This document shows, in pieces, positions 1 to 64,000 of a stretch of DNA of 64,000 nucleotides. The notes under the pieces are model-generated. The model was not told the origin of the DNA. It saw nothing but the letters and a program-made list of their open reading frames with translations, and did no database searches. The stretch is taken from positions 1 through 64,000 of the forward strand of contig LADP01000033.1 of NCBI GenBank assembly GCA_000961575.1. The letters run 5' to 3'. The stretch is from Peptococcaceae bacterium BRH_c8a (lineage in GTDB: Bacteria > Bacillota > Desulfotomaculia > Desulfotomaculales > Desulfallaceae). Each line of letters begins with the position of its first letter. The first letter of the stretch is position 1. A program made the position numbers and the translations under genes.

Positions 1-3
1 TTA

Positions 4-1862
4 GTACGCCCAGCATGGGCGTCATCTCTAGGGTGAAAGTCCCGAACGGGGGCTGGCGAGCGCCTACCGTTAGCCAAAGGCAAGGGTGTCCGTCGCGAGA
101 CGGAATCTGAAGGAAGCCGGCGGCAAACGCTTGACCCGAGGTACACGAACCCAATTTGAGGCTGCTTCAGCCGGACGAGTCAGCTAAACATGACAAAATC
201 CAAAGCCGCCAAAGGCTGAGGCAGTAAACTTGGGCGGGTACATGAGCGGAAAGATGACGTTCTTATCTGGGGAGGCCTGCAGGATAAGCCAAGTAACTTG
301 GTAACCGTCGCCGTGAGGCGGCGCTGAACCTGCAGGAGTCAGCCGAGGTCATAATACGGCAGTAGGGGACGCCCGAACCCGGAAGGACCGAACCTAAAGG
401 AGAGAGGAACCCGATGCGTTCGTGCAAAGAGCAACGACAGCAGCCAACCTCAAACAAAGAGGGCTCACGGCAAAGAGCAGCGGTGAAGCCGCCAGGGTAT
501 GCCGGAGCGCCGAGCTCTTCGCTGGCACAACTCGACCATTCCCCTCGCGCAGACCAGAACGACCTGCTGGAACACATGCTGGCAAGGAACAACATGCTCT
601 CTGCCTACAAGCGGGTTAAACAGAACGGCGGAGCCCCCGGTGTTGACGGAGTGACCGTAGAACAACTACAAGTTTACCTGATTCAACATTGGGGCACGGT
701 GAAGAACCAGCTCTTAACCGGAACCTACAAACCCATGCCCGTCAAACGGGTGGAAATCCCCAAACCCGGCGGCGGAATACGACTGCTAGGCATCCCGACC
801 GTACTGGACCGCTTAATCCAACAGGCCCTTTTACAAGTGATGACCCCCATCTTCGACCCTGAATTTTCACCTAACAGCTTCGGCTTTCGGCCCGGTAAAC
901 GGGCTCATGATGCTGTCAAATTGGCTCAGGAACACATCCAGCAAGGATACCGCTGGGTAGTGGATATGGACCTGGAGAAATTCTTTGACCGCGTAAACCA
1001 CGACATTCTCATGGCAAGAGTAGCCCGGAAAGTTAAAGACAAGCGCGTTCTAAAACTAATCCGCACCTACCTCAATGCCGGAGTTATGGAACACGGAATC
1101 ACCAAGGACACTGTGGAAGGCACGCCGCAAGGCGGACCACTGAGTCCACTGTTGGCGAATATACTTCTCGATGACCTGGACAAAGAACTCACCAGGCGGG
1201 GTCACCGATTTGCTCGTTATGCCGATGACTGTAACATCTTCGTCAAAAGCAGACGGGCCGGGGAACGAGTGATGGCAACAGTTACTCACTTTGTAGAAAG
1301 CAAGCTAAAACTAAAAGTTAACCGGGACAAAAGTGCAGTAGACCGGCCTTGGAAACGTAAATTTCTAGGTTTTAGCTTCCTGTCAAACAAGCAGGCCACC
1401 ATTCGGCTTGCTCCAAAGACACTGGAACGCTTCAAAGACAAAATACGAGAGCTAACTTCCCGTACTAAGCCATATCCAATGAAGAAACGGATTGACAAAC
1501 TAAACCGTTACCTCATGGGCTGGGTAGGATACTTTAAGATAGCTTCTGCCAAAAAGCACTGCGAAACACTGGATAAATGGATTCGAAGCAATGGAAACGT
1601 GTCCGAACCCGGATTAGGAAGCTGCGTTCTCTAGGCGTCCCTGATTGGGTGGCATTTATGATGGCCAATTCCCGGAAAGGGTATTGGCGTATGTCCCGCA
1701 ACCTAAATAATGCCCTTGGCACCTCCTACTGGAAGGCGCAAGGGCTCAAAAGTTTACTTGCTCGTTATCTGGAACTGCGTAAACCTTTGGGAACCGCCTA
1801 GTGCGGACCCGCATGCTAGGTGGTGTGAGAGGTCGGGGGCTTGCCGCCCCCTCCTACTCGAT
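4..1862 (+). mobile_element. group II intron
   Basis: A retroelement whose RNA self-splices. The 5' end (GTACGCCCAGCATGGGC, starting at 4) resembles the usual GTGCG intron start and is followed by about 400 bases of structured RNA before the reverse transcriptase ORF. After the ORF, 1795-1826 folds as a domain-V-like hairpin (ACCGCCTAG paired with CTAGGTGGT). Next comes a GC-rich domain-VI-like hairpin (GGGGG/CCCCC, 1833-1851) ending near CTACTCGAT at 1862. Only three bases of 5' exon are in the window. It sits just upstream of spoIIP. The exact ends are estimated from consensus and may be off by a few bases. Confidence 0.88.
414..1801 (+). pseudogene. ltrA: group II intron reverse transcriptase/maturase, frameshifted
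   Basis: Intron-encoded reverse transcriptase and maturase. The first frame (414-1634) holds the RT domain, including EGTPQGGPLSPLLANI and the catalytic YADD (RFARYADDC), then the start of the maturase X domain to LDKWIR. The frame then shifts. The true C-terminus continues in another frame from about 1580 to 1801 (KQWKRVRTRIRKLRSLGVPDW to RYLELRKPLGTA). Intact relatives carry about eight more residues (roughly RRLRMCLW) between WIR and KQWKR, so a deletion near 1582 of about 25 bases explains both the gap and the shift. The protein made would have an aberrant tail and lack the DNA-binding/maturase C-terminus. The deletion size is inferred from family memory. Confidence 0.85.
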
Positions 1863-1961
1863 TCCAAGAATTTCATTTTTAGTTTCCAGCGATGTACAAG
1901 CGTGTAATAAATATCCCACCAGGAACATAAGATTAAACATGTCCCACTGGGGGGATTTTTT

Positions 1962-3065
1962 ATGTATAATACTTATTCTTACAGTTACCGCAGTAACAGA
2001 TTGCGCCGCATCTGGCCGGCAATAGCAATAATTATTTTGTTGGCCGTGCTGTTCAGATTATTAGTGTACCTGGCCGACGCCACTCCGGCCACTGGGACGA
2101 GCAAACAATTTTTAATCAGTTCAATTATTAATTGGAGCGATAGCAGTCCCCGTGGTATCCTACAAGCCGGGATACCCATGATGGCCTGGGCGGGAGAAGC
2201 AGAAAGCCTGCCCCGAATGGTTTCCCCAGGCGAGACGGTTAAGCCATTGATTGGCTTGTTCACTTTGGACAGGCAGCAGCCTCTACACATGCTGCAGTCA
2301 CAAATGCCGTTTCTGGAGGCCGACTTTGTTTCCGACCAGGAATCAGTGGCCGTAACCGCACAGGAACCCACTTTAATGCCGTTGGCTGACGACGAGGCCG
2401 AAGAAAAAACAACTACCACCGTTCTTTCGGAAGATAACCTGGTAGGCGTGTATTTCACTCATACCGGTGAGACGTACGCACTAACAGATGGTATGGAACG
2501 TTTGCATGGTAAAAAAGGTGGTGTGGTTAAAGTGGGCGAGGCTCTGCAGCAGGAGTTGGAAGAAAACCATGGCATACGAGTGGCCTGCTCAGATACCATA
2601 AATGACACCATCTATGCCGATTCATATGTACGGTCGCAGGAAACTTTAACCGGACTCCTGGAAAATAACACGTCACTTCAGGTGGTATTGGATATTCACC
2701 GGGATGCCGGTAAATCAAGGGAAAACAGCCTGGTGACAGTGCACGGCCAGGAAGTGGCACCGGTGTTAATCGTTGTCGGTTCGGATGCTCGGGCTTCTTT
2801 CCCCGCCTGGCGCGAAAATTATGATTTTGCCCGGGAATTGGCTGCCGAAATGGAAAAACAGCACCCGGGGCTGTGCCTTGGTGTGCAAATTAAAGAGGGG
2901 CGTTACAACCAGTTTCTGCATCCCGGAGCTATATTGCTGGAGGTGGGCAGCGTTAGCAATTCCACCGAAGAGGCCGTACGAACCGGACGTCTACTGGCCG
3001 GCCCGGTGGCAGAATTGGTCAAACGCAGCCTTGACGCTAACACTGAAACATCAGCTTCACAATAA
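1962..3065 (+). CDS. spoIIP: stage II sporulation protein P
   Basis: Cell-wall amidase/endopeptidase that, with SpoIID and SpoIIM, drives engulfment of the forespore. The 367-residue protein starts with a basic stretch and one membrane anchor (residues 17-38). A variable linker precedes the SpoIIP catalytic domain (about 165-355), which shows YFTHTGETY, DIHRDAG and LLEVGS. Length is close to the B. subtilis protein. The ATG follows a GGGGGG SD. In relatives the germination protease gene gpr lies directly upstream; here the upstream neighbour is the intron. Directly after the stop is a perfect 13-bp tandem repeat. Confidence 0.93.
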   Translation: MYNTYSYSYRSNRLRRIWPAIAIIILLAVLFRLLVYLADATPATGTSKQFLISSIINWSDSSPRGILQAGIPMMAWAGEAESLPRMVSPGETVKPLIGLFTLDRQQPLHMLQSQMPFLEADFVSDQESVAVTAQEPTLMPLADDEAEEKTTTTVLSEDNLVGVYFTHTGETYALTDGMERLHGKKGGVVKVGEALQQELEENHGIRVACSDTINDTIYADSYVRSQETLTGLLENNTSLQVVLDIHRDAGKSRENSLVTVHGQEVAPVLIVVGSDARASFPAWRENYDFARELAAEMEKQHPGLCLGVQIKEGRYNQFLHPGAILLEVGSVSNSTEEAVRTGRLLAGPVAELVKRSLDANTETSASQ

Positions 3066-3067
3066 TT

Positions 3068-3093
3068 GGGGACATATAATGGGGACATATAAT
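3068..3093 (+). repeat. tandem 13-bp repeat GGGGACATATAAT x2
   Basis: GGGGACATATAAT occurs twice without a gap immediately after the spoIIP stop. It shares the GGGGACA core with the palindromic elements near 23.2 kb and 58.5 kb. Confidence 0.8.
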
Positions 3094-3198
3094 TAGTATA
3101 TTAAATATTGGAGACATTCTACAGAATACCCGATTAAACAAATGGTAATAATAGCATTAACACACTAAAATAGCCAAGGTAATTAATCGGGTGATTTT

Positions 3199-3600
3199 AT
3201 GACGAGTCTAACCAATAAAGCAGTTATAGCCAGCCTGGGCGTTTTTTTTGGCCTGGTGATCTTTGGTGTTAGCGTTTCGCTGACCCATTTTAACCGACTC
3301 GTTGATCCTCAGCATCCATTGCAGTTGCTGGAATGGCAATTGCAAAAAGAACAGCTGGGTTTGCGTTTGCTGGGCGAAAATCTGCTTTTTCATATAGACA
3401 GGGAACACTTGAGCCAACTGGCGCAGCAGATGGGTGACCAAGCAAAGCCGGTGATGTACGAAATAAGCGAGTTGACCGGCGCAGTAAAACATGAAGTAAG
3501 TGCAAGCAATTGGCCGGAAAAAGCCATAAGTGCTGCCCATGAAGCAGGGTATATCATGCTGGATATTTTAAATAAGTTTAAACAATGGCTGTGGGGCTAA
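3199..3600 (+). CDS. small single-pass membrane protein, unknown
   Basis: Not recognised as a named family. The 133 residues begin with one hydrophobic segment (about 8-27) followed by a charged, probably helical and extracytoplasmic domain rich in Leu/Gln/Glu, which ends FKQWLWG. The ATG has a GGGTGA SD at suitable spacing. It is downstream of spoIIP and upstream of the terminator at 3702, so it may belong to the sporulation transcript. No catalytic motif is visible. It is probably a real gene, judged from its SD and codon use. Confidence 0.7.
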   Translation: MTSLTNKAVIASLGVFFGLVIFGVSVSLTHFNRLVDPQHPLQLLEWQLQKEQLGLRLLGENLLFHIDREHLSQLAQQMGDQAKPVMYEISELTGAVKHEVSASNWPEKAISAAHEAGYIMLDILNKFKQWLWG

Positions 3601-3701
3601 TAAGTTGAGCATGTCGACCCGGTTATAGGATGATGATAATAAAATGTACGCGTGAGTTAGTTTTCCTTCATTATATAGTTTCATATTACACGTTATTTAT
3701 G

Positions 3702-3729
3702 GGGCGCCCCGAGCACGGTGCCCTTTTTT
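3702..3729 (+). terminator. rho-independent terminator
   Basis: GGGCGCC (3702-3708) pairs with GGTGCCC (3717-3723), one G-T pair, followed by six T. It ends the spoIIP-side transcript before lepA. Confidence 0.85.
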
Positions 3730-3743
3730 GCACTTAACGTGCT

Positions 3744-3772
3744 TTTCATGCTCCCCCGTCAAATGCTATAAT
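3744..3772 (+). promoter_or_regulatory. lepA promoter, extended -10
   Basis: TATAAT at 3767-3772 is preceded by TGC, giving an extended -10. The -35 at 17-bp spacing is weak (TTTCAT). The predicted transcript starts near 3779, which makes the ATG at 3780 an unlikely start codon. Confidence 0.65.
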
Positions 3773-3818
3773 ATGTTGTATGTTTTACTGTCATGAACAG
3801 ATGGAGAGGAGCTTTCCG

Positions 3819-5627
3819 TTGGAGAGAGACCAGGAACGTATTAGAAATTTTTGCATTATAGCTCATATCGACCACGGTAAATCTACCCTGGCGGACAGGC
3901 TGTTGGAGATTACCGGGGCTCTGTCCCAGCGTCAAATGACCGAGCAGGTACTGGACAATATGGATTTAGAACGGGAACGGGGCATCACCATTAAATTACA
4001 GGCCGTGCGCCTAAACTACCAAGCCAGGGACGGCCGTGAGTATGTATTGAACTTAATTGACACACCGGGCCACGTCGATTTTACCTATGAGGTATCCCGA
4101 AGCCTGGCAGCCTGTGAAGGGGCGGTGCTGGTGGTGGACTCAGCCCAGGGCATAGAGGCCCAGACTCTGGCCAATGTATATATGGCCTTAGATCACGACC
4201 TGGAGATTATCCCGGTGATTAATAAAATCGACCTGCCCGCCGCCGAACCTGAACGGGTGCGGCAGGAAATTGAAGAAGTAATTGGACTGGACGCCTCCGA
4301 TGCTATTTCTGCATCGGCAAAAACCGGCACCGGGGTTGAGGATATCCTGGAGCAGATAGTCAACCGTATCCCACCGCCCAAGGGCGACGAGGATGCCCCG
4401 CTGCAGGCGCTAATCTTTGATTCCCACTACGATCCTTACAAAGGCGTGATTGCGTATATTCGGGTGGTGCATGGACGCATTACCAAGGGTATGCAAATTA
4501 GAATGATGGCTACTGGTAAAGAGTTTGAGATTAACGAAGTGGGCGTGTTCAAGCCTGCCCCTGTAGTAGTGGATGAGCTTAAACCAGGCGAGGTAGGGTT
4601 TTTAAATGCCAGCATGAAAAACGTGAAAGATACCCAGGTGGGTGACACCATTACCAATGCCGCTCGGCCCGCCGCCGCCATGTTGCCGGGTTACCGCCAG
4701 GTCAAGCCCATGGTTTACTGTGGCCTGTACCCGGTGGAGTCGGCGGAATACGAGGATCTGCGGGATGCCTTGGACAAGCTAAAGCTGAACGACGCCTCCC
4801 TGATTTACGATCCCGAAACATCTGACGCCCTGGGATTCGGGTTTCGCTGTGGTTTCCTGGGACTGCTGCACATGGAGATAGTCCAAGAACGTCTGGAACG
4901 AGAGTACGGGTTAAACCTAATCACCACCGCCCCCAGCGTGGTTTACCGGGTCAACACCACTACCGGTGAAGTAATCGAAATTGACAACCCCAACAAAATG
5001 CCAGTCAGTGGCAGCATAGAGTCAGTTGAGGAGCCGATCGTGTCGGCTACCGTGATGGTGCCTCATGAATTTGTGGGGGCGGTGATGGAATTGTGCCAGG
5101 ATCGCCGGGGTACCTACAAAGACATGGTTTACATGGGCACCAGCAGGGTAATGCTCAAGTACGATCTGCCGCTGAGCGAAATAATATATGACTTCTTCGA
5201 CCATTTGAAATCCCGGACCCGTGGTTACGCCTCGCTGGATTACGAAGTAGCCGGCTACCGGGCGTCCAATCTGGTGAAGATGGATATTATGGTCAACGGT
5301 GAGCCGATGGACGCCTTAAGCACCATTGTGCACAATGAGAAGTCATACCACCGCGGCCGCGCCCTGGTAGAAAAATTACGGGGGTTAATTCCCCGCCAAA
5401 TGTTTGAAATACCGATCCAGGCCGCCATTGGAAACAAGATTATTGCCCGCGAAAACATCCGGGCCCGCCGTAAGGACGTGTTGGCCAAGTGCTACGGTGG
5501 CGACATCACCCGCAAGCGCAAGCTGCTGGAAAAACAAAAAGAAGGCAAAAAGCGTATGAAACAGGTGGGTAACGTAGAAATACCCCAGGAAGCCTTCATG
5601 GCCGTGCTAAACATTCGCGACGAGTAG
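3819..5627 (+). CDS. lepA: elongation factor 4 (LepA) GTPase
   Basis: Ribosome-associated translational GTPase (back-translocase or initiation-fidelity factor). It shows the G1 loop AHIDHGKST, switch [12 protein letters not shown], the EF-G-like domains, and the LepA C-terminal domain ending [18 protein letters not shown] place the start at TTG 3819, giving 602 residues. A strong GGAGAGGAG SD lies 7 bases before it, and the upstream ATG (3780) falls at the predicted transcription start. It is first in a run with a small ORF and hemW, as in related Firmicutes. Confidence 0.95.
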
Positions 5628-5637
5628 TTTAAGTTGA

Positions 5638-5678
5638 GGGCGATTCAAGTCAAGAACCGTCCCCAACTTGAATCGCCC
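5638..5678. repeat. palindromic intergenic element
   Basis: GGGCGATTCAAGT (5638-5650) and its exact complement (5666-5678) flank a loop that contains AAGAACCGTCCCC. It is probably a small REP-like repeat; it lacks a T tract, so it is a poor terminator. Confidence 0.7.
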
Positions 5679-5710
5679 AACATGAATACCCTCAAGAAAG
5701 AGGTGCTGAT

Positions 5711-5944
5711 ATGAGTTGCTACTTACGTCACCTGGGTGGGGTTATGCAGAAGGCGGGCGTTACCCCCACAACCAAGGAAGAAAGACGCCGGGTCGACCGG
5801 GCGGTGCGGGAGATAGTTGGTATAACCGACGCCAAGTGCCCGGAAGTTTGGAAAGAAGTTAAAAAACAGCTTCAGGAACCCGCGGGCGAAGAAAAACTGG
5901 TTGTACGCCTGCGCGAAAAAATAGGTGCCGCCGACAATGCCTGA
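5711..5944 (+). CDS. conserved small protein, unknown
   Basis: A 77-residue basic/acidic soluble protein, mostly helical by composition, with no motif I recognise. The ATG follows a GAGGTG SD. The stop overlaps the hemW start by 8 bases, which implies translational coupling. It probably belongs to the lepA-hemW transcript. Confidence 0.6.
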   Translation: MSCYLRHLGGVMQKAGVTPTTKEERRRVDRAVREIVGITDAKCPEVWKEVKKQLQEPAGEEKLVVRLREKIGAADNA

Positions 5945-7121
5945 AGAACTGCTGTTTTCTACGCCTGAACTTCCCTCTTCATTATATATCCACGTGCCTT
6001 TTTGCGTTCGTAAGTGTCTATACTGCGATTTCACTTCCTATCCGTACAGCAGTGATGGTGAACGTGAGTACCTGACCGGCCTGGAACGGGAAATGGCACT
6101 GTGGAAAAAAAACGTGGCTGGTGAACGGTGGACATTGTCCACCGTTTTTATCGGTGGCGGTACGCCTACTTGCTTATCACCAAGCGGATTAGGGGAAATA
6201 ATAACTAATGTGGGACGGCATTTTAACCTGGCACCGGATTTGGAGTACACAGTAGAGGCCAACCCCGGCACTGTGCACCGGGCCGGTTTGGAAGCACTGC
6301 GCCACAGCGGAGTTAACAGGCTCAGTTTAGGCGCTCAGGCCTGTTGCTCAAACACGCTGCGCACTCTTGGTCGTATTCATTCCCATCAGCAGACGGTGGA
6401 TGCGGTACGGCAGGCCCGGGAAGCCGGATTTGACAACATAAACCTTGATTTAATTTTTGGGGTGCCCGGTCAAACCAGAGTTGGCTGGCTGGGTTGCCTG
6501 GAAAAAATAATTGCGCTTCGGCCAGAGCACATTTCTGCTTACGGTTTGCAATTGGAAACCGGGACTCCGCTTTGCGCCATGGTGGATGACGGCATTTTGC
6601 AGCCCTGTGATGAGGAACTGGGACTGGATATGTATTACTCGGCTATCGATACGTTGCAAGACGCCGGTTACCGGCATTACGAGATATCTAATTTCGCCCT
6701 TTTAGGCCGGGAGTGCCGGCATAATTTGGTTTACTGGCATAATGGCGGTTACCTGGGCCTAGGCCCCGCCGCCCATTCCCGACTGGGCATGCGGCGCATA
6801 GCCAACGAAGAACGGCTGGACAGCTATCTGGGTGCGCTGGTCGGCGAGTCCTTACCGGTGGTTCGTTGCGAAGACCTTAGTGTACAAGATGATATGTTTG
6901 AAACAGTTTTCTTGGGTCTACGGCTGGCCGCAGGACTAGACCTGGAAAGTTTTCTAGAGCGTTTCGGCGTTTCCCTGGAACAAGTATACCCTGGGCTGGC
7001 GGAGCGGTTAATCCGGGAGGGGTTTTTAGCAATAGATGCTAATCACCTAAGCCTGACCCGCCGCGGTTTGGCGATGGCCAATCCGGTAATGGCTGAGTTC
7101 GTCCCTATTACAAAATCTTGA
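5937..7121 (+). CDS. hemW: HemW-type radical SAM protein (heme chaperone)
   Basis: Member of the HemN/HemW radical SAM family. HemW inserts heme into client proteins and is not the coproporphyrinogen oxidase. The 394-residue protein has the Fe-S motif C23-x3-C27-x2-C30 (CVRKCLYC), the SAM-binding GGGTPT, and a HemN C-terminal domain. The extra N-terminal Cys typical of true HemN is not seen. The ATG at 5937 overlaps the previous gene; a GTG at 5925 is an alternative. Position after lepA and before hrcA matches the order in Bacillus. The hrcA promoter overlaps its last codons. Confidence 0.92.
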   Translation: MPEELLFSTPELPSSLYIHVPFCVRKCLYCDFTSYPYSSDGEREYLTGLEREMALWKKNVAGERWTLSTVFIGGGTPTCLSPSGLGEIITNVGRHFNLAPDLEYTVEANPGTVHRAGLEALRHSGVNRLSLGAQACCSNTLRTLGRIHSHQQTVDAVRQAREAGFDNINLDLIFGVPGQTRVGWLGCLEKIIALRPEHISAYGLQLETGTPLCAMVDDGILQPCDEELGLDMYYSAIDTLQDAGYRHYEISNFALLGRECRHNLVYWHNGGYLGLGPAAHSRLGMRRIANEERLDSYLGALVGESLPVVRCEDLSVQDDMFETVFLGLRLAAGLDLESFLERFGVSLEQVYPGLAERLIREGFLAIDANHLSLTRRGLAMANPVMAEFVPITKS

Positions 7122-7146
7122 CAAACGGATTTAACGGTGCTATGTT
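7118..7146 (+). promoter_or_regulatory. sigma-A promoter of the hrcA operon
   Basis: Perfect -35 TTGACA (7118-7123), 17-bp spacer, and -10 TATGTT (7141-7146) extended by TGC. It lies over the hemW stop codon and just upstream of the CIRCE operator. Confidence 0.88.
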
Positions 7147-7158
7147 TTTAAGTAGATG

Positions 7159-7185
7159 TTAGCACTCAATATAATAGAGTGCTAA
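7159..7185 (+). promoter_or_regulatory. CIRCE operator
   Basis: TTAGCACTC, nine bases, GAGTGCTAA: an exact match to the CIRCE consensus bound by the HrcA repressor. It covers the predicted transcription start, so HrcA should block its own operon until heat stress. Confidence 0.97.
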
Positions 7186-7201
7186 CAAGGGGGTGTTTGT
7201 A

Positions 7202-8245
7202 GTGCTGGATGCCAGGAAAAAGAACGTGTTATTGGCTATCGTACAGGATTACATCGCCACTGCCGAGCCGGTGGGTTCGCGCACCATTGCCAGGAAATAT
7301 AAACTGGGCGTCAGCCCCGCCACCATCCGCAACGAAATGGCTGACCTGGAGGAAATGGGCTTTATTGAACAACCACATACTTCCGCCGGCCGGGTTCCAT
7401 CAGACAGGGGTTACCGTTATTACGTAGATCATTTGATGAAACATGAAGAATTGACGATGGATGAAGAAAAACTAGTCCTAAACAGCTACCTGTCCAAGGT
7501 ACAGGACGTGGGCGAGGTGCTGCGGTGCACCGGTAATTTGCTGTCCCAAATCACCAACTATACGGCAGTGGTGTTGACTACTCACTACGGCAAGGGCAGG
7601 TTTAAGCACATTCAGATTATTCATATGGGGCCTGGTCAGGCCATGGTGGTTTTGGTCAGCGATTCCGGCGCCGTGCAGCACCGCATTATTGACGTACCAG
7701 ACAGCATTGGCCCGGAAGACTTGGATACAATATCCCGGGTGTTAAATCACAAACTGCAGGGCAAATCTATTAAGAACATTCGTCTGACACTGATTAAAGA
7801 AATCTACTTAGAACTGGCTAGACAAAAGCATGTGCTGAATATGGCCATGGATCTAATCCGGGATGGTCTGGATGTCAAGACCGGGGAAAAGGTATACCTG
7901 GGCGGGATATTCAATATCCTGAATCAGCCTGAGTTTCATAATGTGGAAAAGGTCAAAACACTGCTCAGCCTGCTGGAGCAGGAAAAAGAATTATCCAATA
8001 TCATTGAAGGCGTATTTGATGCCCGTGGCGTAACTGTGCGCATTGGCGAAGAGTTGGAAAACGAGAGCATCAAAGACTGCAGTATGGTAATGGCTAGTTA
8101 TGGCATGGACGGGAAACCGGTGGGAGGTATCGGCCTGCTGGGGCCCACCAGGATGGATTACGCCAGGGCTTATGCTGTGGTGGATTATATCACCAGCAAC
8201 CTGTCGCTGGTGATGGAACGATTATTACGCGGCCGGGGTAAATAA
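7202..8245 (+). CDS. hrcA: heat-inducible transcription repressor HrcA
   Basis: Represses the dnaK operon by binding CIRCE; its folding depends on GroEL in relatives. The 347-residue protein has an N-terminal winged helix (LLAIVQDYIATAEPVGSRTIA, then SPATIRNEMADLEE) and the long GAF-like HrcA core. I choose GTG 7202 because AAGGGGGTG ends six bases before it; a GTG at 7193 lies inside that SD. First gene of hrcA-grpE-dnaK-dnaJ. Confidence 0.95.
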   Translation: MLDARKKNVLLAIVQDYIATAEPVGSRTIARKYKLGVSPATIRNEMADLEEMGFIEQPHTSAGRVPSDRGYRYYVDHLMKHEELTMDEEKLVLNSYLSKVQDVGEVLRCTGNLLSQITNYTAVVLTTHYGKGRFKHIQIIHMGPGQAMVVLVSDSGAVQHRIIDVPDSIGPEDLDTISRVLNHKLQGKSIKNIRLTLIKEIYLELARQKHVLNMAMDLIRDGLDVKTGEKVYLGGIFNILNQPEFHNVEKVKTLLSLLEQEKELSNIIEGVFDARGVTVRIGEELENESIKDCSMVMASYGMDGKPVGGIGLLGPTRMDYARAYAVVDYITSNLSLVMERLLRGRGK

Positions 8246-8305
8246 GAGAGTGGATTTGAAAGTTGTACCGGCCGTTTTTTATTAGCGGAACGGGGGTGAC
8301 TACTA

Positions 8306-8944
8306 TTGTCTAAGGAGTATGAAAACAAGCAGACTAGGGAGTCTGCTGGGGAACCGGATGCGGGTACCGGGATTCCGGAAACGGGTGCCGGGCTAAACGA
8401 TAGTTCGGTGGATGAAGGCCTGGAAACGGCAGAAGCCATGGAAGGGGAACTGATTACCGAAGAGGTCGTTGAACAGTCTGATACTGAGCAGCTAAAAAAA
8501 GAATTGGAAGAGAAAAAGGCGGCGGCTGAAGATTATTACAACCGGTTGCTGCGCTTACAAGCCGACTTTGATAACTACCGCCGCCGGACAGCCCGGGAAA
8601 GGGAAGACTTTGCCAGGTACGCATCAACGACCCTTTGCGAAGCTTTGCTGCCGGTATTGGACAACTTCCAATTGGCCTTGGGTGCTAAAGGACAGGATCC
8701 AGCCAAGGTGGTGGAAGGTGTGGAAATGATTTACCGGCAACTGCTGGATGTGCTGCAAAAGGAAGGGCTTACACCCGTGGAGACCCAGGGTCAAGAGTTC
8801 GATCCCACCAAACATGAGGCCGCGATGCAGGAAAGTACCGATCAATATCCTGATAATACGGTAATTTCAGAGCTGCGCCGAGGTTACTACCTCAAGGATA
8901 AACTGCTGCGGCCGGCTATGGTCACGGTGGCGAAGGCGGAATAA
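8306..8944 (+). CDS. grpE: nucleotide exchange factor GrpE
   Basis: Releases ADP from DnaK. The 212 residues comprise an acidic disordered N-terminus (1-60), a long coiled coil (about 65-110, containing LRLQADFDNYRRRTARE), and the C-terminal beta domain ending GYYLKDKLLRPAMVTVAK. The start is TTG behind GGGGGTGA. It is second in the hrcA operon, followed by a 110-bp inverted-repeat element that separates it from dnaK. Confidence 0.95.
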   Translation: MSKEYENKQTRESAGEPDAGTGIPETGAGLNDSSVDEGLETAEAMEGELITEEVVEQSDTEQLKKELEEKKAAAEDYYNRLLRLQADFDNYRRRTAREREDFARYASTTLCEALLPVLDNFQLALGAKGQDPAKVVEGVEMIYRQLLDVLQKEGLTPVETQGQEFDPTKHEAAMQESTDQYPDNTVISELRRGYYLKDKLLRPAMVTVAKAE

Positions 8945-8950
8945 ATGCAG

Positions 8951-9064
8951 TAGCCAGGAGTCAGAATTCAGGAATCAGAATGAGAAAAACGCAAAACACT
9001 TGAAGACAAAAGAAAAGTATATTACTTGGCATTTTAGAATTCTGACTACTGAATTCTGAATACC
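8951..9064. repeat. AGTCAG-family inverted-repeat element, copy 1
   Basis: The left arm carries CAGGAGTCAGAATTCAGG and the right arm carries GAATTCTGACTACTGAATTC, about 60 bases apart. It sits between grpE and the dnaK SD, inside the operon. Related copies lie at 35131, 38213 and 60545. Confidence 0.75.
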
Positions 9065-9092
9065 TAATAATAACAGGAGGCGATATTTAGAA

Positions 9093-10955
<1,863 letters not shown>

Positions 10956-10956
10956 A

Positions 10957-10993
10957 TCGTAGGGGCACCCCTCGCGGGTGCCCGGTTCCTACG
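10957..10993. repeat. palindrome after dnaK
   Basis: CGTAGG...GGCACCC pairs with GGGTGCC...CCTACG to form a long hairpin. There is no T tract, so it looks more like a dispersed GTAGGGGC-type repeat than a terminator, though it could process or attenuate the transcript before dnaJ. Confidence 0.6.
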
Positions 10994-11136
10994 ACAACCA
11001 TTGGGGATAACAAATAATATTTTGTAACAGGATTTTGTACCGGCACGTAGAATACATGGATGGTTACGAAAATTATAAATTTAGCTGTAATTTGGGAGGG
11101 CTGCTGGTGGCCCTCCTGACGGTGTTTGAAATGAGT

Positions 11137-11182
11137 GTTCGAAAAGGAAATTGGACGTGGATCTCGCGCAGACTTTTCGAAC
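11137..11182. repeat. TTCGAA-family repeat, copy 1
   Basis: GTTCGAAAAG and CTTTTCGAAC form the ends; the right part contains CTCGCGCAGACTTTTCGAAC. A close relative lies at 45402-45459 before dnaG. The rest of the 256-bp dnaK-dnaJ gap holds a GGAGGGC/GCCCTCC hairpin near 11095-11116. Confidence 0.7.
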
Positions 11183-11211
11183 TTCCTCTTGAATAGTAAG
11201 GTGGTGTAATC

Positions 11212-12345
11212 TTGTCCAAGCGTGACTACTATGAGGTTCTGGGAGTTTCCCAGGACGCGACCAATGATGAAATAAAAAAGGCCTACCGTAAACTGGCCCG
11301 TCAATACCACCCTGACGCCAATAAGGATGATCAGAACGCGGCGGAAAAGTTTAAAGAAGTGTCCGAAGCTTACAGCGTGCTGAGCGACTCTGAAAAAAGG
11401 GAGTCTTATGACCGTTTTGGCCACGCGGCCACAGACGGACAGTTTAACGGGTTCGGCGGGTTTGGCGGATTTGGCGGCACTGATTTCGGTGGAGGCGGCA
11501 TAAACGATATTTTTGACATGTTCTTCGGCGGCAGCGGCAGGCAGCGGCGAGGGCCGGAGCAGGGCGCAGACCTGCGGGTGGACGTGGAACTGACTTTTGA
11601 AGATGCTGCCTTTGGCCTGGAGAAGGACATTAAGGTTCCCCGCACTGAAGAGTGCAGTACTTGCGGCGGCAGCGGTGCGGCGCCGGGCACCAGCAAGAAA
11701 AACTGCGATCAATGCAGAGGCAGCGGACAGATGCAATACGCCCAGAGCACTCCGTTTGGCCGTATTGTGCAAACACGTACCTGTGATCGCTGTCGCGGTA
11801 CCGGGACAATTATTGAAAAACCCTGTTCCACCTGCCGGGGCGCAGGCCGGGTAAGGCGTACCAGAAGTATCAAGGTTAAAATTCCCGCCGGGGTAGACAA
11901 CGGCGCTAGGCTGCGTCTGGCATCCGAGGGTGAACCGGGCATCCGGGGCGGCCCACGGGGAGACTTGTTTGTTTTTATCCACGTTCAACCGCATTCCATA
12001 TTTAAACGGGACGGCAACCACGTGGTGGTTGATGCTGAAATAAATATGGCCCAGGCTGCCATGGGGGACGAAATTATGGTACCCACCATTGACGGGGAAG
12101 CCAAGCTTCGCGTTCCCGAAGGAACTCAGTCCGGTACTATACTGCGTATGCGCGGTAAAGGTATCCCCGATGTGCGGGGTTACGGTCGCGGTGACCAGTA
12201 CGTGCAAGTGCGGGTGCTCACGCCCACCCGGTTAACAGATAAACAAAGGGAACTGCTAGAGGAGTTCGCGCTCATTGAGGGGCAAAAATCCCAGGGTGAT
12301 GACAAGGGTTTCTTCAAAAAAGTCCGCGATGCCTTTATGGGTTGA
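11212..12345 (+). CDS. dnaJ: co-chaperone DnaJ (Hsp40)
   Basis: Delivers substrates to DnaK and stimulates its ATPase. The 377 residues hold a J domain with HPD at 33-35, a Gly/Phe-rich linker (about 75-105), four zinc repeats ([32 protein letters not shown]) and the C-terminal substrate domains. The start is TTG with an AAGGTGG SD. It may have some independent expression, given the 256-bp gap with hairpins after dnaK. Confidence 0.97.
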
Positions 12346-12363
12346 TGAACGGAGGTATTGGGC

Positions 12364-13278
12364 TTGGATAAATGGCTGGAGATAACGGTGTTCACTCCCC
12401 GGGAGCAGTTGGATAACGTGACGGCAATATTTCATGAATTGGGTTCAGGCGGGGTTGTCATTGAGGACCCTGCTTTTATTTTAGAATGCATCAGCCTTGG
12501 TAATACGGAAACCATAGCTCCCACCCTGGCCCCAATCGGCGAGGAAACTGCGGTGAAAGGTTATTTCCCCTGCGACGATGCTCTGTCCGAAAGGCTGGAG
12601 GCTATATCCAGTCAATTGGGCGAACTTTCTCTGCGCTGGCAAACAGGGGAAGTACGCGAGGAAGATTGGGCCACCGCCTGGCAGTCATATTACAAGCCGG
12701 TGCAAGTGGGTCGGCACCTGGTGGTAAAACCATCCTGGGAGGAATATAATAGCGCACCTGGTGACATAGTGATTGAAATGGATCCCGGTATGGCTTTTGG
12801 CTGCGGTACCCATGCCACCACAGCCATGTGCCTGGCGCTGCTGGAAGAACACCTGCAGGGCGGTGAGACGGTTTGTGACGTGGGCACTGGTTCGGGCATC
12901 CTTGCGGTGGCAGCGGCGCTGCTCGGCGCCGGGCAGGTCATTGCCGTGGATATAGATGAAGTGGCAGTGCGTACCGCTAGGGACAACATTACCCGTAACG
13001 GCGTGGCCGACAGGGTGACGGTGCTTGGAGGTAACCTGTTGGACAACCTGGCCGGCGTTAAAGCCGATGTTTTAGTGGCCAATATCATCGCCGCTGTAAT
13101 CATCCGCCTGGCGCCGGACGCGGCCGCAGCATTGAAACCAGGCGGCTTGTTCATCGCTTCCGGGATTATCCGTGATCGGGTGGACGAAGTGAGCCAGGCT
13201 TTCCAATCTGCCGGTCTGGAACCGGTGGCCACAAAAGAAGATGATGAATGGGTGGCCCTGGTCGGTGTCAAACGTTAG
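12364..13278 (+). CDS. prmA: ribosomal protein L11 methyltransferase
   Basis: SAM-dependent trimethylation of ribosomal protein L11. The 304 residues have a PrmA N-terminal domain and a Rossmann domain with CDVGTGSGILAVAAALLGA as SAM motif I and VANIIAAV as the motif IV region. I choose TTG 12364 because GGAGGT (12351-12356) lies seven bases before it; the TTG at 12358 is too close. It follows dnaJ by 18 bases, the usual arrangement in Firmicutes. Confidence 0.93.
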   Translation: MDKWLEITVFTPREQLDNVTAIFHELGSGGVVIEDPAFILECISLGNTETIAPTLAPIGEETAVKGYFPCDDALSERLEAISSQLGELSLRWQTGEVREEDWATAWQSYYKPVQVGRHLVVKPSWEEYNSAPGDIVIEMDPGMAFGCGTHATTAMCLALLEEHLQGGETVCDVGTGSGILAVAAALLGAGQVIAVDIDEVAVRTARDNITRNGVADRVTVLGGNLLDNLAGVKADVLVANIIAAVIIRLAPDAAAALKPGGLFIASGIIRDRVDEVSQAFQSAGLEPVATKEDDEWVALVGVKR

Positions 13279-13279
13279 G

Positions 13280-13440
13280 TGCCAGGTGTTGCAAGTTGAT
13301 TTTGTTGCAAGTTGCTACGGTACGTACCAGGTTTTTCAAGTGAAACAGATTTAGTTTAATCGGAGTAAGCTTGGCGGTAGGCTTTGATGTTTGGTGTTGC
13401 AAGTTGAAAATCGAAGATTTTACAACTTGCAACACCAGGC
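13280..13440. repeat. GTTGCAAGTTG repeat cluster with long palindrome
   Basis: GTTGCAAGTTG appears three times in direct orientation. The last copy forms a 15-bp arm (TGGTGTTGCAAGTTG, 13392-13406) with its exact complement (13423-13437). Nothing coding is visible in this prmA-rsmE gap. Confidence 0.75.
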
Positions 13441-13464
13441 ATCTAGCTCCTGGAGGGTGTTTTG

Positions 13465-14223
13465 ATGGCTAGGTTTTTTGTTGACCCGGATGATGTACAC
13501 GGCGATACCGTTACCGTTACTGGTGAAGAGGCGCATCATATTAGCACGGTATTGCGTCTTGGCCCTGGGGATATAATTACATTACTGGACGGAAAAGGCA
13601 GCCTGTACCAGTGCCGGATCGAGGAAAAATCATCCGGTATCGTGCAATGCCGGGTGCTGGAAGCGCTCCCGGCGGGAGGAGAGCCGCCGCTGCGGGTGGT
13701 GCTGCTACAGGGCATTGCCAAGGGTGACCGGATGGATATGGTAATTCAAAAAGGTACTGAACTGGGCGCGTCGGTGTTTGTACCTGTACACTGCCGGCGC
13801 AGTGTGGTTCGTCTGGATGCCGCCAAGGGTGCCGCCCGGCGGGAGCGCTGGCAGCGTATTGCCGCCGGGGCCGCCAAGCAGTGTCGACGGGCGCTGGTGC
13901 CGGATGTTTACGAACCGGTGACTTGGGAAAATGCCCTCGGTCTTATTCCACCAGGCGCACCAGCTTTTTTACCGTGGGAGGAAGAATCCGGGCGTTCTCT
14001 GAAACAAGAACTACAATGCAGACCAGCACCGGCTGAAGCTTACATAATTATCGGGCCCGAAGGCGGGCTTGAACCTGATGAAGTAGATGAAGCCCGACAC
14101 CGGGGTGTCGTACCGGTCAGCCTGGGCCCGCGCATATTGCGCACCGAGACTGCCGGGCTGGCGGTGATAAGTATGGTGCTTTACCAGTGGGGCGACCTGG
14201 GGGAATCTTTATATGGATCATAA
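13465..14223 (+). CDS. rsmE: 16S rRNA m3U1498 methyltransferase
   Basis: SPOUT-class enzyme that methylates U1498 of 16S rRNA. The 252 residues include an N-terminal PUA-like domain (MARFFVDPDD...GEEAHHISTVLR) and the SPOUT knot with IIIGPEGGLEPDEVDEA and LGPRILRTETA. The ATG at 13465 has a GGAGGGTG SD; a TTG lies just before it. Its end overlaps the mtaB start by 11 bases. Confidence 0.94.
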   Translation: MARFFVDPDDVHGDTVTVTGEEAHHISTVLRLGPGDIITLLDGKGSLYQCRIEEKSSGIVQCRVLEALPAGGEPPLRVVLLQGIAKGDRMDMVIQKGTELGASVFVPVHCRRSVVRLDAAKGAARRERWQRIAAGAAKQCRRALVPDVYEPVTWENALGLIPPGAPAFLPWEEESGRSLKQELQCRPAPAEAYIIIGPEGGLEPDEVDEARHRGVVPVSLGPRILRTETAGLAVISMVLYQWGDLGESLYGS

Positions 14224-15523
14224 AAGGGTGGCTTTTACCACCCTGGGCTGCAAGGTAAACCAGTACGAGTCGGCCGCTCTGGAGGAATTGTTCCGCCGGC
14301 GCGGTTACCAAGTGGTGGATTATAATCAGCCGGCAGATATTTATATTATTAATACTTGTACCGTAACTCATCTGGGGGATCGCAAATCCAGGCAGCTGAT
14401 TCGGCGTGCTACCAGAACCAACCCGGAAGCGGTGGTGGCAGTTACGGGCTGTTACGCCCAAACGGCCCCCGACGAGGTACTGGGCATCGAAGGAGTGGAT
14501 CTGGTTATCGGGGCCGGCAACCGGGCAGGTATCGTTGACCTGGTAGAAGGCACGGTCAAGGGCCGCCAAACAGTGGCGGTACGGGATATTTCAGAGGACC
14601 GGGAATTCGAGGAACTACCCGGCGAAATCAACCAGGGCCGGGTACGGGCTTTTCTTAAAATCCAGGAAGGCTGCCAGAACTTCTGCTCCTACTGCATTGT
14701 GCCTTATGCCCGGGGGCCGCTGCGCAGCAGAACGCCGGAAAATGTTTTGGCCGGTGCTGCCGAGCTTTTGGCGCGCGGTTTTAGGGAGATTGTTTTAACT
14801 GGGATTCACACCGGCGCTTACGGCCGGGAACCCGGTGGCAGTATAGGGCTGGCGGAATTATTGGAAAAGCTGGCTATCCTGCCGGGGCTTTTGCGGCTGC
14901 GGCTCAGTTCGCTGGAACCCCATGACGTTACCCCGAAAATATTAGAACTGTTATCATCGGGGCCGCCCTTTTGCAAGCACCTGCACATACCTCTGCAGAG
15001 TGGGGACGATGAGATATTAAAATCCATGCGCCGCACCTACGACACGTCTTATTTTCGCCGTCTGACGGCCAGGATAAGGGAAAAGATACCCGACTGCGGC
15101 ATTACCACCGACGTGATGGTTGGCTTTCCCGGTGAAACCGACAGGCATTTTAACAATACTTTAGAATTTATCGCTGAAATGCAGTTTTCCGGCCTACACG
15201 TGTTTAAGTACTCGCCCCGCCGCGGCACTCCGGCAGCGAATTTTCCAGAACAGGTGGCCCCGGCGGCCAAGGAAACACGCAGTCGGCGATTGATTGCGCT
15301 GGGCAGGGAAATGACCAATCGGTTTGCGGCTACATATCTGGGGCAAACAGTGGATGTACTGGCTGAGCAACTTATCTCTGCTGACAAAGGTGGTCAGCTC
15401 GAGGGTTTAACAGAAAATTATCTGCGGGTTACCTTTGCCGGTTCGCCGGAAGTGCTGGGGAAACAAATTCGGGTTAGCATAACCGAAATTAATGACACCG
15501 TTCTAAACGCAAGAATAATTTAA
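14213..15523 (+). CDS. mtaB: tRNA t6A37 methylthiotransferase
   Basis: Radical SAM enzyme converting t6A to ms2t6A at position 37 of ANN-decoding tRNAs. The 436 residues have an N-terminal UPF0004 domain with three cluster cysteines (LGCKVNQYE, NTCTV, TGCYAQ), the radical SAM motif CQNFCSYC, and a C-terminal TRAM domain. GCKVNQ is typical of MtaB rather than MiaB. Translationally coupled to rsmE. Confidence 0.94.
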   Translation: MDHKRVAFTTLGCKVNQYESAALEELFRRRGYQVVDYNQPADIYIINTCTVTHLGDRKSRQLIRRATRTNPEAVVAVTGCYAQTAPDEVLGIEGVDLVIGAGNRAGIVDLVEGTVKGRQTVAVRDISEDREFEELPGEINQGRVRAFLKIQEGCQNFCSYCIVPYARGPLRSRTPENVLAGAAELLARGFREIVLTGIHTGAYGREPGGSIGLAELLEKLAILPGLLRLRLSSLEPHDVTPKILELLSSGPPFCKHLHIPLQSGDDEILKSMRRTYDTSYFRRLTARIREKIPDCGITTDVMVGFPGETDRHFNNTLEFIAEMQFSGLHVFKYSPRRGTPAANFPEQVAPAAKETRSRRLIALGREMTNRFAATYLGQTVDVLAEQLISADKGGQLEGLTENYLRVTFAGSPEVLGKQIRVSITEINDTVLNARII

Positions 15524-15617
15524 TAATAATGCAGGGATTTGCTTTACAGGTGTTGAAATATATATGCGGCCTGAAATGCCCTTATTTTTTGGTTTTAAAG
15601 GGGAGGAGGTGGAATAG

Positions 15618-15962
15618 GTGCAGGACTGTATTTTTTGTAAGATTGTCAAAAAGGAAATACCGGCCGAAATAGTATACGAGAATGACGACGTTCTGGTATT
15701 TAAAGATATTAAGCCGGCGTCTCCGATCCACCTTTTGCTCATACCTAAAAAACATATCCCCACATTTTTTGACCTGCAACCAGAGGACAGCAAAATAATA
15801 GGCGAGGTGCAGAGGGCGGCTGCCACTGTGGCCAGGGATATGGGACTTACGAAACAGGGATTCAGGCTGGTATCCAACTGCATGGAAGACGCGGGCCAGT
15901 TAGTCTTCCATATACATTACCACATGCTGGCCGGTAGACCGCTGCAATGGCCCCCAGGCTAA
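15618..15962 (+). CDS. hinT: HIT-family nucleotide hydrolase (HinT-like)
   Basis: Purine nucleoside phosphoramidase-type protein of 114 residues. It shows the N-terminal CIFCKIV pair of cysteines and the HIT triad FHIHYHM. Family members hydrolyse AMP-linked amines. The GTG start has a GGAGGAGG SD. It sits between mtaB and rpsU as in many Clostridia. Confidence 0.94.
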   Translation: MQDCIFCKIVKKEIPAEIVYENDDVLVFKDIKPASPIHLLLIPKKHIPTFFDLQPEDSKIIGEVQRAAATVARDMGLTKQGFRLVSNCMEDAGQLVFHIHYHMLAGRPLQWPPG

Positions 15963-15991
15963 TTGACTACCCGTGGGAGCTGTTATATAAT
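15963..15991 (+). promoter_or_regulatory. strong sigma-A promoter of rpsU
   Basis: TTGACT (15963-15968), 17-bp spacer, TATAAT (15986-15991), directly after the hinT stop. It should drive rpsU separately from the upstream genes. Confidence 0.85.
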
Positions 15992-16083
15992 AGCGCAGTG
16001 TTGTATTTTTTCTATGGGGGTTGTATCTGATTTGTTGTCGCAAAAATTTTATTTGCGCTTCAGCGGAGGGGAGGGAAAATTCA

Positions 16084-16266
16084 TTGGCAGAAGTTAAAGT
16101 AGGCAAAAATGAGACCCTGGACAGTGCCCTCCGACGTTTTAAGCGCACTTGCCAAAAGGCGGGAGTTCTGGCCGAAGCCAGAAAGCACGAGCATTTTGAA
16201 AAGCCCAGCGTCAAGAAAAAGAAAAAATCCGAAGCCGCCCGGAAACGTAAAACAAAGTTCCGGTAA
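16084..16266 (+). CDS. rpsU: 30S ribosomal protein S21
   Basis: Small basic ribosomal subunit protein of 60 residues: [20 protein letters not shown], then a lysine/arginine-rich tail ending KRKTKFR. The start is TTG at 16084 behind the double purine SD GGAGGGGAGGG (16065-16075); a longer reading frame starting upstream would add residues absent from the family. Confidence 0.96.
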
Positions 16267-16292
16267 ATATTATAGTCGTCCCAGAAATAAAT

Positions 16293-16317
16293 TGCCCGGT
16301 ACTTCGTGTGCCGGGCA
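16293..16317 (+). terminator. probable terminator after rpsU
   Basis: TGCCCGG (16293-16299) pairs with CCGGGCA (16311-16317); a weak T-rich tail follows. Confidence 0.55.
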
Positions 16318-16389
16318 TTCATATTATTATAAGACATCGGTGTAAATAATATAGTTTAAATAAAAAACGTTCTGGGGGGTGTAACCATC

Positions 16390-16881
16390 ATGGCACCCGA
16401 AATGGTTCCCTGGTTGGCCGCATTAGTCTTTTTAGTAGGTCTGCTGGCCTTGGTACTGGAGGTATTTATTGCTCCGGGTTTTGGCGTTTTCGGCATGATT
16501 GGCATTATTCTCTTTGGCTGGGGTATACTTTTGCTGAGCGTGGATGTTGCCGTCACCTTGAAATCAATAGTCATAGCCGTGGCTATTAGTGTAGTTGTGT
16601 TTATTGTGGGGATAAAAATATTAACCCGGTTAAATTTCTGGCAGCGGTTTACCCTTGGTACGCGGCAAGAAAAAAACACCGGTTATACAGCGCCCCGGGA
16701 TGAATTAAGGCAATATACCGGACGAGAAGGGGTTACCATCACCCCGCTGCGCCCGGCGGGTTCAGCCGATGTTAACGGTGAACGCCTGGACGTTGTTACC
16801 GAGGGCGGTTACGTCCCGTCCGGGGCAAAAATCATCGTAGTCAAGGTGGAAGGTGGACGAATAATTGTCCGCCCGTTGTAA
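16390..16881 (+). CDS. NfeD-like membrane protein
   Basis: Short NfeD family member (163 residues) lacking the ClpP-like protease part. It has three membrane segments (about 8-28, 33-53, 57-78) and a C-terminal OB fold (about 105-163: GREGVTITPLRPAGSADVNGERLDV). NfeD proteins partner with flotillins, and floA follows directly, so it probably helps organise membrane microdomains. Start is ATG with a GGGGGG SD. Confidence 0.88.
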   Translation: MAPEMVPWLAALVFLVGLLALVLEVFIAPGFGVFGMIGIILFGWGILLLSVDVAVTLKSIVIAVAISVVVFIVGIKILTRLNFWQRFTLGTRQEKNTGYTAPRDELRQYTGREGVTITPLRPAGSADVNGERLDVVTEGGYVPSGAKIIVVKVEGGRIIVRPL

Positions 16882-16937
16882 AAGAGTCAATGAATCGGCG
16901 CAGATGCGCCAGAGAATCGTAAGGAGGTTGAAATAAT

Positions 16938-17942
16938 TTGCCCGTTGAATTTTTTGCTATGCTAATTCTGTTTATTCTGGGGTTAATTGTTGTTGTAACC
17001 ATCTTTAGTTTTATCCCTGTGGGGCTGTGGATTTCCGCCCTGGCGGCCGGTGTCCGTGTGGGCATCATGACCTTGATTGGGATGAGACTGCGCCGGGTAC
17101 CGCCGGCGCGGATTGTAAACCCGCTAATTAAGGCGGACAAAGCGGGACTCAATATTAGTGTGAACCAGTTGGAAGCCCATTACCTGGCCGGCGGTAACGT
17201 GGATCGCTTGGTAGACGCGCTAATCGCCTCGGCAAGAGCCGATATTAGCCTGCCCTTTGAGCGGGCGGCGGCCATTGACCTGGCTGGACGGGACGTACTT
17301 GAAGCCGTGCAGATGAGTGTTAACCCCAAAGTAGTTCAAACGCCCTGGATTTCTGCCGTGGCCAAAGACGGGATTGAGGTTAAGGTAGTGGCCCGGGTAA
17401 CCGTGCGGGCCAACATAGACCGCCTGGTGGGCGGTGCAGGTGAAGAGACTATCCTGGCCCGGGTGGGTGAAGGCGTGGTCACCAGCGTAGGTAGTTCCGT
17501 TACCCACAAGGCGGTACTGGAAAACCCCGACTCCATATCCAAAGTGGTGCTGGCCAAAGGACTGGATTCCGGGACTGCTTTTGAGATTCTTTCCATCGAT
17601 ATCGCCGATGTGGACGTGGGACGTAACATCGGTGCCATATTACAGACCGACCAAGCTGAGGCCGATAAGCGTATTGCCCAGGCCAAGGCTGAAGAACGGC
17701 GTGCTATGGCCGTGGCCAGGGAGCAGGAAATGAGAGCTGCTGTGGAAGAAATGCGGGCCAAGGTTGTGGAGGCAGAGGCCCAGGTACCGCTGGCTCTGTC
17801 CGATGCTCTTAGGGATGGCAATCTAGGCGTTATGGATTACTATAACATGCAGAACCTGATGGCAGACACCACCATGCGGAGCAAGATCTCCAAGATGGGA
17901 TCAGATGAGGAAGATGTTGAAGGCACCCAACCACCGAGATAA
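16938..17942 (+). CDS. floA: flotillin-like protein FloA
   Basis: Lipid-raft scaffold of bacterial membranes. The 334 residues begin with a re-entrant hydrophobic N-terminus (about 1-45), then an SPFH domain ([27 protein letters not shown]) and a coiled-coil EA-rich C-terminal part ([24 protein letters not shown]). The start is TTG with an AAGGAGG SD. Same operon as the NfeD-like gene and the LPGPW-repeat protein. Confidence 0.94.
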
Positions 17943-17961
17943 AATGGGGGAGATATAACCC

Positions 17962-18555
17962 ATGAAAGAAATAATTCTGATCGCGTTTATATATTTCGTG
18001 GTTCAAATGCTCAGAAAGGCCGCTCAGGGGCAGCAACAACCCCGGCAAGACTTGCCGGAAAACCGTCAAACTGGGGAAGACGATCCGCTGCCCGGCCCCT
18101 GGAATCGCCGCGCCGAAACCGATGTTGAATCATCTCTGCCCGGACCCTGGGATATCCCTGGTGAACCACGCGGTGATATGCCGTTGCCGGGCCCCTGGGA
18201 AAATAAATCACCCCGGGAACGGCCTATGGAAACCACAATGGAACCCCGTTGGGAACCTGAATCTGAACCGGCCCAACCGCGCCGGGATACAGGTATGGGG
18301 ACGCCGGTTTCCAGACGGGATACTTTGCCGGTTTCTGCGGGCGAGTGTGAGGCTGTAGATCCGCAAAACCGCAGGGCTGTCGTCATGCAGCAGGAGCGGT
18401 TTAGGCGAAGACGCCGGAAATGTCGGGTTAACCCGCTAACAGCGGTTTTGGACTCGCATTCGACGCTAGTGGGCAGTATGGTTTTGGGCCAAGTGCTGGG
18501 AACCCGTGGCGGCCTAGCTGGAGAGCGAAAGAAAACATCATCAAAAAATTTCTAG
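17962..18555 (+). CDS. membrane-anchored protein with LPGPW repeats, unknown
   Basis: No family recognised. The 197 residues have a short N-terminal hydrophobic helix (about 3-18), then a Pro/Arg/Glu-rich, probably disordered region with three copies of LPGPW (in DPLPGPWNRR, SSLPGPWDIP and MPLPGPWENK). A basic stretch (RFRRRRRKCR) and a weakly hydrophobic C-terminal segment follow. The start ATG lies 20 bases after floA, so it is in the flotillin operon. The repeats may be docking motifs for FloA/NfeD or another partner (inference). Confidence 0.75.
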   Translation: MKEIILIAFIYFVVQMLRKAAQGQQQPRQDLPENRQTGEDDPLPGPWNRRAETDVESSLPGPWDIPGEPRGDMPLPGPWENKSPRERPMETTMEPRWEPESEPAQPRRDTGMGTPVSRRDTLPVSAGECEAVDPQNRRAVVMQQERFRRRRRKCRVNPLTAVLDSHSTLVGSMVLGQVLGTRGGLAGERKKTSSKNF

Positions 18556-18630
18556 GTGCTTATTGAACAGTTCTCAATTTAATTTGATGAGCCACCGGTA
18601 CCATAAGCCAAATAGAAATGGGAATAAATT

Positions 18631-18659
18631 AAAGAACCAGCTATAGCAGCTGGTTCTTT
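18631..18659. terminator. bidirectional terminator
   Basis: AAAGAACCAGCT and its exact 12-base complement flank a five-base loop; A and T ends serve both strands. It lies between the convergent flotillin operon and the transporter gene. Confidence 0.85.
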
Positions 18660-18694
18660 ACATAGTTACTTTAGTTAAGTTTGGTCAGATGGCT

Positions 18695-20089
18695 TTACAC
18701 TGAGGAATCTCTATTGACAATCTGCGAATTGTAGCTTCCGTTTACCTTTGCAACTAGCAGGGATAAGCCAAATCCGATGACTAATGCAAGTATTCGAACC
18801 ACAGTCGGGTTATACAGATACCAGGCTAAAAGATAAAACATGGCTATGAAAATGGACATAATCATCAGTGGGAAACCAATTTTAAAAAACTCAACAAAGC
18901 TAATCTTTACGCCGCTTCTTTCAGCCATGCCGGCCGCTACTAAATTAGCAGAAGCGCCTATGATGGTACCGTTTCCGCCCAAGCAAGCACCCAGGGCCAG
19001 AGACCACCATAGGAAATCAATGTTTTCAATGGATCCCAGACGTGCCATTTCATTAATTAGCGGAATCATCGTAGCCACGAAGGGGATATTATCTACAAAG
19101 GAAGAAGCAATAGCCGACAGCCACAGAATAAACATGCCTGCCGGTAACAAAGCGCCCTGCGTGGTTTCCAGCGCTAACAGTGCAATGGCCTCGATTACAC
19201 CCGTCTTTTCAAGACCGCCGACTACGATAAACAGACCAACGAAGAAGAAAATTACAGGCCATTCCACGCCATGAAAGGCATGTTCGGGATCAAACCGTGA
19301 TATAGCTAGTAAAAGAGCTGCACCGGCTAAAGCAATAACTGAGCTTTCCAGGTGCACCACCTGGTGGATCGTAAAGCCAATAACAGTTAGGGCCATTACG
19401 GCGCCAGCCTTTTTAAGCAGGGCAAGATCCTTAATTTCCTTGTTTTCATCCATATCTAATATCTGCTGTTGCAACTCCGGGGTGGTTCTAAGTTCCTTAC
19501 CGTAAACACGCAGCAGAATGAACACGGTTAGCGGGTAAATCACAATCACAATTGGAGCCAGGTTGATTAAAAAGTCCAGAAATCCAAGATGCGTTGCCCC
19601 ACCAATCATGATGTTAGGCGGGTCACCAATCAGTGTGGCTGTGCCCCCAATGTTGGAGGCCAAAATTTCCGTAATTAAAAACGGAATCGGGTTCACCCTG
19701 AGTTTCTTGGTTATGGCCAGTGTAACGGGCACGATTAGCAGTACCGTTGTGACGTTATCCAACAGGGCAGAAAAAACGGCTGTTAACAGGGCCAACGAAG
19801 CCATAACCCTGAGTGGTTCCCCGCGAGCCATTTTACTGGCTCGAATGGCCACAAATTCAAAAATTCCGGTCTGACGGGTAATGCTGACAATAACCATCAT
19901 ACCGATGAGCAGCCCGATAGTATTGAAATCGATATAGTGTACCGCATCATCAGGGGACAGCGTCCCGGAAACCATAAGTAATGCTGCGCCGGCAAAAGCC
20001 GCCACGGTTCGATGGATTTTGTCCGATACAATAACAGCGTAAGTAATTAAGAATACCGCAATTGCCCAGTAAGTTACACTTTCAGTCAT
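18695..20089 (-). CDS. ArsB/NhaD-type ion transporter (IT superfamily)
   Basis: Integral membrane transporter of 464 residues with about 11-12 hydrophobic segments in two inverted halves. Each half has a re-entrant Asn-Gly/Ser-rich motif (LLDNVTTVLLIVP...NIGGTATLIGDPPNIMIG and SFVDNIPFVATMIPL...GGNGTIIGASANLV). This is the pattern of the ArsB/NhaD/SLC13 group, which includes arsenite efflux and Na+/H+ antiport. No ars genes are nearby; cation/proton exchange is more likely (inference). The start is ATG 20089 behind AAAGGAGAAAACGC. A structured leader precedes it. Confidence 0.88.
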   Translation of the reverse strand: MTESVTYWAIAVFLITYAVIVSDKIHRTVAAFAGAALLMVSGTLSPDDAVHYIDFNTIGLLIGMMVIVSITRQTGIFEFVAIRASKMARGEPLRVMASLALLTAVFSALLDNVTTVLLIVPVTLAITKKLRVNPIPFLITEILASNIGGTATLIGDPPNIMIGGATHLGFLDFLINLAPIVIVIYPLTVFILLRVYGKELRTTPELQQQILDMDENKEIKDLALLKKAGAVMALTVIGFTIHQVVHLESSVIALAGAALLLAISRFDPEHAFHGVEWPVIFFFVGLFIVVGGLEKTGVIEAIALLALETTQGALLPAGMFILWLSAIASSFVDNIPFVATMIPLINEMARLGSIENIDFLWWSLALGACLGGNGTIIGASANLVAAGMAERSGVKISFVEFFKIGFPLMIMSIFIAMFYLLAWYLYNPTVVRILALVIGFGLSLLVAKVNGSYNSQIVNRDSSV

Positions 20090-20122
20090 GCGTTTTCTCC
20101 TTTCCTTATTTCCAGAATTGGG

Positions 20123-20335
20123 CATAAAAATAGAGGGGTGGCCAGCACAAATGCTGGCTGCCCCCCCTGGCAACCGGATAATTCCGCAGTGGCCGTATGC
20201 GACCCCACCCGAATTTCCACTTTATTCATTTGTCTGTGTTTACAGGTACAAAAAAGAGCGGTTGGATCACCCGCCCCAGTGCATCCCATGCCTTGACCCC
20301 ATTTTAGGGGGACAACACGAAACAGTTATTTGATT
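20123..20335 (-). promoter_or_regulatory. structured 5' leader, possible riboswitch
   Basis: On the minus strand, two compact modules precede the transporter. The distal one ends in GGGCGG...CCGCTC plus six T (20276 to 20250), a terminator form. The proximal one (20212 to 20133) is a closed multi-stem junction. Outer stem GGGTGG/CCACCC encloses CGCA/TGCG, GGTTGCC/GGCAGCC and AGCA/TGCT, followed by a T-rich run. No ORF explains this conservation-like structure. The class is not identified; an ion-sensing riboswitch would fit the gene downstream (inference). Confidence 0.5.
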
Positions 20336-20549
20336 TACTTATTATTAATTATGCCATAACAGCTCTGAAAAGTAAATATCCTTATACTTGCCATTTTACA
20401 GCTGCGGGAGATTATATCTTGCTTATATACGGCAGGGGCTAAGACTGAAGCGGTAACATTTTCCTTAAAAATTTCATATATTTAAAGTAAATGACCCAAG
20501 GTTCTATGGCCTTGGGTCTGAAACGTTATTCGTTGGGGAGTTTGATACT

Positions 20550-20864
20550 ATGTTTTTCAATAGAATAAAAAGGGCCGTGCTTAAGTACCAACTTAACGAT
20601 GACCATCATGATAATTATGACATTGCCTGTATAGAAATTGGCGATCTAAAGGTTACATTAGCCCGTAAAATTACTATCCCAGTGCCCCACGAGTTTTCAG
20701 TATTTGTTCCCAGAGTGGAAATAAGGAAAAGGTGTTATAGCAACGGTAGTATAAAATGCGAAACGGAAACAATTTATAACAGTCTGACTATAGTGCACTC
20801 CCCACAGCGCCCTCCGACGGAAAGCCTCCAAGGTGCCAATAAAGAAAAAAACAAGACTTCTTAA
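20550..20864 (+). CDS. hypothetical protein
   Basis: A 104-residue soluble protein with no motif I recognise: basic start (MFFNRIKRAVLKYQL), a beta-rich middle (CIEIGDLKVTLARKITIPVPHEFSVFVPRVEI), and a polar tail. The ATG follows GGGGAG at 9 bases. A CCCAAGG/CCTTGGG hairpin sits at 20494-20515 just upstream. It stands alone between divergent/convergent neighbours; moderately likely to be real. Confidence 0.55.
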   Translation: MFFNRIKRAVLKYQLNDDHHDNYDIACIEIGDLKVTLARKITIPVPHEFSVFVPRVEIRKRCYSNGSIKCETETIYNSLTIVHSPQRPPTESLQGANKEKNKTS

Positions 20865-20891
20865 CGAAAAAAATAATAAAATATTGTAGCG

Positions 20892-21509
20892 TCAGGCGAT
20901 GGTGATTACCATGTGTGGTCCGTAGAGCCAGTTGTTTATTTCAAACATGTTGGAGATAGAACCGATTTTAAGTTTTTCTTTGGCCTTGTAATAGTCCAGG
21001 CAGGTGCCGCAAGAAAGTACGGTGGTGCCGGAAGTGTGCATTTTTTCCAATTGGCTTATGACATCGGATCCAGCACAGGTCAGAAAAACGCCGGTGTTAA
21101 GTAACAGCAGCGCTGCCGGTGGCGGCTCCATCTCCACCAGGGTGTTAAACAGGCTTTTTATGAGCACCTGGCCCAGGTCTGGGGAACCCTGCCCCAGGGA
21201 GTTGGTTGTAATCAAGTAAACCGGGCCCAACCCGGCAGGCCGTGCGGTTTCCGGTTTATGAACGCTATCTGTTTTTTGGGGCAGGGCCTCGCCCGGGTGG
21301 CTGATACTCAAATGAAATGCGCCTTCTGTCGCTTCTTCAGTCACCTCATAGCCTGCGTTCTTAGCGAACAAAGTGACATTCTGACGTGCAACATCGTTAT
21401 CAACTATCATAGTTATTGATGCGATACCTTTTTCTTCCATAGCTTTTTTAGTATTTATCACTGGCTGCGGGCAAGCCAGCCCACGGCAATCCACAGTTTT
21501 ATGAGTCAT
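20892..21509 (-). CDS. yedF: YedF-like selenium-metabolism protein
   Basis: 205 residues: an N-terminal TusA/SirA-like domain with the CPQP motif (DCRGLACPQPVINTKKAME) and a C-terminal DsrE/DsrF-like domain. This two-domain form is found next to selD in selenium-using bacteria and is thought to handle selenium or sulfur transfer. It lies 60 bases downstream of selD on the same strand, so it is probably co-transcribed. Confidence 0.9.
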   Translation of the reverse strand: MTHKTVDCRGLACPQPVINTKKAMEEKGIASITMIVDNDVARQNVTLFAKNAGYEVTEEATEGAFHLSISHPGEALPQKTDSVHKPETARPAGLGPVYLITTNSLGQGSPDLGQVLIKSLFNTLVEMEPPPAALLLLNTGVFLTCAGSDVISQLEKMHTSGTTVLSCGTCLDYYKAKEKLKIGSISNMFEINNWLYGPHMVITIA

Positions 21510-21569
21510 TTGGTGCCAACTTCTCCTTTCAAGAGTGGGTTATGAGGATAGGCCTTGCTGACTGGGGTA

Positions 21570-22631
21570 TCAATACCCGTCACCTGGCAGTACTCTGATT
21601 AATTTTTCTTCCCGGGGCAACACCCGGCCGATAATGGCGGCCTGGATGCCGGCTCTGGCCAACTCGCCGATCATTTTTTCTGCACCGGGTGCGGGGATGG
21701 ACACCAGCAGCCCGCCGGAGGTTTGCGGGTCATAGAGCAGCATCTGTTCCTCCGGTTTAAGCCTTTCGGCTACCTCAACCCGACCACGCAGGTGTTCCCT
21801 ATTGTCGTACGCCCCGCCAGGGATAAGGCCCATCCGGGCCATGTCCATGGTTTCGGGTAGCAGCGGCAGGGATGAGTAATCAATCTCCAGAATTACCCCG
21901 CTGGCACCGGCCATTTCGGAAGCGTGGCCCAAAAGCCCAAACCCGGTAATATCTGTGCAGGCATTGGCGCCATGTCGCAGCATGGCTTCGGAAGCTTTCC
22001 TGTTCAGGGCGGACATGCTTTGGCCAGCTTCACGTAAAGCCGCTTCCGATACCAGTTCCGCCTTAATGCCGGTAATGATGATACCCGTACCCAGCGGCTT
22101 GGTGAGCACCAGCAAGTCACCGGCTTTAGCGCCGGCGTTGGAAGTAATCTGTTCGGGCCGGGCCAACCCGGTTACGGTAAGACCGTACTTGGGCTCGGCA
22201 TCGCGCACTGTATGTCCGCCGGCAGTAATACCGCCCGCTTCCTGTACTTTCTCGGCGCCCCCTCGTAATATTTCTTCCAATACAGTATGAGGCAAACAGT
22301 CCGGGAAGCATACTATGTTTAGCGCCAAAAGCGGTTTGCCGCCCATGGCATAGATATCACTCAGCGCGTTAGCGGCGGCGATTTGGCCATACAGGTAGGG
22401 GTCGTCTACCATGGGTGTAAAAAAATCCACCGTTTGAATTAGTGCCTGGTCACCGTTTAACTTATAAACAGCGGCATCATCCGAGGTATCCAGGCCTACC
22501 ATCAGACGGGGGTCATTTGAAACGGGTATGTGTCGCAGTACCTGCGATAGGGTGTGGGGACCCACCTTGGAAGCTCACCCGGGAACCTGGGTCAGTCCAG
22601 TAAGTTTTACAATTTTTTTGGTATCAGACAT
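21570..22631 (-). CDS. selD: selenophosphate synthetase (selenoprotein form)
   Basis: Makes selenophosphate from selenide and ATP, the selenium donor for Sec-tRNA. The true start is ATG at 22631 behind GAGGG. Codon 19 is an in-frame UGA (22577-22575) in the context TQVPG-U-ASKVGPHTL, exactly the catalytic Cys/Sec position of SelD. The 353-residue product continues with GLDTSDDAAVYKL, GGKPLLALNIV and GGHTVRDAEPKYGLTVTG. Naive gene calling would start after the UGA and lose the active site. A hairpin (GGTGG/CCACACC type) directly follows the UGA. Confidence 0.95.
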
Positions 22632-22862
22632 GGAATACCCTCTTCTCTCTCTTTTCAATAGCATGTGCCAAATATTCAATTTTTACATTATTGTTTCCTT
22701 TATTGAGCTGATATAAGTTTTTTATGCAACTCCGGCAGTAAAAAAAGATTTTTATGTATTTCCATTTATGACCGAACATAAAGGTGTACTTCTTGAGCAA
22801 AAATATGATAAAATCTGAATGATTGTGTACAAGCCAGATTTTACAGAGGAGGAAACTTTATC

Positions 22863-23204
22863 ATGGAGCAACCATTTGAAGTGATTGTTTTTGGACTTAA
22901 CGCTCCGGCCGCCGTCTCTGGTTGAGGCCCGAGACCTTCCGCCGGGTGCGGAACAGAAAAAACCATGAAACAAGAGGCCGAAGAATTAGGTGCAACCCTG
23001 AAAGGTGATTTCGGGGACGACGTAACTATCAAGTTTGTGGACGTATCTACTGAGGACGTGAACCAGTACCCCAACATTGCGGCCATCCTGGGTAAGGTTA
23101 GGCTGCCGCTGACGGTAATTAACAATGAACCTCGTTTTCATGGCGGCATATCTGCCGACGTAATTACCAACGCCTTAAAAGAAATGCAGCAAAAGGAACA
23201 ATAA
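22863..23204 (+). CDS. small thioredoxin-fold selenoprotein (UGA at codon 21)
   Basis: The reading frame from ATG 22863 (SD AGGAGG, spacing about 11) runs to TAA 23204 through one in-frame TGA at 22923-22925, giving 113 residues. Layout: beta strand (FEVIVFG), loop with Sec21 and Cys29 (SGUGPRPSAGCG), helix, strand VTIKFVDV, then LPLTVIN with a likely cis-Pro, and a final helix, i.e. a thioredoxin/glutaredoxin fold. Coding character is equally good on both sides of the TGA, and selD-yedF are divergent neighbours. The fold resembles YuzD/DUF1462 disulfide proteins. Probable redox enzyme; substrate unknown. Without Sec, only 22965-23204 would be called. Confidence 0.85.
22923..22953 (+). promoter_or_regulatory. 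SECIS-like hairpin after UGA
   Basis: Starting at the UGA, the stem TTCCGC (22937-22942) pairs with GCGGAA (22948-22953) around the loop CGGGT. The loop lies 18-22 bases after the UGA and exposes G residues, the geometry expected for a bacterial SECIS bound by SelB. Confidence 0.7.
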
Positions 23205-23209
23205 GGAAA

Positions 23210-23360
23210 GGGGACACACCTCAGCTTAAAGTCAAGGCTTTGGGGTCGAGGAATGTCCCCAACGTATGAAAGGGGACACACCAAAGCGGAACGGGGACAC
23301 ACCTGCTGAAGCTTAGGTAATCCTCTGGGGACAGGAATGTCCCCAACGTGTGAAATATAA
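23210..23360. repeat. GGGGACA/TGTCCCC palindromic element cluster
   Basis: GGGGACACACC occurs at least twice and AATGTCCCCAACGT twice in about 150 bases, arranged as imperfect palindromes (for example GGGGACAGGAATGTCCCC). They resemble REP-like repeats linked to IS200-type transposases in other Firmicutes. No transposase is present here. Confidence 0.75.
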
Positions 23361-23383
23361 TTGGTAAAAATAACCTTAAAAGC

Positions 23384-23413
23384 GTTATTTTTCCCCTCCG
23401 GGCCGCATACTTT
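23384..23413 (+). promoter_or_regulatory. possible sigma-E promoter of yqfC-yqfD
   Basis: GTTATTTT (23384-23391) and CATACTTT (23406-23413) with a 14-bp spacer resemble the mother-cell sigma-E pattern. yqfC and yqfD belong to the sigma-E regulon in Bacillus, which supports but does not prove the call. Confidence 0.35.
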
Positions 23414-23434
23414 AGTGGCAAGGAGGGGATTTTT

Positions 23435-23719
23435 ATGGCCTGGAAGGATTTAAAAAACCGTTTTAAACGGCAATTCTCGGACTACCTGGAATTGCCCGGC
23501 GATATCATGCTTGATTTACCCAAGATTGTGCTGGTGGGTAACCTGCAGGTGTTTATTGAAAATCATCGTGGGATCCAGGAATATAACCCGCAGTTGGTCC
23601 GGGTCGTCGTAAACGACAAGATTGTAGAAGTCACCGGTGAGAGCCTGACTTTGCGCAATATTTTGCCTGATGAAATATGCGTGGAAGGTCAGATTAACTC
23701 CCTGTCTTTTTACAATTAA
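23435..23719 (+). CDS. yqfC: sporulation protein YqfC
   Basis: 94-residue YabP/YqfC family protein, needed for normal sporulation and made in the mother cell in Bacillus. It shows the family core LELPGDIMLDLPKIVLVGNLQVFIENHRGI and ends with a small beta fold. The ATG has an AAGGAGGGG SD and yqfD follows 17 bases later, the conserved pair. Confidence 0.93.
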   Translation: MAWKDLKNRFKRQFSDYLELPGDIMLDLPKIVLVGNLQVFIENHRGIQEYNPQLVRVVVNDKIVEVTGESLTLRNILPDEICVEGQINSLSFYN

Positions 23720-23736
23720 TTAGGAGGCGAACTGCA

Positions 23737-24999
23737 ATGCTGCTGTTTAGAATCCTGTCGCGCTTAGGCGGGTATGTTACTATAACGCTGCCCGAGGGGT
23801 GTCTGGAAAAATTCGTAAACCTGGCCGTTTCCCGGGGGGTATTCTTATGGGATATAACCGGCATAGGTACCGGTCGGGTAGCTATGAAAGTACGATTAAG
23901 CGGTGTACAAGCTCTACGTCACGTAGCCCGTATGACGAGCTGCCGGTTTAAAATAGTCGAGCGCCAAGGTCTGCCTTTCTTTGTTAGCCGGATGAAGAGA
24001 CGCCGGGCTATGACAGCAGGCGCTCTGATATTTGTGGCAGCATTGTACGTGTTGTCGTCCTTTGTCTGGTTTATCGAGGTCACCGGCAATAAGCTGGTAA
24101 CCGACCAGGCGGTAGAGCAGGTAGCCCGCCAGGCCGGCCTGAAATTGGGAGTGCCACGGTGGACGCTGGACGTAACTACTCTGGAGGAAACCATACTTGA
24201 CCAGGTACCGGGTTTGTCCTGGGTTGGTGTTTACGTTGAAGGCACCAGGGTATACATCAAGGTGGTGGAGAAAAAACTGCCGCCACCGGATGAAACCGGG
24301 CATCCGGTGGATGTGGTGGCTATCAAGGACGGACTGGTTAAACAGATACTGGTGCTAAGCGGGCATCCCGAGGTTAAAGAGGGAGATACGGTTACTTCTG
24401 GACAGGTGCTGATATCGGCTGCTATCCCGCCTCCGGTAACGGATGAAGAAAAAGAAACACCAGATGGGAACCGGGAAGACGCCCTGGAACCGGAAGTGCA
24501 ACAGCCGTTGCGTTATGTCCACGCCCGGGGGATCGTAAGAGCCAGGGTCTGGTACGAGGGCGTGGCTGATATGAGGCTAGTGGAAAATGGAGCCGAGATT
24601 ACCGGCCATGAGACTACCAGGTTTGGCATTAAATTCGGCAGTAAGGAAATAATTCTAATAGGGCCGCGCAAAATCCCCTTTGAACACTATGCAGTGCACG
24701 TTGAGGGTAAACGGGCACCTGTTTGGAGGAATATTGATGTGCCCGTCGAATTACTAACGGTGAGGTACTATGAGGAAAATCCTTACACCAAAAGTTACAC
24801 CAGGGATGAAGCCCGGCGCCTGGCCGGTCGGAAAGCTCTGGACAGCATTCGTGGGCAACTGCCCGAAGGTGCTAAAATAGTTGATGAGAGGCTGGAAGAA
24901 GTGGAAACACTCGACTCCGGTACCGTGCGAGTCAGAGCCGTGGTTGAGACACTTGAGGATATAGGCATTGATCAGCCCCACCAAAGTCTTGACTCATAA
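23737..24999 (+). CDS. yqfD: sporulation protein YqfD
   Basis: 420-residue membrane protein of the stage IV YqfD family, a partner of YqfC in the mother cell. It has a cytoplasmic N-terminal part, one membrane segment (about 89-108, LIFVAALYVLSSFVWFIEV), a FtsQ/POTRA-like segment (VTGNKLVTDQAVEQVARQAGL), and a large outer domain. ATG with an AGGAGG SD. The following 120-bp gap before phoH holds only AT-rich sequence. Confidence 0.93.
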   Translation: MLLFRILSRLGGYVTITLPEGCLEKFVNLAVSRGVFLWDITGIGTGRVAMKVRLSGVQALRHVARMTSCRFKIVERQGLPFFVSRMKRRRAMTAGALIFVAALYVLSSFVWFIEVTGNKLVTDQAVEQVARQAGLKLGVPRWTLDVTTLEETILDQVPGLSWVGVYVEGTRVYIKVVEKKLPPPDETGHPVDVVAIKDGLVKQILVLSGHPEVKEGDTVTSGQVLISAAIPPPVTDEEKETPDGNREDALEPEVQQPLRYVHARGIVRARVWYEGVADMRLVENGAEITGHETTRFGIKFGSKEIILIGPRKIPFEHYAVHVEGKRAPVWRNIDVPVELLTVRYYEENPYTKSYTRDEARRLAGRKALDSIRGQLPEGAKIVDERLEEVETLDSGTVRVRAVVETLEDIGIDQPHQSLDS

Positions 25000-25122
25000 G
25001 TACTAAAAAATGTTGAATATTAATCTACTGTTACTATTGCTAAATACTTTAATAATGACCCATTATTCTTACATTATAGTTTTTGTATCGCTGCACTAGT
25101 ACCGCGGAGGAGGTTCCGGCGT

Positions 25123-26091
25123 TTGACGGAAAACGTGGAAGATCGAGTAATAATGGATGATATAGGTGCCGCGGCGGAGATATTCGGCCGGCATGACCAA
25201 AATTTATCCCTTTTAGAGAAGGCTCTGGGCGTTAAGATGGTGGCCCGGGGTGAAGAATTGTTAATTATGGGTAGCCGGGAACAGGTGGAAACGACCCGGG
25301 TGGTTATCGGTCAACTGCAAGAATTTTACCGGGCCGGGAACCGGTTGACAACCCATGAGATTAATTATACCATTGACGCTGTAAAAGCAGGCAAGACTGA
25401 CGCCATCCAGGGTTTGGCCAGGGACGTGGTACTGGTAACCCCAAGGGGCAAAAAAATCAAGCCTAAGACGGTGGGTCAGCAGCATTATATCGAGGCTCTG
25501 CAGAAATTTGACATTGTGTTTGCCGTAGGCCCGGCCGGTACCGGGAAGACTTACCTGGCGGTGGTGATGGCCATCAGGGCACTACGCAACCGTAATGCAA
25601 ACCGAATTGTTCTGACCAGACCGGCGGTTGAAGCCGGGGAAAAACTAGGCTTTTTACCCGGTGACCTACAGGAAAAAGTAGATCCCTACCTGCGTCCATT
25701 ATATGACAGCCTTTACGATGTGCTGGGGTTCGAAAGTACGCAAAAATACCTGGAACGTCGCATTATCGAGATTGCCCCTCTGGCTTACATGCGAGGCAGG
25801 ACGCTGGAGGATTCTTTCGTCATTCTAGATGAGGCCCAAAATACCACCCCGGAACAGATGAAAATGTTCCTTACCCGCCTGGGGTATGGTTCCCGGGCAA
25901 TAATCACCGGGGATGTCACCCAAGTGGATCTGCCCAAGGGGCAGCAATCCGGTTTGATTCACGCCCGGCAGGTATTGAAAAACATCAAGGATATATCATT
26001 CCAGTCATTATCCATCCAGGACATTGTAAGGCACCCGTTGGTGCGGGAAATTGTAAGGGCGTACGACGAGGAAAACACACCGGTTGAGTAG
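25123..26091 (+). CDS. phoH: PhoH-family ATPase
   Basis: Cytoplasmic P-loop ATPase of 322 residues with a Walker A motif GPAGTGKTYLAV and Walker B FVILDEAQNTT. The family is tied to RNA metabolism, often beside ybeY, as here. The N-terminal part is KH-like. The start is TTG with a GGAGGAGG SD. First gene of a run with the 7TM-HD phosphodiesterase. Confidence 0.94.
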   Translation: MTENVEDRVIMDDIGAAAEIFGRHDQNLSLLEKALGVKMVARGEELLIMGSREQVETTRVVIGQLQEFYRAGNRLTTHEINYTIDAVKAGKTDAIQGLARDVVLVTPRGKKIKPKTVGQQHYIEALQKFDIVFAVGPAGTGKTYLAVVMAIRALRNRNANRIVLTRPAVEAGEKLGFLPGDLQEKVDPYLRPLYDSLYDVLGFESTQKYLERRIIEIAPLAYMRGRTLEDSFVILDEAQNTTPEQMKMFLTRLGYGSRAIITGDVTQVDLPKGQQSGLIHARQVLKNIKDISFQSLSIQDIVRHPLVREIVRAYDEENTPVE

Positions 26092-26150
26092 CGTTGACAT
26101 TTTTACAATAAGAACTTTTGTGGGTCGCTACACTAAGAGGAGTGGATGAC

Positions 26151-28328
26151 ATGCGCCCTCCGGTTAAGTTTAAGGGAAAAATCGCGGACGGCTTTAGCCA
26201 TCTGGCCGGTAAAAGGAAAGTGCGCCGGGGGTTGGCCGCTATAGTTTTTTTTATCGCCTTGACCCTAATTATAGCCGTGGATTTTATGCCTCAAAAGGTA
26301 AACCTGGTGGCAGGCCAAGTCTCACCAAGGGATATCCATGCCCCTCAAGGAGTAACTTTTGAGGATAAGGCCAGTACTGAAGAAGCCCGGGCATTGGCGG
26401 CGGCCAGAATTGAAAGACAATATATCGTGGATCCGCGCGTCAGCGTGGATGTGCAACAGAATATTTCCGAACTGGTTAAATCTATAAAAACCGTTCAAAT
26501 AAACGAGGCACTGGATGAAACTGAAAAGGTGCAACGGTTGAAAGATATTATTCCATACAACCTGTCTGACGATGTAATTAAGTCGCTGGCCCAGCCTGAC
26601 CAGGAACAAAACCTGAACCGCCTGGAAACCGGTCTTACAGCCATGGTAGTCAGGGTAATGGGCACACCGGAAGGTGTGGCCCAGGAAAACTTGTCCGAAG
26701 CGGAAAAAGAACTTATCGCAGGTGTGCCATCATTACAATTGTCCGGTGCTTATAATGAACTGGCCACCGGCCTGGTACGCAACTACTTGCGGCCTAACCG
26801 TTTTTATGATTCCGATAATACAGAGCGTTTAAAAGACACGGCCCGCGAAGCGGTTAACCCGGTGATGGTTACCGTTAAAAAGGATGAAAAGATCATTGGT
26901 GTGGGTGAAATCGTTACCGATGAACACCTGGCCAAACTGGACGCGCTGAACCTGACCCGTCCCACACTGCCGGTATCATCCGTGCTGGGCTCGGCCCTGC
27001 TGGTGGGTCTGATGATGGTGGTGGTATTATTTTACCTGTACCAGCAAAACAGGGAGATTTACCGCAACGCTGGCCACTTATACCTGCTGGGCATCATTGT
27101 GTTAGGTGTTTTGGGAGTGGCCAAAGCCATAATTGCCATTAACGTAGGCCAATGGCCTGAATTTGGAGCCCTATTTGGCTACCTAGCGCCAATTGCGGCA
27201 GCAGGGATGCTAATCGCCATTCTACTGGATTCCCGCCTAGCCGTGCTGGTGGTGGCTGTGATGGGCTTCATGCTGGGGCTGATGACCGGCGGAGATATTA
27301 ATTTTGCAGTGGTGGGCCTAATCGGAGGTATCACCGGGGTTTACGGGGTAAGCAAGCTAAGCCAGCGCAGTGATCTGGCCCGGGCTGGTTTTTACGCTGG
27401 CGCTGCCAGTATGGCTGCCATATTTGCCATGGGGCTCTTAAGCGAAATATCCATCGGACTGGTGCTAACCTCGAGTCTGATACTTGGTTCAGTAAACGGT
27501 ATACTATCTTCCATTTTGACCAACGGAGCCATCCCCTACCTGGAAAGCGCCTTCGGAATCACCTCTTCGGTGCGACTGTTGGAGTTATCTAACCCGGGCA
27601 ACTCGTTGCTCAGGCGGCTCCAGATTGAGGCGCCGGGCACCTACCACCATAGCCTGCTGGTTGGTAACCTGGCCGAGGCGGCGGCAAACGCCGTGGGCGG
27701 TGACGCACTGCTGGTGAGAGTGGCTGCCTATTACCATGACATTGGCAAAATTAAAAGACCGTACTTTTTTATTGAAAACCAAATGGGAGATAACCCCCAT
27801 GATAAAATAGCCCCCACGCTGAGCACCCTGATTCTAACCTCGCACGTCAAGGACGGGGTGGAATTGGCCAGGGAGCAAAAATTGCCCCAGGGGATTACCG
27901 AAATAATCGAACAGCACCACGGCAACAGTCTGTGTAGTTTTTTCTACCATAAGGCCGTTGAAAACAATAAAAATGAAAACGTTACCGAAGAAGAGTTCCG
28001 GTACGAGGGCCCCAAACCCCAGACCAAAGAAGCAGCCATGGTTATGCTGGCCGATGCCATCGAGGCTGCGGTTCGATCCTTACAAAACCGCACATCCGGC
28101 AGGGTGGAAGGGATTGTGCGGAAAATTATTAAAGATAAGCTGATGGACGGTCAACTGGATGAATGCGACCTGACCCTAAAGGATTTAGACATCATTGCCG
28201 CCGCCTTTATTAGGGTGCTGTCGGGAATATTCCATAATCGGATTGAGTACCCGGATCCGCTATCGCTGCAGAACAAGGAATCAGCTAAGAAAGCTAAACG
28301 CCGCAAAGGCCTGCAGAATCTAGGATAA
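26151..28328 (+). CDS. pgpH: 7TM-HD domain c-di-AMP phosphodiesterase (PgpH/YqfF-like)
   Basis: 725 residues: a cytoplasmic basic start, one membrane helix (about 25-45), a large extracytoplasmic 7TMR-HDED domain (about 60-275), seven hydrophobic segments (about 285-475), and a cytoplasmic HD domain with YYHDIGK as the metal motif. PgpH in Listeria degrades c-di-AMP. I choose ATG 26151 with an AGAGGAG SD; the longer upstream reading is unlikely. It is between phoH and ybeY as in Bacillus. Confidence 0.92.
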   Translation: MRPPVKFKGKIADGFSHLAGKRKVRRGLAAIVFFIALTLIIAVDFMPQKVNLVAGQVSPRDIHAPQGVTFEDKASTEEARALAAARIERQYIVDPRVSVDVQQNISELVKSIKTVQINEALDETEKVQRLKDIIPYNLSDDVIKSLAQPDQEQNLNRLETGLTAMVVRVMGTPEGVAQENLSEAEKELIAGVPSLQLSGAYNELATGLVRNYLRPNRFYDSDNTERLKDTAREAVNPVMVTVKKDEKIIGVGEIVTDEHLAKLDALNLTRPTLPVSSVLGSALLVGLMMVVVLFYLYQQNREIYRNAGHLYLLGIIVLGVLGVAKAIIAINVGQWPEFGALFGYLAPIAAAGMLIAILLDSRLAVLVVAVMGFMLGLMTGGDINFAVVGLIGGITGVYGVSKLSQRSDLARAGFYAGAASMAAIFAMGLLSEISIGLVLTSSLILGSVNGILSSILTNGAIPYLESAFGITSSVRLLELSNPGNSLLRRLQIEAPGTYHHSLLVGNLAEAAANAVGGDALLVRVAAYYHDIGKIKRPYFFIENQMGDNPHDKIAPTLSTLILTSHVKDGVELAREQKLPQGITEIIEQHHGNSLCSFFYHKAVENNKNENVTEEEFRYEGPKPQTKEAAMVMLADAIEAAVRSLQNRTSGRVEGIVRKIIKDKLMDGQLDECDLTLKDLDIIAAAFIRVLSGIFHNRIEYPDPLSLQNKESAKKAKRRKGLQNLG

Positions 28329-28332
28329 ACGT

Positions 28333-28367
28333 ACAAAGACCCGTGCCGCTTCAGGGGCCGGGTCTTT
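28333..28367 (+). terminator. terminator-like hairpin
   Basis: CAAAGACCCG (28333-28342) pairs exactly with CGGGTCTTTG (28358-28367). The tail has few T, so it may be a weak or bidirectional terminator. Confidence 0.65.
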
Positions 28368-28418
28368 GTTGACTTCAATTGTCCGCACCAAGATTAATCA
28401 GGAAAAACTAATAAGCTA

Positions 28419-28670
28419 TTAAGACATTTTTTGGACGCTGTCAGCGTTAATTTTGTTTGAATTCTTGGGCACGAAGGTCTTGCAGCAAGTAGCCATGCAG
28501 GTGTCCGCCGGAGTGGGTGACAATTGCTTGGCCATGGCGGCATCAATCCGGTCGGGTTGTTGGCTGCCGAACTCGTCGTTAGTAACCATAATTTCGTTGG
28601 CGACGCACTTGTTGCCTTGGGCATAATAGTGACAGGTGTCAACAAGGCAGTGGATATGCTGTTGGTTCAT
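28419..28670 (-). CDS. DUF1540 cysteine-rich protein
   Basis: 83-residue protein with the DUF1540 pattern of spaced cysteines (IHCLVDTCHYYAQGNKCVANEIMV and a later CMATCCKTF). Probably metal-binding; function unknown. Such proteins are common in spore-forming Clostridia. It lies on the opposite strand between two housekeeping runs, with an AGGGGG SD upstream of its ATG. Confidence 0.85.
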   Translation of the reverse strand: MNQQHIHCLVDTCHYYAQGNKCVANEIMVTNDEFGSQQPDRIDAAMAKQLSPTPADTCMATCCKTFVPKNSNKINADSVQKMS

Positions 28671-28887
28671 ACTTTGTCCCCCTTATATAGATATTAACTA
28701 CGTAATAATTTTTAGCATTTTGCTCTTTTTTATTTTGCCAATTGACGCCACGAATTCATTATGCAATACTAAAAATTTTATAATCATCCCAAACTATAGT
28801 TATTAGCAATAATTGTTTAATAAGAGTTTAAGAAGAAAGCCTGATGGCTAGGCCACAGACTTCCTTAAAAAAGAGGGGCTGGTAAAT

Positions 28888-29355
28888 ATGGCGGTGTTTG
28901 TAAATAATCTGCAGGATAAAGTGTCTGTTGACGACGGGCTTGAGGAACTGCTTATTGCAGTGGTGGACGGAGCGCTGCGCGATTGCGGCGTCGCCGGAGA
29001 CCCCGAGGTTAGCCTGGTGTTTGTTGACGACGAATATATCGCTGACCTAAACCGGCAGTACCGGTCGGTGGAAGGCCCGACGGATGTGCTGAGCTTTGCC
29101 CTACAGGATGGAGAACCCATGCCGGGCGGGGAAGATGAAGGCCCTCTGCTTGGAGATGTGGTTATTTCGCTGGAAACGGCCACCCGCCAGGCCGGTGAGT
29201 ACGGGCACAGCTTCCAGCGCGAAGTTGCCTACTTGACGGTGCACGGTGTGCTGCACCTTTTAGGGTTCGACCACGACACCGAGATAGAAAAACAGCAAAT
29301 GAGGGATCGGGAAGAAGCAATTTTAAATCGCGTATTGCCCGGCGGTAGAATCTGA
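28888..29355 (+). CDS. ybeY: endoribonuclease YbeY
   Basis: Zinc RNase for 16S rRNA 3' maturation and ribosome quality control. The 155 residues carry the metal motif HGVLHLLGFDHD (H-x3-H-x5-H) and the conserved YRSVEGPTDVLSF. ATG start with a GAGGGG SD. The 176-bp gap to dgkA shows no feature I can name. Confidence 0.95.
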   Translation: MAVFVNNLQDKVSVDDGLEELLIAVVDGALRDCGVAGDPEVSLVFVDDEYIADLNRQYRSVEGPTDVLSFALQDGEPMPGGEDEGPLLGDVVISLETATRQAGEYGHSFQREVAYLTVHGVLHLLGFDHDTEIEKQQMRDREEAILNRVLPGGRI

Positions 29356-29531
29356 ACCGTATGTCATTGCTATGAATCCAACGAAGTGAAGGTAAGGTTG
29401 GCACCAAAGCCCAACCAGAAAGTTGTGTTCATTTATCGTGGTGCGGGTACGCTCAGGATGACAGCCCCAAAGAATATTTTTAGGGAAGGCCCAGCGGTGC
29501 TTACCGGAAAGCCCGGGAAGGGTGAAGGCGG

Positions 29532-29897
29532 TTGTTTAGACTTCTGAAAAGCTTTGGCTGGGCCTTATCGGGTATCCGGCAAGTGTCAATGACCCAGCCC
29601 AATATGAAAATTCACCTGGCAGCGGCTTTGCTGGTTATAATAGTTTGTGTGTCATTATTGCATATGCCGGCCTTGGAACTAGCCATTGTAATCCTGGCCA
29701 TCTTCATGGTGTTGGTAGCGGAAACGTTCAACACCGCTGTAGAGGCAACGGTTGACCTGACTACCAGCCGCAGACACCCACTGGCCAAGGTGGCTAAGGA
29801 CGCTGCCGCCGGGGCGGTATTGCTCACCGCTGTAAATGCCATTGTAGTGGCTTATCTGCTAATCTGGCCCTACCTAAAAAACCAAATACTGAGGTGA
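29532..29897 (+). CDS. dgkA: undecaprenol/diacylglycerol kinase
   Basis: Small trimeric membrane kinase (121 residues) that phosphorylates undecaprenol in Gram-positives, recycling the lipid carrier. It has three membrane segments and the signature VAETFNTAVEATVDL. TTG start. The cdd start follows four bases after its stop. Confidence 0.92.
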   Translation: MFRLLKSFGWALSGIRQVSMTQPNMKIHLAAALLVIIVCVSLLHMPALELAIVILAIFMVLVAETFNTAVEATVDLTTSRRHPLAKVAKDAAAGAVLLTAVNAIVVAYLLIWPYLKNQILR

Positions 29898-29901
29898 TGG
29901 T

Positions 29902-30288
29902 ATGAAGCCTGAAGAACTGGTGCAACATGCCCTGAAAGCCAGGGAAAAAGCATATGCCCCTTACTCCCATTTCAAAGTGGGAGCTGCTATACTTACCGAT
30001 GACGGGGAAGTATTCACCGGCTGCAACGTGGAAAACGCCTCTTACGGCCTGACGGTTTGCGCTGAGCGGGTGGCACTGTTTAAGGCAGTCTCCCTGGACA
30101 AGCGCAACTTTTCTGCCATCGCCATTTTTGCCGGCACTGACGACTACTGCAGTCCGTGCGGCGCCTGCCGCCAGGTGCTGGCCGAATTCGGCGGCAGTAC
30201 CAAAGTGTACATGGCCAACCGTAAAGGTGAATACCGCGAAATGACCGTGGCCCAGCTGCTGCCGGCAGCCTTCAATTTAGAGATGTAG
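29902..30288 (+). CDS. cdd: cytidine deaminase
   Basis: Deaminates cytidine and deoxycytidine to uridines in pyrimidine salvage. The 128-residue tetrameric-type enzyme has SHFKVGAA, GCNVENASYG, the zinc/catalytic CAERVA and PCGACRQVL. It is the standard neighbour between dgkA and era. Confidence 0.96.
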   Translation: MKPEELVQHALKAREKAYAPYSHFKVGAAILTDDGEVFTGCNVENASYGLTVCAERVALFKAVSLDKRNFSAIAIFAGTDDYCSPCGACRQVLAEFGGSTKVYMANRKGEYREMTVAQLLPAAFNLEM

Positions 30289-30359
30289 CCCAGAAGCGGC
30301 TTTTTACCTAATTACAGTATTTAATAGAAACTAAGCGACCCGGGAGGATTTGATATTTT

Positions 30360-31256
30360 ATGCTTGAATCAGGTTTTAAATCAGGTTTTGTATCCATTGT
30401 AGGCCGCACCAACGTGGGTAAATCCACCCTGTTGAACAAAATGGTAGGGCAAAAGGTGGCGATAATGTCCGACAAGCCCCAGACTACCCGGCACAAAATT
30501 CAGGCTGCGCTTACCGGGGACGGCTTTCAAATTGTTTTTCTAGATACCCCGGGCATCCACAAACCCAAGCACAGGTTGGGCGAGCACATGGTTAAGCTGG
30601 CGCTGAACACACTGCGGGAAGTGGACATGGTAATGCTAATGGTGGAAGCGGCCATGCCGGGCCCCGGCGACCGTTACATTTTGGAGCAGATTAAGCATAT
30701 AAAAAACCCGGTGATGCTGGTAATCAACAAAATTGACTTGGTGGATAAGAATGATTTGCTGGCAATTATCGACACCTTTCAAAAGGGACACAACTTTGCA
30801 GAGATCGTACCCGTTTCGGCCTTAAACGGTGAAAATGTCCAGCGCCTGCCCGAGATAATTACCGCTTACATGCCCGAAGGGCCCCAGTATTACCCTGACG
30901 ATATGGTAGTGGATCGGCCCGAACGGTTTATCATGTCCGAAATCATCAGGGAAAAAGTGCTGCACCTGACCAGCCAGGAAATACCTCACTCCGTAGCTGT
31001 GGTGGTGGATCAAATCGAAGAACGCCCCAACGACCTGTTGGCGGTGAGCGCCACAATCTACACCGAGCGGGACAGCCAAAAAGGGATCTTAATCGGCAAA
31101 GGCGGGGGGATGCTCAAACAGGTGGGCCAACTGGCCCGGGAAGAAATCGAGGTTCTGCTGGGTTCACATATATTCCTGGAACTGTGGGTAAAAGTGAAGA
31201 AAGATTGGCGCAACCGGGAGAACTACATGAAAAACTTCGGGTTGATGGAGAATTGA
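30360..31256 (+). CDS. era: GTPase Era
   Basis: Essential 30S assembly GTPase. The 298 residues show GRTNVGKSTLLN (G1), the effector loop QTTRHK, DTPGIHKPKH (G3), NKID (G4), and a C-terminal KH domain with IGKGGGMLKQVG. ATG start behind GGGAGG. Confidence 0.97.
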   Translation: MLESGFKSGFVSIVGRTNVGKSTLLNKMVGQKVAIMSDKPQTTRHKIQAALTGDGFQIVFLDTPGIHKPKHRLGEHMVKLALNTLREVDMVMLMVEAAMPGPGDRYILEQIKHIKNPVMLVINKIDLVDKNDLLAIIDTFQKGHNFAEIVPVSALNGENVQRLPEIITAYMPEGPQYYPDDMVVDRPERFIMSEIIREKVLHLTSQEIPHSVAVVVDQIEERPNDLLAVSATIYTERDSQKGILIGKGGGMLKQVGQLAREEIEVLLGSHIFLELWVKVKKDWRNRENYMKNFGLMEN

Positions 31257-31271
31257 ATCCCGGAAAATTCA

Positions 31272-31301
31272 TTGACACATCTCGCGGGCTAGTAATATGA
31301 T
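31272..31301 (+). promoter_or_regulatory. promoter of the M-box/corA transcript
   Basis: TTGACA (31272-31277), 18-bp spacer, TATGAT (31296-31301), about 25 bases before the M-box aptamer. Confidence 0.8.
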
Positions 31302-31325
31302 ATAAACATAACTAAACAGCATTCT

Positions 31326-31426
31326 TCGTTAGGTGAGGCTACTGTACAGACACAGGCCACTGCCCGGAAATGTCGAGAGACAGTAACGGGTCAACTGATA
31401 TTACCGAAATAAGGTTTTATCTAACG
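31326..31426 (+). promoter_or_regulatory. M-box (ykoK) Mg2+ riboswitch aptamer
   Basis: The sequence matches the M-box core: CGTTAGGTGAGGCTAC at the 5' side, CTGCCCGGAAATGTCGAGAG, and a closing CTAACG that pairs with the first bases. M-box RNAs sense Mg2+ and turn off Mg2+ transporter genes. It lies upstream of corA and is followed by a terminator at 31510. Confidence 0.93.
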
Positions 31427-31509
31427 TGGCTGAGAAATTTTTATTTCTCTAGCTGTATTGAGCCAAAACTTGTACGAGTGAAGAAGGCGGATAATGGTCT
31501 GTTATTATT

Positions 31510-31545
31510 GGCCTTCCTAAACGTGGAGGCCTTTATATTTTTTTT
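31510..31545 (+). terminator. M-box expression-platform terminator
   Basis: GGCCTTC (31510-31516) pairs with GGAGGCC (31525-31531, one T-G), then a T tract to 31545. High Mg2+ should favour this hairpin and stop transcription before corA. Confidence 0.85.
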
Positions 31546-31615
31546 AGGGAAGTTTATTGTGTTAGTTTGCTGTTTTTATTTTTTAACAATATGGTTGAAG
31601 AGGGGGTGACCTTGC

Positions 31616-31717
31616 ATGGAAGAATCGGCATACCGACGATGGATGTCAGCCGATAGTGAACTTAAAATGTTAGCAATCCATGGAGGTGGCCCCAATGATC
31701 AAGACATACTTATTTGA
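31616..31717 (+). CDS. possible leader peptide overlapping corA
   Basis: A 33-codon frame with a good GAGGGGG SD nine bases before ATG 31616. It encodes MEESAYRRWMSADSELKM... and stops at 31717, 20 bases inside corA. Position between the M-box terminator and corA recalls leader peptides such as corL of Salmonella corA (analogy only). Too short to judge coding potential. Confidence 0.35.
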   Translation: MEESAYRRWMSADSELKMLAIHGGGPNDQDILI

Positions 31718-32666
31718 CTCGACTCGGGGGCAGTTGTTGCATGATGTGGACCTGTCCCGGCAGGATTTATTTCGGCATCAGGATGATTTGCTCTGGGTGG
31801 ATCTTTTTGATTTTAACGATCAAGAATTAAATTACGTAGCCAAGGTTTTCGATTTTCATTACCTGGCAGTTGAGGACTGCCTGCAGCACAGCCCCCGGGC
31901 CAAGGTGGACGCATATGAAAGTTTCTATTTCTTCGTGCTTCACGCCTTGCGTTATAAGGAAGACAGCGACGAGGAAATTACCCTGGAACAATTAAACGTT
32001 TTTTTGAATGCCAATTTGGTGGTTACTGTACACCGCAGACCGCTGCCCACTCTGGGGCGCATAGCCAGGGATTGCCTGAATAAAAAAACCGCTTACCTGG
32101 AAAACGGGTCAGATAGATTTTTATACCATATTCTTGACGGATTAACAGACGAGTATTTTCCCATCCTGGACAGGGTAGATCAACGGGTTGACGAACTAGA
32201 GGATCAGCTTTACGAGCAGCCGAATAAGGAAATTACCGAGGAGTTTTTAGCCCTAAAAAGGACTATTTTATCTATGCGCCGGGCCATCCAGCCGCAGAAG
32301 AGAATGTTTTCCGGGGTCAACGGGAAGTACGTATTCCAGGTGGCCAAGGAAAACGAACCATATTATCTGGACTTGTTAGACCATATCGAGCGGATCACAG
32401 ATTCTCTAAACAGTTTCCGTGACCTCCTGGACGGCGTCTTGGAAACCTATTATTCTACTATTACCGCCCGGACCAACGAAAGCATCCGGGTATTGACGGT
32501 GATATCGTTTATTTTCATGCCTCTGACCTTTGTGACCGGTTTCTTCGGTATGAACGTGCCGCTGCCCGATCAGCAAAGCGTGTGGTCCACTGTGGCCATT
32601 ACCGCCGGGCTGTTGGGTGCCACCGGCGGGATGTTAATGATATTTAAGAAAAAGAACTGGATTTAA
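31695..32666 (+). CDS. corA: CorA-family Mg2+/Co2+ transporter
   Basis: Pentameric divalent-cation channel. The 323 residues have the cytoplasmic funnel, a long stalk helix, two C-terminal membrane helices, and the pore signature GMN (FFGMNVPLPDQQ). The tail ends KKKNW. ATG 31695 is chosen because GGAGGTGG precedes it; the in-frame ATG at 31680 overlaps that SD. Controlled by the M-box. Its 3' end overlaps convergent ubiX by 23 bases. Confidence 0.94.
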   Translation: MIKTYLFDSTRGQLLHDVDLSRQDLFRHQDDLLWVDLFDFNDQELNYVAKVFDFHYLAVEDCLQHSPRAKVDAYESFYFFVLHALRYKEDSDEEITLEQLNVFLNANLVVTVHRRPLPTLGRIARDCLNKKTAYLENGSDRFLYHILDGLTDEYFPILDRVDQRVDELEDQLYEQPNKEITEEFLALKRTILSMRRAIQPQKRMFSGVNGKYVFQVAKENEPYYLDLLDHIERITDSLNSFRDLLDGVLETYYSTITARTNESIRVLTVISFIFMPLTFVTGFFGMNVPLPDQQSVWSTVAITAGLLGATGGMLMIFKKKNWI

Positions 32667-33222
32667 TGTTTTCTCGCCAGCGGGGTGCAAGGCTGTTATC
32701 TATGCCCAATAGATCCATGACCCGCCCGGTGGTCTGCATCACCAGGTCGGTTATAGTGGTGGGCCGGTGGTAAAAGGCTGGTACCGGCGGCATAATTACC
32801 GCTCCGGCCCGGGCCAGTTTGAGCATGTTTTCCAAGTGAATCTCATGCAGCGGCGTTTCACGGGGCAGCAGTATCAGCGGGCGTTTCTCTTTCATGGTCA
32901 CGTCGGCGGCGCGGGTAATCAGGTTATCGGCAAAACCGGTGGCCAGCGCGGCCAGGGTTTTCATGCTACACGGGGCTATCACCATACCTCCATGCCGAAA
33001 AGAACCGCTGGCGATGGGAGCGGTCATATCATCAGCATCGTGCGTTGTGGCAGCCAACTGCCCTATAGAAATATTTTTATAGTCGGTTTCTATCTCAATG
33101 GTGCGCTTGGCCCACTGGCTGAGCACCAGGTGAGTTTCCACGCCGGCCCTGGTTAGTTCGCGAACTAGGGTGATGCCGTAAATCGCGCCTGTGGCGCCAG
33201 TAATGCCTACAACAATACGCAA
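32644..33222 (-). CDS. ubiX: flavin prenyltransferase UbiX
   Basis: Makes prenylated FMN, the cofactor of UbiD-type decarboxylases. The 192 residues have VVGITGATGAIYG, IAPCSMKTLAALATG and PRETPLHEIHL. No ubiD is visible in the window. I place the start at TTG 33222, because AAAGGGAG lies seven bases before it; the ATG at 33240 overlaps that SD. The gene ends inside the corA coding region, convergent overlap. Confidence 0.93.
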   Translation of the reverse strand: MRIVVGITGATGAIYGITLVRELTRAGVETHLVLSQWAKRTIEIETDYKNISIGQLAATTHDADDMTAPIASGSFRHGGMVIAPCSMKTLAALATGFADNLITRAADVTMKEKRPLILLPRETPLHEIHLENMLKLARAGAVIMPPVPAFYHRPTTITDLVMQTTGRVMDLLGIDNSLAPRWRENIKSSSFS

Positions 33223-33339
33223 TGTATAACTCCCTTTCATACAAAGGTTGGCTCAAAATCGCGCTTTTTATCAAAGAATGGAATTAAATATATAATTTCA
33301 ACGCCAGCCGGGCATTATCCTTTACCCATACACTATGGG

Positions 33340-33474
33340 TGGCGATAGGCTCTACCCCATGCTATAATTTTAACAGTCCGGCAGGAATTTATTATATGTT
33401 ATCAGGTAAGCGGCCCGGTGAGGCCGTTTGTTTAGTGTCAGGGGGATGTGCCAAAGGAACCGCTCCCCTAACAC
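33340..33474 (+). promoter_or_regulatory. recO promoter and structured leader
   Basis: An extended -10 TGCTATAAT ends at 33368 with a weak -35 (TGGCGA). The roughly 115-base leader folds as a GGCC-stem hairpin (33411-33425) and a second stem, GTGT..GGGGA with TCCCC..ACAC (33435-33474), just before the recO SD. Confidence 0.5.
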
Positions 33475-33492
33475 AAAGGATGTGGATAATAT

Positions 33493-34251
33493 ATGAAGCT
33501 TTACGGCGTGCAGGCGGTAGTGCTTAATTCGCGGCAGATGCGCGACGCTGATCGTGTACTGACCCTGTATTCCAGGGAAAAGGGGAAAATACAAGCGGTG
33601 GCCCATGGGGTCAGCAAGCCCACCAGCCGCAAGCGGGGGGCGGTACAACCCTTTTGCCACAGCGAATTTATGCTGCGCCGGGGCCGGGAACTGGATACCG
33701 TCAGCCAGTGCGAGGGCCGGGATATCTTTCCCGGGCTGTGGAACGACCTGGACAGAATGGGCTACGCCGCCTACGTTTCCGAAATAGTGGACGGCCTGAC
33801 AGTTGACGGAGAGCCCAACAAAGCGGTCTTCGACCTGCTGTTGGGTACCCTGGGTAAGTTGGAGACGGCAAACGTACCTGATCTGACGGTAAGGGGTTTT
33901 GAACTAAGGCTGGTTTCTTTGCTTGGTTACCGGCCGCACTTGGATAGTTGCGTCAGCTGTGGAAACGAGTCTTTGAACCCGGTGGCGGTTTTTAGCGCGG
34001 CAAACGGCGGTTTACTCTGTAAAAGCTGTGCTGCCGGTACAGGTGAGGTGCCTTGCACCGGGGAGACAGTGGCAGTAATGAGGTTGCTGCTAAATTGGGA
34101 TCCGGCCAAGGTGGGCCGGCTGAGGGTTTCCATACGTTCCCGGGATGAGATGCGCAAGGCGATGGGGGAATACTTACAGTGGCTTACCGAGAAGCGCTCC
34201 CGTTCAATGCATTTTCTGGAGAGTGTCAAGGAATACCGGACGACCGATTGA
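33493..34251 (+). CDS. recO: DNA repair protein RecO
   Basis: Recombination mediator that loads RecA with RecF/RecR. 252 residues: N-terminal OB fold (YGVQAVVLNSRQMRDADRVLTLYSREKGK) and a C-terminal helical domain with a zinc site, CVSCGNE and LLCKSC. Start ATG with an AAAGGATG-type SD. Usual neighbour of era and glyQS. Confidence 0.95.
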   Translation: MKLYGVQAVVLNSRQMRDADRVLTLYSREKGKIQAVAHGVSKPTSRKRGAVQPFCHSEFMLRRGRELDTVSQCEGRDIFPGLWNDLDRMGYAAYVSEIVDGLTVDGEPNKAVFDLLLGTLGKLETANVPDLTVRGFELRLVSLLGYRPHLDSCVSCGNESLNPVAVFSAANGGLLCKSCAAGTGEVPCTGETVAVMRLLLNWDPAKVGRLRVSIRSRDEMRKAMGEYLQWLTEKRSRSMHFLESVKEYRTTD

Positions 34252-34284
34252 CGCATTATGTATATTGGCTATTGAAAAGGTTAA

Positions 34285-34320
34285 ATTATCCCCTAAAGCA
34301 ATAAACCTAAGGGGGATAAT
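34285..34320 (+). promoter_or_regulatory. hairpin masking the SD of the DUF4342 gene
   Basis: ATTATCCCC (34285-34293) is the exact complement of GGGGATAAT (34312-34320), which contains the only SD for the ATG at 34325. Folding would block initiation. Confidence 0.6.
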
Positions 34321-34324
34321 GCAT

Positions 34325-34816
34325 ATGAGTAACGAACTGGGAAAAATCGATGTAATTAGAGAGCGTACCGGGGCAACTTACCGGGAAGCCAAGCAGGCTT
34401 TGGAAGAGGCCGGTGGAGACGTGGTGCAGGCGCTGATTAACCTGGAAGAAGGGGCAAAGGATTGCGGTGCCAAGGACTTTGCCGGTCAGAAAGTATTCGG
34501 GCAAAACGTATTTGGGCATGAACTAATGGACAATATCAAGGATGTATTGCAGCGGGGCCAGACCACCAGAATCAGGATCAAGCAGGGGGATCGTACTGTT
34601 TTCGAAGTACCGGCTTCGGTTGGGGCCGTAGGTATATTGGCAGCTCTGGCCAGTAGTGAACTGGCGCTGTTGGGCGCCCTTGGCTCGGTGGCTGCCATGT
34701 CTAAAAAATATACCTTGGAATTTGACCGTACTAATAAGAACGACAAAGAGGAAGTCGGAGTGGAAGCAAACGAGATTAAAGAAACTTTTACTTTTAAAAA
34801 CGACCAATTGCAATAA
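34325..34816 (+). CDS. UBA-like plus DUF4342 protein
   Basis: 163 residues: an N-terminal UBA/TS-N-like three-helix domain (VIRERTGATYREAKQALEEAGGDVVQALINLEE) similar to that of EF-Ts/NAC, and a DUF4342 domain (RIKQGDRTVFEVPASVGAVGILAALASSELALLGALGSVAAM) with a hydrophobic hairpin. Function unknown; possibly membrane-associated. ATG 34325 is chosen for SD spacing; the longer frame reading back into recO is not supported. Confidence 0.82.
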   Translation: MSNELGKIDVIRERTGATYREAKQALEEAGGDVVQALINLEEGAKDCGAKDFAGQKVFGQNVFGHELMDNIKDVLQRGQTTRIRIKQGDRTVFEVPASVGAVGILAALASSELALLGALGSVAAMSKKYTLEFDRTNKNDKEEVGVEANEIKETFTFKNDQLQ

Positions 34817-34827
34817 ACTGTTATTAA

Positions 34828-34856
34828 TTGACTTTATGCCGCAAATTTGATAAATT
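34828..34856 (+). promoter_or_regulatory. promoter of glyQS T-box transcript
   Basis: TTGACT (34828-34833), 17-bp spacer, TAAATT (34851-34856). Confidence 0.65.
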
Positions 34857-34869
34857 TGTTTTGTTAAGT

Positions 34870-35130
34870 AATATAAAAGTATGCGATGAGGGAAAGAGTA
34901 TCCGGGTTAGTTTCGCCCAGAGAGCCGGCGGATGGTGCAAGCCGGTGGAATTGCCCGGTGAAAGGGGTTCCCGAGCCGCAGGAGGAACGCCGGTTTTAAT
35001 TTTAGCCGGTTAGTAAAGCCTGCACTTTTTAAAGTGGGCCGCCCGGTGTTGCCGGGGGTCAAACAGGGTGGAACCGCGGGAAATACCTCCCGTCCCTGGC
35101 TATAAGCCGGGCCGGGGGGTTTTTATATTT
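34870..35130 (+). promoter_or_regulatory. T-box leader of glyQS
   Basis: Contains the T-box core AGGGTGGAACCGCGGG (35065-35080), upstream stems, and a GC-rich terminator ending GCCGGGCCGGGGGGTTTTT at 35124. Uncharged tRNA-Gly should pair with the specifier loop and the TGGA bulge, melt the terminator and switch on glyQS. I could not place the Gly specifier codon with certainty. Confidence 0.93.
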
Positions 35131-35210
35131 CAGGAGTAAGGAGTCAGGAGTCAGAAGGAAAGCTTGGTTTATCGTCTTTAATTATTCTGATTCTGACTCC
35201 TGAATACCTG
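35131..35210. repeat. AGTCAG-family inverted-repeat element, copy 2
   Basis: GGAGTCAGGAGTCAGAAG at the left and TTCTGACTCCTGAAT at the right, with GGTTTATCGTCTTTAATT between. The core is nearly identical to copy 3 (38213). It lies between the T-box terminator and the glyQ SD, so it is part of the glyQS mRNA. Confidence 0.85.
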
Positions 35211-35231
35211 TTATTAAAGGAGGTTGTGGTT

Positions 35232-36110
35232 GTGAACTTTCAGGAAATCGTATTGGCCCTGAACGAATTTTGGGCCAGGCAGAACTGTATCATTCAGCAG
35301 CCCTATGACGTGGAAAAGGGCGCCGGCACCATGAACCCGGCCACTTCACTGCGGGCGCTGGGGCCGGAACCCTGGCGGGTGGCTTACGTGGAGCCATCCA
35401 GGCGTCCCACCGATGGTCGTTATGGTGAAAACCCCAACCGGCTGCAGCATTATTACCAGTACCAGGTAATTTTAAAGCCGTCACCGGACGATGTGCTGGA
35501 TGTTTACCTGGACAGCCTGCGGGCCATCGGCGTAGACCCGCTTAAACACGACATTCGGTTCGTGGAGGATAACTGGGAATCCCCAACTTTGGGTGCCTGG
35601 GGTCTGGGCTGGGAGGTGTGGCTGGACGGCATGGAGATTACCCAGTTTACCTATTTCCAACAGTGTGGCGGTCTTGACTGCCGGCCGGTGAGCGCCGAAA
35701 TTACTTACGGCCTGGAACGGCTGGCCATGTACATACAGGAAAAGGACAGTGTTTACGATATCCAGTGGGTAAAAGACATTAATTACGGTGATGTGCACCA
35801 CCGGGGCGAGGTTGAGCATTCCCATTATAACTTCAACGAGGCCGACACCGACATGCTATTTAAATTGTTTGAAATGTATGAGCGGGAAGCAACCCGGATT
35901 GGCGAAAAAGGTCTGGTGCTGCCGGCTTACGATTACGTGTTGAAGTGTTCGCACGCTTTTAACTTATTAGACGCTCGGGGCGCTATCAGCGTCACGGAAC
36001 GAACCGGATTTATCCACCGGGTGCGCAACATGGCCCGGTTGTGTGCGGAAAAATACGTGGCCCAGCGGGAAGAAATGGGTTACCCCTTGCTTCAAAAGGA
36101 GGGTGCCTAG
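35232..36110 (+). CDS. glyQ: glycyl-tRNA synthetase alpha subunit
   Basis: Catalytic class II core of the heterotetrameric bacterial GlyRS. 292 residues with [34 protein letters not shown] and [13 protein letters not shown] 35232 lies eight bases after AAAGGAGG; GTG 35226 is too close. The glyS ATG abuts its stop. Confidence 0.96.
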
Positions 36111-38198
36111 ATGGCTAAAGATTTCTTATTGGAAATAGGCGTTGAAGAACTGCCGGCCCGGTTTTTAATGCCGGCCCTGGAACAACTGCGTGAACAAGCG
36201 CAAACGGCGTTGAAGGAGAACAGGCTGGCCCATGGGGAGATTATTACCTGCGGCACGCCACGACGGATCACTCTATACGTGCGGGAAGTGGCGGATAAAC
36301 AGGAGTCGCTGGCCCAAGAGGTCAAAGGGCCGGCGGTAAAGGTGGCGTTTAACGCTACGGGTGAGCCCACCCGTGCCGCCCTCGGTTTTGCCAAGAGCAA
36401 TGGGGTGCAGGTGAATGACTTGGTGCGTAGGTCGGTGGGCCCGGTAGAGTATGTTTTTGCGGTTAAAAAAGAGGAAGGCCGTACGGCCGGCAAGGTTTTG
36501 CCAGCCCTGGCCCCGGTACTGGTAACGGGGCTGCATTTTGCTAAGCCCATGCGCTGGGGCAGTCTGGAGATGCGGTTTGCCAGACCTATCCGCTGGTTGC
36601 TTTGCCTGTACGGCGATAACGTGGTTAGTTTTGAACTGGCCGGGCTGCAGTCGGGGCGCCACACTTTCGGCCATCGTTTTCTTAGCACGGGGCGGGTGGA
36701 AGTACCCGGTGCCGACGCATACTTTGACGTAATGCGTAAGGCCAATGTTGTGGTAGATGTTGACGAGCGGCGGGAGGAAATCAGGCGTCAGGTAATTGCC
36801 GTGGCCGGGCGGGAAGGCGGTCGGGCCGATATTGACCCCGACCTACTGGACGAAGTCACCAACCTGGTGGAATTACCCACTGCCCTGTGCGGCAGCTTCG
36901 ACGAGGGGTACCTGGAGATGCCCGAGGAGGTTTTAATCACCCCCATGCGGGAACACCAGCGCTATTTCCCGGTACGGGGCAGTGACGATCGGCTGCTGGC
37001 CCGGTTTATTGCCGTCAGCAATGGCGGTGCCGATAACATTGACATCGTCCGGGCGGGCAACGAGAAGGTGCTCCGGGCCCGGCTGTCCGATGCCGCGTTT
37101 TTCTGGCAGGAAGACCTGAAAGCACCGCTGGAGGAAAAGGTGGAGGGGTTAAAAAAAGTTGTTTTCCAGGAAAGCTTGGGTACTATATACGAAAAAGTGC
37201 AGCGGATTACCGCCCTGGCTGATTTCCTGGCTGGGCGCCTTAGCGCGTCACCTGCTGAAAGGGAAGATGCCCTGCGGGCGGCGCAGTTGTCCAAGGCCGA
37301 CCTTTTAACCAACATGGTATATGAATTTCCGGAACTGCAGGGCATCATGGGTCGTGAATATGCACTGCGTTCGGGCGAATCCGCCGGTGTGACCAAGGCT
37401 GTTTACGAGCACTACCTGCCCCGGTTTGCCGGTGATGAACTGCCCAATACTCTGCCTGGTCAAATACTAAGTATCGCGGACAAAATAGACACCCTGGCGG
37501 GCTGCTTCGGGGTGGGTATTCAGCCCACCGGTTCACAGGATCCTTATGCTTTAAGGCGACAGGCTTTGGGCATCTGCCACATTATTATTGAAGGCGGCCT
37601 GGTGCTGTCCCTGACGGAGCTCATTGACAAAGCTTACAGCGGTTACGCCGGACGGGTGAAAATGAAACTATCTCTGGACAAAGTGACTACCGAGATGGAT
37701 GAATTCTTTAGGCAGCGCCTGCGGGGTATGTTCAATGAAAGCGGTTTGCCTTATGATACCGTGGATGCGGTTCTTTCTTCCGGTGTCGACGATATATCCG
37801 GTGCCTGGCTGCGGGGCGGGGCGCTGCAGCAATTCCGTGCCGAACCGGCCTTTGGTGCACTGCTAACCGCATTCACTCGAGCCTACAACCTGGGCAAAAA
37901 AGCCGCGCATGACCGGGTGAACCCGGCGTTTTTTGAAACTGAAGCTGAAAAAGAGCTGTACAGCGCTTTTCAGGCAGCATCTGTCGCTGTAGAAACGGGT
38001 CTGGCTAACCGGGGTTATGCCCGAGCGCTGGCATATGTCGCCGATTTGCGGCAGCCGGTGGACCGTTTCTTTGCTGATGTTATGGTGATGGTGGAGAACG
38101 AGCAGGTCAGAGATAACCGCTTGGCGTTACTTAAGCAGATCGCCGATCTGGCCGGCCGCATTGCCGACCTGAATAAAATAGTACAGCCGGGAAAATAA
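36111..38198 (+). CDS. glyS: glycyl-tRNA synthetase beta subunit
   Basis: tRNA-binding and anticodon-binding subunit of GlyRS, 695 residues. It starts with FLLEIGVEELPARF and shows TPRRITLYV, the HD-like central region, and a C-terminal DALR-type anticodon domain (LADLRQPVDRFFADVMVM). Starts directly at the glyQ stop (coupled translation). Confidence 0.96.
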   Translation: MAKDFLLEIGVEELPARFLMPALEQLREQAQTALKENRLAHGEIITCGTPRRITLYVREVADKQESLAQEVKGPAVKVAFNATGEPTRAALGFAKSNGVQVNDLVRRSVGPVEYVFAVKKEEGRTAGKVLPALAPVLVTGLHFAKPMRWGSLEMRFARPIRWLLCLYGDNVVSFELAGLQSGRHTFGHRFLSTGRVEVPGADAYFDVMRKANVVVDVDERREEIRRQVIAVAGREGGRADIDPDLLDEVTNLVELPTALCGSFDEGYLEMPEEVLITPMREHQRYFPVRGSDDRLLARFIAVSNGGADNIDIVRAGNEKVLRARLSDAAFFWQEDLKAPLEEKVEGLKKVVFQESLGTIYEKVQRITALADFLAGRLSASPAEREDALRAAQLSKADLLTNMVYEFPELQGIMGREYALRSGESAGVTKAVYEHYLPRFAGDELPNTLPGQILSIADKIDTLAGCFGVGIQPTGSQDPYALRRQALGICHIIIEGGLVLSLTELIDKAYSGYAGRVKMKLSLDKVTTEMDEFFRQRLRGMFNESGLPYDTVDAVLSSGVDDISGAWLRGGALQQFRAEPAFGALLTAFTRAYNLGKKAAHDRVNPAFFETEAEKELYSAFQAASVAVETGLANRGYARALAYVADLRQPVDRFFADVMVMVENEQVRDNRLALLKQIADLAGRIADLNKIVQPGK

Positions 38199-38212
38199 CT
38201 CAAGAGCCAGGG

Positions 38213-38285
38213 TTCAGGAGTCAGGAGTCAGGAATAAAGAACGGTTTATCGTCTCTAATTCTTCTGATTTCTGACTCCTGAATTG
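38213..38285. repeat. AGTCAG-family inverted-repeat element, copy 3
   Basis: TCAGGAGTCAGGAGTCAGG at the left and TTCTGACTCCTGAAT (with one extra T) at the right, core GGTTTATCGTCTCTAATT. It sits between glyS and the ccpN-like gene. Confidence 0.85.
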
Positions 38286-38409
38286 TATATACTTGAATTG
38301 TAATAAATATTTTTTTCATTAGAAGGAAAATGCAAAGCCGGTATGTAATATATTATTTATTAAGATAAACATTATTAGTATGGCATAATTGCTCTTAAGG
38401 GGCGATGAT

Positions 38410-39051
38410 ATGCAGCTTACCAAGCGGCAAGAGCATATATTAGACATAGTAAAAACTGAAGGCCCCATTACCGGCGAGCAAATTGCCGAGCGGCTAAATC
38501 TTACCAGGGCTACACTGCGCCCGGATATGGCCATATTAACCATGTCCGGAATACTAGAGGCGCGCCCCCGGGTAGGCTATTTTTACAGTGGTAAAAAGCC
38601 TGGCCGGATGCTGGCCGACAAGTTGCACCAGGTGCTGGTGGGAGAAATTAAGTCGGTACCGGTGGTGGTGCCGGAAAAGTGCACAGTTTATGACGCCGTG
38701 GTGACCATGTTTATTGAGGACGTGGGCACCTTGTTTGCCGTTCGGGAAGGCGGGTACCTGGAAGGGGTTATTTCACGCAAGGACCTGCTTAAGTTTACCT
38801 TGGGCGGACAGGATATTAATAAACTGCCTGTTGGTGTGATTATGACCAGGATGCCCAACGTCGTATACGTGGAGCCTGAAGATTCCGTATGGGAAGCCGC
38901 TCGTAAACTAATTATCCACGAGGTCGACGCATTGCCGGTGGTCAGAGAATTTAAAGGTGAGAACGGCATGTCTGCCCTAGAGGTCATCGGTCGGATTAGC
39001 AAGACTAACATTACCAGATTGTTTGTGGAACTGGGCGAGGGTAATTTTTAA
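38410..39051 (+). CDS. ccpN: CcpN-like transcriptional repressor with CBS pair
   Basis: 213 residues: N-terminal winged helix (TKRQEHILDIVKTEGPITGEQIAERLNLTRATLRPDM) and two CBS domains (about 80-210). CcpN of Bacillus (YqzB) represses gluconeogenic genes and senses ATP/ADP through the CBS pair. Next to ppsR-ppdK, it likely controls pyruvate/PEP metabolism (inference). ATG 38410 with an AAGGGG SD. Confidence 0.9.
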   Translation: MQLTKRQEHILDIVKTEGPITGEQIAERLNLTRATLRPDMAILTMSGILEARPRVGYFYSGKKPGRMLADKLHQVLVGEIKSVPVVVPEKCTVYDAVVTMFIEDVGTLFAVREGGYLEGVISRKDLLKFTLGGQDINKLPVGVIMTRMPNVVYVEPEDSVWEAARKLIIHEVDALPVVREFKGENGMSALEVIGRISKTNITRLFVELGEGNF

Positions 39052-39082
39052 GTAGGAAGTTTCATTTGGGGGGGCGGTTTAC

Positions 39083-39919
39083 ATTTCCGCAGCAAGTAAC
39101 CAATCTAACCGTATAGTATATATAATTTCGGACTCCATCGGTGAAACGGCTGAACTAGTGGTGCGGGCTGCCGCCAGCCAGTTTAACGGCGATGGCGTGG
39201 ACATACATAGAGTACCTTACGTCAACGATGCATCCGAAATCCCGGAAATAGTGGAAGAAGTAGCTGGTTTTAACAGCATGATTGCCTACACTCTGGTGCT
39301 GCCTGAGCTAAAGGCAACCCTGATCAGGGAAGCCCAAAGGCACAACATAATTACCGTAGATATCATGGGGCCGGTGCTGGAAGCGTTGACCAAACTGGAG
39401 GGACGCCCACCCAGGCTGGAACCGGGACTTGTGCGTAAGACCGACCAGGAATACTTTAGCAAAGTAGAAGCCATTGAATTTGCAGTTAAGTATGATGATG
39501 GTAAAGACCCCCGGGGTATTACCCGGGCCGATCTGGTGGTCATCGGCGTCAGTCGCACCTCTAAAACACCGTTGTGTATGTATCTGGCCCATCGACGGAT
39601 TAAAGCGGCCAACGTGCCCCTGGTTCCTGAGGTAGCGCCGCCGGACGAGATTTTTCATTTGCCCTCCCACCGGATGATCGGGCTGACTATCAGACCCAGT
39701 ATATTAAATGAAATCCGTCGGGAACGACTCAAATCGCTGGGACTTACATCGAGCGCGGATTACGCCAGTATGGAGCGCATCCTTAGAGAACTTGAATACG
39801 CCGAAGGGATTATGAAAAAAGCCGGCTGTTCAATTATCGACGTGTCTAACAAAGCTGTTGAGGAAACTGCCAGCAGAGTGCTGGAAATTTACTACAGGGG
39901 GCAGAGGTATGGCAAGTAA
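39083..39919 (+). CDS. ppsR: PPDK regulatory protein (kinase/phosphorylase)
   Basis: Bifunctional enzyme that inactivates PPDK by ADP-dependent Thr phosphorylation and reactivates it by Pi-dependent dephosphorylation. The family N-terminus IVYIISDSIGETAELVVRAA is present, and the P-loop-like GVSRTSKTP follows. The frame is open from 39056, but no ATG, GTG or TTG lies in it before 39158, which is already inside the conserved core. The best start is ATT 39083, eight bases after GGGGGGG. Alternatively TTG 39066 (SD AGGAAG) would work if the seven-G run had one more G. Overlaps ppdK by 11 bases. Start uncertain, identity firm. Confidence 0.88.
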   Translation: MSAASNQSNRIVYIISDSIGETAELVVRAAASQFNGDGVDIHRVPYVNDASEIPEIVEEVAGFNSMIAYTLVLPELKATLIREAQRHNIITVDIMGPVLEALTKLEGRPPRLEPGLVRKTDQEYFSKVEAIEFAVKYDDGKDPRGITRADLVVIGVSRTSKTPLCMYLAHRRIKAANVPLVPEVAPPDEIFHLPSHRMIGLTIRPSILNEIRRERLKSLGLTSSADYASMERILRELEYAEGIMKKAGCSIIDVSNKAVEETASRVLEIYYRGQRYGK

Positions 39920-42554
39920 AAAGTGGGTTTACACATTTGCAGAAGGCCGGGCCGATATGAAGGACTTGCTGGGCGGCAAGGGCGCAAACCTGGCAGAAAT
40001 GACCAACATCGGCCTGCCTGTTCCGCCCGGTATCATAGTTACCACCCAAGCGTGCATTCAGTTTTATAATGAAAACAGACAGTTCCCGCCCGGGATGGAA
40101 GACCAGGTGCGGGAAAAAATGAGCACCCTAGAGGAAAAAACCGGCAAGCAATTCGGCAACCCTGATAACCCGCTGCTGGTCAGTGTGCGTTCCGGGGCGG
40201 TTATTTCCATGCCCGGCATGATGGACACGGTATTAAACCTGGGTTTGAACGACGATACCGTGCGCGGCCTGGCCCAAGAGTCCGGAGACAACCGGTTCGC
40301 CATGGACTGTTACCGTCGTTTTCTTAATATGTTCGGCGACGTGGTACTGGGTATTGACCATAATAAATTTGAACGCATCCTTGGCACACATAAGGATAAA
40401 GCCGAAGTCCGGTACGACAACCAGTTAAGTGATGAACAATGGCAGGCTGTGGTAGAAGATTACAAAAAACTAATCCTGCGGGAAACCGGGGAACCGTTCC
40501 CCCAGGAGCCCATGGAGCAGTTATTTAAAGCTTTATATGCAGTGTTTAACTCTTGGAATAGTGACCGTGCTATTGTATATCGTAAGGTTAACAAGATACC
40601 CGATGACCTGGGTACCGCGGTTAACATCCAAGCCATGGTTTTCGGCAATCTGGGCAACGACTGTGGCACCGGCGTCGCTTTTACCCGCGACCCGTCCACC
40701 GGTACCAGGGAACTTTACGGCGAGTATCTTATTAATGCCCAGGGTGAGGACGTGGTGGCAGGTATCAGGACGCCGCAGCCCATCGCCACACTGAAAAACG
40801 AAATGCCCGCAGTTTACGAGGAGTTTGACCGTATTTGCGGATTGTTGGAAAAACACTATCGCAATATGCAAGATATCGAATTTACCATTGAACGCGGCAA
40901 ACTTTTCATGCTGCAGACCCGTAACGGTAAACGTACAGCCCAAGCCGCCATGAAGATTGCTGTCGACATGGTTAACGAGGGGCTGATCAACAAAGAAGAG
41001 GCCATTATGCGAGTGGAACCAGCTCACCTGGACCACCTGCTGCATCGCCGCATTGATCCCGATGCTAAACTTGATGTAATAGCCACCGGCCTCCCCGCAT
41101 CGCCCGGAGCTGCCGGCGGCATGGTGGTATTTAGCTCCGACGAAGCCGAAAAATTAGCTCAGGAAGGCCACAAGGTAATTCTGGTGCGTACTGAGACCAC
41201 CCCGGACGACATACATGGTATTGTAGCCGCTCAGGGTATCCTCACTTCCAGAGGCGGGATGACCAGTCACGCCGCTGTGGTGGCCCGGGGTATGGGCAAA
41301 CCTTGTGTCTGCGGATGCGAGGCCATCCGTATTGATTATGATCAGGAACTTTTTTCAGTTAACGGGTTAACCCTTAAAAAGGGCGATATTGTATCCATTG
41401 ATGGATCCACTGGCCAGGTAATCATGGGCCAGGTGCCTATGATTGACCCCGAACTGGGAGAGGAATTTCGTAAATTGCTCATCTGGGCGGATGAAATACG
41501 CACCCTAGGCGTGCGTACCAATGCCGACACCACGGAAGACTCAGTCAAAGCCAGGGAATTCGGGGCCGAGGGTATTGGACTGACCAGAACTGAGCACATG
41601 TTTATGGCTCAGGAGCGATTACCCATTGTACAGGAGATGATCCTGGCCGGCACAGATGAAGAAAGGGACGATGCCCTAGCCAAGTTGCTGCCCATGCAGG
41701 AAGAAGACTTTTACGGCATTTTCAAGGCCATGGAAGGCCTGCCGGTGACAATTAGGCTCTTAGACCCGCCGCTGCATGAATTTTTGCCCAATGCTGAAGA
41801 GTTAATGGTGGAGATCACCAGGTTGAAACTTACCGGTGGCGACGCCGTGGAATTGCAACAGAAAGAAGAACTACTTAGAAAAGTGCGCTCCCTGTCCGAA
41901 TTTAACCCCATGCTGGGTCACCGGGGATGCCGCCTGGGAATAACTTTCCCTGACGTTTACGCTATGCAGGCCAGGGCAATCTTCCAGGCGGTGGCGCGGT
42001 TGGTGCAGGAAGGCTGCCAGGTAATACCCGAAGTTGAAATCCCGCTGGTTATAGAAGTAAAAGAACTGATTTACCTGCGTGCACTGGTGGAACAGACAGC
42101 CACAGATGTGATGAAGGAATCCGGCATTGCGTTCGAATATACCGTGGGTACCATGATTGAAGTGCCCCGGGCCGCCCTTTTGGCCGATGAAATAGCAGCT
42201 GTTGCGGACTTTTTCTCCTTTGGCACCAATGATCTGACTCAGACCACTCTGGGCTTTAGCCGTGACGATGCTGAGGGCAAGTTTTTACAGCACTACACAG
42301 AAAAGAAAATCCTGTCTGATAACCCCTTTGCGGTACTGGATCGCAAGGGTGTGGGCAAACTGATGGAAATGGCTGTAAAACTGGGCCGGGATGTTAAACC
42401 CGATTTGTTAATTGGTATTTGCGGTGAGCATGGCGGAGAACCTTCATCCATTGAGTTTTGCCACTTGATTGGATTAAATTACGTCAGTTGCTCTCCCTTC
42501 CGGGTACCCATTGCCCGTCTGGCCGCTGCCCAGGCCAAGGTTAAAAACGGTTAA
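39909..42554 (+). CDS. ppdK: pyruvate, phosphate dikinase
   Basis: Interconverts pyruvate + ATP + Pi and PEP + AMP + PPi. 881 residues: N-terminal ATP-grasp region (GGKGANLAEMTNIGLPVPPG), the phosphohistidine domain with GGMTSHAAVVARGMGKPCVCG, and a C-terminal PEP-binding TIM barrel (GTNDLTQTTLGFSRDD...CGEHGG). ATG 39909 has an AGGGGGCAGAGG SD and overlaps ppsR, its regulator. In anaerobes it supports PPi-linked glycolysis or gluconeogenesis. Confidence 0.97.
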   Translation: MASKKWVYTFAEGRADMKDLLGGKGANLAEMTNIGLPVPPGIIVTTQACIQFYNENRQFPPGMEDQVREKMSTLEEKTGKQFGNPDNPLLVSVRSGAVISMPGMMDTVLNLGLNDDTVRGLAQESGDNRFAMDCYRRFLNMFGDVVLGIDHNKFERILGTHKDKAEVRYDNQLSDEQWQAVVEDYKKLILRETGEPFPQEPMEQLFKALYAVFNSWNSDRAIVYRKVNKIPDDLGTAVNIQAMVFGNLGNDCGTGVAFTRDPSTGTRELYGEYLINAQGEDVVAGIRTPQPIATLKNEMPAVYEEFDRICGLLEKHYRNMQDIEFTIERGKLFMLQTRNGKRTAQAAMKIAVDMVNEGLINKEEAIMRVEPAHLDHLLHRRIDPDAKLDVIATGLPASPGAAGGMVVFSSDEAEKLAQEGHKVILVRTETTPDDIHGIVAAQGILTSRGGMTSHAAVVARGMGKPCVCGCEAIRIDYDQELFSVNGLTLKKGDIVSIDGSTGQVIMGQVPMIDPELGEEFRKLLIWADEIRTLGVRTNADTTEDSVKAREFGAEGIGLTRTEHMFMAQERLPIVQEMILAGTDEERDDALAKLLPMQEEDFYGIFKAMEGLPVTIRLLDPPLHEFLPNAEELMVEITRLKLTGGDAVELQQKEELLRKVRSLSEFNPMLGHRGCRLGITFPDVYAMQARAIFQAVARLVQEGCQVIPEVEIPLVIEVKELIYLRALVEQTATDVMKESGIAFEYTVGTMIEVPRAALLADEIAAVADFFSFGTNDLTQTTLGFSRDDAEGKFLQHYTEKKILSDNPFAVLDRKGVGKLMEMAVKLGRDVKPDLLIGICGEHGGEPSSIEFCHLIGLNYVSCSPFRVPIARLAAAQAKVKNG

Positions 42555-42575
42555 CACGAAAGGCTCATCAAAAGG

Positions 42576-42616
42576 GCCCGGTGCCTTTCCGTTCTTGGAA
42601 AGCCACCGGGCTCTTC
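42576..42616 (+). terminator. terminator after ppdK
   Basis: GCCCGGTG and CTTTCC pair with GGAAAG and CACCGGGC around a GTTCTT loop, followed by a T-rich tail. The rest of the gap to 42833 is AT-rich with no other feature seen. Confidence 0.8.
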
Positions 42617-42833
42617 TTTGCGCCATTTTTGGTCTTCTGTAATCTTAATTTCTAATTTCATAATTTGCCTATTAATAAAGCTATTATTTAGTTATTCTTA
42701 ATTTTTTATTAAAAATTTGTTAACAAAAAGGAAAATGGGAAAAAAATATAGAAGTAAGTATTCCTTCAAATGGAAAAAAATATTGCTTGTGCATGTCATA
42801 ACATAGTGGGCAGATTTTAGGCGGTGTAGCGGC

Positions 42834-43412
42834 GTGGATCAGGCCAGGCTCTTCTGGGCTGTAAATTTACCAGCTGAAATAAAAACAAAACTGGCTTCGT
42901 TGCGATCCCTAATGCGGGGAGTGCCGGTTGACGTTAAGTGGGTGGAACAACAAAATCTGCATCTGACTGTTAAATTTATGGGCGATGTGGACCGCACAAA
43001 GATTAATGACACTGTGCAGGCAGTGAAGCTTGCCGCGGCGGGTAGTGGGCCAATCAGTCTGGAACTTCACGGGACGGGCTTTTTCCCGCATTCACGGCAA
43101 CCGCGGGTAATCTGGGTTGGTGTAAGGGGTGAAGTGGAAAAGTTTCGCCGGTTGCACCAATTGGTTGAAAAAAGCCTAATTGCGTTTGGTTTTCCACCCG
43201 ATGGCAAGGGTTTTTCACCGCATCTGACCGTGGGGCGGGTTCGTTCTCCAAAGGGTGTCGGAGACCTGGTACAAAAAATTTTAACAGTGACGCAGGAATC
43301 GGCCTGTTTCGGCAGAGTAGATGTAACAACCATAGAATTGATGGAAAGCGAATTAACTCGCAGGGGACCGGTTTATTCGGTAGTGGACGGGGTAACACTT
43401 AGTGGTGTGTAG
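42834..43412 (+). CDS. thpR: RNA 2',3'-cyclic phosphodiesterase
   Basis: 2H-family phosphoesterase, 192 residues, with the two HxTx motifs HLTVKF (about residue 44) and HLTVGR (about residue 128). It hydrolyses 2',3'-cyclic phosphates on RNA; older name 2'-5' RNA ligase. GTG start. Confidence 0.92.
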   Translation: MDQARLFWAVNLPAEIKTKLASLRSLMRGVPVDVKWVEQQNLHLTVKFMGDVDRTKINDTVQAVKLAAAGSGPISLELHGTGFFPHSRQPRVIWVGVRGEVEKFRRLHQLVEKSLIAFGFPPDGKGFSPHLTVGRVRSPKGVGDLVQKILTVTQESACFGRVDVTTIELMESELTRRGPVYSVVDGVTLSGV

Positions 43413-43549
43413 CAGACAGTTCGCGGGCCTGGCCCCGGAAACAAGTTCCAGCCGTATCTACTGCGGTTGATAGGCTGTTTACCAAGTATAAAACCCCTGC
43501 ATGGGCATACATTTTTAATGAGCCGTTTTTGAAAAGAGGTTGATACAAA

Positions 43550-44155
43550 ATGTTTATTATCGCTATAAATGGAAGTCCTAATCCTAGAGGTAATACCGCT
43601 CATATGCTTAGGACTGCACTGGATGAGGTTGCCGGGGCGGGGGCCGAAGGCCACTTTATGCAAGCAAGTGACCTGATCACCAAGGCTAAAGTTCCTTACT
43701 GCATAGCTTGCTCCAACCCGTGCGACGGCAAGTGTTACAGTGGTACGCCCCTTGAAGACGCGTTTAGCCTGCTACGACGTTGTGATGGCATTATCATGGG
43801 CAGTCCGGTTTATTTCTGTACTGTATCGGCCCCGCTCAAGTCATTTTGGGATAAAACCAGGTCATTGCGTAAGGATAAAGCGCTCCTGAACGTTGCCGGT
43901 GGTGCCCTTTCCGTGGCTGCTGCCCGTTATGGCGGGCAGGAAACCACCCTGCGTGCCATGCAGGACATGATGCTTTGTCAAGGTATGACCGTGGTGGGTG
44001 ACGGTTTTGTCGATGATGATGCCGGTCACTTGGGCGCCTGTGCCCAACGCCCATCCAGCGAAGACCAAAACGGAATAACACGAACCCGGGTATTGGCCCG
44101 GCGGGTTCTACAGGTGGCCAGAGCCACCATGGAACTTCGCGCTCACAGGACTTGA
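43550..44155 (+). CDS. flavodoxin-family NAD(P)H:FMN oxidoreductase
   Basis: 201 residues with the flavodoxin-like P-site AINGSPNPRGNTAHM and GSPVYFCTVSAPLKSFWDKT. A Cys-rich loop (YCIACSNPCDGKCY) resembles that of iron-sulfur flavoproteins. Probably a redox enzyme with FMN; partner unknown. A paralogue with a similar layout is at 51180-51806. Confidence 0.85.
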   Translation: MFIIAINGSPNPRGNTAHMLRTALDEVAGAGAEGHFMQASDLITKAKVPYCIACSNPCDGKCYSGTPLEDAFSLLRRCDGIIMGSPVYFCTVSAPLKSFWDKTRSLRKDKALLNVAGGALSVAAARYGGQETTLRAMQDMMLCQGMTVVGDGFVDDDAGHLGACAQRPSSEDQNGITRTRVLARRVLQVARATMELRAHRT

Positions 44156-44255
44156 CATAAGTATCCTGAACGCCCCGCCGGTTTATGAACTGGGGGGGTT
44201 AACTGTTTAATTTGCAAGAAGTCAGTAGTTTAATTAGGGCGGAGGTGTGTGCGGG

Positions 44256-45269
44256 GTGGATTTTCGCCGGCAGACGGAATTATTGGAAGATGAGTATCTA
44301 TCGCCATTTGCCGCTCACAGTAGTCGCTCAGTCGGGCGAATCAAAGGTGAGGAACTCTGCCAGGTACGTACAGAATTTCAGCGCGACCGCGACCGGATTA
44401 TTCATTCCAAATCATTCCGCCGTTTGAAGCATAAGACGCAGGTCTTTATCATCCCCGAGGGGGATCACTACCGCACCCGGCTTACCCACACCCTGGAAGT
44501 GGCCCAGATTAGCAGGACGATAGCCCGGGCGCTACGGTTGAATGAAGACCTCACCGAGGCCATTGCATTAGGGCACGATCTGGGACACACTCCATTTGGC
44601 CACTCCGGTGAGAGCGCACTGGCAGAGGTAATGCCTGGTGGGTTTAAACACAACCGACAAAGCCTGCGGGTGGTGGAAGAGTTGGAAGGCGGTCGGGGCC
44701 TTAACCTAACGGCCGAAGTCCGGGACGGCATACTTAACCACACCGGACCCCAAAAGCCAACCACCCTGGAAGGGCAAATAGTTAAAATAGCCGACCGCGT
44801 CGCCTATATTAATCACGATATCGACGATGCTATCAGGGGCGGGATAATCAGGGTCAACGACCTGCCTGCCAGTTGTCTTGATGTGTTGGGCAGGGAACAC
44901 CGCACCCGCATTAACAGCATGGTGATGGATTTAATTGAAAGTAGCCTCAACAGGCCTTTTATCGGCATGAGTTCGCGGGTACAGCAGTCTACCGATAAGC
45001 TGAGAACTTACCTGTTTCAAAACGTGTATATTGATACGGATGCCAAGCGCGAGGAAGGTAAAGCCCGGCATGTTGTCCAATACCTCTTTCAGTATTGGAC
45101 CGAGCATCCCGACAAAATGCCCCCCGAACATCGGGAGCGGGCTCAGCAAGTAGGGGTACAGCGGGCTGTCTGCGATTACATAGCAGGTATGACCGACCGT
45201 TATGCCATTGCTCGCTTCAAGGCTTTATTTATACCGAGTTCATTTGCTATTCCCGGGGAAGGCGGATGA
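44256..45269 (+). CDS. dgt: dGTPase-like HD phosphohydrolase
   Basis: dNTP triphosphohydrolase of the short (type 2) class, 337 residues. HD metal motifs are THTLEVAQISRTIARAL and GHDLGHTPFGHSGE; also KSFRRLKHKTQVF. The start is GTG 44256, eight bases after GGAGGTG. It lies before dnaG as in many Clostridia. Confidence 0.92.
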   Translation: MDFRRQTELLEDEYLSPFAAHSSRSVGRIKGEELCQVRTEFQRDRDRIIHSKSFRRLKHKTQVFIIPEGDHYRTRLTHTLEVAQISRTIARALRLNEDLTEAIALGHDLGHTPFGHSGESALAEVMPGGFKHNRQSLRVVEELEGGRGLNLTAEVRDGILNHTGPQKPTTLEGQIVKIADRVAYINHDIDDAIRGGIIRVNDLPASCLDVLGREHRTRINSMVMDLIESSLNRPFIGMSSRVQQSTDKLRTYLFQNVYIDTDAKREEGKARHVVQYLFQYWTEHPDKMPPEHRERAQQVGVQRAVCDYIAGMTDRYAIARFKALFIPSSFAIPGEGG

Positions 45270-45401
45270 GGTAAAAAAATGTCGAATGAGGAAGGATAAT
45301 TTATAGTGGTAGCGAATAAAAGTTAAACGTTAAATATATTTCTGCCGAATAAAATAATCCGGAAGGGAATTCCAACCTGCCGGGAGAATTCTCAAGTGAA
45401 T

Positions 45402-45459
45402 GTTCGAAAGCCAAGCCAACGTAGAATTTCGAAGTGGAGCTCGCGCGGACTTTTCGAAC
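45402..45459. repeat. TTCGAA-family repeat, copy 2
   Basis: GTTCGAAAG at the left; GAGCTCGCGCGGACTTTTCG plus AAC at the right. Close to the element before dnaJ (11137-11182). The rest of the 230-bp dgt-dnaG gap has no other clear feature. Confidence 0.7.
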
Positions 45460-45499
45460 ATCCTCATTAATGCAGTTGTTTTAGGACGGGTGGTGTACG

Positions 45500-47314
45500 G
45501 TGGGGGGATTCATACCTGAGGAAATACTAGAAAACGTAAGAATGCGGGCAGACATAGTGCAGGTAATATCGGATTACGTGCACTTGCAGAAAAAAGGCAA
45601 GAATTACGTGGGCAACTGCCCTTTCCACCAGGAAAGCAGCCCTTCTTTCACCGTCACGCCGGAAAAGGATATGTTCTATTGTTTCGGTTGCAGTGCCGGA
45701 GGCAATGTTTTTAAATTTATTATGCTGCATCATAACGTTACTTTCCCCGAAGCGGTGAAAATGTTGGGCGACCGGTTTGGGGTGGCGGTGCCGGACGGTT
45801 ACACTCCACAGATTCGTGAACGGCTACGCCGCGAGGAAAAGGCCTGGAAAATTAACGCATTAGCACGGGACTATTTTCATGATGTCTTAATGAAAAGCCC
45901 GGACGGAGCATCAGCAAGGGATTACCTGGCCCGCCGTGGAATAACCAGGGAGATAATCAGTGATTTCAAACTTGGTTTTGCGTTACCGGCTTGGGATGAT
46001 TTGATTAAAACTATGCAGGGCTCGGGTATTGGTGTACAGGATTTGCTGGAAGTTGGCCTGGCGGTTAGTGGGGATCGCAAAACCTACGACCGATTTCGCT
46101 CCCGTTTGATGTTCCCCATCACTGATGCCTTGGGGCGGGTGGCGGGGTTTGGCGGTCGGGTGCTGGACGACCGGTTGCCCAAGTACCTGAACACACAGGA
46201 AACAGAATACTTCAGCAAGGGCAAGGTTTTGTACGGGCTTGATAGAGCCCGGCAGGCGGTTCGCGATACCGGTTACCTGGTTATTACCGAGGGGTACATG
46301 GATACCATCGCTGCGCACCAGTTTGGCATTACCAATACCGTGGCTGCTCTGGGTACCAGTTTAACCCGTGAACACAGCCGTTTATTAATGAATTACGCCA
46401 GTGAAATAATTATCGCCTTTGATGCTGATGCTGCCGGGGTAGCCGCCTCGTTGCGGGGGTTGGATATATTACAGGAACTGGGCGGCCGGGTAAGGGTGCT
46501 TACTTTGCCGGAAGGAAAAGACCCCGATGAATTCTTGCGGGCGCGTGGGGCCGGGGATTTCAAGCAGCAAATTGAACAGGCCACGCCACTGGTAGAGTAT
46601 CGCTTAAAACAAGCGATGGAAAAACACGGCAACACCCCTTTTAATAAAGAAGCGGTATTGGGTGAAATGCTCCCTGTACTTGCAGCTATGAACAGCGAAC
46701 TGGAAAGAAGCGAGGGCGTAAAACTGGTGTCTTCAAGGCTATATACCGGTTATCACGTGATAGCCGATGAATTAACGAGATTTTCTGCTCAACAACGAAA
46801 AAAATGGACAAAATCGGATAATATTACTAATAATAAGCATAATATTATTAATAGGAAAAAGTCTGATTTCGGAGAAAGAGCTGAATTGGGCCTGCTTAAG
46901 CTGATGCTTGAAAATACCGGCAAAATAAGTCAGGTAACTGGTGAACTGCCCGGTAATTTCTTTAAAAATCCCTTTTGTTATGGGGTCTACGATAAGGTTT
47001 TAGCAATAATACAAAATTCAGGTTTTAGTTTATCTGCTTTGCTTGACTATTTGGAAGAAGATGAACAGCAGCAATTGAGCGCCCTGCTGATGGAACCGTT
47101 CCCTGGAGATAACATAGACGCCATTCTGGCTGGTTATATCGCGGCCATTAAAAGGCGGGAACTCATGCAATCCCGCAATGCTCTACAGGCGGTGCTGGAT
47201 GACACTGAGAAATCGGGAGACAGGGAAGAAATGGCGCGTATTTTACAACAAATAAGCACCATCGACAGGACATTGAAAGGAGGGAAGATGTGCCATGAGG
47301 GAAGGCCAAAATAA
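45500..47314 (+). CDS. dnaG: DNA primase
   Basis: Synthesises RNA primers at the replication fork with DnaB. 604 residues: N-terminal zinc ribbon ([20 protein letters not shown] then CFGC), the RNA-polymerase core, TOPRIM ([21 protein letters not shown]), and a C-terminal helicase-binding domain. Between core and C-terminal domain (about residues 430-455) is an Asn/Lys-rich linker encoded by unusually AT-rich DNA. GTG start. It overlaps rpoD by 20 bases. Confidence 0.96.
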
Positions 47315-48401
47315 GAACGAACCCATTAAAGATGTTAAGGAATTAATCGAAAAGGGCAGGAAGCAGGGTGTTCTCACATACCATGAGGTAATGGATAGTC
47401 TTCAGGGCGTGGATCTTACCCCGGAGCAAATTGATGAGGTATATGAAAAATTGGCCGGGTTGGGTATTGAAGTTACTCCTGAAGCCCCGAATGCGGATGA
47501 GGCCAGCGGCACTTCCCTGGAAGACGGAGCTGCAGAGGAAGTTGATGTTGATTTAACCGTCCCCGAGGGCGTTGGTATAGATGACCCGGTACGTATGTAT
47601 CTGAAAGAAATCGGTAGGGTACCTCTCCTTACGCCGGAAGAAGAAATTAATCTGGCCCAAAGGATGGAACAAGGTGACGAGGAGGCCAAGCGCCGCTTGG
47701 CAGAGGCCAACCTGCGTCTGGTGGTAAGCATAGCCAAACGTTACGTGGGCCGGGGCATGCTGTTCCTGGATTTGATTCAGGAAGGTAATCTGGGCCTGAT
47801 TAAGGCCGTGGAGAAGTTCGATTTTCGTAAAGGTTTTAAGTTCAGCACCTATGCCACCTGGTGGATTCGGCAGGCCATAACCAGAGCCATTGCCGACCAG
47901 GCCCGCACCATCCGCATACCGGTGCACATGGTGGAAACTATCAACAAGCTGATTCGGGTCAGTCGGCAGCTATTACAGGAACTTGGCCGCGACCCTGTCC
48001 CCGAAGAAATCGCCCGGGAAATGGGCATAACCGAGGACAAGGTGCGGGAGATTTTAAAGATCGCCCAAGAGCCTGTTTCGCTGGAGACACCTATTGGTGA
48101 GGAAGAAGATTCGCATCTGGGCGACTTTATCGAAGACCATGACGCCCGTGCACCTGCTGAGGAGGCGTCGTTTACACTACTGCGGGAACAACTGGACGAG
48201 GTGCTTGAGACTCTAACTGACCGGGAGCAAAAAGTGCTGAGACTTCGTTTCGGCCTAGACGACGGAAGGGCCAGAACTCTGGAAGAGGTAGGGCAAAAAT
48301 TCGGTGTTACCCGAGAGCGTATCCGCCAGATCGAGGCCAAGACGCTCCGCAAACTGCGTCATCCCAGTCGCAGCAAGAAGCTTAAAGACTACCTGGATTG
48401 A
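47295..48401 (+). CDS. rpoD: primary sigma factor (sigma-A)
   Basis: Housekeeping sigma factor, 368 residues. Region 1.1 (about 10-55), region 1.2 ([21 protein letters not shown]), region 2 ([18 protein letters not shown] to [14 protein letters not shown]), region 3, and region 4.2 ([20 protein letters not shown]). The dnaG-rpoD pair is the classic macromolecular-synthesis operon; rpsU is elsewhere in this window. Confidence 0.98.
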
Positions 48402-48425
48402 CATAATTTATTCGGCTACTCTGTA

Positions 48426-48454
48426 TTGACCTTGGGGGTAACGTATTGTATAAT
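48426..48454 (+). promoter_or_regulatory. promoter of the tRNA cluster
   Basis: TTGACC (48426-48431), 17-bp spacer, perfect TATAAT (48449-48454), 14 bases before the first tRNA. Confidence 0.85.
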
Positions 48455-48468
48455 TACTTTTGCAGCGT

Positions 48469-48543
48469 TCCTCGATAGCTCAACGGTAGAGCATCCGGCT
48501 GTTAACCGGAGGGTTGCTGGTTCGAATCCAGCTCGGGGAGCCA
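48469..48543 (+). tRNA. tRNA-Asn (GTT)
   Basis: Full cloverleaf with encoded CCA; acceptor stem TCCTCGA/TCGGGGA; anticodon loop CTGTTAA; T arm GGTTCGAATCC. Confidence 0.97.
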
Positions 48544-48549
48544 ATCCTC

Positions 48550-48624
48550 GGGCCCATAGCTCAATGGTAGAGCATCCGGCTCATAACCGGCTGGTTCTAG
48601 GTTCGAATCCTAGTGGGCCCACCA
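48550..48624 (+). tRNA. tRNA with CAT anticodon (elongator Met, or Ile2)
   Basis: Acceptor GGGCCCA/TGGGCCC, anticodon loop CTCATAA, encoded CCA. It lacks the initiator hallmarks. CAT could be Met or lysidine-modified Ile2; Met is my preference. Confidence 0.93.
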
Positions 48625-48627
48625 CTT

Positions 48628-48757
48628 ATTCGAGGCTCGAAATTAGAGGTTCGAGGTTGGAAAAAATAAGTTCTAAAAAAAGATAAAAAAAGCTACAAAA
48701 AAAAGAGAAAATAAGTTATAATAGCCTTCGGGGTTCGAACTTCGAATATCGAACTAG
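48628..48757. repeat. TCGAA-rich repeat in the tRNA cluster
   Basis: Between tRNA-Met and tRNA-Glu lie TTCGAGGCTCGAAATTAGAG at the left and GGGTTCGAACTTCGAATATC at the right around an A-rich centre. They look like the ends of a small degenerate inverted repeat; no gene is present. Confidence 0.5.
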
Positions 48758-48768
48758 GACATCAAAAA

Positions 48769-48844
48769 GGCCCCATGGTCAAGTGGCCTAAGACACCGCC
48801 CTTTCACGGCGGTAACCCGGGTTCGAGTCCCGGTGGGGTCACCA
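48769..48844 (+). tRNA. tRNA-Glu (TTC)
   Basis: Acceptor GGCCCCA/TGGGGTC, anticodon loop CTTTCAC, encoded CCA. Confidence 0.97.
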
Positions 48845-48846
48845 AC

Positions 48847-48922
<76 letters not shown>

Positions 48923-48925
48923 AAA

Positions 48926-48963
48926 AAAGGTTCGGCATCATTTTAATGATGCCGAACCTTTTT
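48926..48963 (+). terminator. terminator of the tRNA cluster
   Basis: A nearly 18-bp perfect hairpin (AAAGGTTCGGCATCATT and complement) with a T tail immediately follows tRNA-Val. Confidence 0.95.
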
Positions 48964-48991
48964 GCAGTCAAAAAGCAGTTTATTCTAACCT

Positions 48992-49171
48992 CTACTTAGG
49001 CAACGGTATGGCCATGATTAAAGCAATTAAAAAAGCAGATGATGCAATGGCAGCCACCAGCCACTTTTTCCAGACGGGATCTCTTTTAATTAAAAAGATT
49101 ATAGTGGCAATTATAGTTAGTGGAACAAGGGACACGCTCAACATTGTTAGCCATATCAAGCCCAAGGTCAT
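48992..49171 (-). CDS. small two-helix membrane protein, unknown
   Basis: 59 residues with two hydrophobic segments (about 3-25 and 36-54) separated by a basic KRDPVWKKW turn. The ATG at 49171 has a GGAAAGG SD. No family recognised. Confidence 0.55.
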   Translation of the reverse strand: MTLGLIWLTMLSVSLVPLTIIATIIFLIKRDPVWKKWLVAAIASSAFLIALIMAIPLPK

Positions 49172-49324
49172 ACACACCTTTCCGAGAATGTGCCGTTTTT
49201 TAAATCCTATGCACGGCTCCTGATATATCTTACTTTAACATTATTACTTAAAAAAAAACAACTTTAAATTATTTGCAACCCACTTGAAATTTGGGTCAAT
49301 TTAAAGCCAAAAGGAATATAAATC

Positions 49325-49398
49325 AAAAAACGCCCCGCATTAGGGGCGCTCATTAGGGAAATTGGAGAAAGAGGAGGTTGAATTATCTTCTAGGGTTA
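49325..49398 (-). ncRNA. candidate small RNA with CCTCCT motif
   Basis: On the minus strand a perfect -10 TATAAT (49409-49404) and a TTGACA (49436-49431, 21-bp spacing, longer than ideal) precede about 70 bases that end in a rho-independent terminator (CGCCCC/GGGGCG plus six T, 49348-49325). The unpaired 5' part contains CCTCCTCTTTCTCC, complementary to SD sequences. No ORF fits. The rest of the 49172-49643 gap is AT-rich with nothing else supported. Confidence 0.45.
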
Positions 49399-49643
49399 TA
49401 CATATTATAATGTTGATTACCGTTTAATTCTGTCAAGTGACTGACAATTTAAATAATTTGTTGTTGGTTTTTTATTGTAAAATGTATCGACAATTAATTG
49501 TTTGTTATACCGTAATGTTTAATAGTAAAAGGATTTTATAAAAATTATGCGAAGTATAAATTATATCTATCTATTAATAACCATAAACACCGACTGGCAC
49601 TACAGGAAACGAATTGTGTTAAGTTAAGTAGGAGAGGTGTAGG

Positions 49644-50330
49644 ATGACAAAAAGAATACTAGCTGTGGATGACGATGCAAAGGTATTAAAAATATTACAG
49701 CATTCCTTAACCAGGGAAGGTTTTGAGGTTATCTGCGCTTCCGACGGCTTTGAGGCCCTGGAAAGGGCTAAAGAAACTAAACCGGATCTGATACTGCTGG
49801 ATATTATGATGCCGGGCATGGACGGTTTTGAAACCTTACGGCATTTAAAAGAGTTTTTAGACGTTCCGGTAATTATTTTATCTGCCCGTGGTGAAGAATT
49901 AGACCGGGTGGTTGGTTTCCGCATGGGTGTGGACGATTACCAGACCAAACCATTTAGCCCGGTGGAACTGGCCTTGCGTGTAAAAGCGGTGCTGCGGCGC
50001 AGCGTATCATCAGCCAAGCAGAAGACGGCAGAGATTATCAAATACGGCGGGCTGGTCATAGATTACAACAAGCGGCTGGTAGAGAACGGCGAAAGAAGTA
50101 TCAACCTTACGCCAAAAGAATTTGAATTGCTGTGGTTGATGGCTTCGCACCCAGGCCAGGTGTTCACCAAACCGCACCTTTTGGAACGTGTTTGGGAAAG
50201 TACATATGAGGGCGATGAGAACACAGTTAACGTGCATATTCGTAGGTTACGTGAAAAAATTGAGGATGACCCTTCAAGCCCCATTTACATAAAAACCGTG
50301 TGGGGTACGGGTTATAAGTTTTTAGGTTAA
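49644..50330 (+). CDS. OmpR/PhoB-family response regulator
   Basis: 228 residues: receiver domain with the acidic pair DDD (9-11), phospho-acceptor D53 (LLDIMMPGMDG) and K of KPF, then a winged-helix DNA-binding domain (LTPKEFELLWLMASHPGQVFTK...NTVNVHIRRLREKIEDD). No histidine kinase is adjacent, so it is an orphan here. Good SD (GGAGAGG). Confidence 0.93.
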   Translation: MTKRILAVDDDAKVLKILQHSLTREGFEVICASDGFEALERAKETKPDLILLDIMMPGMDGFETLRHLKEFLDVPVIILSARGEELDRVVGFRMGVDDYQTKPFSPVELALRVKAVLRRSVSSAKQKTAEIIKYGGLVIDYNKRLVENGERSINLTPKEFELLWLMASHPGQVFTKPHLLERVWESTYEGDENTVNVHIRRLREKIEDDPSSPIYIKTVWGTGYKFLG

Positions 50331-50340
50331 GTAATAACTA

Positions 50341-50375
50341 ATCCCCACCGTCATAAATCCATTGGCGGTGGGGAT
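50341..50375. terminator. bidirectional terminator
   Basis: ATCCCCACCG and CGGTGGGGAT, an exact inverted repeat between convergent response regulator and fabG. Confidence 0.8.
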
Positions 50376-50395
50376 TGCAGTTTATAAACGGAGCC

Positions 50396-51136
50396 TTATA
50401 ATACCAGTCCGCCGTCAACACTTAAAATTACGCCGTTGATGAAATCAGCTTCGTCTGAGGCTAAAAACAGGTAGGCATTGGCAATGTCTGCAGGTCGGCC
50501 CAGCCGGCCCACGGGGGTCTTTTGCCTGACGGCCTGCAAAACTTTATCAGGTACCGTGCTCGTCATTTCCGTTTCGATAAACCCGGGCGCTACGGCGTTT
50601 ACCCGGATTCCGTTTAGGCCCAATTCCCGGGCCCATGTCTTGGTTAGGCCGATAACCCCGGCCTTGGTGGCCGAGTAGTTGGTCTGGCCGATGTTGCCGT
50701 AAATACCAACTACTGAAGATGTGTTAATTACTTTACCCCAGCCTCTTTCCATCATTATCGGAGCAACTGCTTTGGTGCAGTTGAATACTCCCTTCAGGTT
50801 GACATCAATCACCTGGTCAAAGTCTGCTTCGGCCATTTTGACCAGGAATCCGTCCCGGGTTATGCCGGCGTTGTTAATTAAAATGTCAACGGTTCCGTAC
50901 CTGTTTAGAACCTGCTGCACCATGTTTTGTACTGACCCGCTGTCTGCAACATTAACCTGGACATAAAAAGCATCACCGCCGCCGTGGTTGATTTCTTCCG
51001 CTGTACTTAACCCGGCCTGTTCGTCAAAATCCGCTACGGCCACCCGTGCCCCTTCTCGGGTAAACAGCAGAGCAGCCTCCCGGCCAATCCCCCTGGCGGC
51101 TCCGGTGATAATGGCAACTTTTCCCTGCAGCCGCAA
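50396..51136 (-). CDS. fabG: 3-oxoacyl-ACP reductase-like SDR
   Basis: Short-chain dehydrogenase, 246 residues, NADPH motif TGAARGIG, NNAG, catalytic Ser/Tyr/Lys (NTSSVVG, YSATKAG). Sequence fits FabG; since no other fab genes are nearby it may be a paralogue, for example an acetoacetyl-CoA reductase. TTG start with a GGAGGTG SD. Confidence 0.88.
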   Translation of the reverse strand: MRLQGKVAIITGAARGIGREAALLFTREGARVAVADFDEQAGLSTAEEINHGGGDAFYVQVNVADSGSVQNMVQQVLNRYGTVDILINNAGITRDGFLVKMAEADFDQVIDVNLKGVFNCTKAVAPIMMERGWGKVINTSSVVGIYGNIGQTNYSATKAGVIGLTKTWARELGLNGIRVNAVAPGFIETEMTSTVPDKVLQAVRQKTPVGRLGRPADIANAYLFLASDEADFINGVILSVDGGLVL

Positions 51137-51179
51137 AATAATACACCTCCGTTATTACATGTTTCCTAATACGGACTGT

Positions 51180-51806
51180 TTACTTGGTGGACAATTGTGT
51201 AATCAGCTTGCTCATGTTTCGGGCAAGTTGCTTACATGCAGTGACGTTCAATTCGTTATCCACTGCACTGCGCCACCAGGCTACTTTGCCATCCTTGATG
51301 CCGGCCATTAGTGAGCCGTGTACGCCGGAATCAAGGATGGGCCCGTTCTGGTCTCGAGTGTCCACCACGTGTAAACCCTGGGCTTGCATAAAATATTCCA
51401 TAATCTGCACCGTCCATTCCTGACCACCATGCATGAGTCCGGCATTGGTAACAGCGGCGCCCACCTTACCGGACAGCATGTTCTTGACTGCGTGCATGTA
51501 ACGTGTGCGATCCATAAAATTTTTCATCAGGGTGGTCACGTTGGCCCAGTAAACCGGAGAGCCCAACACTATCCCGTCTGCTGCCAGCATTTTTTCACCG
51601 ATCCCTGCCATGTCGTCATCTGTGATGCTGCACTGGGTTTTGCCGAGGCACTTGTTGCAGGACAGGCAAAGTTTAATGTTGTAATCGGTTAGTTCCAGTA
51701 GCTCTGTTTCTGCGCCCAGGGTGGCTGCCTCTTCCAGTACGGTGTTCAGCAGCGCTGCCGTATTCTTTCCTTTGCGGTGGCTGCCGTTGATGGCGATTAT
51801 TTTCAT
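51180..51806 (-). CDS. flavodoxin-family NAD(P)H:FMN oxidoreductase
   Basis: 208 residues with AINGSHRKGKNTAALL, the Cys loop LCLSCNKCLGKTQCSI and GSPVYWANVTTLMKNFMDRT. Same family and layout as 43550-44155. ATG with an AAAGGAGG SD; 43 bases upstream of fabG, possibly in one transcript. Confidence 0.87.
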   Translation of the reverse strand: MKIIAINGSHRKGKNTAALLNTVLEEAATLGAETELLELTDYNIKLCLSCNKCLGKTQCSITDDDMAGIGEKMLAADGIVLGSPVYWANVTTLMKNFMDRTRYMHAVKNMLSGKVGAAVTNAGLMHGGQEWTVQIMEYFMQAQGLHVVDTRDQNGPILDSGVHGSLMAGIKDGKVAWWRSAVDNELNVTACKQLARNMSKLITQLSTK

Positions 51807-52040
51807 TTACCCAACCTCCTTTAAAATCTTTATGAACTCAACAACAAGCTTTAATCATTGTCACCAATGATAACACAATGATCGAACAGTAGCCGTACAT
51901 TATCTAATTAGCAAGTTTTATGCCATAAAAAATCTAAACAGCGCTGTTTCATACACCTATAAACTTTGCAAGGTAAGGGGATTATTAAATGAAAATCGGT
52001 AAAACTTTATTTATCGTACCGGATCAAGGGAGTAATATTT

Positions 52041-52481
52041 GTGCATGAAAAAGAATTAATTGCCAAACTTAACTGGTTCTATAGCCTGGAATTAAACCAG
52101 GTGGATCTGTATACCGCCCAGGCTCACGCTATGGAAGATATTTACCTGGCCAAAACTTTGGCCCGCATTGCGGCCATTGAGCAGCAGCACGTGGATAACA
52201 TGGCGGCAGAGATAAAAAGGAGAGGTGCAGAACCCACCAGGTTGGGAGACGTCATTTCTCCGCTGCTTGGTAAAACTGCGGGTTTTTTAAGCGGATTAGC
52301 CGGGCCCAAGGCGATATTAAAATTGGATATCAACCTAGAGGAAAAGGCCATGAAAGACTATAAGGATTTAATCGTGCGGGTAGGTAATGACGGTCATCTA
52401 TTCGACGTTTTGTGGGACAATTTGATTGATGAAGATATCCATACCGCCTGGTTTGCCAATAAGCTTCGCGAACTTGAATAA
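52041..52481 (+). CDS. ferritin-like di-iron protein
   Basis: 146-residue four-helix bundle. Helix 1 has LELNQVDLY, helix 2 AAIEQQHVDNM (E-x2-H), helix 3 NLEEKAMKDY and helix 4 DEDIHTAW, matching the Glu/His ligands of the rubrerythrin/COQ7 group. Likely in peroxide or oxygen defence. GTG start with an AAGGGAG SD. Confidence 0.78.
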   Translation: MHEKELIAKLNWFYSLELNQVDLYTAQAHAMEDIYLAKTLARIAAIEQQHVDNMAAEIKRRGAEPTRLGDVISPLLGKTAGFLSGLAGPKAILKLDINLEEKAMKDYKDLIVRVGNDGHLFDVLWDNLIDEDIHTAWFANKLRELE

Positions 52482-52543
52482 TTAAAGAAGTTCTAAAAAT
52501 GCACTATTTTTTGAACAATTACAATCGCTGGCGGTGAGATTCA

Positions 52544-53329
52544 ATGCCAAGATATAGATTACTAATTGCCGCCATAATGCTTATGGCAGTAATTATGGTC
52601 AACATCGGTTGTATGAAGGGTCAAGGAAGTATCCGGGGGGAAATGCCGCTGCAAAAAAAAGTACCGTCAAACAATGTTTTTTTCGAGGATGACCGGGTAG
52701 TGGTTTACAGGGATGCCGTAGAGACCAGGGTTATAAATAAGCAAACAGGACAGGAAATAAAGGTTAGTCCAAGCCGGGCAGTAAAGACCATCAGGAATAA
52801 ACCCGCTACAGTTCCACCACTGGTGGGAGTAAGTATAGCGGAAGGAATTAAGCTGATTAATAATGATGAGATTAATGTCATAGAAACCAAACCCGGTTTT
52901 AAACACCTGCATTCTTTTCCCAACCCCGGTACAGGGGAAGATAAAATTATTATCAACAAAAGCACTAACACCCTGTATTTTTACCGTGTCGGTGAGTTGT
53001 ACAAAACTTACCCCGTCGCTACGGGTAAGGAACCCCAATATACACCGGAAGGCAGTTTCAAGATTGCCAATAAGGTAGAGGACTATGGGGATGAGCTTAA
53101 AGAACAGTTGGGGAAATGCTGGATGGGCCTCAGCGTACCCTATGAAAAAGATAACCGGGCCGATAGTGATGACCGGGCGCCGCTGGGAAAAAAGTACGGT
53201 ATTCATGGCACTAACGAGCCCGATTCCATTGGCCGGCACGTGTCGGGAGGGTGTATAAGGATGAACAATGAGCAGGCGGTGGAGCTTTTTACCTTGGTGG
53301 ATGTAGGTACGCCCGTGGAAATAAGGTAG
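52544..53329 (+). CDS. L,D-transpeptidase lipoprotein (YkuD)
   Basis: 261 residues. Lipoprotein signal with the lipobox ending at Cys23 (VNIGC), a linker, and a C-terminal YkuD domain with IHGTNEPDSIGRHVSGGCIR, containing the catalytic His and Cys. It forms or edits 3-3 cross-links, or has a spore-wall role. A LysM-like region is not clear. Confidence 0.9.
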   Translation: MPRYRLLIAAIMLMAVIMVNIGCMKGQGSIRGEMPLQKKVPSNNVFFEDDRVVVYRDAVETRVINKQTGQEIKVSPSRAVKTIRNKPATVPPLVGVSIAEGIKLINNDEINVIETKPGFKHLHSFPNPGTGEDKIIINKSTNTLYFYRVGELYKTYPVATGKEPQYTPEGSFKIANKVEDYGDELKEQLGKCWMGLSVPYEKDNRADSDDRAPLGKKYGIHGTNEPDSIGRHVSGGCIRMNNEQAVELFTLVDVGTPVEIR

Positions 53330-53352
53330 TGTCCAACCCCATCTGGAGGGTC

Positions 53353-54747
53353 TCATCCATTATCCCAGGCCAGGTAGATGTCGGCGATTTCTGCAGTATC
53401 CCTGTCCAGTGCGAATAAATCTTCCTTGTTTACTGCCTGTAGAGATTTTTTGCCTAGGGCGGCAGCTGCTATTTTCATTTCATCTACCGTTGAAACTAAA
53501 TAATTGGCCAGGTTTTGGGCGCCCTTGTCTACGTCAAATGCTTCTTTATCTTGGCCTGCAAAAAACACTACTTGCACTGGTGGTTCGTAGGGCAGTGATT
53601 TAAATACCTGGGTGTGGGTCATGGCCCACAGGGCGATGGTTCCCAAGGCTACAGCGTCTGCTCCAAGAGCCAGAGCTTTAAGGTAATCTCCAGGTGTTTT
53701 TAGCCCCCCGCCAATAATTAAACTAATTTCTTTTTTAACCCCTTGTTGTTCCAAAAAATTAACTGCCCGGCACAGAGCGTGCATGGTGGGCAGGCCGAAA
53801 TCGTCTTCCAAGATGGGCGCAGCACCGGCGGTGCCGCCCTGGGCGCCGTCAATAGCAACGAAATCTGCCTGGGCATCAATGATGTAAGCCAGGTCATTTT
53901 CCAGGTTGTTTCCTGCCGCTATTTTAACCCCTACCGGAATACCTTCCGTTATCTGCTTTAAATCTTCCACCAAACCGGCCAATTGTGCGGGTGAGGAAAT
54001 TTCCGGCATTCGGGCGTGCAGCACAGCGTTTTCACCCGGTTTTAAACCAAGCAGGCGGATCATTTTTTGATCCATCTTATCCCGTTTAAAAATTTCCCCG
54101 GTTCCGCCAAGGGCTCCCTGTCCAAGTTGAATTTCCACGGCATTGGCTTTTCTCAGTATCTCCGGCTCCTTGGACCAGTTGCCTCTGCTGTATTGCACAA
54201 TCAAGTGTTTAGCCGCGTCCCTTTCTTCCTGTAGGAAGGGGCCGTAACCGCTGTTGGTAGCTGTTCCTGCCTGGGACGCCCCCTTAGCCAGGGCCAGCTT
54301 AGCTTCCTCACTAAGCGCAAAACCGTAGGCCATGCCCGATATCATGATGGGAATATCCAGGCACAGGGGCCGCCGGGCCAGAGGGCCAATTTTAGTGGAT
54401 GTTATGATTTCTACATCTTCGGAAACTGGAAATGTATGCAGCTGTGCTACGTCGAACATGATAGCGCTAAAATCAGGGAACCTTTTGGGCCCACCGAAGG
54501 GGCGTAAAATTTTTTTCCCATTTTCAGCCCTCATGTTGGTTTCCACAATCACCTGGGGCGTGGTTCGGGCACCGGCTGATACTCCTTCCCACAAATTATT
54601 TTCGTAAGGCTCGGTCATAAAGCGGGTGGCAATCCATTTTGATGTATACCCGGCCAGGGCTCGGCCCAGAAAAAGAGTGCCGGCTGTTATTGTACCGACT
54701 CCCATTAATAAGTATGGCCATTTTGTTTTGTTCCGTTTGCCGGACAT
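53353..54747 (-). CDS. FMN-binding glutamate synthase-family protein
   Basis: 464 residues. One N-terminal membrane helix (about 12-30), then the GltS-type FMN/Fe-S barrel (ISGMAYGFALSEEAKLALAKGASQAGTATNSGYG, GVKIAAGNNLENDL, AIDGAQGGTAGAAP). No glutaminase domain, so probably not a complete GOGAT by itself. Convergent with the transpeptidase gene, 23 bases apart. Start ATG with an AGGAGA SD. Confidence 0.87.
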   Translation of the reverse strand: MSGKRNKTKWPYLLMGVGTITAGTLFLGRALAGYTSKWIATRFMTEPYENNLWEGVSAGARTTPQVIVETNMRAENGKKILRPFGGPKRFPDFSAIMFDVAQLHTFPVSEDVEIITSTKIGPLARRPLCLDIPIMISGMAYGFALSEEAKLALAKGASQAGTATNSGYGPFLQEERDAAKHLIVQYSRGNWSKEPEILRKANAVEIQLGQGALGGTGEIFKRDKMDQKMIRLLGLKPGENAVLHARMPEISSPAQLAGLVEDLKQITEGIPVGVKIAAGNNLENDLAYIIDAQADFVAIDGAQGGTAGAAPILEDDFGLPTMHALCRAVNFLEQQGVKKEISLIIGGGLKTPGDYLKALALGADAVALGTIALWAMTHTQVFKSLPYEPPVQVVFFAGQDKEAFDVDKGAQNLANYLVSTVDEMKIAAAALGKKSLQAVNKEDLFALDRDTAEIADIYLAWDNG

Positions 54748-54963
54748 AGCAATCTCCTTTTGTCTACAATTTTATGCCTGGTTATATTATTTCTGGAAAA
54801 CCGCACAAAATGCATTATTTATCTCACTTCCCGGCCAGCTAATGCTTTATACTTAGCCTAGTTATATATATGGACAACCTTTTTACATGCACTGTAGTAT
54901 AATATTGTAACTACTTATAAATAAAAATGGTTCGAACAATTTGGTTTAGGTGGTGTCAAGGGT

Positions 54964-55416
54964 ATGCTGCTGGGCATGCGGGATTTATTGATGCGGGTGT
55001 TAATGGTGGGTCTGGGCGGCGCTTTTGGCGCCCTGGCCCGGTATGGAATCTCTATTTGGCTAAACGATAGGGATCTGATACCCTGGGGTACACTGGCTGT
55101 GAACCTGATGGGTTGTTTTTTGCTGGCCTTGTTCCTCACGATTGTACTTAGCGGATTTAGCGTTGGTTCATTTTTTGTATTGGCGGTGTCCACCGGATTT
55201 GTTGGCTCTTTTACCACATTTTCAGCAATTAGCGTGGAAAGTATCCTGTTAATGCAGTCTTTTATACATTTGGCCTTGCTTTATCTCTTACTGACCTTTA
55301 CTTTTGGTTATATCTGCACCTGGGCGGGCTGCGCTCTGGGGAATTTGGTTTTGGGTACCGGTTGGGGAGAGCGGTGGTGCGGCAAAGTATTTGCGGGAGG
55401 TAAGGGGAATGATTGA
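54964..55416 (+). CDS. crcB: fluoride channel FluC/CrcB, subunit 1
   Basis: Fluoride exporter of the Fluc family, 150 residues, four membrane helices, with GGAFGALARYGIS and the pore motif GFVGSFTTFSAIS. It overlaps the second crcB by 8 bases. An ATG at 54976 is an alternative start. No fluoride riboswitch is recognised upstream. Confidence 0.93.
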   Translation: MLLGMRDLLMRVLMVGLGGAFGALARYGISIWLNDRDLIPWGTLAVNLMGCFLLALFLTIVLSGFSVGSFFVLAVSTGFVGSFTTFSAISVESILLMQSFIHLALLYLLLTFTFGYICTWAGCALGNLVLGTGWGERWCGKVFAGGKGND

Positions 55417-55777
55417 CGTTATAGCGGTAGGCGCTGGTGGTTTTATGGGTGCTGCTGGCCGCTATCTGGTGGGTCGGGCGGTGGTCGGTTTCTGGCGGGG
55501 TGATTTTCCGCTGGGTACATTTCTGGTCAACATGCTGGGCAGCTTTGCCTTGGGGATTCTGGTGGCCCACCCGTACTTCGCCGGCCAGTTGCTTAACGGG
55601 GGAGTCCGGGCCGCCCTGGGAATTGGGTTTATGGGTTCTTTCACCACCTTTTCCACTCTGATGTATGAAAGTTTTATACTGGTGGGCCGGGGTAAGCCAT
55701 GGGTGGGTATTTTTTATGTCTGGCTCAGTATACTGACCGGTTTGCTTCTGGCCTGGGCGGCATTATGCCTTTTTTAA
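55409..55777 (+). CDS. crcB: fluoride channel FluC/CrcB, subunit 2
   Basis: Second Fluc subunit, 122 residues, four membrane helices, GGFMGAAGRYLVG and GFMGSFTTFSTLM. Translationally coupled to the first. Tandem unequal Fluc genes usually form an antiparallel heterodimer. ATG 55409 has an AAGGGG SD. Confidence 0.94.
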   Translation: MIDVIAVGAGGFMGAAGRYLVGRAVVGFWRGDFPLGTFLVNMLGSFALGILVAHPYFAGQLLNGGVRAALGIGFMGSFTTFSTLMYESFILVGRGKPWVGIFYVWLSILTGLLLAWAALCLF

Positions 55778-55798
55778 TTACACATGGTTATTAAAACG

Positions 55799-55828
55799 AA
55801 AACCCTCCTTTGGCTAAGGAGGGTTTTT
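55799..55828. terminator. bidirectional terminator
   Basis: AAAACCCTCCTT and AAGGAGGGTTTTT with a TGGCT-type loop between convergent crcB and the Usp gene. Confidence 0.9.
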
Positions 55829-55881
55829 GAGTATTGATTATCTTTCTTTAATAACGGTGGTTAAATTTTGGTCGGCGTTCT

Positions 55882-56322
55882 TTATATCAGGCAAACCGTT
55901 CCGGTGGGAATATCTTGCGGCTTGCTCCATAAACTTAGCCAGCTGTAGCTCTCCGGTACGCAGTACTTGGAGTGCCCGGTAATAAAAATTTTGTCATAAC
56001 TGTTCACTTCGCTTAATCGTTTAATTTCAGTGTCCTGATCGTGCTCGGTAGTGAGCATTTGGATATCTAGCTGGGCTTCGTCGAGTATAGGCTTAATATC
56101 CTCATTGAGCACCCGTTCCATCAGTTGCCGGGCTCGAATTTTATATTCAAATTCCGGCATCCAGAAACATAGGCCCGGGACATTGGGGTACAACTGCACG
56201 CACGTGGGATTAACGTAAAGTACCTCCACCTGGGCCCCGTCCTTTTTAGCCAGCCAAACCGCCTTTCTGACCGCTTCCATTGAATAATCTGCGCCATTGA
56301 CGACCAAAAGCATTTTGGCCAT
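55882..56322 (-). CDS. universal stress protein-like
   Basis: 146 residues with the UspA start (MAKMLLVVNGADYSMEAVRKAVWLAKKDGAQVEVLYV), but the ATP-binding glycine motif is degenerate (ITGHSKYC...), so ATP binding is doubtful. ATG 56322 with an AGAGGTG SD is preferred over the GTG at 56331. Role unknown. Confidence 0.8.
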   Translation of the reverse strand: MAKMLLVVNGADYSMEAVRKAVWLAKKDGAQVEVLYVNPTCVQLYPNVPGLCFWMPEFEYKIRARQLMERVLNEDIKPILDEAQLDIQMLTTEHDQDTEIKRLSEVNSYDKIFITGHSKYCVPESYSWLSLWSKPQDIPTGTVCLI

Positions 56323-56578
56323 TTGAATCACCTCTTGTGTTCTACTTTATCTATAAATTACATCCGGGGTCTCTTTAAAGCAATGAGTTGCTGCTGTTTT
56401 GACTTTTTTGACCCTTTAGGGGCTGTTTTTAAATGTCGAATTTTTCACTTGGGAGTTTGTCTACTGTTGGTATGTTTAGGGGTGTAGAATGACCGTTTAA
56501 TCCGCTTGCGCAAGTAATAACTAAGCATCCTGCAAAATTTTTCAAAGATACTAAAGTACCTGTACCCTTCATTACAGG

Positions 56579-56607
56579 CGTCGGCGGGAGGAAAACGCCC
56601 GCCGACG
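56579..56607. repeat. GC-rich perfect hairpin
   Basis: CGTCGGCGGG and CCCGCCGACG (10 bp) in the 316-bp gap before trmK. No T tract; role unknown. Nothing else is clear in this gap. Confidence 0.55.
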
Positions 56608-56647
56608 GGGAAAGATATGGTTATAGTGCCATTTGGGGGTATAGGGT

Positions 56648-57361
56648 ATGTCAGTTAGATTGTCTGCGCGGTTGGCGTGTGTAGCCTGCTATGTACCCAC
56701 GGGTTCTGTGGTGGCGGATATCGGCACTGACCACGCTTACCTGCCTGTTTATCTGGTTAGAAATAGAATTGTAGACCGGGTGGTGGCCGGAGAGGTGACC
56801 CGCGGGCCTTACCGTATTGCAATTGAGGCTGTGCGCACAGCGGGGCTGGACAGCCAAATTGAAGTGCGTTTAGGTGATGGTTTACAGGTAATTTACCCTG
56901 GTGAAGTGAACGTTGTGGTCTTGGCGGGTATGGGCGGCAGAACCATCTGTGGTATTCTTGCCTCGGGCCGGTCGGTTTTGGAAAGGCTGGAAAGGTTGAT
57001 TTTGCAGCCCATGCGTGATGCTGCTATGGTGCGGCACTGGCTGGTTCAAAACGGCTGGCAGATGACCGATGAGGACATGGTTTATGAGGATAACCATTTT
57101 TACGTGGTTATTGTGGCTAGGCCGGGCCGGGAAAAAATAACGGATAGTGTAGTTTTTGAACTGGGCCCCCGCCTGATGGAAAACCGTTCCGCAGTGTTTC
57201 GCCGGTTTTTGCTGAAAAGGAGAGCCGATATCGGGGCTGTGTTAAGAGAATTACAGACAGTCCGGGGAACACGGGTAATGGAAAAGAGCTTCCGGTTACA
57301 GAGGGAGGCAGATAAAATAGAGGAGGTGCTTAATAGTTGGCCGTCAGAGCAAAGGACGTAG
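56648..57361 (+). CDS. trmK: tRNA m1A22 methyltransferase
   Basis: Methylates A22 in tRNA. 237 residues, Rossmann fold with VADIGTDHAYLPVYLV as motif I and VVLAGMGGRTI, followed by a C-terminal coiled coil. Overlaps the nif3-like gene by 25 bases; the trmK-yqfO pair downstream of rpoD is conserved in Bacillus. Confidence 0.95.
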   Translation: MSVRLSARLACVACYVPTGSVVADIGTDHAYLPVYLVRNRIVDRVVAGEVTRGPYRIAIEAVRTAGLDSQIEVRLGDGLQVIYPGEVNVVVLAGMGGRTICGILASGRSVLERLERLILQPMRDAAMVRHWLVQNGWQMTDEDMVYEDNHFYVVIVARPGREKITDSVVFELGPRLMENRSAVFRRFLLKRRADIGAVLRELQTVRGTRVMEKSFRLQREADKIEEVLNSWPSEQRT

Positions 57362-58458
57362 TAGCTGTTTTGGAACAACTGGCACCGCCGAGATTGGCTG
57401 AGGAATGGGATAATAGCGGCTGGCAGGTGGGTGACCCCGGGGCTGAGGTCGACAAGGTGCTTTTAGCGCTGGACGTAACGCCCGAAGTGGCTAAAGAGGC
57501 TACCAAATACAGCGCCCAGTTAATTATCAGCCATCATCCGGTGCTCCTTAAAGGCATTAAATCAGTTCGTCGTGATGACCCGTCCAGCGATTTGATATAC
57601 CGGTTAATCGGGGCGGGGATAGGCGTTTATGCCGCCCACACCAACCTGGACAGCGCCCGGGATGGTGTGAATGAAGTATTGGCTCGGTCGCTTGGTTTGC
57701 GGGAATCGGAAGTGTTGCAACCAGCCAAACACGAACAGTTTATCAAGCTGGTTGTTTTTGTCCCGGAAGAACACGCCGAAACGCTTCGTGAGGCTCTGGG
57801 TAGGGCAGGAGCAGGCTGGATCGGTAAATACAGTGATTGCACTTTCAACACGCGAGGTACAGGTACCTTTCGGCCCCGGGAGGGAGCTAGCCCTCATATC
57901 GGCACGGTGGGTGAACTGGAACGGGTGGACGAGGTGCGTATAGAGACCATGGTCAGGAAAAGTGAGCTTGGACGGGTGGTGGGTGCCATGCTACAAGCTC
58001 ATCCTTATGAAGAGGTGGCCTATGACCTGTACCCGCTGGAAAACAACGACGCCAAGTTGGGATTGGGTCGGATAGGCTTTTTGGAGCTACCCGTCACATT
58101 GGCCGGCCTAGCTGTAAAGGTTAAGAATATTTTACAGGCCCAAAGCGTGCGTTACGGCGGCCACCCGGATGCTCTGGTAAAAAAAATAGCGGTATGCGGC
58201 GGCTCCGGCGGCGATTTATGGCCCCTGGCCCGGCGCAGAGGAGCAGATGTGCTGGTCACCGGTGATATACGTTACCACGCCGCCCGGGACATGCATGCGG
58301 CAGGGATGCATTTTGTGGACGCCGGACATTTTGCCACTGAGCGCGTGGTGCTACCCGAACTGCGGGATAACCTGTCGTTGGCCATGGCCGCTGCTGGCAT
58401 GCCCTTGGAGATAATGGTTTCGGGGGTGGAACAGGAACCATGGTTCACGGTTTCCTGA
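57337..58458 (+). CDS. yqfO: Nif3-like dinuclear metal protein (YqfO)
   Basis: Hexameric NIF3-family metal protein, 373 residues. N- and C-terminal NIF3 parts carry HHPVLLKG and the metal motifs AAHTNLD and DAGHFATE. The central PII/CutA-like insert (about 130-235) is typical of YqfO. Once called GTP cyclohydrolase type 2, but the activity is not established. TTG start inside trmK. Confidence 0.93.
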   Translation: MAVRAKDVVAVLEQLAPPRLAEEWDNSGWQVGDPGAEVDKVLLALDVTPEVAKEATKYSAQLIISHHPVLLKGIKSVRRDDPSSDLIYRLIGAGIGVYAAHTNLDSARDGVNEVLARSLGLRESEVLQPAKHEQFIKLVVFVPEEHAETLREALGRAGAGWIGKYSDCTFNTRGTGTFRPREGASPHIGTVGELERVDEVRIETMVRKSELGRVVGAMLQAHPYEEVAYDLYPLENNDAKLGLGRIGFLELPVTLAGLAVKVKNILQAQSVRYGGHPDALVKKIAVCGGSGGDLWPLARRRGADVLVTGDIRYHAARDMHAAGMHFVDAGHFATERVVLPELRDNLSLAMAAAGMPLEIMVSGVEQEPWFTVS

Positions 58459-58530
58459 GCAAGTTAATCTCGATTAGTGATTGCACAGTGTGGGGGACAC
58501 ACCAATACCCCCAATTAAGGAGGGTCGTAC

Positions 58531-59148
58531 TTGTCTGAACATGACTTAACCAAGTTGGCCGGGACGTTCGACAGGGTGGCCCGTTACTTCGATATTGTGC
58601 GCCCTTTGTTTATCGGTCCATACCGGCGGGCAGCGGAATATGCCCTGGATAGGTTAGTAACTTCGAACAGCTCACCTTCAATAATGGACATCGGGACGGG
58701 CACCGGTACCCTGGCCGGGGCTTTTGCGGCCCAAGGAGCAAAAGTGACCGGAGTAGACATTTCACGGGGTATGCTTGAACAGGCCAGAAAAAAACACGGT
58801 CACCGAGTGCATTTTATTCAAGCCCCGGCTCATGCCCCCGGCCGGTTTGGCGATGACAGCTTCGATATGGTGTCGGCAGCATTTGCGCTGCATGAGATGC
58901 CCACGGACTACCGGGCCCGGGTGTTGGGAGAAATGAAAAGGCTGGCCGGGCAGAAGGTGCTGATAATTGATTACATTCCCAACCCAAACCCGGTCATCAC
59001 ATTAGTGGAGCATGTGGAAAAAAGCTATTATCGCCAGTTCCTGGCCGAAATTGACGACCAACTGAAGCAATTGTTTAACAATTACGAGAAGAAAAAATTA
59101 AACCATTTCATGGGCCTGTACCTATGCGACACAGGTGTCAGACGTTAA
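58531..59148 (+). CDS. class I SAM methyltransferase, UbiE-like
   Basis: 205 residues with motif I IMDIGTGTGTLAGAF and VTGVDISRGMLEQAR. Substrate unknown; resembles UbiE/menaquinone-type enzymes but is short for that. TTG start with an AAGGAGG SD. Confidence 0.82.
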   Translation: MSEHDLTKLAGTFDRVARYFDIVRPLFIGPYRRAAEYALDRLVTSNSSPSIMDIGTGTGTLAGAFAAQGAKVTGVDISRGMLEQARKKHGHRVHFIQAPAHAPGRFGDDSFDMVSAAFALHEMPTDYRARVLGEMKRLAGQKVLIIDYIPNPNPVITLVEHVEKSYYRQFLAEIDDQLKQLFNNYEKKKLNHFMGLYLCDTGVRR

Positions 59149-59149
59149 T

Positions 59150-59185
59150 ATTATTTTACTGTGATTAACATCACAGTAAAATAAT
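59150..59185. promoter_or_regulatory. palindrome with CRP-consensus core
   Basis: 16-bp perfect arms (ATTATTTTACTGTGAT and complement) around TAAC. The centre is TGTGA-N6-TCACA, the exact CRP consensus, centred at 59167.5, about 62 bases before the predicted start of the downstream transcript. It may also act as a terminator for the upstream methyltransferase. Confidence 0.6.
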
Positions 59186-59218
59186 TTAACAGTCACAGCG
59201 GGCAGGGGCAATTGGTTA

Positions 59219-59224
59219 TATAAT
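59219..59224 (+). promoter_or_regulatory. -10 box of the 59.26-kb gene
   Basis: Perfect TATAAT with no recognisable -35 at 16-18 bp, which fits a promoter needing an activator. Confidence 0.5.
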
Positions 59225-59262
59225 ACGTTAAAACCAGAAATGCTTAGCTGAGGTGAATTGAT

Positions 59263-60294
59263 ATGAAAAAACTGCCTGGAAATTGTATGACTACGGCCAT
59301 GGGTATTTTACCGCACACCAAAATTGAAGACGCTATGCCGTTGTCCCTGTCTGTTGATATTCCTTTCTGGCCCCAGTTGCCCCGTTATAGTTTTTATGAA
59401 GATATGTATGTGCAGGTAAGTGAGAATTTCCCCGGCATCAAGCTGGACGAAGACAAGAATAAGCTGTGGCTGGACACCGGATCGTTTTACGAAGAACTGG
59501 CTGATTACGCGGTGCGTAGCGAGGATGCCGAAACCTTCAAGCTTTCAAAAAAATACTCGGCTGCCTTTGACGCATTTTTAAGTCAGGATCTGGGCAAGTT
59601 TGAGCTTGTGCGGGGGCAGAATATCGGGCCGTTAAGTTTTGGTCTTAAAATCACCGACGAAAACAAAAAGCCCATAATCTATAATGATGATATACGATCC
59701 TTCATGTTTGATTTTATCGCCCAAAAAATTAACGCCCAATACCGTCAGCTTTTAGCAGTGCACCCGAATACCTTTGTCTGGATTGACGAACCAGGGCTGG
59801 AAATTCTTTTTGGTTCATTTACCGGTTATTCAAGCGACCTGGCTAAAAAGGATTTCAAAGCATTTCTTGATGCACTGGAAGGCCCCCGGGGAGTACATTT
59901 ATGCGGTAACCCAGACTGGTCTTTCCTGCTTAGCGGGCTGGACCTGGATATTTTATCGGTGGATATTTACGGCAACGGACACATTTTTACCCGCTATGCT
60001 GATGAAATAAAAAGCTTTTTGGAGCGGGGTGCCATCTTATCCTGGGGTATTGTTCCCACGCTGACCGAAGAACTAGATACTGAAAACCCGGATCATTTAA
60101 CAGCCAAGCTTGAAGAATACTGGGCTTACTTAGTGAGCCGGGGAATACCAATGGCAACAATCCTAGATCGGGCTTGGATAGCCCCGGCCCGCTGTTGTCT
60201 GGTAAACGCCGACGGTGCAGCTACAGTGGAGCGAGCCTATGATGCCGTAAGAAGAATCTCCCGCCGGTTGAGAGAAAAATATAATATTGGGTAA
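59263..60294 (+). CDS. MetE/uroporphyrinogen decarboxylase-superfamily protein
   Basis: 343 residues, TIM-barrel of the UroD/MetE superfamily. Zinc-type ligand motifs are visible: VHLCGN (His-x-Cys) near residue 209 and a CC pair (ARCC) near 311. This matches the MetE C-terminal pattern more than UroD decarboxylases. Probably a methyl-transfer enzyme with zinc; substrate unknown. ATG with a GAGG SD. Possibly controlled by the palindrome upstream. Confidence 0.75.
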   Translation: MKKLPGNCMTTAMGILPHTKIEDAMPLSLSVDIPFWPQLPRYSFYEDMYVQVSENFPGIKLDEDKNKLWLDTGSFYEELADYAVRSEDAETFKLSKKYSAAFDAFLSQDLGKFELVRGQNIGPLSFGLKITDENKKPIIYNDDIRSFMFDFIAQKINAQYRQLLAVHPNTFVWIDEPGLEILFGSFTGYSSDLAKKDFKAFLDALEGPRGVHLCGNPDWSFLLSGLDLDILSVDIYGNGHIFTRYADEIKSFLERGAILSWGIVPTLTEELDTENPDHLTAKLEEYWAYLVSRGIPMATILDRAWIAPARCCLVNADGAATVERAYDAVRRISRRLREKYNIG

Positions 60295-60328
60295 TATAAC
60301 AAAAATTAAGGATGCGAGGTGTACGTAA

Positions 60329-60544
60329 ATGAAAGAAATTATTATGGAGCTGGAAGACTTATCCTGCCCAGTTTGTGCTCAAAAGGTTAACGATGCGTTA
60401 AAAAACGTGGCTGGGGTGGAAAATGTGGATGTATCATTTAATACTGGCCGGGCCAAGGTTAAGTTCGACCCCGACCGCCAATCACAGGACGAAATTAAAA
60501 AACTTGTGGAAAAACTTGGCTACGGGGTGAAAAGTATCAAGTAA
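60329..60544 (+). CDS. heavy-metal-associated domain protein (CopZ-like)
   Basis: 71-residue HMA domain with the metal motif CPVC. Likely a copper chaperone or a metal-binding partner of an uncharacterised system; no P-type ATPase is nearby. ATG with a GCGAGG-type SD. 34 bases after the MetE-like gene, probably one operon. Confidence 0.85.
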   Translation: MKEIIMELEDLSCPVCAQKVNDALKNVAGVENVDVSFNTGRAKVKFDPDRQSQDEIKKLVEKLGYGVKSIK

Positions 60545-60945
60545 TTAGTAGTCAGGAGTCAGAAGTCAGTATGGCCGCGATAAGCGGCTTTCTTATTTCA
60601 CCGGCTGGATTGCCGGTTTGAAGGGTTATCCGGTTTAAACGCTGTGTTAATGATTGCAGTCATGGTGGTGGCCGGATACCCTATAGCCCGCAGCGCCTTC
60701 GCGGCATTACCAGGGCGTCCGGCTCGCTGGTGGACGGGCGAACTGTACTTGTGGGCAGCAGGAGGATAATTGAAAGTTATGGCGTAATTATTAACTGTTG
60801 GGTGCCATAGTCATTGCGGACAAAATTAGACCCGGGGCGGAGCGGGTAAGTAGGAGACGGCATTAATGATGCGCCCGCGCTGAACGGTTTAACGTCTTAA
60901 AGGATTCTGAATTATGACTACTGAATCCTGCATACCTGAATAGTA
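60545..60945. repeat. AGTCAG-family ends around a structured non-coding block (copy 4)
   Basis: Left end GTCAGGAGTCAGAAGTCAG (60551) and right end with the inverted form (TTCTGAATTATGACTACTGA, 60905 on) enclose about 340 bases with no credible ORF. Inside: a terminator-like GCCGC/GCGGC hairpin after copZ (60572), GGGTTATCCGG pairing with CCGGATACCC, and GCGTCC/GGACGG and ATGGC/GCCAT stems. It could be a MITE-like element carrying a structured RNA, or a decayed gene. Not a known RNA to me. Confidence 0.5.
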
Positions 60946-60984
60946 ATCATATTAGAAAATATGCTACTGAATGGGGGGCCTTCC

Positions 60985-61320
60985 ATGCCAAATGAGAAGC
61001 TGCGATTGAGCGCCAAGGAAGAGTATTTATTGGAAGAATTAAGTAATGTCAATGTACAGTTAATTGCCCTGGGGCAAAGCTTAATGGCGCTAGGGCATAA
61101 TCTAAAGGAAAATCCGGCCCAAATACTACTCACCGGGTGTGACATTAACAATCCTAATGCCAAGTGTTCTTTTTCCATGGATTTTGGGGAAATCCAGGAA
61201 TGTCCGGACCTTATGCTCAGGCTCCTGCGTTCTTACCACAAAATTCAAAACGATCTGGAAAAAGTTAAGTCCCAATTGGAACAGTATGAAGAAGAAAATG
61301 ACGATCTGGATAAAATTTAG
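60985..61320 (+). CDS. coiled-coil hypothetical protein
   Basis: 111 residues with an N-terminal helical region (EEYLLEELSNVNVQLIALGQSLMALGHNL), a short middle containing two Cys, and a C-terminal coiled coil (NDLEKVKSQLEQYEEENDDLDKI). No family recognised. I choose ATG 60985 behind GGGGGG; an ATG at 60961 is further upstream. Confidence 0.7.
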   Translation: MPNEKLRLSAKEEYLLEELSNVNVQLIALGQSLMALGHNLKENPAQILLTGCDINNPNAKCSFSMDFGEIQECPDLMLRLLRSYHKIQNDLEKVKSQLEQYEEENDDLDKI

Positions 61321-61396
61321 TTAAATGAGGTAAAAATTTGTAAATTGTTAATGCTATGACGACCAGCTTCGTGTAAAATAAAACATGGTGAATAAT

Positions 61397-62014
61397 ATGA
61401 AAAAAATAGTTAACAAACTGGCAGTGGGCACTCCTAATATTATGGGCCAAGAAAATCTGCTGGTTTCTGCGGTTTTGCTGCCGCTAGTGGTAGTAGACGG
61501 GGTAACTGAGATTTTGTTTGAGGTACGTTCCATGTTATTGCACCGGCAACCGGGTGAGATTTGCTTTCCCGGTGGGCGGGTTGAAAGGCACGAACTGGAT
61601 AACCCGGCTGCTGCTGCGGTTCGGGAGACCGCTGAAGAGCTGGGTCTGCAATGCAACGATATAGAGTTGTTGGCACCCATGGATTTAATGATTACTCCCA
61701 TGGGTACGGTGACCTACCCTTACGTGGGTTACATACTTTCCCCGGAACGTATTAAACCTAACCGGGAAGAAGTGGAAAGCACGTTTACCGTTCCCCTTTC
61801 TTTTTTAACTGCATACCAGCCCCAAACCAGCATTGTAGATGTGGCCACCCGTTATAACCGAGACTTCCCGCTCCACCGGGTTCCTGAGTCATACCGGGGG
61901 GGATGGCAGAAACGGTGGTCTTTTCCGACTTACATTTACGAGTACGAAGATTATTTTATCTGGGGTATGACGGCAATTATCCTGCATCATTTTCTGGATA
62001 TGCTACAGTCGTGA
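61397..62014 (+). CDS. CoA pyrophosphatase-type Nudix hydrolase
   Basis: 205 residues with the Nudix box (GGRVERHELDNPAAAAVRETAEELG) and the UPF0035/CoA-type context LLHRQPGEICFPGG before it. It likely hydrolyses CoA or related dinucleotides. ATG 61397 has GGTGA five bases before it; an upstream ATG (61385) has no SD. Confidence 0.88.
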   Translation: MKKIVNKLAVGTPNIMGQENLLVSAVLLPLVVVDGVTEILFEVRSMLLHRQPGEICFPGGRVERHELDNPAAAAVRETAEELGLQCNDIELLAPMDLMITPMGTVTYPYVGYILSPERIKPNREEVESTFTVPLSFLTAYQPQTSIVDVATRYNRDFPLHRVPESYRGGWQKRWSFPTYIYEYEDYFIWGMTAIILHHFLDMLQS

Positions 62015-62053
62015 GTTCCTAAATCTAAATACCCCGGGGTTGCGATACCTCGG

Positions 62054-62102
62054 AAATTAATATAGTCCCGATGAGTTAAGCTCTCGGGGCTATATTAATT
62101 TT
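62054..62102 (+). terminator. terminator after the Nudix gene
   Basis: AAATTAATATAG and complement with an inner TCCCGATGAG/CTCTCGGGG stem; T-rich tail. The gap to the SulP gene holds only AT-rich sequence. Confidence 0.85.
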
Positions 62103-62284
62103 ACTCCTTTAATTTTTTGCTCTCCTTACTGATTAAATCTTAAGATTTTGGTGGCTCTGTTTGATTAATGCAGTTTTAGAAAAAAGTATGTTTGTTGCAG
62201 GATTTATAAAAATTTTGTAAAAGTACTTTAAAGGCTCGTTTTAACTTTAAAGGATTTTAATAATTTTTGGGAGGCGTATCAAGT

Positions 62285-64000
62285 GTGCAAAGGGCATTAA
62301 AATTCGTTCCAATTATTGAAACAGTGTCTACATACAAGATGCAATATTTACGGTTTGATTTCATTGCCGCTCTAACGGTGGCGGTTGTGGCCCTTCCGCA
62401 GTCTATGGCTTATGCCATCATTGCGGGCGTTGACCCGGTTTACGGCTTGTACTCCGCCATTGTCCTTTCCATCCTGGGTTCCATGTTTGGAAACTCGAAC
62501 CACTTGGCAACTGGTCCTACCAACGCTATATCGCTGCTAATTGCCAGTAACATGGCAGTTTATGTTGGCAAACCAAATTTAATTGAAATGCTAATGATGC
62601 TTACGTTTTTAGCCGGCGCCATCCAGTTTATGATGGGAGCCCTGAAATTAGGCAAGCTGGTTAATTATGTATCACACTCGGTAATTGTCGGGTTTACCGC
62701 TGGGGCCGGTGTAATTATCGCTCTGGGGCAATTTAATCAGTTGTTGGGTATTACCTTGCCCCAGGGAATCCATTCCACCGTGGAAAAGGTTATCGCTACT
62801 TTTGAGCACATGGGCCAGACTAACTACTATGCACTGGGTCTGGGTCTCCTGACCATAATTATTAGCGTTATGGCCAAGAAAATTAATAAAAATTTGCCAG
62901 GTGCCCTGCTGGGTCTTATCGTCTGTGGTTTTTTGGTTGTATTCTTTGGGCTAGATCGTTTCGGCATTAAACTAACAGGCGAAATACCATCCGCAATTCC
63001 CCCTTTTCAGATTCTAAGTTTTAATGTGCAGGCTGTGGGGGCTCTTTTTAACGGTGCCATGGTTATTGCGGTCATCGGTTTGGTAGAGGCCGTAGCCATA
63101 TCCAAGGCCATTGCCACCCGCTCGGGGCAGAAACTTGATTCGAACCAGGAATTTATTGGACAGGGTGTCGCCAACATGGGGGGCGCTTTTTTTGGGGCCA
63201 TCGCAGGTTCCGGGTCTTTTACCAGGTCGGCTATTAGTTTTCAAAACGGGGCAGTCACCAGGATGTCCGGAGTCATGGCCGGTGGCCTGGTGATGGTAAT
63301 TCTTCTTTTCATGGCTCCTTATGCCAAATATATACCTAGCGCCGCCCTAGCGGGGGTAATTATGGTGGTAGCCTATTCAATGGTAGATAAAAATGCTTTT
63401 CGGAAGGTTTTCAAGTCCAATAAAAACGATGCCGCGATTATGACCGTTACCTTTCTGACCACCATCCTAGCACCCGAATTGGAATATGCTATCTACGCCG
63501 GCATACTTATTTCATTATTTCTTTATCTTAAAGATAATGGTCATGCTACGGTGCGCATGCTCTCGCTGTTGGATAGTGAAGGTAGCAAAGTTATGGAAAC
63601 CAACGTCCAACCCAAGAGTAATTTGCCCCTGAATTTACCAATCGCCATCATACAATTGGATGGTAACCTTTACTTCGGTAATGCTTCCGACCTGGAAGAG
63701 AAATTAAGCCTTACCCGTGGGAATGCCAGCGTATACATACTGAAGTTTAAAGGCGTGTCGCTTATTGATATCACCGCTATGGAGGTTATTGAAAACTTTA
63801 TTGAAAAAGTACAACATGAGGGCAAGAAGGTTTTGTTGTGCGGCATTCGTCCGGAAGTGAAAGAAAAAATGGAGAAATGTCATCTTACAAAATGCGTAGG
63901 TGAACATAATGTGTTCCTGGCTGATAACGTGGTATATAAATCACTGACAAGTTCCTTATGCCGTGCTGAAGCACTTTTGAGCGGTATTACCGTACCAGAG
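62285..64000 (+). CDS. SulP-family anion permease, 3' end outside the window
   Basis: The frame is open to the last base (572 codons so far). The N-terminal SLC26/SulP membrane domain (about residues 15-410) shows AALTVAVVALPQSMAYAIIAGVDPVYGLYSA, GPTNAISLL and GSFTRSAISFQNG. A STAS domain follows (about 440-550: IAIIQLDGNLYFGNASDLEEK, FKGVSLIDITAM). The family moves sulfate, bicarbonate or other anions; the substrate is not clear here. GTG start with a GGGAGGCG SD. Confidence 0.93.
   Translation, partial: MQRALKFVPIIETVSTYKMQYLRFDFIAALTVAVVALPQSMAYAIIAGVDPVYGLYSAIVLSILGSMFGNSNHLATGPTNAISLLIASNMAVYVGKPNLIEMLMMLTFLAGAIQFMMGALKLGKLVNYVSHSVIVGFTAGAGVIIALGQFNQLLGITLPQGIHSTVEKVIATFEHMGQTNYYALGLGLLTIIISVMAKKINKNLPGALLGLIVCGFLVVFFGLDRFGIKLTGEIPSAIPPFQILSFNVQAVGALFNGAMVIAVIGLVEAVAISKAIATRSGQKLDSNQEFIGQGVANMGGAFFGAIAGSGSFTRSAISFQNGAVTRMSGVMAGGLVMVILLFMAPYAKYIPSAALAGVIMVVAYSMVDKNAFRKVFKSNKNDAAIMTVTFLTTILAPELEYAIYAGILISLFLYLKDNGHATVRMLSLLDSEGSKVMETNVQPKSNLPLNLPIAIIQLDGNLYFGNASDLEEKLSLTRGNASVYILKFKGVSLIDITAMEVIENFIEKVQHEGKKVLLCGIRPEVKEKMEKCHLTKCVGEHNVFLADNVVYKSLTSSLCRAEALLSGITVPE

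Follow-up and report, generated by a model that had tools for sequence, protein, structure and literature searches.

The window analysed here, 64,000 nucleotides of contig LADP01000033.1 from Peptococcaceae bacterium BRH_c8a, contains a gene for a protein of 113 residues (22863–23204, + strand) in which, judging from homologous sequences, the UGA at codon 21 is almost certainly decoded as selenocysteine (Sec). It is near certain that the protein represents a new selenoprotein family of thioredoxin fold with an unusual arrangement of Sec and Cys and an unusual genomic context. Taken as a whole, the observations are on balance probably best explained by a selenoprotein that handles metalloids or selenium through soft ligands.

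A Reading Frame That Continues Through UGA

The gene opens with an ATG at 22863, 10 nt downstream of a Shine-Dalgarno sequence (AGGAGG, 22847–22852, + strand), and closes with a TAA at 23202–23204; a single in-frame TGA is located at 22923–22925. The product starts with MEQPFEVIVFGLNAPAAVSGUGPRPSAGCG... and contains Sec21 and Cys29 (codon TGC, 22947–22949), the latter likely being the partner of the former. Coordinates, Shine-Dalgarno sequence, single TGA and both residues had been given correctly in a preliminary description of this DNA. A scan of the intergenic region for sigma-70 promoters gave no match.

Could the UGA simply be a stop codon? An open reading frame of 79 residues opens at the downstream ATG 22965, where a shorter gene might start. 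However, protein-like conservation begins at the upstream start and continues across the UGA, and homologues with Cys at this site are open through it. In the 22 alignment columns before the TGA the 12 closest orthologues show 263, 163 and 558 changes at codon positions 1, 2 and 3, respectively, which indicates coding constraint because the changes fall mainly at third positions. A true stop is contradicted by the Cys homologues and by this codon pattern and is very improbable. An error of sequencing or assembly is even less credible; we see no point in its favor, and it is contradicted by the recurrence of the TGA in independent genomes, the identical TGA being present in 12 of the 12 closest orthologues, which come from separate assemblies. 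Moreover, a homologue search found exactly one TGA in every best match in all 16 genomes of the same taxonomic family, and its position is identical among the aligned translated homologues. The preliminary description had named two findings that would speak against the gene, homologues that begin only at ATG 22965 and a TGA that is a sequencing error; since conservation extends 5' of the TGA and independent genomes share this codon, neither applies. Its expectation of an aligned UGA in genomes of the Desulfotomaculum group was borne out, including the 16 genomes just mentioned, and so was that of Sec or Cys at position 21 of the homologues, where one or the other stands in all 31 diverse sequences of a broader alignment (A2). 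In the same alignment Pro82 (codon CCG, 23106–23108, + strand) and Gly94 are invariant and Cys29 is found in at least 90% of the rows. By these sequence comparisons the reading frame is far beyond chance.

Selenocysteine Machinery

The window genome (G000) encodes SelB, scoring over the cut-off, with an adjoining selA-like open reading frame (named by eye), a tRNA-Sec, likewise over the cut-off, and SelD. The tRNA-Sec occurs twice (L167 and L168), with identical sequence and flanks and both times near contig ends; the copies are probably one gene at an assembly overlap. Among 398 genomes drawn from the phylum, with counts tallied by hand, SelB was over the cut-off in all 36 genomes with a UGA form of the family as compared to 263 of the 398 overall, and 10 of the 36 genomes that have only non-UGA matches are without SelB (Fisher p 9e-4 against the UGA-form genomes). 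In these ten, most of which are very distant, the relatives that can be read through the N-terminus have no UGA at the site; G338 is unreadable there. Within the class almost every genome has both SelB and tRNA-Sec, so that co-occurrence tells nothing there and the contrast comes from the phylum. In the window genome SelB and tRNA-Sec would decode UGA codon 21, directed by a hairpin 17 nt downstream.

A SECIS-Like Hairpin Downstream of the UGA

This hairpin, UUCCGC-CGGGU-GCGGAA (22937–22953, + strand), follows from folding and from a model-fitted test across the family. It has a spacing of 17 nt from the UGA, a 6-bp stem and a 5-nt loop, CGGGU, with a G at loop position 2, and its energy is -7.0 kcal/mol bare and -7.7 kcal/mol within 24 nt. 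The bacterial SECIS model asks for a loop of 3–9 nt with a G in the first two positions, a stem of 4–16 bp, a spacing of 16–37 nt and an MFE <= -7.5 (PMC13188914). The hairpin fits this model with borderline energy, and the preliminary description, which had pointed to a hairpin with a CGGGT loop after the UGA, was right on this point. The Cys29 codon overlaps the structure, its first base being the last base of the loop and its other two lying in the 3' arm.

For the single gene the folding energy is unremarkable (z +0.19 for 53 nt from the UGA), and a comparison of 40-nt MFEs between Sec and Cys genes gave p 0.014 only. Much sharper was a test against the SECIS model in which real genes were compared with versions whose codons had been shuffled synonymously, chosen because the hairpin overlaps the codons of the conserved Ser-Ala-Gly-Cys-Gly, and in which hairpins were counted at -4 kcal/mol or better. 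Hairpins fitting the model were found in 40 of 55 Sec genes versus 12.8 expected and in 7 of 29 Cys genes versus 4.0 expected, an excess in the Sec genes beyond what the protein sequence explains and the SECIS support that had been predicted. In addition, in 34 genes picked for sharing one hairpin register, 74.8% of the cells pair as compared to at most 53.8% when the register is slid, and the covariation score is 0.271 versus at most 0.127, with compensatory pairs. Other clades, for example the ligA-linked one, use another register, and no hairpin of the model type was found in L019, L021, L025, L099 and one gene of L050. The hairpin thus stands out through comparison within the family and not through its energy in one sequence.

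Thioredoxin Fold and Relation to Known Families

A structure model built from the 31-row alignment (mean pLDDT 81; residues 18–28 around Sec of low confidence) has the order strand-helix-strand-helix-strand-strand-helix, that is, a thioredoxin fold, which the preliminary description had guessed. Sec21 and Cys29 (U-x7-C) are placed in the loop before helix 1, and the CxxC or UxxC that classical thioredoxins and glutaredoxins have at the start of helix 1 is absent from the window protein. Pro82, located just before strand 3 in the model, appears to correspond to the cis-proline of thioredoxins. Among the fold matches 1xg8, a protein of the DUF1462/YuzD family, ranks first (Z 10.9 over 100 residues), so the earlier suggestion that YuzD shares the fold was well founded; thioredoxins (Z 8–10) and ArsD (Z 8.4) follow.

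Does the protein belong to a family already described? The window protein matched nothing in Pfam (E <= 1) or NCBIfam, and for eight subgroup members examined in detail no Pfam or NCBIfam model reaches its cut-off (NCBIfam release June 2026). Among the 119 prokaryotic selenoprotein families and subfamilies of a 2026 list no entry is recognizable as this family, judged by the domain models, for the entries that have one, and by the listed Sec motifs (PMC13188914 Table 1), albeit a prior description by Haft and colleagues is possible. The accessible portions of the deep-Sep paper and of earlier papers name no such family.

For DUF1462/YuzD (PF07315), 1xg8 is the PDB entry that comes closest not only in fold but also in sequence (profile E 2.5e-5), and 12 of 31 family members match PF07315, the best with 4.9e-6. 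In contrast, the window protein does not match PF07315 at E <= 1 and has no CxxC. Known YuzD members have C-x2-C and are not known to contain Sec. Membership in YuzD was rejected as the defining Pfam match is absent for the window protein.

ArsD (NF033727; 3mwh, 3kgk) shares with the family the thioredoxin fold, a loop after strand 1 that carries chalcogen ligands and a CG motif before helix 1, and some paralogues of the family are encoded beside ArsA or Acr3 genes. However, ArsD has a vicinal CC where the family has a single Sec or Cys at position 21, and with its third Cys after strand 1 differs from the window protein, which has only Sec21 and Cys29; furthermore, the ArsD gene is part of the ars operon, whereas the window gene lies beside selD with no arsenic gene near. 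The window protein does not match NF033727, and one relative scores 15 of 90 bits. An hhalign comparison of the family with ArsD gave a weak match (E 1.4e-4, probability 53%) in which Cys29 aligns with the CG motif of ArsD. Only 8 of the 113 class genomes encode a true ArsD, and the window genome is not among them. Membership in ArsD was rejected on the score, the vicinal Cys pair and the ars operon alike.

Further families come close in one or the other respect. VcpD, an ArsD-related vicinal cysteine protein (NF047871), gives weak profile matches in 8 of 31 members (best E 2.5e-4), but one Cys form reaches 13.6 bits against a cut-off of 90 and the window protein does not match at all. The HUIPC motif thioredoxin-like (seleno)proteins (NF047660) and Sec.1/Sec.2 (PF13192) are likewise small selenoprotein families of thioredoxin fold with weak similarity to some family members, the NF047660 match examined in detail reaching 13.8 of 105 bits; the window protein matches neither, and their Sec motifs (UxxC, CxU, UxC) are unlike that of the family.

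A Large Family With Sec and Cys Forms

The clade of the window gene is only a small part of a family in which Cys forms are common; the preliminary description had recognized neither of these points nor the paralogues in arsenic operons. A profile search gave matches in 40 of the 113 class genomes and in 72 of the 398 genomes drawn from the phylum, the weakest of the latter being perhaps only thioredoxin-like, and no match to the window protein was found among plasmids or viral contigs. Relatives are present, among others, in Desulfoscipio geothermicus, Desulfallas, Desulfotruncus, Pelotomaculum terephthalicicum, Sporotomaculum syntrophicum, Syntrophaceticus schinkii and Desulforadius tongensis, and the window genome itself carries two more Sec paralogues. 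The 84 distinct sequences extracted comprise 55 Sec and 29 Cys forms. On a tree of 93 rows Sec and Cys interchanged at least 16 times, with at least 6 changes forced by strongly supported branches, a count to be taken as a guide as the tree rests on few columns. Such natural Sec/Cys pairs at one site provide material for asking whether Sec serves as ligand or as catalyst. A widespread selenoprotein family is added, with several Sec paralogues in some genomes, whose genes standard annotation would truncate.

Some members depart from the common pattern. One gene (L044, - strand, offset 7527) has two adjacent UGA codons (CSUUGPP) and lies beside an ArsP-like permease gene, and further members with two TGA codons occur in G090 and G091. 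A distant Cys-x4-Sec subgroup (NCxRxxUGPxQSQAET) was seen in other genomes of the phylum (L139, L146, L149, L150, L153); for the one member compared with NCBIfam nothing was over the cut-off. L029 contains tandem family genes, one with Sec (SLGGUCNGGW) and one with Cys (CGGCRGGW), of a divergent subgroup that is without the usual second Cys.

Gene Neighborhoods and Proposed Function

As the preliminary description stated, selD (21570–22631, - strand), for a selenide water dikinase with Sec at codon 19 (TGA 22577–22575), and yedF (20892–21509, - strand; TIGR03527), for a sulfurtransferase-like selenium metabolism protein, are located on the other strand, selD being divergent to the selenoprotein gene. 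Downstream follow two genes for sporulation proteins, yqfC (23435–23719, + strand), which is not part of the selenoprotein, and yqfD (23737–24999, + strand). This order is conserved in the clade of the window gene, which comprises 14 loci, all Sec, divergent to selD and upstream of yqfC-yqfD; some relatives share with the window the position of yedF beside selD. A second clade is located between ligA and gatC.

Another 65 family genes belong to neither the selD nor the ligA clade. For 27 of them an arsenic gene is found no more than 1.5 kb away (ArsP/SaoE-like permease 14, Acr3 12, ArsA 4, ArsM 3), and 12 of these 27 have arsR beside them; the name ArsP-like is tentative as SaoE and Cu/Zn efflux models matched below their cut-offs. 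At L115–L117 the gene order is ArsA, ArsA, family gene. Sec becomes linked with arsenic-resistance operons in this family. The other 38 genes have no recognized arsenic gene within this distance. The loops of the arsenic-linked members mostly contain four Cys/Sec (3–5), those of 13 of the 14 members of the selD clade two.

The 27 genes near arsenic genes suggest that the family handles metalloids in an ArsD-like manner. Briefly, Sec21 and Cys29, replacing the CxxC motif in the loop before helix 1, could quite plausibly form a site of soft ligands, at which a metalloid or a reduced selenium species is bound and from which it is subsequently handed over, in the way that ArsD handles As(III). In the clades of arsenic operons, with typically four loop Cys/Sec, the cargo would be As(III), destined for Acr3, ArsA or ArsP; in the all-Sec clade linked to selD it might be selenide or another chalcogen or metalloid species, which is the least certain step. 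The wider proposal of a large uncatalogued metalloid-handling family, which uses Sec as metal(loid) ligand and not as redox catalyst, often swaps it for Cys, and has devoted one all-Sec, selD-linked clade to selenium metabolism, is more tentative. Several observations stand against metalloid handling. The window clade lies outside arsenic operons and has only two loop ligands, its selD and yqfCD neighbors say nothing direct on the cargo, the 38 genes mentioned above have no arsenic gene nearby, and the sequence similarity to ArsD does not reach any curated cut-off. Moreover, the fold match of the model to plain thioredoxins equals or exceeds that to ArsD, the invariant Pro82 would be just as much at home in a redox thioredoxin, and the confidence of the model is low in the Sec loop.

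Alternatively, the proteins may be thioredoxin-like selenol/disulfide oxidoreductases, in which Sec21 attacks a disulfide or an oxidized species and Cys29 then resolves this as a selenenylsulfide, the arsenic-linked paralogues then being reductants for arsenic enzymes and not chaperones. The fold, the invariant proline before strand 3 and the two loop chalcogens in the 13 selD-clade members would be in keeping with such a role, as would the fact that most known selenoproteins of thioredoxin fold are thought to be redox-active (PMC13188914). However, CxxC and UxxC are lacking, the offset from Sec to Cys varies across the family from about 6 to 13 residues, and the arsenic-linked loops mostly hold 3–5 Cys/Sec, so that we consider a redox role possible but somewhat doubtful. 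An ArsD-like function is favored over it because of the gene neighborhoods, the loop composition, the fold and the weak ArsD profile match.

As a special case of soft-ligand handling, the selD-linked clade could act with YedF in supplying SelD with reduced selenium, carried for example as a perselenide by Sec21 or Cys29. The divergent selD is conserved throughout the clade and all members have Sec, and yedF adjoins selD in the window and some relatives. Yet the selenoprotein gene and selD are on opposite strands, the former being read toward yqfC-yqfD, the adjacency to selD may be positional inheritance, and most SelB-bearing genomes of the class do without the family, which makes such a relay unlikely. 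If true, it would bear on the open problem of selenium delivery to SelD.

One of the Sec paralogues of the window genome (L164, G000:C20:104500-113500) has GcvH-like, OsmC-like, lipoyl synthase-like, dihydrolipoamide dehydrogenase-like and Acr3-like neighbors (named in part by eye), and GcvH-like or LplA-like neighbors recur at L019, L025, L050, L058, L091, L099, L106 and L130. These neighborhoods are possibly a lipoate-linked arsenic or sulfur cluster.

Other Elements in the Window

In the window Rfam gave matches only to other elements, all of them ordinary (fragments of group II introns, an M-box riboswitch, a T-box leader and four clustered tRNAs, at 89–388, 31318–31489, 34877–35100 and 48469–48919). 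Between the selenoprotein gene and yqfC a short dispersed repeat, GGAATGTCCCCAACGT, close to which GGGGACACACC lies, is found at 23250–23264 and 23334–23348; it has 76 copies in the genome (<=2 mismatches) as compared to 1 for the reversed control pattern.
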